From Acidobacteriota bacterium (lineage in GTDB: Bacteria > Acidobacteriota > Vicinamibacteria > Vicinamibacterales > 2-12-FULL-66-21): DNA of 47,473 nt. Shown here in pieces: positions 1 through 47,473 of this stretch. The translations under genes and the position numbers were made by a program. The notes beneath the pieces were generated by a model. That model saw only the letters and a program-made list of their open reading frames with translations, made no database searches and was not told where the DNA came from. The stretch lies in the NCBI GenBank assembly GCA_016184105.1, contig JACPDI010000041.1:1-47473 (forward strand). The letters run 5' to 3'. Numbering within the stretch: position 1 is the first letter of the stretch; the number at the start of each line of letters is the position of its first letter.

Positions 1-1
1 C

Positions 2-3055
<3,054 letters not shown>

Positions 3056-3083
3056 CACCAGCCAGTCAAAGACAAGCCGCAAA

Positions 3084-3110
3084 GGCCCAGGGGCGCACAG
3101 CTCCTGGGCC
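3084..3110 (+). terminator. Hairpin after rpoC, possible terminator
   Basis: GGCCCAGG at 3084-3091 pairs perfectly with CCTGGGCC at 3103-3110; one G-U and one G-C pair extend it to a 10-bp stem with a 7-nt loop. It starts 29 nt after the rpoC stop. There is no U-tract, so a strict intrinsic terminator is not shown; it could instead stabilise the 3' end. Confidence 0.4.
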
Positions 3111-3119
3111 ACCGCGCTC

Positions 3120-3196
3120 ACGTGCGACGTGCGGCGTGCGGCGTGCGACGTGCGGCGTGCGACGTGCGACGTGCGGCGTGCGACGTGCGACGTGCG
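3120..3196. repeat. Tandem heptamer array, 11 copies of RCGTGCG
   Basis: Eleven uninterrupted 7-bp units, each ACGTGCG or GCGTGCG, fill 77 bp. The first base of each unit reads A A G G A G A A G A A. All other positions are invariant, which suggests recent slippage or unequal exchange. It lies in the gap between rpoC and the PAP2 gene, and 7 bp units would break any reading frame that used them. It belongs with the other 7-bp phased arrays of this window although the unit sequence differs. Confidence 0.9.
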
Positions 3197-3371
3197 GTGG
3201 TGCAGGAGCGAGCGATGGCGAGGGAGGCAGCAACCACCTCGGCGTAGCCGCGGGCAACCGCTACGGCGCGCTGCACCTGATGGGCATCTGCCATGTGCCG
3301 GCGCAAGCCGCGCGTCTCGAGGCAGCGTTCGCGGCGCGGCGGCCCGCGCCGGAGTAGGCCTTCTTTCCGAG

Positions 3372-4166
3372 ATGAACCAACTTCCAGGCGAAGCTCCTCC
3401 CACCAATCCCCGCTGGGGAATGGTCAGGCGATCGCTGGCGCGCCCATACCGCGTGCCGGTGTCGATGGTGCTGCTGGCGGCCATGGTCCCCTTCTATGTC
3501 CTGATTCCCGCGTTCCTGCCGCCCCAAACGAGATACATCCCCGAACTGGCGCTCGATCGCGCCGTGCCTCTGGTTCCGTCCTGGGCGATTCCCTACGGAA
3601 CGCTGTACCTGTTCCTTATCCTGCTTCCCATCTTTGTCATTCGAGGGGACGAGCTGATCCGGCGCACGGTCAACGCCTACTTGCTGATCTGGATCACGGC
3701 ATACGTCTTCTTCTTCGTGGTCTATCCGACCGCGGCACCGCGGCCCGACACGGTGATCGGGGAAGGATTCGGCGTCTGGGGCCTGCGTGCCCTCTATTCA
3801 TCGGATCCTCCGTACAATTGCTTTCCGTCCCTCCATGTGGCGCATTCCCTCGTCTCTGCGCTGGCATGCTCCCGCGTGCATCGCCGCCTCGGAATCATCG
3901 CCACGATGTTTGCGACACTGGTCGCCGTCTCCACGCTGTTCACGAAGCAGCACTACGTGTTGGATGTCGTCGCGGGCGGTTTCCTGGCCATGGTCGCCTA
4001 CGGCATCTTTCTGCGCGGATACCCTTCCGGCCGGATTCCCGAGTTCGACCGGCGGGTCGCGCCGGCCCTCGCACTGTGCGTCGGCGCAATCGCCGCGGTG
4101 GGCCTCGCGGCGTCCTGGCTCGCTTACCTCTGGGGCGGTGAGACGCACTTTACGTTTGGACCGTGA
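3372..4166 (+). CDS. PAP2-superfamily membrane phosphatase
   Basis: A 264-residue integral membrane protein of the PAP2 (type 2 phosphatidic acid phosphatase) superfamily. These enzymes remove phosphate from lipid or isoprenoid phosphates at the membrane. Motif 2 appears as CFPSLHVAHS (about residues 152-161) and motif 3 as KQHYVLDVVAG (about 192-202), giving the two catalytic histidines. Motif 1 is weak, as in the inositol-phosphorylceramide synthase-like branch. Around six hydrophobic segments are visible. The ATG at 3372 is the first sensible start after the repeat region, but its ribosome site is poor. The substrate cannot be read from sequence. Confidence 0.85.
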   Translation: MNQLPGEAPPTNPRWGMVRRSLARPYRVPVSMVLLAAMVPFYVLIPAFLPPQTRYIPELALDRAVPLVPSWAIPYGTLYLFLILLPIFVIRGDELIRRTVNAYLLIWITAYVFFFVVYPTAAPRPDTVIGEGFGVWGLRALYSSDPPYNCFPSLHVAHSLVSALACSRVHRRLGIIATMFATLVAVSTLFTKQHYVLDVVAGGFLAMVAYGIFLRGYPSGRIPEFDRRVAPALALCVGAIAAVGLAASWLAYLWGGETHFTFGP

Positions 4167-4202
4167 AGGGCACTTTGCCGCGGAGCAGCCGCGGCGCCAG
4201 GG

Positions 4203-4286
4203 GATCTCTCGTTTCTCAAGGAACTGATCGAGGCCGGGGCCACTTTTCGGATTCGAACGCGTTCGTCTCAACGTTCGGCTCGGTAA
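4203..4286 (+). pseudogene. Possible remnant of a zinc-type dehydrogenase C-terminus
   Basis: A short frame 3' of the PAP2 stop reads DLSFLKELIEAG before diverging and stopping at 4284-4286. That string resembles the near-C-terminal helix of quinone-oxidoreductase/zinc-binding alcohol dehydrogenases (typically D-L-x-F-L-K-E-L-I-E-A-G). About twelve residues is very little evidence and I recall the family pattern from memory. It could be chance. Confidence 0.2.
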
Positions 4287-4327
4287 CGAACGGGCGATCG
4301 CCTGTTACCGAGCCGCAGACGTTAGAC
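4265..4327 (-). other. attC-like imperfect palindrome (possible integron recombination site) or bidirectional terminator
   Basis: The 63-bp block folds as an outer 9-bp stem (4265-4274 with 4319-4327, one bulged C at 4269), a 1x3 internal loop, then a perfect 12-bp stem CGGCTCGGTAAC/GTTACCGAGCCG (4276-4287 with 4304-4315). On the minus strand it begins GTCTAAC, which fits the inverse core RYYYAAC, and ends near GTTGAGA, six of seven to GTTRRRY. Bulge, unpaired spacer and size are those of attC sites. It lies 7 bp after the doc stop, in the orientation expected for a gene cassette. No second site or integrase is visible. It also sits between convergent genes, so a terminator role is possible. 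Confidence 0.4.
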
Positions 4328-4334
4328 GGTTGAA

Positions 4335-4724
4335 TCAGCGGGCTGTCGGACTGGTGTGCTGGTCGAGCCACTGTTCGAGATCAGAGCGCGTCAAACGAGC
4401 GGACGCCAAGTCCAGCATGAGGCGCTCCTGGTCGTCTATGTCGGCGATCAGCGCGAGGCCGTTGAGATTCAGGAAGACTTCCATTGCGGCGTGAGCGACC
4501 CGCTTGTTGCCGTCCAGAAAGGGATGGTTCAGCGCAATTGAAAAGCCCAAGGCGGCAGCTTTGGCGGGAAGGCTCGGGTGAAGGTCACAGCCGGCGAACG
4601 TGACTCTCGGCTGAGCGAGGGCAGATTCGAGGGCAGCCAGGTCTCGAATACCGGTGGCACAGCCGGTCTCTGCGAGAATCGCCCGGTGGAGTGCAACGAC
4701 TTCACCGAGCGTCAGGTAGCGCAT
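4335..4724 (-). CDS. doc: Death-on-curing (Doc) family toxin, Fic fold
   Basis: A 129-residue protein with the Doc signature HPFLDGNKRVAHAAMEVFL (about residues 66-84), the nucleotide-binding Fic/Doc motif; the N-terminus MRYLTLGEVVALH is typical of Doc. Known Doc toxins act as kinases on elongation factor Tu and stop translation; this is family knowledge, not shown here. Length matches the family (about 125). Its ATG shares one base with the TGA of the upstream antitoxin gene, so the pair is translationally coupled. An attC-like palindrome follows the stop. The catalytic motif is intact, so the toxin is probably functional. Confidence 0.9.
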   Translation of the reverse strand: MRYLTLGEVVALHRAILAETGCATGIRDLAALESALAQPRVTFAGCDLHPSLPAKAAALGFSIALNHPFLDGNKRVAHAAMEVFLNLNGLALIADIDDQERLMLDLASARLTRSDLEQWLDQHTSPTAR

Positions 4725-4918
4725 CAGGCCAGGCGCTTGTACAGTTCGCGGTTCTTCGCGAGCACTCGGTTCGCGACCGCCTGGAATTCGGTGTCCGGCG
4801 TGGCAAGCAGGTCCGTCAGTGCGGCCCGCACCAGATCCTCGGGTGCGAGCCCGAGTCGCTCAGCTTCGGCTCGGAGCCTGTCGGCCTGCCCTGCGGGGAT
4901 CTCGAAGGCCAGCTTCAT
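4724..4918 (-). CDS. Antitoxin of the Doc pair, ribbon-helix-helix-like
   Basis: A 64-residue protein encoded immediately before doc, as expected for the antitoxin of a type II module. The N-terminus begins MKLAFEIPAG and continues with helix-rich sequence of the CopG/ribbon-helix-helix kind, which would bind operator DNA. The charged C-terminal part ending in LYKRLA probably neutralises the toxin. It is not an obvious Phd homologue. Palindromes CAGTACTG (4922-4929) and CAAGCGCTTG (4952-4961) sit just upstream of its start and are candidate operators. Confidence 0.75.
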   Translation of the reverse strand: MKLAFEIPAGQADRLRAEAERLGLAPEDLVRAALTDLLATPDTEFQAVANRVLAKNRELYKRLA

Positions 4919-4921
4919 GGT

Positions 4922-4961
4922 CAGTACTGTATCGCGAGGGACGCCGTCTCACAAGCGCTTG
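4922..4961 (-). promoter_or_regulatory. Candidate operator palindromes of the doc module
   Basis: Two perfect palindromes, CAGTACTG (4922-4929) and CAAGCGCTTG (4952-4961), lie within 45 bp upstream of the antitoxin start. Type II antitoxins usually repress their own promoter through such sites. No binding data; the assignment rests on position and symmetry. Confidence 0.35.
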
Positions 4962-5167
4962 CAGCCGGCGCACGTGCTGCGTGAGGCCGGTTTCGAGTGG
5001 ATTGCGAAAGACGATCGGACGACGGATCCACTCTGAAAGCGCGTGTTTCGTCTTCTCATGGGAATATTCTTTGCGGCCGCGCTCGTCCTCGCCGTTGCGG
5101 CTCCCGGTGATCGTGGCCGGCGCGGGGGAGCCGTGGTCATTGTGTCTAGGCGGATTGGAGGGGACGC

Positions 5168-5650
5168 GTGGGCGACGAGCGACAGTTCCGATTCTTGATT
5201 CCTCCCTTCTTCTTTGGGCTGTCTGTCATCGCGGGCGCCTGGTCTTCCGGCGTCGAGATCGGGCGCTGCTGGCGCGAGGGGCTGCTCGCGCGAGCGGTGC
5301 TGGGCGCCGCGACGCGCGGCTACCGGCGGCATCCTCAGCTCGCGCGCTTCCGCACGCATCCCAGGCCCATCGCGTGCATCGACACGTACCTGCGCGCGAT
5401 CTGCGACGAGGCCGAACGGCGTGGGTGCCGGTTCGACCGGTCGAAGCTGGGTCGCAGCCGTGTCAAAGGACGCCTGCCGGTCACGCGCGGCCAGCTGGAG
5501 TTCGAGTGGGAGCATCTGGCGTCGAAGCTGAAACGCCGGCGGGTCACGCCGCGGTTTCCAGACGACACCGGGCACGCGCCATCCGCGCCCCCGCTCTTCA
5601 AAACCGTTCGCGAGCCGATCGCGGAATGGGAACGGGGCCGGCGCTCATGA
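5168..5650 (+). CDS. Pyrimidine dimer DNA glycosylase-like protein with abnormal N-terminus
   Basis: From CWREGLLARAVL (about residue 34) to the end, the 160-residue product follows the bacterial pyrimidine-dimer glycosylase family (Pyr_excise, PF03013). GYRRHPQLARFRTHPRPI, a Y-L-x-x-I segment, FDRSK, PVTRGQLEFEWEHL and HPLFK-like APPLFKTV follow in order. Family members start MR-x-WSLHP-x-YLD. Here that stretch is replaced by a hydrophobic GDERQFRFLIPPFFFGL segment and only AWSSG hints at WSLHP. In the related T4 enzyme the N-terminal amine is catalytic, so activity is doubtful. GTG 5168 is chosen because GGAGGGG lies 4 bp upstream. The stop overlaps the next ATG by 4 bp. Confidence 0.65.
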   Translation: MGDERQFRFLIPPFFFGLSVIAGAWSSGVEIGRCWREGLLARAVLGAATRGYRRHPQLARFRTHPRPIACIDTYLRAICDEAERRGCRFDRSKLGRSRVKGRLPVTRGQLEFEWEHLASKLKRRRVTPRFPDDTGHAPSAPPLFKTVREPIAEWERGRRS

Positions 5651-6153
5651 ACAGCCACCGGGGCACGCTCCACGATCCGTGGTGGAAAGGCACGCGCGGC
5701 GAGTGGCTCGTCGTCATCCAGTTCGCATTGATGGGGCTGGTGTTCTTCGGGCCGACGAGGGTCGGCGGGTGGCCGCAGCGGCCGTTCCCGTTTCCCGCAC
5801 TTGCCGCGTACGCCGGCGCGGCGCTGATCGTCATCGGCGGCGCGGTCTTCACGGCCGGCGCATCCGCGCTGGGGGACAACCTGACGCCGCTGCCGCATCC
5901 GAAACGCGACGCGACGCTCGTCCAGACCGGCGCGTACCGGTTCGTTCGCCATCCGATTTACAGCGGCGGCATCCTCCTCGCGTTTGGGTGGGCGCTCTTG
6001 CGGCAGGGTTGGCTGACCGTCGGTTACGCGCTCGTGCTGCTGATCTTCCTCGACATCAAGTCGCGCTCCGAAGAACGGCGACTCGAGCAGGAGTTCCCCG
6101 AGTATGGAGACTATCGGCGCCGCGTCCGCAAGCTCGTGCCGTTTCTGTACTAG
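5647..6153 (+). CDS. Isoprenylcysteine carboxyl methyltransferase family membrane protein
   Basis: A 168-residue protein with about four membrane segments. The family signature GAYRFVRHPIYSGG is at about residues 97-110, followed by the C-terminal EERRLEQEFPEYGDY region that forms the S-adenosylmethionine site in ICMT/PEMT-like enzymes. Bacterial members methylate unknown lipids or small molecules; the substrate here is unknown. ATG 5647 overlaps the preceding stop (ATGA), which suggests coupling. Length is normal for the family. Confidence 0.85.
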   Translation: MNSHRGTLHDPWWKGTRGEWLVVIQFALMGLVFFGPTRVGGWPQRPFPFPALAAYAGAALIVIGGAVFTAGASALGDNLTPLPHPKRDATLVQTGAYRFVRHPIYSGGILLAFGWALLRQGWLTVGYALVLLIFLDIKSRSEERRLEQEFPEYGDYRRRVRKLVPFLY

Positions 6154-6200
6154 CGCCATCTCACCCCGGCCGGGCGCTTCTCTGGTACGATTCAGCTTGC

Positions 6201-7478
6201 ATGGCCGACATCGAACACATCCTTGATGCGTACGCGGAGCTGGTCGTCCGCGTGGGACTGAACCTGCGTGCGGGCCAACGGCTGCTCGTCATCGGGCCGC
6301 TGGCCAACGGCGGCGTCTCGCTTGACGCGGCGCCTCTCGTCCGGCGCATTGCCGAGAGCGCGTATCGTGCCGGCGCGCCGCTCGTGGAGGCGATCTGGGG
6401 CGACGAGCCGCTGCAGCTCGCACGGTTCCGCAGCGCGCCACGCGAGTCCTTCGAGGCGTTTTCCGCGTGGCTCCCCGGCGCACTCACCGAACACGCGGCG
6501 GCGGGCCACGCCATCGTATCGGTCTTCGCCAACGATCCCGATCACCTCAGCGCCGAGCCGCCGGCCCGCGTCAGCGCCGTCCAGCAGGCGACGGCGCTGG
6601 CCGTCCGCCCGTTCCGCGAGCTGCTCTCGCGCAACGAGACGAACTGGACGGTCGTCGCGGCCCCCTCGCCCGCGTGGGCCCGCCGCGTGTTTCCCGAGCT
6701 GCAGCCGGACGGCGCGGTCGAGCGGCTCTGGGACACGATCGCGCGGCTGTGCCGGCTCGATCAGCCGGATCCGGTCGAGGCCTGGCGCGCGCACTTGAAG
6801 GCGCTGGCGGCGCGCAGGGACTTTCTGAACCGGAAGCAGTACATCGCGCTCGAATATGAAGGTCCGCAGACCAGGCTGCGCATCGGGCTGCCGCCCGGCC
6901 ACGCGTGGGTCAGCGGCCAGTCTCCCAGCCGGAACGGCATCCCCTTCGCGCCGAATCTGCCCACGGAAGAAGTCTTCACGATGCCCCACAAGGATCGCGT
7001 GGACGGCGTCGTCTCTTCCTCGAGGCCGCTCAGCTACGGCAGCACCGTCATCGAGAAGTTCCGCCTCGAGTTCGAGGCGGGGCGCGCGGTGCGCGCGACC
7101 GCCGAGAAAGGAGAGTCCGTGCTCCGGCAGCTGCTGTCCACCGACGAGGGCGCCGCGCGGCTCGGCGAGGTCGCGCTCGTTCCCCACGGCTCGCCGATCT
7201 CGCAATCCGGCCTGCTGTTCTACACGACGCTGTTCGATGAAAACGCGGCGAGCCATGTCGCGCTCGGCGCCGCTTACAAGTTCACGATGGCCGGCGGCGA
7301 GGAGATGACCGACGAGGCGTTCGAGAACGAGGGTGGCAACCGCAGCGCGGTGCACGTGGACTTCATGATCGGGTCGGCCGAACTCGACGTGAACGGCGTG
7401 CTGCCCGACGGCACGTCCGAGCCCCTGATGCGTTCGGGCGAGTGGGCCGCCGCGTTATCGGGCACACTGTCACGGTGA
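6201..7478 (+). CDS. Aminopeptidase, M29 (thermophilic metalloaminopeptidase) family
   Basis: A 425-residue cytosolic metallopeptidase. Family hallmarks are the metal ligand region NLPTEEVFTMPHKDRVDGVV (about residues 252-271), then SPISQSGLLFYTTLFDENAA and HVALGAAY (about 331-360), and HVDFMIG near the C-terminus. M29 enzymes remove N-terminal residues from peptides and need two metal ions. Length agrees with AmpS/AmpT-type members (about 410). ATG 6201 gives the expected N-terminus. The stop overlaps the next gene's GTG. Confidence 0.9.
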   Translation: MADIEHILDAYAELVVRVGLNLRAGQRLLVIGPLANGGVSLDAAPLVRRIAESAYRAGAPLVEAIWGDEPLQLARFRSAPRESFEAFSAWLPGALTEHAAAGHAIVSVFANDPDHLSAEPPARVSAVQQATALAVRPFRELLSRNETNWTVVAAPSPAWARRVFPELQPDGAVERLWDTIARLCRLDQPDPVEAWRAHLKALAARRDFLNRKQYIALEYEGPQTRLRIGLPPGHAWVSGQSPSRNGIPFAPNLPTEEVFTMPHKDRVDGVVSSSRPLSYGSTVIEKFRLEFEAGRAVRATAEKGESVLRQLLSTDEGAARLGEVALVPHGSPISQSGLLFYTTLFDENAASHVALGAAYKFTMAGGEEMTDEAFENEGGNRSAVHVDFMIGSAELDVNGVLPDGTSEPLMRSGEWAAALSGTLSR

Positions 7479-9055
7479 CTGCACCTCACGCCGGCACGGG
7501 CGGCGCCTTGGCGAGCCTCGCGCGCGCCATGCGTTCGTGGCGCACCGCCGCCGTCGCGCTGCTGTCCTTCTCCTCGGGCCTGCCGCTCGGCCTCGTCTGG
7601 TACTCCATCCCCGACTGGATGCGCGACATCGGCGTGGACATCCGCGTGGTGGGGCTGTTCACGCTCGCGCAGGCGCCGTGGGCCTTCAAGGCCGTCTGGT
7701 CGCCGCTGATGGATCGCTACGTCCCCCCGTTCTGGGGACGACGACGTGGCTGGATGGCGGTCACGCAGATCGCGCTTGCCGCGCTCGGCCTCGCGCTGGC
7801 CGGCGTCGGCCACCATCCCGACGCGATCTGGGTGGTCGGCGCCATCGCGCTCGGGATCGCGCTCGCATCCGCGTCGCAGGACATCGCGTACGACGCCTAC
7901 ACGGTCGACGTCCTCCACGAGCACACGGAAGAACAGGGCGCCGTGATCGGCGCGCGCACGGCGATGTACCGCGCGGCGATGGTGGTCTCGGGCGGCGCCG
8001 CGATCACGCTTGCCGGGCGCATCGGGTGGCCGGCGGTGAACGTGCTGCTGGCGCTCGTGTACATTCCCGTGCTGATCCTGACCTGGAAGGCGCCCGATCC
8101 GGAGGAGGAGGCGGTCGCTCCGCGATCGCTTGGCGACGCGATCTGGCATCCCTTCCTCGGCTTTCTCGCGCGGCATCGCGCGCTCGAGATCCTGGCGTTC
8201 GTGCTCCTCTACAAGTTCGCCGACCAGCTCGCGCAGGCGCTGACGCGTCCGTTCCTGATCGACATGGGCTACACCGCGGATCATCGCGGCATCGCGCTCG
8301 CCACGGTCGGCATGGTCGCGACCATCGTCGGCGCATTCGTCGGCGGGTGGGTGACAACACTGGCAGGACTCGGGCACTCGCTGTGGGTCTTCGGGTTCCT
8401 CCAGGTGTTCTCCAACGTCGGCTATTTCCTCCTGTCGCGCACCGATGGGCCCAGCCTGCCGATGATGTACGCCGCGACCAGTTTCGAGCTGCTGACATCA
8501 GGGCTCGGCACGGGCGCCTTCTCCGTCCTGCTCCTGCGCATCACGCAGAAGCGATTTTCCGCGACGCAGTACGCCTTGTTCTCGAGCCTGTTTGCGCTGC
8601 CGCGCCTGATTGCCGGCCCGGTCACCGGTTTCGTCGTGGATGCGATCGGGTGGCCGACGTTCTTCCTGTCCACGATGGTGTTCGGGATTCCGGGGCTGGT
8701 GATGCTCGCGCGCTTCGTGCCGATCGGCGTTCGCGAGCCGCACTTCACCGTGGAGCCCGTACGCGCGGCGCGGCCGCTCGCCGCGGCGGCCCTGGCCGCG
8801 CGCGGCCTCATCGGAGGGCTTCTCATCGGCGCCTCGGTCTTCGTCCTCACCGCGCTCCTCGCGGCACTCAAGACCATGCGAGAGGCGAACGCGCCCTTCG
8901 ATCTGGCGGGCGCGATGTGGCGGGTCGCGCGGCCGGTGGCGATCACGGACTGGGTGCAGCTGTTCGGGATTGTCGTCTTCACGGTGTTCGGCGGGCTGTT
9001 CGTCGCGGCGGTGGTGGCGGCCCGCCACGGGGCGATCGGCGAGGCGGTGGAATAG
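7475..9055 (+). CDS. MFS transporter, AmpG-like (muropeptide permease family)
   Basis: A 526-residue, roughly 12-14 segment membrane protein. The first segment SFSSGLPLGLVWYSIPDWM followed by GLFTLAQAPWAFKAVWSPLMDRY resembles the N-terminal half of AmpG, which imports anhydro-muropeptides for cell-wall recycling. A cytoplasmic DIAYDAYTVDVL helix is also AmpG-like. Start GTG 7475 overlaps the previous stop (GTGA); ATG 7529 is an alternative that would remove a non-hydrophobic leader. No ampD or ampR neighbour supports the recycling role, so the substrate is uncertain. Confidence 0.8.
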   Translation: MTAPHAGTGGALASLARAMRSWRTAAVALLSFSSGLPLGLVWYSIPDWMRDIGVDIRVVGLFTLAQAPWAFKAVWSPLMDRYVPPFWGRRRGWMAVTQIALAALGLALAGVGHHPDAIWVVGAIALGIALASASQDIAYDAYTVDVLHEHTEEQGAVIGARTAMYRAAMVVSGGAAITLAGRIGWPAVNVLLALVYIPVLILTWKAPDPEEEAVAPRSLGDAIWHPFLGFLARHRALEILAFVLLYKFADQLAQALTRPFLIDMGYTADHRGIALATVGMVATIVGAFVGGWVTTLAGLGHSLWVFGFLQVFSNVGYFLLSRTDGPSLPMMYAATSFELLTSGLGTGAFSVLLLRITQKRFSATQYALFSSLFALPRLIAGPVTGFVVDAIGWPTFFLSTMVFGIPGLVMLARFVPIGVREPHFTVEPVRAARPLAAAALAARGLIGGLLIGASVFVLTALLAALKTMREANAPFDLAGAMWRVARPVAITDWVQLFGIVVFTVFGGLFVAAVVAARHGAIGEAVE

Positions 9056-9066
9056 GGGGGAGCGCG

Positions 9067-9453
9067 ATGGCCATTCGTGTCGTGCGTCTGGGAAGCCCTC
9101 GAGCGGCCGGTGAGGGCCTGCGTCTCGGGACGGTTCGTCGTCCGCCGCGCGGCGTGCCCAAGTCGGAGCATGCCTCGCGCGACTTCTACGACGTCTGGCT
9201 TCCAGACCTGGCGCCATCGGAGGCGCTCGTCAAGCAGGCACACGGTGCGGCCGACGATCGCGCGTGGCGGTCATTCGCGCAGCGGTACCGCGCCGAAATG
9301 AAACGCCCGGAGGCGGCTCGGCTCCTCGCGCTGCTGGCCGCGCTCTCGCACCGGACGAATCTCTCGGTCGGTTGCTACTGCGCGGACCAAGCGCGCTGCC
9401 ACCGGTCCGTGCTGAAGGCGCTGTTGAAGGAACACGGCGCGATCCTGGCCTGA
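9067..9453 (+). CDS. DUF488 family protein (YeaO-like)
   Basis: A 128-residue protein. The C-terminal SVGCYCADQARCHRSVLKALL is the conserved Cys-containing motif of DUF488, and FYDVWLPDLAPS is the other typical segment. No biochemical function is established for the family. ATG 9067 is 11 bp after the transporter stop, with GGGGGGA upstream as a ribosome site. The next gene starts 2 bp after its stop. Confidence 0.8.
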   Translation: MAIRVVRLGSPRAAGEGLRLGTVRRPPRGVPKSEHASRDFYDVWLPDLAPSEALVKQAHGAADDRAWRSFAQRYRAEMKRPEAARLLALLAALSHRTNLSVGCYCADQARCHRSVLKALLKEHGAILA

Positions 9454-9455
9454 TC

Positions 9456-10562
9456 GTGATCGAGCGACTCCATCTGCCGGCCGGCGACGCCGACATTCGG
9501 GACCTCGCCCGGCTCCTGGTTGACGCGGTCGAGTCCGGCGCCGCGGTGAGCTTCCTCGCGCCTCTCCCCCTCGAGCGCGCCGAAGCGTGGTGGCGAAGGA
9601 CCCTGTCTGCCTCCGATCCCCGCGCCATCTTCCTGGTCGCCCGCGACACGGAAGGCATCGCCGGTACCGTTCAGCTCCATCCCGCGTGGGCGCCCAACCA
9701 GCCGCATCGCGCGGAGATCGCCAAGTTGCTGGTGCATCGCCGGACCCGCCGCGCGGGCCTGGGCACTCAGCTGATGCGAACGGTTGAGGACGCGGCCCGG
9801 GCCGCCGGGTTTACCCTTCTGACGCTGGACGCGAAGCGTGGGGAGGCGGCCGAGCGCCTGTATCGCCGCCTGGGCTGGACCCACGCGGGCACGATCCCGC
9901 GGTACGCCCTCGACACGGACGGAAGAACTCCGCACGCCGCGGTGATCTTCTACAAGGAACTCACAGGCGGCATGGAGCGATCGACCGGCTGGGAGGCCGT
10001 GGCCCGGGAATTCGCCGAGCACCGCGCGAAGTCGACCATTGGCGTGGCGACGGTTCGCGCGTGGGCGCAGTCGATTCCAAAAGGCGGGTCGATTCTCGAC
10101 CTGGGCTGCGGTTCCGGCGTGCCGATCAGCGAAGCGCTGATGGATGAGGGCCTGGCGGTCTACGGCGTTGAGGCCGCTCCCAGCCTGGCCGCAGCCTTTC
10201 GGAGCCGGTTCCCGACTGCACCGATCGCCTGCGAGGCCGCCGAAGAGTCAGCCCTTTTTGGGCGGACATTCGACGGCGCGCTCGCGTGGGGCCTGATGTT
10301 TCTGCTGCCGGCCGACACGCAGCGCCACGTGATCCATCGGGTCGCGCGCGCGCTCAATTCCGGCGGCCGCTTCCTCTTCACGGCCCCCGCGCAGGCGTTC
10401 ACCTGGCCTGACATCTCGACCGGCCGCACGTCCGTCTCGCTGGGGGCGGATACCTACAAGGCGGTGATCGCGGAAGCCGGGCTCGTGCTCGTCAGCGAGT
10501 ACGACGACGAAGGAGACAATCATTACTTCGACGCCGCCAGGCCGGCGACAGGTCGAGTCTGA
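9456..10562 (+). CDS. Fusion protein: GNAT acetyltransferase plus class I methyltransferase
   Basis: A single 368-codon frame. Residues 1 to about 165 form a GNAT N-acetyltransferase: the acetyl-CoA loop region is AKLLVHRRTRRAGLGTQLM, then LTLDAKRGEAAERLYRRLGW. From about residue 170 a separate Rossmann methyltransferase begins, with the SAM motif ILDLGCGSGVPISEAL, an acidic VYGVEAA strand end and a C-terminal barrel. The join (KELTGGMERSTGWEAVAREF) contains an in-frame ATG, so the second domain may also be made alone. Start GTG 9456 follows the DUF488 stop by 2 bp. Substrates unknown. Confidence 0.8.
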   Translation: MIERLHLPAGDADIRDLARLLVDAVESGAAVSFLAPLPLERAEAWWRRTLSASDPRAIFLVARDTEGIAGTVQLHPAWAPNQPHRAEIAKLLVHRRTRRAGLGTQLMRTVEDAARAAGFTLLTLDAKRGEAAERLYRRLGWTHAGTIPRYALDTDGRTPHAAVIFYKELTGGMERSTGWEAVAREFAEHRAKSTIGVATVRAWAQSIPKGGSILDLGCGSGVPISEALMDEGLAVYGVEAAPSLAAAFRSRFPTAPIACEAAEESALFGRTFDGALAWGLMFLLPADTQRHVIHRVARALNSGGRFLFTAPAQAFTWPDISTGRTSVSLGADTYKAVIAEAGLVLVSEYDDEGDNHYFDAARPATGRV

Positions 10563-10669
10563 TTCGGACCGAGGAGCCAGGCTCCAGGCCCGAATTCGAC
10601 GCCCCGTAGGCATTCGTTCGCCAGACAGGTCATAATTGCCCTGACGCATCACCTATCCGGGAGAGTGCC

Positions 10670-11161
10670 GTGCTAATCAGCCGAGAGCTCGCGAAGGCCT
10701 TCAACCAGCAGATCGGACACGAATTCGGCGCCAGCATGCAGTACGTGAGCATTGCCGCGCACTTCCAGCAGCGCCAGCTGCAGCTGCTGGCGAAGCTGTT
10801 CTTCGACCAGGCCGAGGAAGAGCGGCAGCACGCGATGAAGTTCGTGAAGTACGTGCTGGACACGAAGGGGGATCTGCAGATCCCGCCGATTCCTCCCCCG
10901 ACGCCCACCTTTGCGTCCGCCGAGGACGCCGTGCAGGCCGCGCTCGCCTGGGAGCAGGAAGTCACCAAGCAGGTCGCGGCGCTCATGGACCTCGCCGTCA
11001 AGCAGAACGACTACATTGCGCAGGGCTTCCTGCAGTGGTTCGTCGACGAACAGCTCGAGGAAGTCGTGAAGATGGATCGCCTGCTCGGCGTGATCCGGCA
11101 GTCGGGCGAGCGGAACCTGTTGATGGTCGAGGCGTACCTGGTCCACGTCGACAAGGCCTGA
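10670..11161 (+). CDS. Ferritin-like iron storage protein
   Basis: A 163-residue four-helix protein close to bacterial non-haem ferritin (FtnA) length. Ferroxidase ligands are visible: Glu in IGHEFGASMQY (about 18), EEERQHAMKF (about Glu51 and His54), Glu in LAWEQEV (about 95) and FVDEQLEE (about 128). It would oxidise and store iron in the cytoplasm. The start is GTG 10670 with GGGAGAG a few bases upstream. It has its own 107-bp leader after the previous gene. Confidence 0.85.
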   Translation: MLISRELAKAFNQQIGHEFGASMQYVSIAAHFQQRQLQLLAKLFFDQAEEERQHAMKFVKYVLDTKGDLQIPPIPPPTPTFASAEDAVQAALAWEQEVTKQVAALMDLAVKQNDYIAQGFLQWFVDEQLEEVVKMDRLLGVIRQSGERNLLMVEAYLVHVDKA

Positions 11162-11169
11162 CGCCGCCC

Positions 11170-12657
11170 GTGTCCCACATCCTGATCGGCAAGGGCGAGC
11201 GCCAGGTCCACCTGCTTCCGAAGTACGGCAACCGCCATGGGCTGGTGGCCGGCGCGACGGGCACCGGCAAGACCGTCTCGCTGCTGGTGCTCGCCGAGGG
11301 CTTCTCACGCCTCGGCGTGCCGATCTTCATCGCGGACGTGAAGGGGGACGTCGCGGGTCTCGCGATGCCGGGCGCCGCGAACGACAGGATCCTGCGGCGC
11401 GCCGCTGAGGTCGGCATCTCCGGCTATACGCCCGAAGCCAGCCCCGTCGTCTTCTGGGATCTGTACGGCAAGTCCGGGCACCCGGTGCGGACGACCGTCA
11501 GCGAGATCGGCCCCGCGCTGCTGGGGCGAATCCTCCAGCTGAACGACACGCAGGCCGGCGTGCTCGAGATCGCCTTCAAGCTCGCCGATGACCGGGGGCT
11601 GTTGCTGCTCGATCTCGATGACCTTCGCGTGCTGCTGACCTTCGTTGCCGATCACCGCAAGGCGATCTCGAGCGAGTACGGGTTGGTCAGCACGCAGCCG
11701 GTCGCCGCCATCCAGCGCGCGCTGCTCACGCTCGAGCGCGACGGTGGCGAGGCGTTGTTCGGTGAGCCGGCGCTCGAACTGGCCGACCTGCTGCGAACCG
11801 ATCTCAGCGGTCGCGGCATCATCAACATCCTCGCGGCAGATCAACTGATCCTGAAGCCGCGGCTCTACGCGACGTTCCTGCTGTGGCTCCTCTCGGAGCT
11901 GTTCGAGAACCTGCCGGAAATCGGCGACCCGGACACGCCCCGACTCGTGTTCTTCTTCGACGAATCGCACCTGCTCTTCGACGATGCGCCGGCGGCCCTG
12001 CGGGAGAGGGTCGAACAGGTCGTGCGCATCATCCGGTCGAAGGGCGTCGGCGTGTACTTCTGCTCGCAGTTTCCCGACGACGTGCCCAACGAGATTCTCG
12101 GACAGCTCGGGAACCGCATCCAGCACGCGCTGCGCGCCTACACGCCGCGCGATCAGAAGGCCGTGCGAACGGCGGCCGAGACGTTCGTGCCGAACCCGAA
12201 GCTGGATGTCGCCCAGGTGATCTCGCAGCTTGGTGTCGGCGAGGCGCTCGTGTCCACGCTCCAGGAGAACGGGGTGCCCTCCGCCGTCGAGCGGGCGCTG
12301 ATCGCCCCGCCGCGCGCGCGGATTGGCGCCATCACGGCGGAGGAGCGTGCCGCGGTCGTGTCGCGGAGCCCGGTCCGCGGCAAGTACGAGACGCCGGTCA
12401 ACCGCGAGTCGGCCTACGAGATCCTGACGCGGCGCGCCGGCGCCCCCCGCGGACCCTTTCCTCCGGCGCCGCAGACCTCTCACCCTCCGAGCGAGGGCCG
12501 GGGGCCCGTCGCCGACATGCTCTGGGGCACGAAACGCCGCCAGGGGATGGTGGAGACGATGGCCAAGCAGGCGGCGCGCACCGTCGGCGGACAAATCGGC
12601 CGGCAGATCCTCCGAGGGATCTTCGGAGGCCTGCTGGGAGGCACGCGACGCCGGTGA
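11170..12657 (+). CDS. HerA-like ATPase (DUF853, YjgR type)
   Basis: A 495-residue P-loop ATPase. Walker A is GATGTGKT (about residues 25-32), Walker B is LVFFFDESHLLF (about 260-271), and the LLSELFENLPEIGD and CSQFPDDVPNEIL segments match YjgR-like HerA/FtsK-superfamily proteins. E. coli YjgR is the same length. The cellular role of this family is not established. GTG 11170 gives the conserved start SHILIGKGE; 8 bp separate it from the ferritin stop. The C-terminal segment is Gly- and Arg-rich (QIGRQILRGIFGGLLGG), as in the family. Confidence 0.85.
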   Translation: MSHILIGKGERQVHLLPKYGNRHGLVAGATGTGKTVSLLVLAEGFSRLGVPIFIADVKGDVAGLAMPGAANDRILRRAAEVGISGYTPEASPVVFWDLYGKSGHPVRTTVSEIGPALLGRILQLNDTQAGVLEIAFKLADDRGLLLLDLDDLRVLLTFVADHRKAISSEYGLVSTQPVAAIQRALLTLERDGGEALFGEPALELADLLRTDLSGRGIINILAADQLILKPRLYATFLLWLLSELFENLPEIGDPDTPRLVFFFDESHLLFDDAPAALRERVEQVVRIIRSKGVGVYFCSQFPDDVPNEILGQLGNRIQHALRAYTPRDQKAVRTAAETFVPNPKLDVAQVISQLGVGEALVSTLQENGVPSAVERALIAPPRARIGAITAEERAAVVSRSPVRGKYETPVNRESAYEILTRRAGAPRGPFPPAPQTSHPPSEGRGPVADMLWGTKRRQGMVETMAKQAARTVGGQIGRQILRGIFGGLLGGTRRR

Positions 12658-12791
12658 GTCCGTCCGAGCGCATCCTCTATAACGAGCGCGCCACGCATTT
12701 CGAGCTGCGCATCTTCATCAGGCGCGAGCACGTCACCGAAGGGAAGCTGCTGCTCGATCTCGAGCGGCCATCGCTCGTCGTGTCGTCATAA
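12654..12791 (+). CDS. Small hypothetical protein (45 aa)
   Basis: GTG 12654 overlaps the HerA-like stop by 4 bp (GTGA), and its TAA shares a base with the ATG of the next gene (TAATG). That packing is the main reason to call it. The product, starting MSPSERILYNERATHFELRI, is charged, soluble, and ends in LDLERPSLVVSS. I do not recognise a family. It could also be a non-coding gap of chance length. Confidence 0.4.
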   Translation: MSPSERILYNERATHFELRIFIRREHVTEGKLLLDLERPSLVVSS

Positions 12792-13522
12792 TGCCCGACC
12801 TGTTCTGGTTGTACGTCGCCGCGGGATTCGCGGCGCAGGTGATCGACGGCACGCTGGGAATGGCGTATGGCGTGACGGCCTCCAGCCTGCTGCTGTCGTT
12901 CGGCGTGCCGCCGGCGGTGGCGAGCGCCACCGTCCATGCGGCCGAGTGCTTTACCACCGGGGCATCGGCGGCGGCGCATCACGCGTTCGGGAACGTCAAT
13001 CGATCGCTCTTCCGGCGGCTGCTGCTTCCAGGCGTCCTCGGCGCGGCCGCCGGCGCGTACATCCTGAGCAGCTTCCCCGGAGACGCGTTGAGGCCGTACG
13101 TCTCGGCGTACCTGCTGGTGATGGGCGGTGTGATCGTGCTCAAGGCCTTCCGGGAATTTCCACCGCGCGTGGTGACCACCCATCTGGCTCCGCTTGGCTT
13201 CGGCGGCGCGCTGCTCGACGCGATGGGCGGCGGCGGATGGGGACCGATCGTGGCGAGCACGCTCATCGCGCGCGGCAACGACGTGCGGCTCACCATCGGC
13301 AGCGTGAACGCCGTCGAGTTCTTCGTGACGCTGGCGGCCTCAGCGGTCTTCATCGTGATGCTGGGGCTGGGGAACTGGCCGATCATCGTCGGGCTGGCGC
13401 TCGGCGGGCTGGTCGCCGCGCCGATCGGCGCCTGGGCGTGCACGCGCATCCCGCACAAACCGTTCGGCGTCCTCGTCGGCCTGATCGTGATCGCGCTGAG
13501 CCTTCGCGCGCTGCTCACGTGA
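12791..13522 (+). CDS. TauE/SafE family sulfite/anion exporter
   Basis: A 243-residue membrane protein with about seven to eight hydrophobic segments. The two-repeat pattern of TauE/SafE (PF01925) is visible: AAGFAAQVIDGTLGMAYG in the first half and GFGGALLDAMGGGGWGPIV in the second, each with the conserved G-x-x-D/G-rich turn. Members export sulfite, sulfoacetate or related organosulfur anions; the actual substrate is unknown. The start is coupled to the tiny upstream frame. A truncated DinB frame begins 1 bp after its stop. Confidence 0.88.
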   Translation: MPDLFWLYVAAGFAAQVIDGTLGMAYGVTASSLLLSFGVPPAVASATVHAAECFTTGASAAAHHAFGNVNRSLFRRLLLPGVLGAAAGAYILSSFPGDALRPYVSAYLLVMGGVIVLKAFREFPPRVVTTHLAPLGFGGALLDAMGGGGWGPIVASTLIARGNDVRLTIGSVNAVEFFVTLAASAVFIVMLGLGNWPIIVGLALGGLVAAPIGAWACTRIPHKPFGVLVGLIVIALSLRALLT

Positions 13523-13523
13523 G

Positions 13524-13856
13524 GTGCTGGGACACATCATCGACGCCGAGCGCGTCTTCGGCTACCGCGCGTTCCGCATCGGCCGCGGGGACGAAACGCC
13601 GCTCGCCGGCTTTGACGAGAACACCTATGTGGCGCGATCGGCCTACGACGGTATTCCGCTGAAGGAACTCGCCGAGGAGTTCGCGCTCGTGCGCGGCGGG
13701 AACCTCGCCACGCTTCGGCGGCTGGACGGTCGCCACGCCGCGCTGACGGGCACCGCCAACGGCGCGAAGGTGTCCGTGCGCGCGCTGGCCTACATCATGG
13801 CCGGCCACGTGCGCCATCACGTCAAGGGTCTTCGCGAGAACTACGGCGTGGCGTGA
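13524..13856 (+). pseudogene. DinB family protein, N-terminally truncated
   Basis: The 110-residue frame begins directly at EVLGHIIDAERVFGYRAFRIGRGD, normally about residue 60 of a 170-residue DinB-like protein. It continues to the C-terminal LAYIMAGHVRHHVKGL, which carries metal-ligand histidines. The first helices are missing: upstream, the same frame shows only SR before merging with the TauE/SafE gene and a stop at 13497-13499. A GTG at 13524 could still start translation by coupling. More likely a deletion removed the 5' half and this is a remnant. Confidence 0.6.
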
Positions 13857-13875
13857 AAACCGGCCGCTCGGACGA

Positions 13876-15558
13876 TCACTGCGTCACGGAGCGCGGCGGG
13901 GCAGGCGGTTTGGGCATGTCCTCGGCGCTGAAGCGGGGCAGCATCGCGTCGCGCATGGCGACGTGATACACGGCTCCGGCGATGGCCGCCGCCGAGCGCA
14001 TGAGTTCCTCCGGAATCACCCGCTCGTACGTGTCCAGGTTCGTGTGCCACGTGTGGCTGCCGTACTGAATCGGATCCTGCCCGAGCCCGATGCCCGGCAG
14101 CCCGGCTTCGTTGAACGACGTGCTGTCGGTGCCCCCCGTGCGGCGGCTCTTCGTCACCGACATTCCGACAATGCCGTAGTCCTCGAAGGGCGCAAAGGCG
14201 TCGCGCAGGATCTCGCCGGTCGACCTCGGGCCGAAGACGCTGCCCCCGCGGATTCGGCCGGTGCCGGAGTCCACGTTGAAATAGCCGTTGAACTTCGCGT
14301 ACTCCGCCCCGGGGTTCTCGAACGTGCCGAAGTGCTGCGCGACGTACGCCTTCGAGCCGAGCAATCCCTGTTCCTCGCCTCCCCAGAGCGCCACGCGGAT
14401 CGTGCGGCGCGGCTTCACGCCCAGCGCCTTCAGGATCCTCACCGCTTCCATCATCGTCGCGGCGCCCGTCGCGTTATCGGTTGCGCCCGTGGCCGAATGC
14501 CACGAGTCGAGGTGACCGCCGAGCATGACCACTTCGTCCTGCTTGTCCGTCCCTGGAATCTCCGCCAGGACGTTGTACGCCGTGCGCCCTTCGGGATAGT
14601 CGCGGTTGACGATCGTGAACTCGAGCTCCACCGGCGTGCCGTCATCCAGGATGCGGCTGATGCGGCCGTAGTCCTCGTTGCGCAGCACCACGGTCGGCAC
14701 CGCTTTCGACGTGTCGTAGGTCCGATTCTGGAACGCGCGAACCTGGCCGTGCTCGCGCCCCGCGTCGTTCAGCCGGACCAGCACGCCGTTACCCCGCAGA
14801 AATTGATCGATCTGCTGCGCGATCTGGGCGGCCGTGAGCTGGCCGTCGGCGGGACGAGGGGACTCGGGCGGCGTGTAGGCGGGCGCCGGGTTGTCCAGGT
14901 CGAAGCGGCGGCGGAGCGTCGCTTCGTCCATCCGCGGTTCGGGTGAGGTGAGCGAGACCGCGACCTTCGCCGGCACTCCGGCGAGCACGATCCTTCCGGC
15001 GACCTTGTCCTTCACGCTGGCGAAATACTTCGTGAGCGCCTCCTGCGTGGGGCAGGCCGGCGCCGCCGGCGGCGGGGCGGGCTGCGCCGCGGGCGGCGCG
15101 AACGGGCTGCCGCTCGCGCCGGGCGAGGTCGAGCACTGCGGAGGCTCGATCCGGACAGCCTGCCCGGATACGGTTCCGTTTGTTCCCGGCGTCCAGGCGA
15201 GCACCTCGCCGACGAGCGAATCTTTCACGGGGGAGAGAATGAAGCCGGCGAAACGCTCGTTCGCCCAGCCGGGATGACCGAAGTCCCACGGTTCGAGCCG
15301 GGCATTTTCGAGGCCCCACTCGGTCAGCTGCTTCACGGCCCAGTCCGCCGCCGCCTTGTAGGCAGGCGATCCCGTCAGCCGCGGCCCGTGCACGTCGGTG
15401 AGGAAGTGCAGCGTACGCATGACCTGTGAGCGCTCGCGCGCTTCCTTCCTGATCCTGTGGTTCGTCGCGTAGTCGATGTTTTCTTCGGCAATCACCGGCG
15501 CGGTGCCCACGGCGAGCGCCGCCGCAATCATGAGAATCGCGGGTTTCTGTATCCGCAT
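13876..15558 (-). CDS. Secreted M28 family zinc metallopeptidase
   Basis: A 560-residue protein with a signal peptide (basic MRIQKP, hydrophobic AILMIAAALAVG, cleavage near VIAEE), so it is exported. The M28 zinc site is complete: HLDSW, TGATDNATGAA, GEEQGLLGS, NVDSGTG and WHTNLDTYERV, as in aminopeptidase Y/carboxypeptidase Q-like enzymes. A PA-type insert and a Pro/Ala-rich linker lie before the catalytic domain. ATG 15558 is chosen over longer frames because GGAG lies 7 nt upstream and the signal peptide begins there. It is transcribed away from rpsL and converges on the DinB remnant. Confidence 0.93.
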   Translation of the reverse strand: MRIQKPAILMIAAALAVGTAPVIAEENIDYATNHRIRKEARERSQVMRTLHFLTDVHGPRLTGSPAYKAAADWAVKQLTEWGLENARLEPWDFGHPGWANERFAGFILSPVKDSLVGEVLAWTPGTNGTVSGQAVRIEPPQCSTSPGASGSPFAPPAAQPAPPPAAPACPTQEALTKYFASVKDKVAGRIVLAGVPAKVAVSLTSPEPRMDEATLRRRFDLDNPAPAYTPPESPRPADGQLTAAQIAQQIDQFLRGNGVLVRLNDAGREHGQVRAFQNRTYDTSKAVPTVVLRNEDYGRISRILDDGTPVELEFTIVNRDYPEGRTAYNVLAEIPGTDKQDEVVMLGGHLDSWHSATGATDNATGAATMMEAVRILKALGVKPRRTIRVALWGGEEQGLLGSKAYVAQHFGTFENPGAEYAKFNGYFNVDSGTGRIRGGSVFGPRSTGEILRDAFAPFEDYGIVGMSVTKSRRTGGTDSTSFNEAGLPGIGLGQDPIQYGSHTWHTNLDTYERVIPEELMRSAAAIAGAVYHVAMRDAMLPRFSAEDMPKPPAPPRSVTQ

Positions 15559-15656
15559 GGGTTCTCCAGGAAGGCTCTGCGGAAAACCATAGCACGGCCG
15601 CGCTGGCCGCCGGCGCCGAAACGGCTGAGGGAGCGACAGTTGTCTCGATCGGTTGA

Positions 15657-15687
15657 GGCCAAAGGCCAGCCCGTCCGGCCTTTGGCC
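15657..15687. repeat. 11-bp perfect inverted repeat
   Basis: GGCCAAAGGCC and GGCCTTTGGCC are separated by 9 nt. The pair lies between the divergent M28 gene and the rpsL promoter. It could be a dispersed palindrome or an upstream insulator; no T-tract on either strand supports a terminator. Confidence 0.6.
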
Positions 15688-15729
15688 CCCTTTGAGCCCC
15701 TTTGAGCTTTGTCGTGTCGTGTCACCCAC

Positions 15730-15758
15730 TTGCAAGGTTTCTGCAGGTCTGATATCCT
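15730..15758 (+). promoter_or_regulatory. Candidate sigma-70-type promoter of rpsL/str operon
   Basis: TTGCAA at 15730-15735 and TATCCT at 15753-15758 are separated by exactly 17 bp. Each matches four of six consensus bases. It is the best such pair in the region and would start a leader of about 240 nt before rpsL. Confidence 0.5.
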
Positions 15759-15858
15759 CCCAAGGTTTGGGAGACGCTAGGACACCCTATCTAGCGTCAG
15801 CCACCCAGAAGAAGCCGCGAGCTTCTTTCGTGCGTGCCCGGTGAGAACGCCGGGACGC
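15757..15858 (+). promoter_or_regulatory. Hairpin-rich 5' leader of rpsL
   Basis: Four successive stem-loops: CTCCCAA/TTGGGAG (15757-15773), GACGCTAG/CTAGCGTC (15773-15798), GAAGAAGC/GCTTCTTT (15808-15828) and a 9-bp stem with one bulge around CCCGG/CCGGG (15832-15858). The third is followed by pyrimidines and could attenuate. Such structure suggests leader regulation of the ribosomal operon, but no known r-protein leader motif is recognised. Confidence 0.45.
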
Positions 15859-15928
15859 CTGAACGACAACACACGAATAGGGTAAGTCGCAGCAGGCGCC
15901 AAGCATCTGCTTCTAGGCCTGCGGCAAG

Positions 15929-15997
15929 CCTGAAAAGGGGGACAGTCCCACTTTTCGGCGATCGCATTTGAAAAGTGGGACTGTCCCCCTTTTCAGG
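15929..15997. repeat. 28-bp perfect inverted repeat overlapping the rpsL ribosome site
   Basis: 15929-15956 and 15970-15997 are exact reverse complements around a 13-nt loop containing GCGATCGC. The core of the right arm is AAAAGTGGGACTGTCCCC. The last two bases of the right arm are the first two G of the GGGAG that serves rpsL, so the folded RNA would partly hide the ribosome site. The element looks like an inserted palindromic repeat of the REP/RAYT kind. Confidence 0.9.
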
Positions 15998-16005
15998 GAG
16001 TGTCT

Positions 16006-16380
16006 GTGCCGACGATCAACCAGCTCGTGCGCAGGGGACGCGAGAAAGTGCTCTCGAAGACGAAGAGCCCGGCCCTGCAGGACAGCCCGCAGAAGCGCGG
16101 GGTCTGCATCCGCGTATTCACGCAGACGCCGAAGAAGCCGAACTCGGCGTTGCGCAAGGTCGCGCGTGTTCGCCTCACCAACGGGATCGAGGTCACCACG
16201 TACATCCCGGGCGTGGGGCACAACCTGCAGGAGCACTCGCTCGTGCTGATTCGCGGCGGCCGCGTGAAGGATCTCCCCGGCGTGCGCTACCACGTCGTCC
16301 GCGGGACGCTCGATGCCGTCGGCGTGCAGGGCAGGAAGCAGGGGCGTTCGAAGTACGGGGCGAAGAGGCCGAAGCAGTAG
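16006..16380 (+). CDS. rpsL: 30S ribosomal protein S12
   Basis: 124 residues, the normal S12 length. It contains the decoding-centre segments [11 protein letters not shown] (streptomycin-site Lys region) and [16 protein letters not shown] 16006 is chosen because it gives the canonical [12 protein letters not shown] start and GGGAG lies 5 nt upstream; the GTG at 16000 would overlap that site. It is the first gene of the str cluster. Translation may be affected by the 28-bp inverted repeat immediately upstream. Confidence 0.97.
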
Positions 16381-16386
16381 GTGTCG

Positions 16387-16408
16387 CCGCCGGCCGTTAG
16401 GCCGGCGG
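16387..16408. repeat. GC-rich tetraloop palindrome
   Basis: CCGCCGGCC, loop GTTA, GGCCGGCGG: a perfect 9-bp hairpin in the 44-bp gap between rpsL and rpsG. It is a member of the dispersed hairpin family seen in four other ribosomal gaps. Confidence 0.85.
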
Positions 16409-16424
16409 GTGAGAGACGAACGAA

Positions 16425-16898
16425 ATGCCACGCAGACGAGAGATTCCGAAGCGCGAAGTTCCGTCCGACCCGCTCTACAACAGCTCGCTCGTGACCAAGT
16501 TCATCAACACGGTCATGCGCGACGGGAAGCGGAGCACGGCCGAACAGATCATGTACGGCAGCCTGAAGATCGTTCAGGAGAAGACCGGCGACGATCCGCT
16601 GAAGGTGTTCAAGAAGGCGGTCGAGAACGTCAAGCCGGCGCTCGAAGTGAAGTCGCGCCGCGTGGGCGGCTCGAACTACCAGGTGCCGATCGAAGTGAAC
16701 CCGAACCGCCGCCTGTCGCTCAGCATCCGCTGGCTGGTGAGCTTCGCGCGCTCGCGCGGAGACGGCAAGACGATGGAAGAGAAGCTCGCGAACGAGTTCA
16801 TGGACGCGTCGAACATGCGTGGCGGCGCGGTCAAGAAGCGGGAAGACACGCACCGGATGGCGGAAGCCAACAAGGCGTTCGCGCACTATCGCTGGTAA
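16425..16898 (+). CDS. rpsG: 30S ribosomal protein S7
   Basis: 157 residues, family length 155-157. Primary 16S rRNA-binding protein of the small-subunit head. It has the usual [12 protein letters not shown] start, [27 protein letters not shown] and the C-terminal [20 protein letters not shown]. In E. coli S7 represses the str operon at the rpsL-rpsG gap; here that gap holds the tetraloop palindrome instead of obvious S7-site similarity. fusA follows after 9 bp. Confidence 0.97.
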
Positions 16899-16907
16899 CA
16901 ACACGTA

Positions 16908-19007
<2,100 letters not shown>

Positions 19008-19016
19008 CGTGTTGGG

Positions 19017-19085
19017 GCCGCCGGCCCGAAGGCCGGCGGCGACACAGACGGCCGGCACGTGTAGACGCCGGCCTTTAGGCCGGCG
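19017..19085. repeat. Pair of GC-rich tetraloop palindromes
   Basis: Hairpin one: GCCGCCGGCC, loop CGAA, GGCCGGCGGC (19017-19040). Hairpin two: CGCCGGCC, loop TTTA, GGCCGGCG (19066-19085). They fill most of the 90-bp fusA-tuf gap, 25 bp apart. Confidence 0.88.
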
Positions 19086-19097
19086 GAGACGAGAGAG

Positions 19098-20297
<1,200 letters not shown>

Positions 20298-20302
20298 CGA
20301 GA

Positions 20303-20340
20303 ATTTGAGGATGTGAGGATTTCCTCAGATTCAAGGATCA
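20303..20340. repeat. 8-bp phased inverted array
   Basis: ATTTGAGG and ATGTGAGG, a 4-nt spacer, then CCTCAGAT and TCAAGGAT: two octamer-sized units on each side forming an imperfect hairpin. It fills the 48-bp tuf-rpsJ gap. Confidence 0.55.
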
Positions 20341-20345
20341 CAGAG

Positions 20346-20678
<333 letters not shown>

Positions 20679-20684
20679 CTCACC

Positions 20685-20740
20685 TGTAGCGTCCGGCCTT
20701 CAGGCCGGACGTCCCGCGGGGCTGAAGCCCCGGGGCTACA
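20685..20740. repeat. Composite double-hairpin element bounded by TGTAGC/GCTACA
   Basis: TGTAGC (20685-20690) and GCTACA (20735-20740) enclose two hairpins: GTCCGGCC, TTCA, GGCCGGAC (20691-20710) and CGGGGC, TGAA, GCCCCG (20717-20732). This is the most complete copy of the family and shows its likely unit: two inward palindromes within a short terminal inverted repeat. It lies between rpsJ and rplC. Confidence 0.88.
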
Positions 20741-20756
20741 CGTGCGGTGAACATTT

Positions 20757-21443
20757 ATGGTTACAGGCATCATCGGCAGGAAACTCGGGATGACGCAGCT
20801 GTTCGCTGCCGACGGCACCGTGCAGCCCGCCACCGTCATCAAGGCCGGGCCGTGTGTGGTCGTGCAGGGCAAGACCGCGGCGACCGACGGGTACGAGGCC
20901 GTGCAGCTCGGGCTGGTGGAGGAGCGTCCCGCGAAGGTGAACAGGCCCACCGCGGGCCACTTCACGAAGGCGAACGTGCCGCCGACACGCGTGCGGCGGG
21001 AAGTCAAGGTCGCCAGGGGCGCGGAAGCCCCGAAGGCCGGGGAGCAGGTGCTCGTCAACGCCGTGTTCAACGCGGGAGACCAGGTGGACGTCATCGGCGT
21101 CAGCCGCGGGCACGGGTTCCAGGGGGTCGTCAAGCGCCACCACTTCGCGGGGGGCGCGGCGACGCACGGATCGATGTTCCATCGCGCGCCCGGATCGATC
21201 GGCGCCTCGTCGTATCCGTCCCGCGTCGTGAAGGGCATGCGCGCGGCGGGCCGGATGGGCGGAGACCGCGTGACCGTGCGGAACCTGCGCATCGTGAAGG
21301 TGGACGGCGACAACAACCTGCTCGTCGTGCGCGGGGCGATCCCGGGCAAGCCCGGCGGCTACCTGCTGATCCGCAAGGCGCTGGCGCCGCGCCGCGAGCC
21401 GCAGCCGCAGGCGCAGGAAAAGCCGAAGAAGGGCAAGAAGTAG
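20757..21443 (+). CDS. rplC: 50S ribosomal protein L3
   Basis: 228 residues, family length about 205-220 plus a short Gln/Lys-rich tail ([15 protein letters not shown]). Start [16 protein letters not shown]; core [20 protein letters not shown] and [21 protein letters not shown] around the central loop that reaches the peptidyl-transferase centre. rplD follows after 2 bp. Confidence 0.97.
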
Positions 21444-21445
21444 CC

Positions 21446-22066
21446 ATGCAGCTCGAAGTGGTCAACGCGCAGAACGAGAAGGTCGGGCAGATTGAAGTCC
21501 GCGACGAGGTGTTCGGCGGCCCGATCAAGACCGACCTGATCTGGGAAGCGGTCGTGCACCAGAACGCGGGCGAGCGTCGCGGCACGCACGCGACGAAGAA
21601 CCGCGCGCTCGTCAGCGGCAGCGGCAGGAAGCCGTGGCGGCAGAAGGGCACCGGCCGCGCGCGGGTCGGCGAGATCCGGAACCCCTTGTGGCGCAAGGGG
21701 GGCACCGTGTTCGGGCCCCAGCCGCGCAGCTACGACTACGCGCTGCCGAAGAAGGTCCAGCGCGGCGCGCTGCGCGCCGCGCTGGCGGCCAAGTTCAAGG
21801 ATGGCGCCGTGACGGTCGTCGATGCGCTGGCGTTCGGCGAGGCGAAGACGAAGCAGGCCGCCGAGACGCTGAAGCGGCTCGGCGCGGACGGCAAGACGCT
21901 CCTCGTCGACGTGCAGCCCGACGAGCGCGTGGCGCGCTCGACGCGCAACATCGCCGGCGTGCGCCTGGTGCCGAGCGGCCGCCTGACGGCGCGCGACGTC
22001 ATGGACACGACGCGGATTATCGCGACACGCGCGGCGGTGGAGCGCCTCCAGGAAGTGCTGGGATAG
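21446..22066 (+). CDS. rplD: 50S ribosomal protein L4
   Basis: 206 residues, normal length. The tunnel-lining loop [20 protein letters not shown] (about residues 62-81) is conserved. ATG 21446 starts 2 bp after the L3 stop. In E. coli L4 represses the S10 operon; no matching leader was recognised here. Confidence 0.96.
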
Positions 22067-22068
22067 CG

Positions 22069-22362
22069 ATGAAACTGACAGACGTGATCCGTCGCCCGCT
22101 GATCACCGAAAAGACGACCGTGATGCGCGAGAACGGCCGCAGCACGATCGCCTTCGAGGTGGCCTCCGCGGCGACGAAGGTGGACATCAAGCGCGCGGTG
22201 GAGAAGCTGTTCGGCGCCAAGGTGGACGGCATCCGGACCGCGCTCGTGCACGGGAAGATGAAGCGCCAGGGGCGGTTTGCCGGCCGGCGCCCGGACTGGA
22301 AGAAGGCCTACGTCCGCCTGAAGGCAGGCGAGAAAGTGCCCGACTTCCTCGAGGGAGCGTAA
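22069..22362 (+). CDS. rplW: 50S ribosomal protein L23
   Basis: 97 residues, normal length. Begins [17 protein letters not shown] and has the [20 protein letters not shown] region that binds 23S rRNA at the tunnel exit, where signal recognition particle and trigger factor dock. Two base pairs separate it from rplD and rplB. Confidence 0.95.
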
Positions 22363-22364
22363 CC

Positions 22365-23189
22365 ATGCCGATTCGCAAGTACAAGCCGACGTCCGCGGGG
22401 CGGCGCTTCCAGACCGTGCAGGCGTTCGACGAGATCACCGCGACGCGCCCGTACAAGCCGCTCACCGAGCCGCTCAAGGGCTCCGGCGGCCGCAACAACC
22501 ACGGCGAGCTGAGCTCGTGGTGGCGCGGCGGCGGTCACAAGCGCAACTACCGCGTGATCGATTTCAAGCGCGACAAGCGGAACATCCCGGCGAAAGTCGC
22601 GACCATCGAGTACGACCCGAACCGCTCGGCGTTCATCGCGCTGCTGACCTACGTCGACGGGGAGAAGCGCTACATCCTGCAGCCGGTGGGGCTCAAGGTG
22701 GGGGACACGGTCGTCGCGGGGGACAACGTCGACATCCTGCCGGGCAACGTGCTGCCGCTCAAGAACATCCCGCTGGGCACGATGATCCACAACGTGGAGC
22801 TGCGTCCCGGCAAGGGGGGGCAGATCGCGCGCAGCGCGGGCGCGGCCGTGCAGCTCGTCGCCAAGGAAGGGGAGTACGCGTCGGTGAAGATGCCGTCGGG
22901 CGAAGTCCGTCACATCAGCATCGAGTGCGTGGCGACGATCGGGCAGGTCGGCAACGTCGATCACGAGAACGTCTCTATCGGCAAGGCGGGCCGGAGCCGG
23001 TGGCTGGGCAAGCGGCCGCACGTGCGCGGCGTCGCCATGAACCCGGTCGATCACCCGCTCGGCGGCGGCGAGGGCAAGACCTCGGGCGGCCGGCACCCGG
23101 TGTCGCCGTGGGGCATGCCCACCAAGGGGTTCAAGACGCGCCGGCGGAAGGAAACGGATCGCTTCATCGTGCAGAGGCGGTCGAAGTAG
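22365..23189 (+). CDS. rplB: 50S ribosomal protein L2
   Basis: 274 residues, full length. Signature segments [27 protein letters not shown]-like [36 protein letters not shown] and [10 protein letters not shown] are present, including the conserved His needed for peptidyl-transferase assembly. Complete C-terminus [11 protein letters not shown] heptamer array follows before rpsS. Confidence 0.98.
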
Positions 23190-23260
23190 CGGCCAGTGCC
23201 CGGTGGCCGGTGGTCGGTCGCGCAGAGTTGTTCTGGCCACTGACCACTGACCGCTGAGCA
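23190..23260. repeat. Inverted heptamer array (TGGCCGG / CTGACCA type)
   Basis: Left arm of four 7-bp units CGGCCAG, TGCCCGG, TGGCCGG, TGGTCGG (23190-23217); right arm of four units CTGGCCA, CTGACCA, CTGACCG, CTGAGCA (23233-23260). The arms are imperfect reverse complements around a 15-nt loop. It starts at the base after the rplB stop and fills most of the gap to rpsS. Confidence 0.85.
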
Positions 23261-23277
23261 CGACAGGAATCACAGTT

Positions 23278-23557
23278 ATGAGTCGTTCACTGAAGAAGGG
23301 GCCGTTCGTCGACGTTCCGCTCCTCGAGAAGATCGAGGTGATGAACCGCAGCGGCGAGAAGAAGGTCATCAAGACCTGGTCGCGGCGTTCGACCGTGGTG
23401 CCCGAGATGGTGGGGCACACGCTGGCGGTGCACGGCGACGCGGCAGTTCAAGGGGCACACGACGAGGGCCGAGAAGGCCGCGGCGACGGCCCCGGCTGCG
23501 GGCGCGCCGGGTGGTGCCGGCGCCCCGGCGGCGTCCGCGCCGAAGGCGGGTGCGTGA
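23278..23557 (+). pseudogene. rpsS: 30S ribosomal protein S19, disrupted by an internal deletion
   Basis: The N-terminal half is a normal S19 ([18 protein letters not shown] to [10 protein letters not shown], ending about 23433). A 13-nt stretch follows, then the normal C-terminal part [19 protein letters not shown] resumes at 23447 in the +1 frame, ending with TGA 23555-23557. The segment usually reading NGRKFIPVYVT to EFAPTRT (about 27 residues, 81 nt) is gone, a net loss of about 68 nt. The original frame therefore runs without stop into rplV. S19 is essential, so an assembly error or another copy elsewhere is likely. Confidence 0.85.
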
Positions 23558-24024
23558 TGATCCAGGCGCAGGCCACGGCCAAGTACGTGCGCACCTCGCC
23601 GCAGAAGGCGAAGCTGGTGCTCGACCTGATTCGCGGCCGCAGCGTGAACGAGGCGCTGGCGACGCTGCGGTTCGCGCGCAAGTCGATCGCGCACGACGTC
23701 GAGAAGGTGCTCCGGTCGGCGATTGCCAACGCGCAGAACAAGGACGGGTTCAGCGGCGACGTCGATCGGCTCTACGTGGCGGCGTGCTACGCCGGGTCCG
23801 GCCCGTCGCTGAAGCGCGTGCGTCCGGCGCCGATGGGGCGCGCCTTCCGCGTGCAGAAGCGCACCGCGCACCTGACGGTCGCGGTGGCCGAGCGCGCCGA
23901 GACGCGCGCGGCCGCCGGCGGCGCTCCGAAGGCGAAGGCGCGCGGCGCGACGCCGCGCGGCGCGGTGAAGACGGGCAGGGCGAAAACTCGAAAGGCCGCC
24001 GCCACCCAAGCGAAAGAGGCATAG
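23557..24024 (+). CDS. rplV: 50S ribosomal protein L22
   Basis: 155 residues. The core [31 protein letters not shown] and the hairpin [16 protein letters not shown] that lines the exit tunnel are intact. A 40-residue Ala/Arg/Lys-rich tail extends beyond the usual 110-115 residues. ATG 23557 shares a base with the TGA ending the original S19 frame (TGATG), the expected coupling. Because of the rpsS deletion, translation starting at rpsS would now read through into this frame. Confidence 0.93.
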
Positions 24025-24026
24025 AC

Positions 24027-24707
24027 GTGGGTCAGAAGGTACATCCATACGGGTTCCGGCTCGGCTTCAACAAGACCTGGCGCTCGCGCTGGTACGCCGA
24101 CAAGGACTACGCGAAGCTCCTGCACGAGGACCTGAAGCTCAAGCGCGAGCTGAAGAAGCGGTTCTCGCACGCCGGCGTGTCGCGCATCGACGTGGAGCGC
24201 GCCGCCAACAAGCTGAAGATCGACATCCACACCTCGCGGCCGGGCATCATCATCGGCCGCAAGGGGACGGAGGTCGACAAGCTGAAGCAGGAGATCCAGA
24301 AGCGGACCAGCCGCGAGGTGTTCATCAACATCCTGGAGATCCAGAAGCCGGAGCTCGAGGCGCAGCTGATCGGCGAGTCGGTGGCGATGCAGCTCGAAAA
24401 GCGCGTGGCGTTCCGCCGCGCGATGCGCAAGGCGGTCGAGTCCGCGCTGCGCTTCGGCGCGCGCGGCATCAAGGTGCGCGTGAGCGGGCGGCTGAACGGC
24501 GCCGAGATCGCGCGCTCCGAGTGGTACCTGCACGGCCAGCTGCCGCTGCAGACGCTGCGCGCGGACATCGATTACGGCTTCGCCGAGGCGTTCACCACCT
24601 ACGGCACGATCGGCGTGAAGGTGTGGCTCTACAAGGGCGAGCGGCTGACGCCGCGGATCGGCCGCGAAGAGGACTACCGCGCGCCGCGACGGGGAGCGAG
24701 GGCGTAA
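24027..24707 (+). CDS. rpsC: 30S ribosomal protein S3
   Basis: 226 residues. GTG start at 24027 giving [13 protein letters not shown], 2 bp after rplV. The KH domain loop [16 protein letters not shown] (about residues 72-87) and the C-terminal [31 protein letters not shown] are intact. It lines the mRNA entry channel and has helicase activity with S4. Confidence 0.97.
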
Positions 24708-24710
24708 GTC

Positions 24711-25149
24711 ATGTTGATGCCCAAGAAGGTCAAGTTCCGGAAGCAGCAGCGCGGCCGCATGGCCGGCAAGGCATGGCGTGGGTCCGATGTGTCGTTTGGC
24801 GACTTCGGGTTGAAGGCCCTTGAAGCCTGCTGGCTGACCGATCGCCAGATCGAGGCGGCGCGGGTGGCGATGACCCGATTCATCAAACGTGGCGGCAAGA
24901 TATGGATCCGGGTCTTCCCCGACAAGCCGATCAGACAAGCCGATCACCAAGAAGCCGCAGGAAACCCGGATGGGGAAGGGCAAGGGCGCGCCGGAGCAGT
25001 GGGTGGCGGTGGTCAAGCCGGGCCGCATCCTGTTCGAGATGGAAGGCGTGACCGAGACGGAGGCGCGTGAGGCGATGCGGCTGGCGTCGGCGAAGCTGCC
25101 GATCAAGACGAAGTTCGCGACGCGCTTCGCCGAGGAGAAGGCGGTATGA
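24711..25149 (+). pseudogene. rplP: 50S ribosomal protein L16, frameshifted by a 13-bp tandem duplication
   Basis: Normal L16 from [17 protein letters not shown] to [15 protein letters not shown]. There GACAAGCCGATCA occurs twice in exact tandem (24921-24933 and 24934-24946). Removing one copy restores the frame into [19 protein letters not shown] and the normal C-terminus, ending at 25149. As written, the first frame runs on to nonsense ending at 25070. L16 is needed for tRNA accommodation and peptidyl transfer, so a real knockout is unlikely; assembly error is the best explanation. rpmC overlaps its end by 4 bp, as usual. Confidence 0.92.
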
Positions 25150-25334
25150 AGGCGGCGGAACTGCGGGGCCTGGGCAGCGACGAGCTGCAGCAGCGCGTCC
25201 GCGAGATGGAAGACCAGCTGTTCAAGCTGCGCATGCAGAAGTCGATGGGGCAGCTCGAGGCGGCGCACAAGGTGTCGTCCGTGCGGCGCGACCTCGCGCG
25301 GGTCAAGACGATTCTCCGCGAGAAGCAGGGATAA
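25146..25334 (+). CDS. rpmC: 50S ribosomal protein L29
   Basis: 62 residues, normal. Pattern [35 protein letters not shown] and [12 protein letters not shown] are standard. Near the tunnel exit with L23. The start overlaps the rplP stop (ATGA). Confidence 0.95.
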
Positions 25335-25339
25335 CGGCC

Positions 25340-25594
25340 ATGGCAGCGAAAGCAGAAGTGTACGGGCGCGTCGTGAGCGACAAGATGGACCGCACGGTCG
25401 TCGTCGCGGTCGAGCGCAAGGTGCGGGACGAGGTGTACGGCAAGCAAGTGCGCCGCACGTCGAAGTTCATGGCGCACGACGAGGAGAACACCGCGAAGGT
25501 GGGGGACCGGGTGGCCATCGTCGAGAGCCGGCCGCTCAGCCGCCGCAAGCGCTGGGTCGTGACGCGCGTCGTCGAGAAGGCGCAGGAGGTCTAG
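25340..25594 (+). CDS. rpsQ: 30S ribosomal protein S17
   Basis: 84 residues. OB-fold 16S binder: [61 protein letters not shown] 25340, 5 bp after rpmC. Confidence 0.96.
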
Positions 25595-25600
25595 AACGCC

Positions 25601-25969
25601 ATGATTCAGATGCGTTCCATCCTCGACGTGGCGGACAACTCCGGCGCGCGGAAGATCAGCGTCATCAACCCGATCGGCGGGTCGACGGGGCGCTACGCGC
25701 GGCTCGGGGACATCGTCACGGCGTCGGTGAAGGAAGCGACGCCGGACTCGAACGTGAAGAAGGGGCAGGTGGTGAAGGCCGTGGTGGTGCGGACGCGCAA
25801 GGAACAGCGCCGCCGCGACGGCAGCTACATCCGCTTCGATCGCAACGCGGCCGTGCTGATCAACGACCAGGGTGAGCCGATCGGCACGCGCGTGTTCGGC
25901 CCGGTGGCGCGCGAGCTGCGCGAGCGCCGGTTCATGAAAATCGTTTCGCTGGCTCCCGAGGTTCTGTAA
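25601..25969 (+). CDS. rplN: 50S ribosomal protein L14
   Basis: 122 residues, exact family length. [32 protein letters not shown] and the C-terminal [28 protein letters not shown] are canonical. Forms the inter-subunit bridge with S12 and h14. Confidence 0.97.
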
Positions 25970-25972
25970 GCC

Positions 25973-26305
25973 ATGTCTCGTCTCGCCACACCGATTCGGA
26001 AGAACGACACGGTCGTCGTGCAGGCGGGCCGCGACCGCGGCAAGCGCGGGCGCGTGCTCCGGATTCTTCCCGCGAAGAACCGCCTGATCGTCGAAGGCGT
26101 GAACATGATCAAGCGCCACACGCGCCCCAACCCGGCCAAGCAGGTCAAGGGGGGGATCGTGGAGCGCGAGGCGTCGCTGCACGCGTCGAACGTGCAGCTG
26201 GTCTGCCCCGAGTGCAGCGCGGCGACGCGCATCGGCCGCCGCACGCTCGAGGACGGGCGCAAGGTGCGCGTCTGCCGCAAGTGCGAGGGAGTGATCGACA
26301 AATGA
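25973..26305 (+). CDS. rplX: 50S ribosomal protein L24
   Basis: 110 residues. KOW motif [18 protein letters not shown] near the start, then [15 protein letters not shown] and [17 protein letters not shown]. The C-terminus carries two Cys pairs, CPEC and CRKC (about residues 79-82 and 101-104), a zinc-ribbon-like feature seen in many bacterial L24. Overlaps rplE by 4 bp. Confidence 0.96.
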
Positions 26306-26844
26306 ACCGGCTGAAAGACCGTTACGCGAAGGAAGTCGTGCCGGCGCTGCGCAAGGAGTTCGGGTACAAGAACCCGATGGCCGTCCCCAAGGTCGAGAAG
26401 GTCGTGATCAACATGGGGCTCGGCGAGGCGACGCAGAACGCGAAGATCGTCGACACGGGGGCCGACGAGCTGGGGCGCATCACGGGGCAGAAGCCGGTGG
26501 TCACGCGCGCGAAGAAGTCGATCGCGCAGTTCAAGGTCCGCAAGGGGATGCCGATCGGCGCGATGGTCACGCTGCGCGGCGAGCGGATGTACGAGTTCCT
26601 CGACCGGCTGATCTCGATCGCGCTGCCGCGCGTCCGCGACTTCAAGGGCGTGTCGGCGCGCGGCTTCGACGGGCGCGGCAACTACACGCTCGGGCTGAAG
26701 GACCAGTTGATCTTCCCGGAGATCGACTACCTGAAGGTGGACAAGGCGCGCGGCATGAACATCTCGGTCGTGACCACGGCGAAGACCGACGAAGAGGCCC
26801 GGTCGCTCCTGAAGCTGATGGGCATGCCGTTCCGGGCGAATTGA
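26302..26844 (+). CDS. rplE: 50S ribosomal protein L5
   Basis: 180 residues, normal. 5S rRNA binder: [41 protein letters not shown] and [23 protein letters not shown] 26302 overlaps the rplX stop. Confidence 0.97.
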
Positions 26845-26849
26845 CACGC

Positions 26850-26910
26850 GCAGAGGCGGGCCTTCAGGCCCGCCTCTGCCGCACCGCCGGGCTGAAGCCC
26901 GGCGGCTACA
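26850..26910. repeat. Pair of GC-rich tetraloop palindromes
   Basis: Hairpin one is a perfect 13-bp stem around TTCA (26850-26879, core GGGCCTTCAGGCCC). Hairpin two is CCGCCGGGC, TGAA, GCCCGGCGG (26884-26905), followed by CTACA to 26910. Same order and spacing as the element between rpsJ and rplC. Confidence 0.9.
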
Positions 26911-26923
26911 GTGGGATTTGAGA

Positions 26924-27109
26924 ATGGCGACAACCGCAAAGATCGCGAAAGAGACCCGACCGCACAAGTACGGCATCCGGCACCGCAACCGGTGCCGCCT
27001 GTGCGGGCGCCCGCGCGCGTACATGAGGAAGTTCGACCTCTGCCGCCTCTGCTTCCGCAAGCTGGCGCTCGAGGGCGAGATCGCCGGGGTAATCAAGAGT
27101 AGCTGGTAG
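26924..27109 (+). CDS. rpsN: 30S ribosomal protein S14, zinc-binding (type Z)
   Basis: 61 residues, the short zinc form. Four Cys ligands are in [24 protein letters not shown] 26924 gives the canonical [10 protein letters not shown] start; an upstream ATG at 26918 adds two residues only. A type-Z copy in the spc cluster is the common ancestral arrangement. Confidence 0.96.
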
Positions 27110-27110
27110 A

Positions 27111-27166
27111 TGGATGAATGTGGTGAGTTGGCGATCACGACATCACCAAGTCGCCAAGTTCAAGCC
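27111..27166. repeat. 8-bp phased inverted array
   Basis: In octamer register: TGGATGAA, TGTGGTGA, GTTGGCGA, TCACGACA, TCACCAAG, TCGCCAAG, TTCAAGCC. GGTGA and TTGGCGA on the left are complementary to TCACC and TCGCCAA on the right. It occupies the 71-bp rpsN-rpsH gap. Confidence 0.55.
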
Positions 27167-27180
27167 GAAGGTTCGAAGGT

Positions 27181-27585
27181 ATGACTGACCCGATTGCTGA
27201 CATGCTCGCGCGGATTCGCAACGCGACGCTCGCGCGCCACTCGCGCGTGGACATCCCCGCGTCGAAGCTGAAAGTGGAGATCGCCCGGATCCTCGAGACC
27301 GAAGGCTACATCCAGGGCTACAAGCTGCTGGATGCCCAGCCGGGCGCGCCGCCGCAGGCGCTGCTCCGCATCAACCTCAAATACGGCCCGCGCGGCGAGC
27401 GGGTGATTTCCGGTCTGCAGCGCGTCAGCCGTCCGGGGCGCCGCGTCTATCTGGGGCGCGACAGCGTGCCGGAGGTCCTCGGCGGCCTCGGCACGAGCAT
27501 CCTGACGACCTCGCGCGGCGTCATGACCGGCCGCGAGGCGGTCAAGGCGGGCGTCGGCGGCGAAGTGCTCTGCAACATCTGGTAG
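27181..27585 (+). CDS. rpsH: 30S ribosomal protein S8
   Basis: 134 residues. [15 protein letters not shown] start and C-terminal [21 protein letters not shown] and GGEVLCNIW are canonical. Binds 16S helix 21; in E. coli it represses the spc operon at the rplE gene. Confidence 0.97.
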
Positions 27586-27590
27586 GACAC

Positions 27591-28130
27591 ATGTCTCGAA
27601 TTGGCAAGAAAGTCATCATCGTGCCGAAGGGCGTCAAGGTGCACGTCGACGCCGCCGGCGTCGACGTGCAGGGACCGAAGGGCAAGCTGCGCCAGCTGCT
27701 GCCGCCGGGCGTCCGCTTCGAGCTGAAGGACGACCACCTGCACGCGCGGACGACCGACGAGAACAACCCGGAGCTCGGGAAGTTCCACGGCCTGGCGCGC
27801 AGCCTCGTCGCCAACGCCGTGAAGGGGGTCACCGACGGCTTCCAGAAGGACCTCGACATCGTCGGCGTCGGCTATCGCGCCGAGGTGAAGGGGAAGCAGG
27901 TCATCTTCGCGCTCGGCTACTCGCACCCCGTGGTGTTCACCATCCCCGAGGGGATCAACATCGCGGTCGACAAGCAGACGCACATCACGGTGACCGGTAT
28001 CGACCGCCAGCTGGTGGGCCAGGTCGCGGCCGACATCCGCCGGCTGCGCAAGCCCGACCCCTACAAGCAGAAGGGCGTGCGCTACACGGGCGAAGTGCTG
28101 AAGAAGAAGGTCGGGAAGACCGGGGCGTAG
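27591..28130 (+). CDS. rplF: 50S ribosomal protein L6
   Basis: 179 residues. [17 protein letters not shown] start, [32 protein letters not shown] and the C-terminal [21 protein letters not shown] are standard. Located near the GTPase-associated centre. 5 bp after rpsH. Confidence 0.97.
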
Positions 28131-28132
28131 TT

Positions 28133-28507
28133 ATGAAGATCAAGACGATGAAGGATCGCCGCGAGCGGATTCGGCTCCGGCAGCGGAAGCGGATCACCGG
28201 CACGGCCGAGCGGCCGCGGCTGGCCGTGTTCCGCAGCGACTCGCACATCTACGCCCAGGTCATCGACGATCTGTCGGGCCGCACGCTCGCGTCCGCCTCG
28301 TCGACCGAGCCGGCCGTGAAGGGGAAGGCGCCCAAGGGCACCCGCGGCGGCAACACGATGGGGGCGAAGGCGATCGGCAAGCTCATCGCCGAGCGGCTGA
28401 TTGAAAAAGGCATCAGGCAGGTGGTGTTCGACCGCGGCGGGTTTCTCTACCACGGGCGCGTGAAGGCGATCGCCGAGGCGGCGCGCGAGGCAGGACTGCA
28501 GTTTTAG
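28133..28507 (+). CDS. rplR: 50S ribosomal protein L18
   Basis: 124 residues. 5S rRNA binder: [71 protein letters not shown]. 2 bp after rplF. Confidence 0.97.
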
Positions 28508-28518
28508 GCACGAATCTT

Positions 28519-29037
28519 ATGATGAGGACACGCGACAAAATCGATCCCTCGCAGCTCGATCTCAAGGACACGGTGGTCTCGATCAGCCGCGTCACGAAGG
28601 TCGTCAAGGGCGGCAAGAACCTGAGCTTCAGCGCGCTCGTCGTCATCGGCGACGGCCATGGGGTGGTCGGGTTCGGCATCGGCAAGGCGAAGGAAGTTCC
28701 CTCGGCGATCAAGAAGGGGATCGAGGCGGCGAAGAAGTCGCTGATCCGCGTGCCGCTCCAGGGGACGACGATCCCGCACCCGATCGTGGGGCACTTCGGC
28801 GCCGGGCGCGTGCTGCTCAAGCCGGCGCCGGACGGCACCGGGATCATCGCGGGGGGCGCGGTGCGCGCGGTCGTGGAGTCGGCCGGCGTCACCAACGTGC
28901 TGACGAAGTCGCTCGGCTCGGCCAACGCGCACAACGTCGTGCGCGCGACCGTCGAGGGGCTCTCGCAGCTGAAGGACCCGGCGCTGGTGGCGCGGCTGCG
29001 CGGCCGCGATCTCGAACTGGCGGGGGCGCGGGAGTAG
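28519..29037 (+). CDS. rpsE: 30S ribosomal protein S5
   Basis: 172 residues. [20 protein letters not shown] and [21 protein letters not shown] are the S5 N-terminal RNA-binding domain; [18 protein letters not shown] and [16 protein letters not shown] follow. ATG 28519; the next ATG (28522) is equally possible. Confidence 0.96.
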
Positions 29038-29039
29038 CC

Positions 29040-29255
29040 ATGGCGAAGGCGAAGCAGCAGGCGGGCGGCGCCAGGCCGGCCGCGCGCGTGAAGGTCAGGC
29101 AGATTCGCAGCGCGATCGGGTTCAACCGGAACCAGGGCATCGTGCTGCAGAGCATGGGGCTGCGCCGGATCGGGCACACGGTGGAACTCGCCGACACGCC
29201 CGAGACGCGCGGCATGATCCACAAGGTGCGTCATCTGGTGGAAGTGGTGGACTAA
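29040..29255 (+). CDS. rpmD: 50S ribosomal protein L30
   Basis: 71 residues, about 10 longer than usual because of an Ala/Gly-rich N-terminus. Core [20 protein letters not shown] and [16 protein letters not shown] is typical. Sits between rpsE and rplO with almost no spacing. Confidence 0.94.
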
Positions 29256-29702
29256 ATGGATCTGAGCAATCTCGGCCCCGCGAAGGGCGCCAAGCGTTCG
29301 AAGAAGCGGGTGGGACGCGGCCAGGGCTCCGGCCACGGCAAGACGGCCGCGCGCGGCCACAAGGGGGCGCAGTCGCGCTCGGGCTACAAGCGGAAGCGCG
29401 GGTTCGAAGGCGGCCAGATGCCGCTGCACCGCCGCATTCCGAAGCGCGGCTTCCACAACATCTTCCGCGATGAGTACGCGGTGGTGAACCTCGATACGCT
29501 CGCCGAGCAGTTCGACGCGGGCACCGAGATTACCGTGGACCTGCTGCGCGAGCAGGGGCTCGTGCGGAAGGGCGCGAAGCGGATCAAGGTGCTCGGGCGC
29601 GGGGACATCGCGAAGGCGCTGACGGTGCGGGCGCACAAGTTCAGCGGCAAGGCGGCGGAGAAGATCGCCGCGGCGGGGGGCAAGGCCGAGGTGCTCGCGT
29701 AA
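29256..29702 (+). CDS. rplO: 50S ribosomal protein L15
   Basis: 148 residues. [39 protein letters not shown] and the C-terminal [19 protein letters not shown] are canonical. Its ATG directly follows the rpmD stop. Confidence 0.96.
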
Positions 29703-29708
29703 AGGCAT

Positions 29709-31094
<1,386 letters not shown>

Positions 31095-31098
31095 CCCC

Positions 31099-31785
31099 GT
31101 GTCGCGCAACCTGATCATCCTGGGCCCCCCGGGTGCCGGCAAGGGCACCCAGGCGGAGCGGTTCGCACGCGAGGAGGGGATCCCGAAGATCTCGACGGGA
31201 GACATCCTGCGCGAGGCGGTTGCTGCGGGGACCGACGTGGGGCGCATCGCGAAGCGCGCGATGGACGCCGGCCAGCTCGTCAGCGACGACGTCATGATCG
31301 CGATTGTGCGGGAGCGGTTGTCGCGCCCGGACGTCGCGCGCGGGTTCATCCTCGACGGCTTCCCGCGCACGGTGGCGCAGGCCGAGGCGCTCGACGCGAT
31401 GATGGAGGGGCGGCCGTCGCTGCTCGTCATCGAGTTCCGGGTGCCGACCGAGGAGCTGGTGCGGCGCACCGCACAACGGCGCGTCTGCAACCGCTGCGGC
31501 TTGACGACCACGGCGGACGGCACGGTGAACTGCCCGCGGTGCGGCGGCGAGCTGCTCGTCAGGAGCGACGATGGCGCCGAGGTCGTGCGGGAGCGCCTGC
31601 AGGTCTACGAGCGGCAGACCCGCCCGCTGGTCGAGTATTACCGGTCGCGGCCGACCTTTCGCGTGCTGAACGGCAACCAGGCGCAGGACGCCGTCGCGGC
31701 GGCGCTCCGGCAGGCGGTGTGCGAGGCGCAGGCGGCGGGGACCAGGCGGCCAAGCGGCGCGGACGGCGCGGCGGAGCTGATGTGA
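31099..31785 (+). CDS. adk: Adenylate kinase
   Basis: 228 residues. Converts ATP + AMP to 2 ADP. P-loop GPPGAGKGTQAERFA (about residues 8-22), AMP-site ISTGDILREAV, LDGFPRTVAQAEAL, and a zinc-type LID with CNRCG and CPRCG Cys pairs (about 132-154). GTG 31099 follows secY by 4 bp. The stop overlaps the map start. Confidence 0.96.
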   Translation: MSRNLIILGPPGAGKGTQAERFAREEGIPKISTGDILREAVAAGTDVGRIAKRAMDAGQLVSDDVMIAIVRERLSRPDVARGFILDGFPRTVAQAEALDAMMEGRPSLLVIEFRVPTEELVRRTAQRRVCNRCGLTTTADGTVNCPRCGGELLVRSDDGAEVVRERLQVYERQTRPLVEYYRSRPTFRVLNGNQAQDAVAAALRQAVCEAQAAGTRRPSGADGAAELM

Positions 31786-32570
31786 TCGTCTGCAAGTCGG
31801 CGGCCGAGCTGCAGCGGATGAGCACGGCGAACGCGCTGGTGGCGGAGATCCTCGCCGACCTCGCGTCGCATGCGCAGCCGGGCGTGACGACCGCGGAGCT
31901 GGATCGGATCGCCGAGAAGCGCGTGCGCGAGGCCGGGGCGGTGCCGGCGTTCAAAGGGTACCGCGGATATCCGGCCACGCTGTGCGCGTCGGTGAACGAG
32001 GAAGTGGTCCACGGCATCCCGTCGGACCAGCGGCGCCTGGCCGACGGCGACGTCATCTCGCTCGACATGGGCGTGCTCCTCGACGGGTTCTACGGCGACT
32101 CGGCGGTGACCGTCGGCGTCGGCCGGATCAGCGCGCAGGCGTCGGACCTGCTGCGCGTGACGGAAGAGGCGCTGTATCGCGGCATCGACGCGGCGCGGAT
32201 CGGCGGGCGGCTGTCGGACATCGGCCACGCGATCCAGGACTGGGTCGAGCAGCACGGGTTTTCCGTGGTGCGCGAGTTCGTGGGGCACGGGATCGGCACG
32301 AAGCTCCACGAGGAGCCGCAGATTCCGAACTACGGCCAGGCGGGCCGCGGGCCGCGGCTGGTCGAGGGCATGGTGCTCGCGATCGAGCCGATGGTGAACG
32401 CGGGGCGCGCCAGCGTGAAGGTGCTGCCCGATGGCTGGACCGCGGTCACGCGGGACGGCAGCCTGTCGGCGCACTTCGAGCACACGGTCGCGATCACGGG
32501 CGACGGCCCGCTGATCCTGACGAGGCGGAACGGCCAGGCGCACCGGCTCGCGGCGCGGGCGCGGCAATAG
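31782..32570 (+). CDS. map: Type I methionine aminopeptidase
   Basis: 262 residues. Removes N-terminal Met from nascent proteins. Metal ligands are visible in order: Asp in DMGVLLDGFYGDSAVTVGVG, His in EFVGHGIGTKLHEEPQIPNY, Glu in VLAIEPMVNAG and Glu in SAHFEHTVAIT; also HGIPSDQRRL. GTG 31782 overlaps the adk stop (GTGA), so the two are coupled. Normal neighbours are secY-adk-map-infA. Confidence 0.96.
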   Translation: MIVCKSAAELQRMSTANALVAEILADLASHAQPGVTTAELDRIAEKRVREAGAVPAFKGYRGYPATLCASVNEEVVHGIPSDQRRLADGDVISLDMGVLLDGFYGDSAVTVGVGRISAQASDLLRVTEEALYRGIDAARIGGRLSDIGHAIQDWVEQHGFSVVREFVGHGIGTKLHEEPQIPNYGQAGRGPRLVEGMVLAIEPMVNAGRASVKVLPDGWTAVTRDGSLSAHFEHTVAITGDGPLILTRRNGQAHRLAARARQ

Positions 32571-32576
32571 GCGGGC

Positions 32577-32789
32577 GTCACGACGAGGACGGAAGTCGAC
32601 GGGACCGTCCGGGAGCAGCTGGAATACGCGCTCTACCGCGTGGAGCTTGACGGGCACCACGAGGTGACCGCGCACGCGCCCGGCGGCCCGCACCGCAACT
32701 TCGTGCGGCTGCTCGTGGGCGACCGGGTACGGGTCGAGCTATCGCCGCGCGACGCGAAGCGCGGGAGGATCGTGAAGAAACTGTTATGA
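32577..32789 (+). CDS. infA: Translation initiation factor IF-1, without a standard start codon
   Basis: The frame reads [20 protein letters not shown] then [29 protein letters not shown] and [10 protein letters not shown], a complete OB-fold IF-1 of about 70 residues. No ATG, GTG or TTG occurs between the in-frame map stop (TAG 32568-32570) and the first strand. The expected start position is GTC at 32577, one base from GTG. Either a rare start is used or the base is wrong. A later CTG at 32619 would remove the first beta strand. The stop overlaps rpmJ (ATGA). IF-1 closes the A site during initiation. Confidence 0.85.
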
Positions 32790-32899
32790 AGGTACGAGCA
32801 TCGGTAAAGCGCATCTGCGCGAACTGCAAGGTCGTCCGGCGGCGCGGCGTCGTCCGGGTGATCTGCACGAACCAGAAGCACAAGCAGCGGCAGGGATAG
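32786..32899 (+). CDS. rpmJ: 50S ribosomal protein L36
   Basis: 37 residues: [20 protein letters not shown], then [17 protein letters not shown]. Three Cys plus His form the zinc site of the usual C+ form. The ATG lies inside the end of infA. Too short for many gene finders. Confidence 0.95.
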
Positions 32900-32904
32900 A
32901 TCAG

Positions 32905-32981
32905 CGGCCGGTGGCCGGTGATCAGTGGCCGGTAAAGCGACGACGACTGACCACTGACGACTGAGCACTGACCACTGACCA
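32905..32981. repeat. Inverted heptamer array, 11 units in register
   Basis: Left arm CGGCCGG, TGGCCGG, TGATCAG, TGGCCGG (32905-32932); two spacer heptamers TAAAGCG and ACGACGA; right arm CTGACCA, CTGACGA, CTGAGCA, CTGACCA, CTGACCA (32947-32981). The 7-bp register is unbroken for 77 bp. Arms are imperfect reverse complements. It fills the rpmJ-rpsM gap. Confidence 0.88.
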
Positions 32982-32999
32982 CTACAAGGATCGAGAAGC

Positions 33000-33374
33000 A
33001 TGGCACGCATAGCAGGCGTCGATCTTCCGCGCACCAAGCGCGTTGAAGTCGGCCTCACGTACATCTACGGCATCGGCCGCAAGCGGTCGAACGACATCCT
33101 GGGCGCGGCGGGCGTCAGCCCGGACGTCCGCGTGAAGGATCTGTCGGAAGACGACGTGCGGAAGATCAGCCGGGTCATCGAGGAGCAGGGCGGGGTCGAA
33201 GGGGACCTTCGCAAGGAAGTCTCGATGAACATCAAGCGGCTGATGGAGATTGGCAGCTTCCGCGGGCTGCGGCACCGCCGCAACCTGCCGGTGCGCGGCC
33301 AGCGCACGCGCACCAATGCGCGGACCCGCAAGGGCCCGCGGCGCGGTGCAGTGGCGAAGAAGAAGACGGTGTAG
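33000..33374 (+). CDS. rpsM: 30S ribosomal protein S13
   Basis: 124 residues. [53 protein letters not shown] and the basic tail are canonical. Located in the 30S head, contacts the P-site tRNA. First gene of the alpha cluster. Confidence 0.97.
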
Positions 33375-33376
33375 CG

Positions 33377-33829
33377 ATGGCAAAGACAGAACCGCAGACC
33401 GACGCGGCAGTCACGCCGGAAGGTGGAAAGAAGCCTGCCGGCAAGCGCAAGAAGACGTTCAAGAAGCGCGGCGAGAAGCGCGTGGTGCACCACGGCTACG
33501 CGATGATCCAGGCATCGTTCAACAACACGATCATCACGATCACCGATCCGGACGGGTCGGTCATCTCGTGGTCGAGCGCGGGCGCGATCGGCTTCAAGGG
33601 GTCGCGCAAGGGCACGCCGTTCGCCGCCACGCAGGCGGCGATCGCCGCCGGCAACGCGGCCAAGACGTTCGGGCTGCGCAGCGTCGAGGTGCGGGTCAAG
33701 GGCCCGGGGGCGGGGCGCGAGTCGGCGATCCGGGCGCTGCAGACGGTCGGGATCGACGTGAAGTCGATCCGCGACGTGACGCCGATCCCGCACAACGGAT
33801 GCCGGCCGCCGAAGCGGCGGCGGGTCTGA
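33377..33829 (+). CDS. rpsK: 30S ribosomal protein S11
   Basis: 150 residues, about 20 longer than usual owing to a Lys/Pro-rich N-terminal extension. Core [51 protein letters not shown] and [18 protein letters not shown] is standard. 2 bp after rpsM. Confidence 0.97.
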
Positions 33830-33856
33830 CACTGACCACTACAGCAAGGAAGAAGA

Positions 33857-34486
33857 ATGGCTCGTTACATTGGTCCCGTTTGCCGGCTGTGCCGGCGTGA
33901 AGGCATGAAGCTCTTCCTGAAGGGAGAGCGGTGCTACACGGAGAAGTGCGCGATCGAAAAGCGCAATCTGCCGCCAGGCCAGCACGGGAAGGCGCGCAAG
34001 GCGAAGCTCGTGGGGTACGGGCTGCAGCTGCGCGAGAAGCAGAAGGTCAAGCGCATCTACGGCGTTCTCGAGAACCAGTTCCGCCGCTACTTCGAGACGG
34101 CGGAGCGGACGCGCGGGATCACCGGCGAGACGCTGCTGCAGCTCCTCGAGCGGCGGCTCGACAACGTGATCTACCGCCTCGGCCTCGCCACCTCGCGCCC
34201 GCAGGCGCGCCAGCTGGTGCGCCACGGCCACTTCTTCGTCAACGGCAAGAAGGTGGACGTGCCGTCGTACTCGGTGAAGGCGGGCGACGTGATCAGCGTG
34301 AAAGGGGCCGGCGCGCAGAGCGCGGTGCTCGCGCACGCGATGGAAGAGGTGAAGGGGCGCGGCATTCCCGAGTGGCTGCAGTTCGATCCGTCGAACCTGT
34401 CGGGCCGCGTGATGTCGCTCCCGACGCGCGAGCAGATCAACCTGCCGGTGCAGGAGCAGCTGATCGTCGAGTTGTATTCGAAGTAA
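33857..34486 (+). CDS. rpsD: 30S ribosomal protein S4
   Basis: 209 residues. Zinc-type N-terminus: CRLCRREG with two further Cys in [13 protein letters not shown]4 RNA-binding domain [20 protein letters not shown]. Primary 16S binder and, in E. coli, repressor of the alpha operon. Follows a short 27-bp gap containing CACTGACCACTAC, a remnant of the heptamer type. Confidence 0.97.
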
Positions 34487-34493
34487 CGGTGCC

Positions 34494-34555
34494 CCGCCGG
34501 CCTCAAGGCCGGCGGCCACACGTGCACGTGTAGCGGCGGGCCTTCAGGCCCGCCG
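34494..34555. repeat. Pair of GC-rich tetraloop palindromes with central palindrome
   Basis: Hairpin one: CCGCCGGCC, TCAA, GGCCGGCGG (34494-34515). Centre: palindrome ACACGTGCACGTGT (34518-34531). Hairpin two: CGGCGGGCC, TTCA, GGCCCGCCG (34534-34555). It fills most of the rpsD-rpoA gap. Confidence 0.9.
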
Positions 34556-34587
34556 ATGATCGTGATCGTCAGAGAGGATCTAAGAAC

Positions 34588-35568
34588 ATGCTGTGGAAAG
34601 GTTTCCAGCGGCCCAAGCGGCTGGAGGTTGAGCGCGAGACCCTGACGGACCGGTTCGGCCGGTTCTACGCGCAGCCGTTCGAACGCGGCTTCGGAACCAC
34701 GATTGGCAACAGCGTCCGCCGCGTGCTGCTGTCGTCGATCGAGGGTGCGGCGGTGACGGCCGTCAAGATCGACGGCGTCCTGCACGAGTTCTCGCCGATT
34801 CCGGGTGTCGTCGAGGACGCGACGGACATCATCCTGAACCTGAAGCAGATCCCGCTGAAGATGCACGTCGATCAGCCCAAGACGCTGTACGTCCGCGTCG
34901 AGAAGCCGGGCGAGGTGCGCGCGCGCGACATCCAGACCGACGCCGACATCGAGATCCTCGAGCCCGATGCCCACATCGCCACGGTGAGCGAAGGCGGCAG
35001 GCTCGTGATGGAGCTGCGCGTGAAACGCGGGCGCGGGTACGTCGCGGCCGACAAGAACTTCGACGAGGACCTCGGCATCGGGTGGATCCCGATCGACTCG
35101 GTGCACTCGCCGATCAAGAAGGTGAACTACCTCGTCGAGGCGGCGCGCCTGGGGCAGACCACGGACTACGACAAGCTGACGCTCGACGTCTGGACCAACG
35201 GCGCCATCACGCCGCGCGAGGCGGTGTCGCAGGCGGCGCGGCTGGTGCGCGATCACCTCAGCATCTTCATCAGCCTCGAGGACGTCGACGAGGCGACCGG
35301 CGAGGCCGCCGCGGAGCAGCCGCGCACGGTGCTCAACGAGAACCTGGACAAGTCGGTCGAGGAGCTGGAGCTGTCCGTCCGGTCGTACAACTGCCTCAAG
35401 AACGCGAACATCCGCACGATCCGCGAGCTGGTGCAGAAGACCGAAGGCGAGATGCTGAAGACGAAGAACTTCGGCCGCAAGTCGCTGAACGAGATCAAGG
35501 AAATCCTGTCCAGCATGGGCCTGAGCCTCGGGATGCGGCTCGACCAGCCCACGCATGCGCAGGAATAG
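34588..35568 (+). CDS. rpoA: DNA-directed RNA polymerase subunit alpha
   Basis: 326 residues. N-terminal assembly domain with [20 protein letters not shown] and the C-terminal domain [20 protein letters not shown] and [21 protein letters not shown], which binds UP elements and activators. GAGAGGA lies 12-18 nt before ATG 34588. Full length. Confidence 0.98.
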
Positions 35569-35575
35569 TTACGCG

Positions 35576-35599
35576 TAGTGGCCACTGGCCGCTACAGAG
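35576..35599. repeat. Short heptamer-type palindrome
   Basis: GTAGTGGCCACTGGCCGCTAC is an imperfect palindrome built from units related to TGGCCGG/CTGGCCA. It lies in the 39-bp rpoA-rplQ gap and looks like a minimal copy of the inverted heptamer arrays. Confidence 0.5.
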
Positions 35600-35607
35600 A
35601 TACAGAC

Positions 35608-36231
35608 ATGCGTCATAGAGTTGGACAACGAAAGCTGGGACGGGTCACCGAGCACCGCATCGCGCTGCTGCGGAACCAGGCGCAGGCTCTCATCCGCCAC
35701 GAGCGGATCGAGACGACGGTGCCCAAGGCCAAGGAGCTGCGCCCGTTCGTCGAGCGCCTGATCACCATCGCGAAGCGCGGTCTCGCCGACGGCGAGACCG
35801 TGCGCGTCGTGACGGCGCGCCGGCTCGTCGCGCGCGATATCCACGACAACGACATCGTGTCGAAGCTGTTCGAGACCATCGCGCCCCGCTTCGCGGAGCG
35901 GCCGGGCGGTTACACCCGCATCCTGAAGCTCGGACACCGGCGCGGCGACTCGGCGGCCGTCGCGCAGGTGGAGCTTGTCGGCAGCGAGTACGATCCGAAG
36001 GCCGAAGAGGCCGCGAAGGAAAGCGGCGAGGCCGAGAAGTCCAAGTCGAAGGGGGTCGGCGGCCGGCTCAGGGCCGCGGCCGATCGGCTGCGCGGCGGCC
36101 GGAAGGACAAGGCGGAAACCGCCGACGCGGCGGAAGCCGCCGAGGCGCGCCAGGCCAAGGCCGCCAAATCCAAGAAGGCCGGGCCGACCCGCGGAAAGGC
36201 CAAGACGGGCGGGTCCAAGCGCGGACAGTAG
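35608..36231 (+). CDS. rplQ: 50S ribosomal protein L17 with long basic tail
   Basis: 207 residues against a usual 115-125. The normal core is MRHRVGQRKLGRVTEHRIAL to YTRILKLGHRRGDSAAVAQVEL (about residues 1-118). About 90 further residues are Lys/Ala/Glu/Gly-rich and probably disordered. The tail keeps the reading frame and high GC of the gene. Ends the ribosomal superoperon. Confidence 0.96.
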   Translation: MRHRVGQRKLGRVTEHRIALLRNQAQALIRHERIETTVPKAKELRPFVERLITIAKRGLADGETVRVVTARRLVARDIHDNDIVSKLFETIAPRFAERPGGYTRILKLGHRRGDSAAVAQVELVGSEYDPKAEEAAKESGEAEKSKSKGVGGRLRAAADRLRGGRKDKAETADAAEAAEARQAKAAKSKKAGPTRGKAKTGGSKRGQ

Positions 36232-36234
36232 ACA

Positions 36235-36304
36235 ATTTGAGGATTGGAGGATTGGTGATTTGAGAATCGGCTGCTCTCAAATCAAATCCTCCAATCCTCC
36301 AATT
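36235..36304. repeat. 8-bp phased inverted array between convergent genes
   Basis: Left arm (36235-36265) repeats TTGAGGAT/TTGGAGGAT-type octamers; right arm (36275-36304) is close to its reverse complement, reading TCTCAAATCAAATCC then TCCAATCCTCCAA. A hairpin of roughly 26 pairs forms around ATCGGCTGC. It is AT-rich compared with its surroundings and could end transcription of both rplQ and the EF-G-like gene. Confidence 0.75.
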
Positions 36305-36314
36305 CAGGCCTCGG

Positions 36315-38327
36315 TCAGACTTCTTCCGCCGCCTCCTGCCCGCGTTCCGCCTTCGACGCGGCGATGATCTTGCCGTGCAGGTGCGCCGGCACCTCCTCGT
36401 AGTGCGAGTACTCCATGTGGTACGAGCCGCGCCCACCGGTGGCTGACGTGAGGTGCTGCTCGTAGGTCAGCATCTCGGCCATCGGCACCTGCGCCTTGAC
36501 CACGGTCATCGAGCCGCGCTGCTCCATGCCCTGGACGCGGCCGCGACGGCCGTTGATGTCCCCCATCAGGTCGCCCGCGTAGTCGCTGGGCGCGTAGATC
36601 TCGACATCCATGATCGGCTCGAGCAGCGTCGGCCGCGCCCGCGACATCGCGTCCTTGAACGCGAGCGACCCGGCCATCTTGAACGACAGCTCGTTCGAGT
36701 CCACCGCGTGGAACTGGCCGTCGGTCAGCCGCACGCGGAAGTCCACGACCGGGTAACCGGCGAGGTAGCCGCGCATGCGCGTGTCCTGGATGCCCTTCTC
36801 GACGGCCGGGATGAACTGCCTCGGGATGGACCCCCCAAAAATGTCGTCCACGAATTCGAAGTCGCTCCCGCGCGGCAGCGGCTCGACGGTGATCTTGCAG
36901 TCGCCGAACTGGCCGTGGCCGCCCGTCTGCTTCTTGTGGCGGCCGTGCGCGTCGGTGGCCACCGTGATCGTCTCGCGGTACGGGATGCGAGGCAGCTTGA
37001 GGTTGACCTCGACGCCGAAGCGGCGCTTGAGCTTCGCCACCGTGACCTCGATGTGCATCTGGCCCTGCCCGGCGAGCAGCAGTTCCTTCGTCTGCGGATC
37101 GCGCGTGTAGGCGATCGTCGGATCTTCCTCCTGGAGGCGGTGCAACGAGGTGCTGATCTTGTCCTCGTCGCCGCGGCTCTTCGGCTCGATCGCATACGAG
37201 ATGACGGGCTCCGGGAACGTGATGGCCGGGAGTGTCGCGGTGGCGGTCTTCTCGCCGAGCGTGTCGTTGGTGGTGGTCTCCTGGCTGCCAAGCCGCTCCT
37301 GCGTGTCGCGCGTGACGTTCTGAACGGTCGCATCCGACTTCAGGCTGCCGGACAGGACGCGGAACATCGTGATGCGTCCTGCGAAGGGATCCGCCATCGT
37401 CTTCCACACAAACGCGGCGCAGGGCGCGCTGTCGTTGACCGGCAGGTCAACCTCCTCGCCTCCCTTGATCTTCACCCCCTTCAGGGCGCGCTCCAGCGGC
37501 GAGGGGGCCAGCGAGACGACCGCGTCGAGCAGCGCCTGGCTGCCGACGTTCTCGATCGCCGACGCGCACAGCATGGGGAAGATGCGGCGCGCGAGCACGC
37601 CGCGCTTGAGGCCGCCGGCGAGCTCTTCCTGCGTGAGCGTGCCGGCCTCGAAGAACTTCTCCATGAGGGTGTCGTCGGCCTCCGCGACCATCTCGATGAG
37701 CGCTTCGCGGGCGGCCTTCGCCTGGTCGGCCATGCCGGCCGGAATCTCGGATTCCTGCGGCTTGCCCCCCGAGAAGGTCACCGCCTTCATCGACAGCAGG
37801 TCGACAACCCCTCTGAAATCCTTCTCTTCGCCGATTGGGAGCTGCACGGGGACCACCGAGCGCCCGAATGCCTCGTGCATGCTGGCCAGCGCGCGGTCGA
37901 GGTTGGCGCGCTCGCGATCCAGCCGGTTCAGCACGACGATGCGCGGCACGTCGTATTCCTCGGCGACGGCCCAGGTCTTTTCGGTCGTGACCTGCGCGCC
38001 CGAGACGGCATCCACGACCACGAGCGCGCAGTCGCAGACGCGCAGCGCGGCGCGGGCTTCGCTGAGGAAGTTGGCCATGCCCGGCGTGTCCACGAAATTG
38101 ATTTTGGTCTTCTGCCACTCGGCGAACGCGAGGCTGGCGGAGAGCGTGTGCTTGCGGGCGATTTCCTCGTCGTCGTAGTCGGTGACCGTCGTCCCGTCGT
38201 CCACTTTCCCGTGGCGCGTGACGGCGGCGGCGGTGAAGAGCAGGGTGGAAGCGAGCTGGGTCTTGCCGGCGCCGCTGTGTCCGACAAGGGCGACGTTGCG
38301 CAGGCTTCCCGCGTCGTAAACCTTCAT
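36315..38327 (-). CDS. EF-G-like translation GTPase (EF-G2 type)
   Basis: 670 residues, the length and five-domain order of elongation factor G. G1 is GHSGAGKT (residues 16-23), G3 DTPG (80-83), G4 NRLD (134-137). Switch I lacks the canonical RGITI and reads EEIARKHTLSASL, as in EF-G-like paralogues. Domain IV KKQTGGHGQFGDCKI and domain V GRRGRVQGMEQRG are conserved. Paralogues of this kind often have reduced or specialised ribosome functions. GGAGGG precedes the ATG. It faces the ribosomal operon, so its regulation is separate. Confidence 0.92.
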   Translation of the reverse strand: MKVYDAGSLRNVALVGHSGAGKTQLASTLLFTAAAVTRHGKVDDGTTVTDYDDEEIARKHTLSASLAFAEWQKTKINFVDTPGMANFLSEARAALRVCDCALVVVDAVSGAQVTTEKTWAVAEEYDVPRIVVLNRLDRERANLDRALASMHEAFGRSVVPVQLPIGEEKDFRGVVDLLSMKAVTFSGGKPQESEIPAGMADQAKAAREALIEMVAEADDTLMEKFFEAGTLTQEELAGGLKRGVLARRIFPMLCASAIENVGSQALLDAVVSLAPSPLERALKGVKIKGGEEVDLPVNDSAPCAAFVWKTMADPFAGRITMFRVLSGSLKSDATVQNVTRDTQERLGSQETTTNDTLGEKTATATLPAITFPEPVISYAIEPKSRGDEDKISTSLHRLQEEDPTIAYTRDPQTKELLLAGQGQMHIEVTVAKLKRRFGVEVNLKLPRIPYRETITVATDAHGRHKKQTGGHGQFGDCKITVEPLPRGSDFEFVDDIFGGSIPRQFIPAVEKGIQDTRMRGYLAGYPVVDFRVRLTDGQFHAVDSNELSFKMAGSLAFKDAMSRARPTLLEPIMDVEIYAPSDYAGDLMGDINGRRGRVQGMEQRGSMTVVKAQVPMAEMLTYEQHLTSATGGRGSYHMEYSHYEEVPAHLHGKIIAASKAERGQEAAEEV

Positions 38328-38360
38328 AGGGGTACCCTCCGAGCTGACGCAGGCAGGGTG

Positions 38361-38395
38361 TCAGCTCTCAGCGATCGGCTGCCGGTTATCAGTTC
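38361..38395. repeat. Degenerate heptamer run
   Basis: TCAGCTC, TCAGCGA, TCGGCTG, CCGGTTA, TCAGTTC in 7-bp register, about 35 bp upstream of the EF-G-like start. Weakly conserved; grouped with the other phased arrays by period only. Confidence 0.35.
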
Positions 38396-38544
38396 ATGTC
38401 GGTCCCGGAAATCAGGGGTGTCACGTCAGATCGTATGCGACCCCGGAGGGCGTACTCAAGCGCGCAGAGGGGTCCCCGGCGGCGGGTTTTCCGAAGCTCA
38501 GGTTTGGCTCCGACCGACCTTTGGCGGTACCCTGCTGTCGAGCC

Positions 38545-38946
38545 ATGACAGCTCCGGCCCCCCTGACGCCTTCCGTCGTCGTCCTCGACGACGAGCCGAT
38601 TGCGCGGGCGTTGCTGCGCCGGTTTCTGACGAAGTACGGCTATCGGCCGGTGGAAGCCGCGACGGCGGGCGAGGCGCTTGCCGCGCTGCGCCGGGGTCCG
38701 GTGGACGCCGTCATCCTGGACGTGCGCCTGCCGGAGACGCTCACGGGCCTTGACGTGTTGCGAATGCTGCGGCGTGAAGCGCCCCTGGCCACCGTGCCGG
38801 TCATCATCCTGACCGGAGCGGTCCTCAGCGACGAAGAAGAGCGCGAGGTGACCCGCGAACGCGGATTTCTGTTCGCGAAGCCCGAAAGCCTGGACGTCCT
38901 GATCAAGTTCCTGGACCAGCTCCTGGGACGGGACCAGCCGCAGTAG
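38545..38946 (+). CDS. Single-domain response regulator (CheY-like receiver)
   Basis: 133 residues, a lone receiver domain. The acidic pair is in VVVLDDEPIARALLRRFL, the phospho-acceptor Asp in VDAVILDVRLPE (about residue 60), Thr in VIILTGAV, Lys in GFLFAKPESLD. No output domain. No histidine kinase is in the window, so its partner is unknown. ATG 38545 is preferred over an upstream TTG at 38521. Confidence 0.88.
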   Translation: MTAPAPLTPSVVVLDDEPIARALLRRFLTKYGYRPVEAATAGEALAALRRGPVDAVILDVRLPETLTGLDVLRMLRREAPLATVPVIILTGAVLSDEEEREVTRERGFLFAKPESLDVLIKFLDQLLGRDQPQ

Positions 38947-39033
38947 GCCGATCCCGGATGTCCACCACAGCATCCGCGGAACCCGCAGGAGGAGCCTTCA
39001 GGGCGGGCGGCTCCCGCGAGTTCCGTGGTGAGC

Positions 39034-40344
39034 CTACTCGTACCGCAGCGCTTCGATGGGATCGAGCCGCGAGGCGCGGAGCGCGGGATACATGCCGAAG
39101 AAGATCCCGACGATCGCGGAGAAGGCGAACCCGAGCGCGAAGGACCACCAGGGAAGGAACACGGGGAAGCCGGTGAAGTAGTGCACGGCGACGCCGATGG
39201 CGCTGCCCAGCAGGATCCCGATCAGGCCGCCCACGCAGGTCAGGAAGACGGCCTCGAACAGGAACTGCCAGAGGACCTCCTGCCGGCGCGCGCCGAGCGC
39301 CTTGCGCAGGCCGATCTCGCGCGTGCGCTCTGTCACCGAGATCGTCATGATGGCGGTGACGCCGATGCCCCCCACCATCAACGCGATTGAAGAGATCACC
39401 ACCAGCGCCAGGAAGATGGCCTGGCTGAACTTGTCCCAGATCTTCATGCCCGCCTCCTGCGTGACGATGTCGAAGTCGTCCTCCTGGTCGAGCCGCAGGT
39501 TGTGCCGCGCGCGCATGATGCTGCGGACTTCGGCGATCGCCTCGTCGCGCGTCGCGTTCTCGCGGGGGACGACGGCGATCATCGCGCTGCGCATGGCACT
39601 GGCGTTGGTGGCGACGCCGCGGAAGCGGAGCCGGTCGTTTCCGACCTGTCCGTAGAACTTCTGGTGGGTGGTGTACGGCACGACGACGAAGTCATCCGCG
39701 CCGACGTTGAAGCCCCCCGGGCTCGGGCGCTTGCCGAGCACGCCGACGACGGTGTACTCGTCGCTGCCGATCCGGACGACCTTCTCGAGCGGGTCGATGT
39801 TGTCGAAGAGCGACTCGAACGCGGTGCGGCCGAGGACCACGACCTGGCGGCGGCGCTGCACCTCGCCGTCGTTGAAGAACCGCCCCATGTCGAGCTTCAC
39901 GAAGTTCACGGCCGCGAAGTTCTGGGTCGCGCCGAACACGACGAGCGGCTTGGTCCGCTTGTTCCGGTAGAAGATCCGCTCCTGGGTGGCGATGCCCCAC
40001 GCGCCGATCCAGACGTCCACGCGGTCGAGCGTCTCCGACTCGCGCTCGATCGCCTTCGCGTCGGCGACGCTGAGCGTGGGGCGCTTGATCAGGTCCGCGA
40101 ACGCCTTGCCTTGCGTCATGCTGACGGCGCCGAATTTCTGGACGAACAGCGTCTTGGGCCCGAGCTCGCGGAACATGTCCCGCATCGACTCGTCGAAGCC
40201 CTTGATCACGGCGGTCATGCCGACCAGCGCGGTGATGCCGATCACGATGCCGAGGATCGTCAGCCCGGACCGCATCTTGTTGGTGCGCACCGTGTCGAAC
40301 GCCATGCGGACGATCTCGTCGAGAAGCCCGGCCCGGATCGCCAC
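39034..40344 (-). CDS. ABC transporter permease, MacB/FtsX type (distal)
   Basis: 436 residues. N-terminal membrane helix in MRSGLTILGIVIGITALVGM, a large periplasmic MacB-PCD domain (about residues 45-270), then three C-terminal helices with the FtsX motif ERTREIGLRKALGARRQEV and C-terminal AIVGIFFGMYPALRASRLDP. Last gene of the yip1-adaptor-permease-permease operon; 3 bp after the preceding permease. No ATP-binding subunit is encoded nearby. Confidence 0.92.
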   Translation of the reverse strand: MAIRAGLLDEIVRMAFDTVRTNKMRSGLTILGIVIGITALVGMTAVIKGFDESMRDMFRELGPKTLFVQKFGAVSMTQGKAFADLIKRPTLSVADAKAIERESETLDRVDVWIGAWGIATQERIFYRNKRTKPLVVFGATQNFAAVNFVKLDMGRFFNDGEVQRRRQVVVLGRTAFESLFDNIDPLEKVVRIGSDEYTVVGVLGKRPSPGGFNVGADDFVVVPYTTHQKFYGQVGNDRLRFRGVATNASAMRSAMIAVVPRENATRDEAIAEVRSIMRARHNLRLDQEDDFDIVTQEAGMKIWDKFSQAIFLALVVISSIALMVGGIGVTAIMTISVTERTREIGLRKALGARRQEVLWQFLFEAVFLTCVGGLIGILLGSAIGVAVHYFTGFPVFLPWWSFALGFAFSAIVGIFFGMYPALRASRLDPIEALRYE

Positions 40345-40347
40345 GCG

Positions 40348-41571
40348 CTACTCCCTCCGCAAGGCCTCGATCGGGTCGAGGCGCGCCGCGCGCATGGCGG
40401 GGTACAGGCCGAAGAACAGGCCCACGCCCGCGGTAATGGAGAGCCCCAGCACGACCGACCACGGTTCGACCGCCGAGGGGATCGGCGTCAGCGTGCTGAC
40501 GATCCGGGCGAGGACGAAGCCCAGGAAGATGCCGGCCACGCCGCCCACCGTGGACAGCGTGATCGACTCGGTGAGGATCTGCCAGGTGATGTCCCGGCGC
40601 CGCGCGCCGAGCGCCTTGCGCAGGCCGATCTCCGACGTGCGCTCGGTGACGACCATCAGCATGATGTTCATGATCACGATGCCGCCCACCACCAGCGACA
40701 GCGCGACGACCCCGATGAGCACCGCAAAGATGCCGTTGGTGGCCGAGTGGTAGATGTCCAGCAGCGTGTCGGACGTGAACATGCCGAAGTTGTCGTCCTG
40801 CCGCGCGCGCAGCCGGCGCGACGCCCGCAGCGCGACGATCGCATCGTCCATGGCCGCCGCGAGGACCTCGGGGTTCTTCGGCTTGACGGTCAGGTCGAGG
40901 CTGCGGCGCGACCCGAACAGCTTGAACCAGGCGCCGAGCGGGATCAGCGCGAACTCGTCCTGCGAGTGGCCAAAGGCGGATCCCTTCTTCTCGGCAACGC
41001 CGAGCACGCGGAAGTGGATGCCCTCGATCGTGACGATCCTCTCCAACGGGTCCTGCGGTCCGAACAGCTTGTCCGCCGTGTCGTACCCGAGGATGACGAC
41101 GTTGCGGTTGCGATCGTTCTCGCTCGGGCTGATCAGCCGCCCCTTCTCCATGTCGTACCCGGAGAAGTACACGTAGTCGCGCGAGACGCCGCGCGTGCGG
41201 ACCGCGTCCAGCTTCTTGTCGCGATAGCGGATCTCCGCCTGGGCGCCCGCCTCGGCCATCACCGCCGAGATGTTGGAGCTGAAGCGGCGGATCGCGGCCG
41301 CGTCCTCGAGGGTGATCCGCGGGTTGTTCCGGACCTTGTCGAAGTCCTCGTCGCTGCGGGTGATGGGGTAGCGCTGCACCGAAAACGAGTCGGCGCCGAC
41401 GTCGCTCAGGATGACGTCGGTCACGTAGCCGTTCATGCCCTGGATGAGCGACACCACCGCGATGATCGACGTCACGGCCACGATGTTGCCGAGCAGCGTG
41501 AGGAACGACCGCAGCTTGTTCGCCCAGACCGCGTTCAGGGCGATGCGAGCCGACTCGAGGAATTGATACAC
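40348..41571 (-). CDS. ABC transporter permease, MacB/FtsX type (proximal)
   Basis: 407 residues with the same architecture as the next gene: KLRSFLTLLGNIVAVTSIIA helix, periplasmic domain, then TERTSEIGLRKALGARRRDI and FFGLYPAMRAARLDPIEALR. The two permeases are divergent in sequence, so they probably form a heterodimer. Lies 3 bp after the adaptor gene. The export substrate is unknown. Confidence 0.92.
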   Translation of the reverse strand: MYQFLESARIALNAVWANKLRSFLTLLGNIVAVTSIIAVVSLIQGMNGYVTDVILSDVGADSFSVQRYPITRSDEDFDKVRNNPRITLEDAAAIRRFSSNISAVMAEAGAQAEIRYRDKKLDAVRTRGVSRDYVYFSGYDMEKGRLISPSENDRNRNVVILGYDTADKLFGPQDPLERIVTIEGIHFRVLGVAEKKGSAFGHSQDEFALIPLGAWFKLFGSRRSLDLTVKPKNPEVLAAAMDDAIVALRASRRLRARQDDNFGMFTSDTLLDIYHSATNGIFAVLIGVVALSLVVGGIVIMNIMLMVVTERTSEIGLRKALGARRRDITWQILTESITLSTVGGVAGIFLGFVLARIVSTLTPIPSAVEPWSVVLGLSITAGVGLFFGLYPAMRAARLDPIEALRRE

Positions 41572-41574
41572 GTC

Positions 41575-42906
41575 TTACTTCTTCTTCGTCTCGATCTTCA
41601 CCGCGTCTCCGTCGCCGAGCGTTCTCACCGAGCTGAACGGCCCGGTGATCACCTGGTCCCCTTCCTTGATCCCGGAGAGCACCTCGAAGTACTTCTCGCC
41701 CGCGATGCCGGTCTTGACCGGCGTGAACTCGGCGCGGCCCTCGCGCACGAGGAACACGCCTTCGATCTCCTTGCGCGTCTGACCCGCCTTGAGTTCGGCC
41801 GCCTGCACGCCCACGGAGGAGGAACGCCGCCGCGTCTTCGTGGCGCGGGGCTCGCGGACGATGCGGCCCTGCTCGTCCACCGTGAATTCGCGCACGGTCG
41901 TCGCCTGGATGGGGACGCCGACGGCATTCTCGCGCGTCGCCGTCGTGATCTCCGCCGTGCACGTGAACCCGGGGCGCACTTCGGGGATCTGCGCGTCCGC
42001 GGTCACGACGACCTTGAAGTTGGTCGCCTGCCGCTGCCCGGTCTGCGCCGCCTGGATCGGGCTGTTGCCGATCTCGGTCACCTTGCCGGTAAACGTCCTG
42101 TCCGGCATCGCGTCAATCGTGATCTTCGCGGGCTGCCCGAGCCTGACGCTCGGGATGTCGGTCTCGTCCACCTCGACTTCCGCCTCGATGATCGACATGT
42201 CGGCGATCGTCAGCAGCTGCGTCCCCGGGTTGTTCATCGTCCCGATGACGACCGTCTCCCCCTCCTCGATGTTCCGCCGCGTGACGATGCCGTCGATGGG
42301 CGACTCGATCCGGACCTTGCTCAGGTCGTAGCGCGCGTTGGCGAGGTTGGCGCGCTCCTGGCCGGCCCGGATGCGCAGCGTTTCGATCTGCTTCTCCTGG
42401 TTGCGCACCTCGATTTCGCGCTGGCGCGCCTCGGTCTCGGCGCGATCGAGGTTTTCCTTCGTCGTGAGGCCCTGCTTCCAGAGCTCGCGCTGGCGCGCGA
42501 CCGTATCCTGGGCGAGCGTGTACGCGGTGCGCGCCGATTCCAGCGCCACGCGCATCTGCTCGAGCTGCGCCTGCGAGGCGCGGACGCCCGCCTCGCCGCT
42601 CTCGACGCGCGTCTGCAGGTTGCGCGGGTCGATCTGCAGCAGGAACTGGCCGCGCGTGACGTTCTGGCCCTCCTCGACCGCGAGGTCGACGACGCGCCCC
42701 ATCGTGTCGGCGCTGATGTTGACCGAGCGCTTCGGCTGGATCTTGCCCGAGGCCGAGACAATCGCCTCGAGCCGGTGCCGCCTGATGGCTTCCGCGTCGA
42801 CGGTGACCGCGTCGTTCCGCCTGAACGCGAGATTCGCAATCGCGATCGCTGCGAGGGCGAGAACAACGACAACGGCGATGATGATCTTGTTCCGCGACAT
42901 CTTCAT
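41575..42906 (-). CDS. Periplasmic adaptor, MacA/HlyD family
   Basis: 443 residues. A signal-anchor helix IIIAVVVVLALAAIAIANLAF, lipoyl half-motifs ASGKIQPKRSVNISADTMGR and IESPIDGIVTRRNIEEGETV around an alpha-helical hairpin (about residues 100-190), and beta-barrel and membrane-proximal domains. It would link the MacB-type permeases to an outer-membrane channel. No TolC-like gene is visible here. 3 bp after yip1. Confidence 0.92.
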   Translation of the reverse strand: MKMSRNKIIIAVVVVLALAAIAIANLAFRRNDAVTVDAEAIRRHRLEAIVSASGKIQPKRSVNISADTMGRVVDLAVEEGQNVTRGQFLLQIDPRNLQTRVESGEAGVRASQAQLEQMRVALESARTAYTLAQDTVARQRELWKQGLTTKENLDRAETEARQREIEVRNQEKQIETLRIRAGQERANLANARYDLSKVRIESPIDGIVTRRNIEEGETVVIGTMNNPGTQLLTIADMSIIEAEVEVDETDIPSVRLGQPAKITIDAMPDRTFTGKVTEIGNSPIQAAQTGQRQATNFKVVVTADAQIPEVRPGFTCTAEITTATRENAVGVPIQATTVREFTVDEQGRIVREPRATKTRRRSSSVGVQAAELKAGQTRKEIEGVFLVREGRAEFTPVKTGIAGEKYFEVLSGIKEGDQVITGPFSSVRTLGDGDAVKIETKKK

Positions 42907-42909
42907 GAG

Positions 42910-43644
42910 TTATCCGTTACGGCCGGCCATCACCGCGGCAATCACAATCACAATCGCAATCAGCGCGTAGATGCCCAGAAACGTCGTGAGAATCGGCTGC
43001 GTGCGGCGCCGGTACAGCACCGCCAGGCCAATCGCCAGGACGGCAAACCACCAGATCCAGAACAGGTCGATCGTGCCGAGCAGGCGCGCGAAAAACGACG
43101 TGTCGTCCAGCATCGGGAAGAAGACCGCCAGGTTCGTGGAGCTGTCGAGCGACCCGCGCGCGTACGCGATCGGCGTCGAAAAGAGCTGCTGCACCAGCGT
43201 GATGACCGACGAGTAGACCGTGACCGCGAAGACCTGCTTGAAGCTCGCGGCGCCTCCCAGCGCCGCGTTGAACACCACGAACAGGATGCCGGCGATCGCC
43301 GCCAGCAGCAGCCCCCAGGCCAGACCGTTGAGCACGCCGAAATATTTCACGCGCCCGATCCCCTGCTCGAGGCGGGACTCGATTTCGGGGGTGACCTCCA
43401 TCCCGAAGGCTTCCATGCTGTCCAACTGCTTGGCCAGCACCGCCTCCTGCCCAACCTCCGTGCTCATGAAGACGAAGGAAATGACCCCCATCGTCAGCAA
43501 GATGATGACCATCGCGCCCAGCCATTTCGGCTGGGCCACGACCTGCTCGAAGGTCGCGCGGGGAGAAAAAACGATCCCGATAAGCCTGGCCAGAACGCCA
43601 GACCGGGCAGGGCTCGGCCCTGTGTCAGCGAGTGATGTCGGCAT
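42910..43644 (-). CDS. YIP1 family membrane protein
   Basis: 244 residues with about five hydrophobic segments. IGIVFSPRATFEQVVAQPKW at the N-terminus is the typical start of bacterial Yip1-domain proteins, with membrane parts GLLLAAIAGILFVVFNAAL and WIWWFAVLAIGLAVLYRRR. Function in bacteria is unknown. It is the first gene of the export operon. ATG 43644 is the last start before the conserved region. Confidence 0.8.
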   Translation of the reverse strand: MPTSLADTGPSPARSGVLARLIGIVFSPRATFEQVVAQPKWLGAMVIILLTMGVISFVFMSTEVGQEAVLAKQLDSMEAFGMEVTPEIESRLEQGIGRVKYFGVLNGLAWGLLLAAIAGILFVVFNAALGGAASFKQVFAVTVYSSVITLVQQLFSTPIAYARGSLDSSTNLAVFFPMLDDTSFFARLLGTIDLFWIWWFAVLAIGLAVLYRRRTQPILTTFLGIYALIAIVIVIAAVMAGRNG

Positions 43645-43768
43645 GGCGGGTCTCTCGGGTGAGTAGAAAGGCCGGGTCCCGCAAGGCGGAGCCCTCATCC
43701 AAATTGTACTCCAGATGGTTATACGAAGCGGCCGTTCTGGCGGTTTCGATTTCGGATAATCTGGCCTC

Positions 43769-44764
43769 ATGTCCCGACAAAAACGCACGCTGCTGACGGT
43801 TTTGGCACTGCTGTTGGGCAGCGATGGAAGGGCACTCGCCCAACCTTTTGAGGAAGCCGGCGTCCGCGCCCTCGGGCTGGGGGGGGCCTTTGTTGCCGTG
43901 GCAGACGATGCGGCCGCGGCGTGGTGGAATCCGGCGGGTCTGGCAAGCGGGCCGTTCTTCAACCTGATCCTGGAGAGACAGGCGCGCCGCCGTGAGCCGG
44001 ACCCCGACCCGTCGCGGCTGGCGCGTTCGGCAATCGACCAGAGCGTGACCGGGTTCGCCCTCGCGACTCCACCGCTGGGCCTCTCGTACTACCGAACCCG
44101 GTACACGGCTGTGCCTGCAGCAGGCGAACGGATCGGCCGAGAAAGCGGCAATACCCCAGTGCGGTCGCTCGTCACGCACCAGACGGGAGTGACGCTGGCG
44201 CACTCGCTCACGAGCGCCCTCGTCGTCGGATCCACGCTGAAATTCGTCCGCGGCGTGGCCGCCGCCGGGATGGAGGTGGAGGGGGGAACCGGCGTGGTGC
44301 TCGACCGGGCAGCCGACCTTGTGGGGCGCGCGACCAACAGGTTCGATGCCGACCTGGGGATCCATTGGAACGCCGGCGCGCTGCGGGCGGGGCTCACCGT
44401 GCGCCACCTGGCAGAGCCGTCGTTCAGGGCGGTGGACGGCCAGAGGTTCATGCTCGAGCGCCAGGCGCGCGCCGGCGTTGCGCTTGCCCTCGGAGCGGAG
44501 ACGACGCTCTCGGCCGACGTAGATTTGACCGAGCAGCGCGAAGACCTCGCCGGACGCCGGGTGGCGGTTGGCATCGAGCGCCGCTGGCTGCCCCGATTTG
44601 CGCTCCGGGGAGGAGTCCGCACGACGACGCGCTCGGAGGGCGAAAGGGTATTCGCCCTGGGCGGCAGCATCGCGGTGCGGCCGGGCATCTGGGTGGATGG
44701 GTTTTGGAGCCAAGGCCAGGACAATGACAGCCGTTGGGGGGTGGCGGGGCGAGTGGCGTACTAA
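43769..44764 (+). CDS. Outer-membrane beta-barrel protein, TraF/PorV-like
   Basis: 331 residues with a signal peptide (RTLLTVLALLLGSDGRALAQ). The mature N-terminus GVRALGLGGAFVAVADDAAA and AWWNPAGLA is the signature of the PorV/TraF_2/FadL-like group, where it forms the plug region. The rest alternates hydrophobic and polar residues as beta strands and ends in an aromatic residue (RVAY), typical of barrel insertion. Role unknown. It is transcribed divergently from the export operon. Confidence 0.75.
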   Translation: MSRQKRTLLTVLALLLGSDGRALAQPFEEAGVRALGLGGAFVAVADDAAAAWWNPAGLASGPFFNLILERQARRREPDPDPSRLARSAIDQSVTGFALATPPLGLSYYRTRYTAVPAAGERIGRESGNTPVRSLVTHQTGVTLAHSLTSALVVGSTLKFVRGVAAAGMEVEGGTGVVLDRAADLVGRATNRFDADLGIHWNAGALRAGLTVRHLAEPSFRAVDGQRFMLERQARAGVALALGAETTLSADVDLTEQREDLAGRRVAVGIERRWLPRFALRGGVRTTTRSEGERVFALGGSIAVRPGIWVDGFWSQGQDNDSRWGVAGRVAY

Positions 44765-44781
44765 GGTCGCCGGTGTCCGCA

Positions 44782-44793
44782 GGCCTGAAGGCC
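44782..44793. repeat. Degenerate copy of the tetraloop palindrome
   Basis: GGCC, TGAA, GGCC (44782-44793), flanked by CGCCGG upstream and CGGCGTCTGC downstream which no longer pair cleanly. Probably a decayed member of the ribosomal-gap family, here between the barrel gene and pilB. Confidence 0.5.
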
Positions 44794-44858
44794 GGCGTCT
44801 GCACCTCCAACGTCCGCATCTACACATACTTGCACGCGGTGACAATTACTGTTCTGTC

Positions 44859-44888
44859 TTGACAAAAAATGTCAGAGCGGGCGACAAT
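44859..44888 (+). promoter_or_regulatory. Candidate promoter of pilB
   Basis: A perfect -35 TTGACA (44859-44864) is followed after 18 bp by GACAAT (44883-44888), four of six to the -10 consensus. TGACA-AAAAA-TGTCA (44860-44874) forms an inverted repeat over the -35 box and could bind a regulator. GACAAT also occurs at 44841-44846, 42 bp upstream. Confidence 0.5.
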
Positions 44889-44942
44889 ACCCTTTCCCCA
44901 GAGCACAACGCGCCTTCACGTGAGGGAGTGGTCCGCATCTAA

Positions 44943-46706
44943 ATGGCTGTCCGCATCGGCGAGCTGCTGCTCAAAGAGAAGCGCATCACGCCTGCCCAGC
45001 TGCAGGAGGCGCTGAACTACCAGAAGCAGAACGGCGGCAAGCTCGGGTTCAATCTCGTCAAGCTGGGGTTCGTCAAGGACGAGGAGATCACGGCGCTCCT
45101 CTCGAAGCAGTACGGCGTTCCCTCCATCAACCTGCACCAGTTCGACATCGATCCGACCGTCATCAAGCTGGTTCCGTCCGACACGGCGCACAAGTACCAG
45201 ATCATTCCGCTCTCGCGCGCCGGCGCCACGCTGACCATTGCGATGACGGACCCGACGAACGTGTTCGCCATGGACGACATCAAGTTCATGACGGGCTACA
45301 ACGTCGAGCCCGTCGTGGCGTCGGAAACCGCGGTTCTGGATGCGATTTCGAAGTACTACATTGCGGCGGCTGCCCCCGCGGGCGGGGCGAAGGGGGACGG
45401 GCAGGGCCAGGGCGTCTCGCTCGAGTTCGCGACCAGGGCGCTCGAGGAGGTGTCGCAGGTCGGCGACGAAGACGTCGAGGTGCTCGAGGAGCTGGACCAG
45501 ATCGACGTCGGGGCGCTGGAGAAGCAGAGCGGCGAGGCGCCGGTCATCCGGCTCGTGAACCTGATGCTGATCTCCGCCATCCAGAAGGGCGCCAGCGACA
45601 TCCACATCGAGCCGTACGAGAAGGAGTTCCGGGTCCGGTTCCGGATCGACGGCATCCTCTACAACATCATGCAGACCGCCATGAAGTTCCGCGACGCGAT
45701 CACGTCGCGCCTCAAGATCATGGCGAAGCTCGACATCGCCGAGAAGCGGCTGCCGCAGGACGGCCGCATCAAGATCCGGTTTGCCGACAACGTCGGCCAG
45801 AAGGAAATCGACTTCCGCGTCTCGTGCCTGCCCACGCTGTTCGGCGAGAAGATCGTGCTCCGGCTCCTCGACAAGGACAAGCTCATGCTCGACATGACGA
45901 GGCTGGGCTTCGAGGCGGAGTCGCTCAAGAAGTTCGAGACGGCGATCCTGAAGCCGTGGGGCATGGTGCTCGTCACCGGTCCGACGGGCAGCGGCAAGAC
46001 GAACACGCTCTACTCCTCGATCTCCAAGATCAACACGTCGGAAACGAACATCATGACGGCCGAAGACCCCGTCGAGTTCAACCTCGTGGGGGTCAACCAG
46101 GTGCAGATCCGCGAGAACATCGGGCTGAACTTCGCCGCGGCGCTGCGTTCCTTCCTCCGGCAGGACCCGAACATCATCCTGGTCGGCGAGATCCGCGATT
46201 TCGAAACGGCGGAAATCGCCGTGAAGGCGGCGCTCACGGGCCACCTCGTGCTCTCCACGCTGCACACCAACGACGCGCCGAGCACGATCAACCGCCTGAT
46301 GAACATGGGCATCGAGCCGTTCCTGGTGGCCAGTTCCGTCAACCTGATTTGCGCGCAGCGCCTCGTGCGGCGCGTGTGCTCCAACTGCAAGGAAGACCAC
46401 GCGCTGCCGGCCGAGGGACTGAAGGAGGCGGGCTTCACGGCGGAGGAGGCGAAGCACGTCGTCCCGAAGAAGGGGGCCGGCTGCGAGAAGTGCAACGGCA
46501 CCGGGTACAAGGGACGCGTCGGCCTGTACGAGGTGATGGAGATCACCGACGAACTGCGCGAGCTGATCCTGGTCGGCGCCTCCGGGCTCGAGCTGCGGAA
46601 GAAGGCGGTGGAGGAAGGCATGATTTCGCTCCGCCGCAGCGGGCTGCTGAAGGTCAAAGAGGGTGTCACGACGATCGAAGAGGTCGTGCGGGAGACGGTC
46701 AGGTAA
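44943..46706 (+). CDS. pilB: Type IV pilus assembly ATPase
   Basis: 587 residues. Hexameric ATPase that extends type IV pili (GspE/PulE/PilB family). An N-terminal MshEN-type domain (GELLLKEKRITPAQLQEAL), Walker A GPTGSGKTNT (about residues 345-354), Asp box and Walker B IILVGEIRDFETAEIAVKAA, and the C-terminal zinc site CSNC then CEKC separated by a long loop. Next to pilT, so PilB rather than a secretion GspE. ATG 44943 has GTGAGGGAG 10-18 nt upstream. Confidence 0.95.
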   Translation: MAVRIGELLLKEKRITPAQLQEALNYQKQNGGKLGFNLVKLGFVKDEEITALLSKQYGVPSINLHQFDIDPTVIKLVPSDTAHKYQIIPLSRAGATLTIAMTDPTNVFAMDDIKFMTGYNVEPVVASETAVLDAISKYYIAAAAPAGGAKGDGQGQGVSLEFATRALEEVSQVGDEDVEVLEELDQIDVGALEKQSGEAPVIRLVNLMLISAIQKGASDIHIEPYEKEFRVRFRIDGILYNIMQTAMKFRDAITSRLKIMAKLDIAEKRLPQDGRIKIRFADNVGQKEIDFRVSCLPTLFGEKIVLRLLDKDKLMLDMTRLGFEAESLKKFETAILKPWGMVLVTGPTGSGKTNTLYSSISKINTSETNIMTAEDPVEFNLVGVNQVQIRENIGLNFAAALRSFLRQDPNIILVGEIRDFETAEIAVKAALTGHLVLSTLHTNDAPSTINRLMNMGIEPFLVASSVNLICAQRLVRRVCSNCKEDHALPAEGLKEAGFTAEEAKHVVPKKGAGCEKCNGTGYKGRVGLYEVMEITDELRELILVGASGLELRKKAVEEGMISLRRSGLLKVKEGVTTIEEVVRETVR

Positions 46707-46755
46707 GGCACACGGCACAAGGGACAAGGGACAAGGAAAAAGGGAAAAGGCAAAC
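46707..46755. repeat. Tandem heptamer run GGSAMAA before pilT
   Basis: Seven units in exact 7-bp register: GGCACAC, GGCACAA, GGGACAA, GGGACAA, GGAAAAA, GGGAAAA, GGCAAAC. They begin at the base after the pilB stop and reach within 5 bp of the pilT ATG, so the AAAGG-like ribosome site of pilT lies in the repeat itself. Confidence 0.8.
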
Positions 46756-46759
46756 AGGC

Positions 46760-47473
46760 ATGGCGACACTTCCGGATCTGTTGAAAGCGCTGGTTGACCT
46801 GGACGGGTCCGACCTGCACCTGACCACGAACACGCCGCCGCAGATACGGATTCACGGCAAGCTCCAGCCGCTGGATCTGCCCGTGCTGACGCCGGCCGAG
46901 ACCAAGCAGCTCGCCTACAGCGTGCTCACCGACTCGCAGAAGAAACGGTTCGAGGAAAGCCTGGAGCTGGACTTCTCGTTCGGGATCCGCGGGCTGGCGC
47001 GTTTCCGGTGCAACGTGTTCAACCAGCGCGGCGCCGTGGCCGCGGTGTACCGTGTCATTCCCGAGCGCATCAAGACATTCGAGGAGCTGGGGCTGCCGGC
47101 GGTCATTGCGACGCTGGCCGAGCGGCCGCGCGGCCTGGTGCTCGTCACCGGCCCGACCGGGAGCGGCAAGTCCACGACCCTGGCCGCGATGATCGACAAG
47201 ATCAACAACGAGCGCCACGACCATATCCTCACGATCGAGGACCCGATCGAGTACATCCACCCGCACAAGTCGTGCGTGGTGAACCAGCGCGAGCTGCACA
47301 GCGACACGAACTCGTTCACGGCGGCGCTACGGGCCGCGCTGCGCGAGGACCCGGACATCGTGCTCATCGGCGAGATGCGCGACCTGGAGACGATCGAGGC
47401 GGCCCTGAGGATCGCGGAGACGGGCCATCTTACATTTGGAACGCTGCACACGAACTCGGCGGCGCAGACGATC
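46760..47473 (+). CDS. pilT: Type IV pilus retraction ATPase (5' portion, runs off window)
   Basis: 238 codons of a usual 350-370. MATLPDLLKALVDLDGSDLH, IHGKLQPLD, Walker A GPTGSGKSTTLAAM (about residues 131-144), the Asp box LTIEDPIEY, Walker B DIVLIGEMRDLETIEAAL and the His box AETGHLTFGTLHTNSA are all canonical PilT. It powers pilus retraction in twitching and DNA uptake. The window ends inside the gene. Confidence 0.96.
   Translation, partial: MATLPDLLKALVDLDGSDLHLTTNTPPQIRIHGKLQPLDLPVLTPAETKQLAYSVLTDSQKKRFEESLELDFSFGIRGLARFRCNVFNQRGAVAAVYRVIPERIKTFEELGLPAVIATLAERPRGLVLVTGPTGSGKSTTLAAMIDKINNERHDHILTIEDPIEYIHPHKSCVVNQRELHSDTNSFTAALRAALREDPDIVLIGEMRDLETIEAALRIAETGHLTFGTLHTNSAAQTI

Follow-up and report, generated by a model that had tools for sequence, protein, structure and literature searches.

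The heptamer run between pilB and pilT is probably one of a large class of intergenic seven-nucleotide arrays in Vicinamibacterales

Does a short tandem repeat that carries the predicted ribosome site of pilT serve to set the level of the pilus retraction motor, or is it one example of a repeat habit of the lineage? The question is raised by a run of heptamers between pilB and pilT in an acidobacterial genome of 4.24 Mb in 69 contigs (G000). The window, meaning the whole stretch of DNA that was analysed, is contig 41 of this genome and is 47,473 nt long. The junction consists of the following features.

44943-46706, + strand: pilB, type IVa pilus extension ATPase (TIGR02538, 770.5 bits against a cut-off of 675.65)
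46707-46755, + strand: heptamer array of 7 x 7 bp (periodicity against dinucleotide shuffles)
46739-46750, + strand: start-proximal AAAGGGAAAAGG in units 5-7, which includes the best predicted SD-like stretch for pilT (anti-SD pairing)
46760-47473, + strand: pilT, retraction ATPase of the PilT/PilU family, 5' part (TIGR01420, 366.4 bits against a cut-off of 319.1)

The pilB stop codon TAA occupies 46704-46706, and the pilT frame opens with the ATG at 46760 and reaches the contig end at 47473. The gap of 53 nt between them is made up of seven units (in order GGCACAC, GGCACAA, GGGACAA, GGGACAA, GGAAAAA, GGGAAAA and GGCAAAC), then AGGC, then the ATG, and the array thus ends 4 nt before the start codon. 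Every unit opens with GG; the units are imperfect, and only GGGACAA is present twice. The canonical word of the array is AAGGGAC, and ACAAGGGACAAGGGACAAGG has a single site in G000, which is this gap. Tandem Repeats Finder reports period 7 with 6.6 copies and 84% matches at 46705-46750, and the periodicity therefore begins inside the pilB stop codon. Among periods 2-20, the best-scoring one for the gap is 7. Its period-7 run score of 23 is reached by none of 20,000 dinucleotide-preserving shuffles (best 14), and none of 4,000 shuffles of the gap reaches this score at any period from 2 to 20. The run is not due to chance, and the preliminary description, which saw seven 7-bp units extending from the pilB stop almost to the pilT ATG, was right in observation and coordinates.

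It was also right that the array forms the pilB-pilT spacer and carries the best predicted SD-like stretch of pilT. This stretch is AAGGGAAAA at 46740-46748 in units 5-6, 11 nt from the start. An exact pattern search for the 16S rRNA 3' end found no match in the G000 assembly, and the standard anti-SD was therefore assumed; the pairing of AAGGGAAAA to it is weak at -5.3 kcal/mol. The further claim had been that a change in unit number would move the ribosome site relative to the pilT start, and here the prediction points the other way. Deletion in silico of unit 1, 2, 3 or 4 does not alter the 24 nt that precede the ATG, and after removal of any one of the seven units the anti-SD pairing still amounts to -5.3 or -5.4 kcal/mol. 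The predicted site is kept because it sits within the array, and unit number would therefore shift the distance between pilB and pilT, not the spacing of the ribosome site. By this prediction, a shift of the ribosome site through unit number is rejected for all seven single-unit removals, and the change in expression through ribosome-site spacing that a phase-variable contingency locus of the proposed kind would show is not predicted.

The region around the gap is unusually unstructured. At 46690-46790 the fold has a z of +1.94, and 199 of 200 shuffles fold at least as well, a lack of structure that would favour ribosome access. A hairpin or terminator in the pilB-pilT gap is rejected, as the region folds worse than most shuffles.

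To place the array among its relatives, PilB was located in 40 of 40 relatives and 80 further named loci were taken in. The junction scan covers 121 loci, of which 115 were parsed (the unparsed ones are L030, L031, L085, L090, L111 and L139) and 94 are distinct by PilB C-terminus. From title and identity, 28 of the 94 gaps were separated by hand as more distant Acidobacteriota, with some titles giving no class and some evidently mislabelled (a Bifidobacterium, a Cyanobacteria), and 66 are of Vicinamibacterales type; L113, L138 and L142, which are long-branched or doubtful, were kept among these 66 and in the PilB tree. A heptamer array is present in 22 of the 66 distinct gaps, 19 gaps have 15 nt or less, 17 span 16-60 nt and carry no array, 7 are longer or open and 1 is unreadable. 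The more distant Acidobacteriota have arrays in 0 of 28 gaps, and family f1 has them in 8 of 11 readable gaps. The comparison covers one genome per species, and the 12 genomes of the family search include no second member of genus g1. The preliminary description had proposed a comparison of unit number in relatives; in that comparison both array presence and unit number vary, with parsed gaps from -4 to more than 500 nt, and array length and sequence differ between close relatives. A gap of -4 nt is also seen in L031, outside the parsed set.

With the main word taken as the commonest heptamer in the best period-7 run of a gap, and gaps with two arrays (L003, L025) counted once, the 22 array-bearing gaps have 21 different main words, which rejects a single word that marks pilT. 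Examples of gap units are AAGGCTG, CTGGAAG alternating with CTGGTAA, GAAAGTT, AAGGCAG, GGAAGAG, CGCCCAC and CGGGTAT. Main words within one letter of each other make up 7 of 231 pairs (3.0%) versus 1.8% for random heptamers, and the words look nearly unrelated to one another. G007 and G004 have the same main word, AAGCTGG. On the coding strand, the main array is G-rich in 17 of the 22 gaps and C-rich in 4. Selection for SD-like purines could cause this G-richness, which would run counter to the explanation that we prefer below.

If arrays were general suppliers of strong ribosome sites, gaps that have them should be better provided than gaps that do not. The opposite is found and this role is rejected: within the same lineage, with p-values that ignore relatedness, the median predicted site is -4.8 kcal/mol in array gaps (n = 19) and -6.5 kcal/mol in array-free gaps (n = 39; p = 0.001), these being the gaps left after setting aside L113, L138, L142 and those not fully readable. 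Compared with array-free gaps of at least 20 nt (-6.3 kcal/mol, n = 21), array gaps are likewise weaker (p = 0.005).

On a PilB tree of 66 rows, built by a quick method and with 28 of 65 inner branches weak, array presence or absence changes at least 14 times. Even close pairs can be strikingly unlike: at 95.8% PilB identity, L016 has a gap of 87 nt with an array and L048 an overlap (-4 nt), and at 94.0% L003 and L008 have gaps of 84 and 2 nt. In genus g2, an array is present in one of three genomes, and the gaps of the other two measure 2 and -4 nt. In genus g5, the two genomes (L005, L112) carry different words, AAGCTGG and AGAGCTG, at 95.5% PilB identity. A close trio with PilB C-terminal identities of 95.8-97.8% has one word type and gaps of 31 nt (L052), 52 nt (L057) and 52 nt (L064). 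The 21 nt by which L052 and L057 differ are worth three units, and CAGGGACACACAC lies near the start in both, one base farther off in L057. Their array scores are 9 and 7, and only L064 with 23 lies above the array threshold; the automatic alignment of the trio positions the length difference elsewhere. With these low scores and the differing alignment, a shared word type with differing unit number is suggestive only. Two long gaps stand apart. The 559-nt gap of L025 (G014) holds several distinct heptamer arrays, CGGGTAT x 5 and CCCGGTC/CCCGGCA among them, as if array formation had taken place there repeatedly. The 289-nt gap of L004 (G007) consists mostly of an alternation of CTGGAAG and CTGGTAA (period 14) and includes an N run, and the apparent length of this array therefore need not be its true length.

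Period-7 arrays are not restricted to the pilus genes. We sampled 431 kb of G000, 328 kb of G007, 400 kb of G014, 412 kb of named Vicinamibacterales flanks and 301 kb of distant Acidobacteriota, where the last two sets are 19 loci each, picked by hand from the 80, with DNA around pilB, and many distant loci are titled Terriglobia or its orders. Genes were called by our own heuristic. Intergenic and coding period-7 arrays number 5 and 2 in G000 (score threshold 13), 29 and 7 in G007, 40 and 3 in G014, and 33 and 2 in the named flanks. Any other single period from 4 to 13, with 14 and 21 set apart as multiples of 7, reaches intergenic maxima of 2, 3, 7 and 3 in the same order, and the distant set has 1 intergenic period-7 array. 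Unit length 7 thus dominates the intergenic arrays of the lineage, weakly in G000, at many loci that lie mostly outside genes. G000 itself is array-poor, with 5 arrays in 57.9 kb of intergenic DNA; at a looser threshold it has 8 versus about 1 in the whole block-shuffled sample.

The position of arrays was followed for 104 of the 107, as 3 have no flanking gene call. The 75 co-directional arrays lie at a median of 18 nt from the upstream stop and 64 nt from the next start; 36 of them begin within 15 nt of the stop and 15 end within 15 nt of the next start. Convergent gaps hold 14 of the 104 arrays and divergent gaps 15. On the coding strand, the bias of the co-directional arrays is weak, with 41 G-rich and 29 C-rich (p = 0.19). 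Those nearer the stop are G-rich by 30 to 14, and those near starts are slightly C-rich (10 G-rich to 15). This G-rich pattern near stops has a published counterpart in the heptamers of Xanthomonas and Nostoc (PMC4692102), and it suggests that where an array lies with respect to the stop codon matters more than the ribosome site. In 31 of the 104 arrays, the gap also contains an 11-mer of the reverse complement of the array, versus a mean of 2.3 with gaps swapped.

Further heptamer arrays are found in the window itself.

3120-3196, + strand: intergenic array ACGTGCG/GCGTGCG, 11 copies, predicted long hairpin (Tandem Repeats Finder; fold z -3.44)
23191-23261, + strand: rplB-rpsS gap with inverted arms of GGCCGGT and ACTGACC type, predicted hairpin (fold z -3.84)
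32906-32983, + strand: gap before rpsM (S13) with GGCCGGT-type and GACCACT heptamers, inverted arms (z -1.91; 9 of 200 shuffles as good)

The word ACTGACC is common to both ribosomal-protein gaps. In relatives, 7 of 24 parsed rplB-rpsS gaps (30 loci) score as arrays with differing words; L159 and L160 are misparsed with long gaps, one of them is among the 7, and 6 are secure. G036 has AAGGCAG at both its pilB-pilT and its rplB-rpsS junction.

Within a genome words come back; two genomes seldom have one in common, although words are not wholly private. When arrays are paired across different stretches of the same genome, 12 of 373 pairs have a word in common in G007 and 22 of 717 in G014; the 5 arrays of G000 give 0 of 7 pairs. 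The low array number of G000 and the single site of its pilB-pilT word run counter to the explanation preferred below. Between genomes, sharing is 0 of 1160 pairs for G007 with G014 and 0 of 145 and 0 of 200 for G000 with these two. The named loci share words in 1 of 38 pairs on one contig and in 1 of 490 pairs between genomes. In G000, ACTGACC-ACTGACC matches 11 times, spread over 8 places, and the six places examined outside the window are all intergenic by our gene calls. CTGGAAG x 3 has one site in G014 and occurs in one genome only among 199 of the phylum, which shows just that this one word is rare. A 20-mer of GGGACAA repeats is found in 1 of 149 genomes of the order, the same-family genome G006, at five places, three scored as intergenic and two inside a called gene; its backward control, also a heptamer repeat, has 12-25 matches in each of three g42 genomes. 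In G006, the pilB match breaks off at residue 484, and looking for the pilT side yielded no more than a 53% match. Each genome would have a word stock of its own; re-use of words is shown in G007 and G014, by a route that we infer.

These findings have to be set against other accounts of the run. The preliminary description amounts to a contingency locus prone to slippage, with the PilT level set by unit number through a shift of the ribosome site. The place of the array in the pilT leader and the variation of gap length among close relatives speak for it, and there is a precedent in hmw1A of Haemophilus influenzae, where more heptanucleotide repeats upstream of the gene go along with lower expression according to the accessible part of the report (PMC8262952). 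Both are 7-nt repeats upstream of a gene with a surface function. The hmw1A repeats, however, are flanked by promoter elements, and expression goes down with added copies (PMC8262952, in the same part), whereas the pilB-pilT array lies in an operon gap and 46600-46900 yielded neither a promoter-like nor a terminator-like site. The predicted site and its start distance survive removal of any unit, the co-directional arrays lie closer to stops than to starts, and ribosomal-protein genes too are preceded by arrays. We consider such a locus unlikely. An effect of unit number on PilT level is possible; the data do not support unit number as a dial that evolved to set this level. A dedicated dial is hard to square with 21 main words among 22 array-bearing gaps, with the heptamer arrays found in the gaps that precede S19 and S13, and with predicted sites that are weaker in array gaps than in array-free ones.

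Two further accounts let the array act as nucleic acid. It could be an RNA element bound by a protein of S1, Csp or CsrA type that regulates many genes, in the manner proposed for the TAACTGA repeats of Beggiatoaceae. The many array gaps per genome, the recurrence of words within G007 and G014 and the unstructured pilB-pilT gap region would fit this, and the TAACTGA repeats, too, are heptamers just upstream of starts, over the expected ribosome site (accessible part of PMC4679880). They have one fixed word across genomes in that text, whereas 21 main words stand in 22 gaps here, and arrays here lie nearer to stops, although our own array does sit 4 nt from its ATG. The word TAACTGA is absent from the array, and start-proximal placement is not the rule. 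In one genome sample there are 25 words among 40 arrays, which therefore offer no single sequence to a binder; the reverse-complement 11-mers mean that many arrays may be base-paired, and arrays occur in convergent and divergent gaps as well. All this makes an RNA element very improbable. Action by G-quadruplex, as suggested for the heptamers GGGAATC and GGGGA(C/T)T, would find seven coding-strand G-runs within the array, three of them GGG, and L016 is a relative with GGGAATC and GGGAATT units. The heptamers of Xanthomonas and Nostoc share much with ours in the accessible part of PMC4692102: they are intergenic, form inverted pairs, lie near stops on the sense strand and vary greatly in length and sequence among close relatives. 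There, one G-rich word type is described per genome, whereas here we find many words, many of them lacking a run of three G or C, and our array has no predicted quadruplex. ViennaRNA gives the same fold with or without quadruplexes and none in the minimum-energy fold, which is a weak test that covers RNA only. We give this mode of action almost no credence.

Long prokaryotic simple sequence repeats with 7-nt units were reportedly described by Mrazek et al. 2007, and the pilB-pilT array is a member of this class of long heptamer repeats. Cyanobacterial STRR sequences resemble the arrays here in being intergenic 7-nt arrays with several unit types, in another phylum. For Calothrix, three heptanucleotides are mentioned in the accessible part of PMC4692102. 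According to Mrazek et al. 2007 as cited in PMC4679880 and PMC4692102, heptamers make up the commonest class of long simple repeats in the majority of genomes surveyed, and a 7-nt slippage step is proposed for them; the passages concerned make no mention of Acidobacteriota. As far as PMC4692102 goes, no role in gene regulation could be identified for the Xanthomonas and Nostoc heptamers. In the part available of PMC4060949, the median score of 7-nt tandem repeats is normal over 4 Acidobacteria genera (0.00) and 2.00 in Planctomycetes. The former value agrees with a habit that only part of the phylum has. Among the literature matches listed, heptamer arrays in Acidobacteriota appear in no title or abstract opening.

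We conclude that the pilB-pilT run is very probably one of a large class, the intergenic heptamer simple sequence repeats of Vicinamibacterales, which are probably produced by slippage and copying and tolerated in the gap. Such arrays would arise and grow by strand slippage in 7-nt steps, and would be re-used among the gaps of one genome, which would yield its genome-specific word stock. Untranslated gaps, the interiors of operons included, tolerate them. At this junction, the purine-rich and weakly structured array is predicted to provide pilT with a weak ribosome site that stays in register despite changes in unit number. Many array-free relatives have pilB-pilT overlaps or gaps of a few nt, and such arrangements commonly permit translational coupling. 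An array of at least 50 nt would weaken coupling. Parted from pilB by the array, pilT would initiate alone and not through coupling, and this is the more likely physiological consequence.

As a single locus, the pilB-pilT array is ordinary. It is one of many repeat runs that appear, vanish and change their words between genes, and therefore resembles a by-product of DNA copying more than a dial of the pilus motor; as a dial of pilT it is probably nothing special, and as a sample of a lineage habit it is useful. The moderately interesting part of the finding is that the 7-nt repeat habit of Vicinamibacterales is nearly indifferent to sequence. The 21 near-random main words in 22 array-bearing genomes are comparative evidence that the 7-nt period, not the sequence, is what is generated, and the comparison bears on why bacterial repeats favour 7-nt units. 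Beyond that, and with considerable doubt, there may be a process in Vicinamibacterales that writes intergenic 7-nt arrays nearly blind to sequence, with an inherited period and a genome-specific word that is renewed, copied and inverted. If so, even congeneric species would have renewed words, and words would be copied from gap to gap as well as into inverted arms. A 7-nt register would then have to be built into some polymerase, repair or template-switching activity of this lineage, one that is absent or far less active in other Acidobacteriota, and operon gaps such as pilB-pilT would be by-products in which the translation of neighbours is repeatedly coupled and uncoupled. In any case, regulation should not be read into a short repeat just because it covers a ribosome site.

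Two minor observations concern other genes of the window. In the rpsS (S19) frame at 23278-24024, just residues 1-53 of 92 match the family; from there the frame stays open into rplV (L22), and S19-like C-terminal residues stand in another frame. The cause is either an error of assembly or sequencing or a genuine lesion in this essential gene. A hexamer repeat, CAATCA x 4 at 42939-42962, lies inside the 3' end of a called gene at 42910-43539 on the minus strand.
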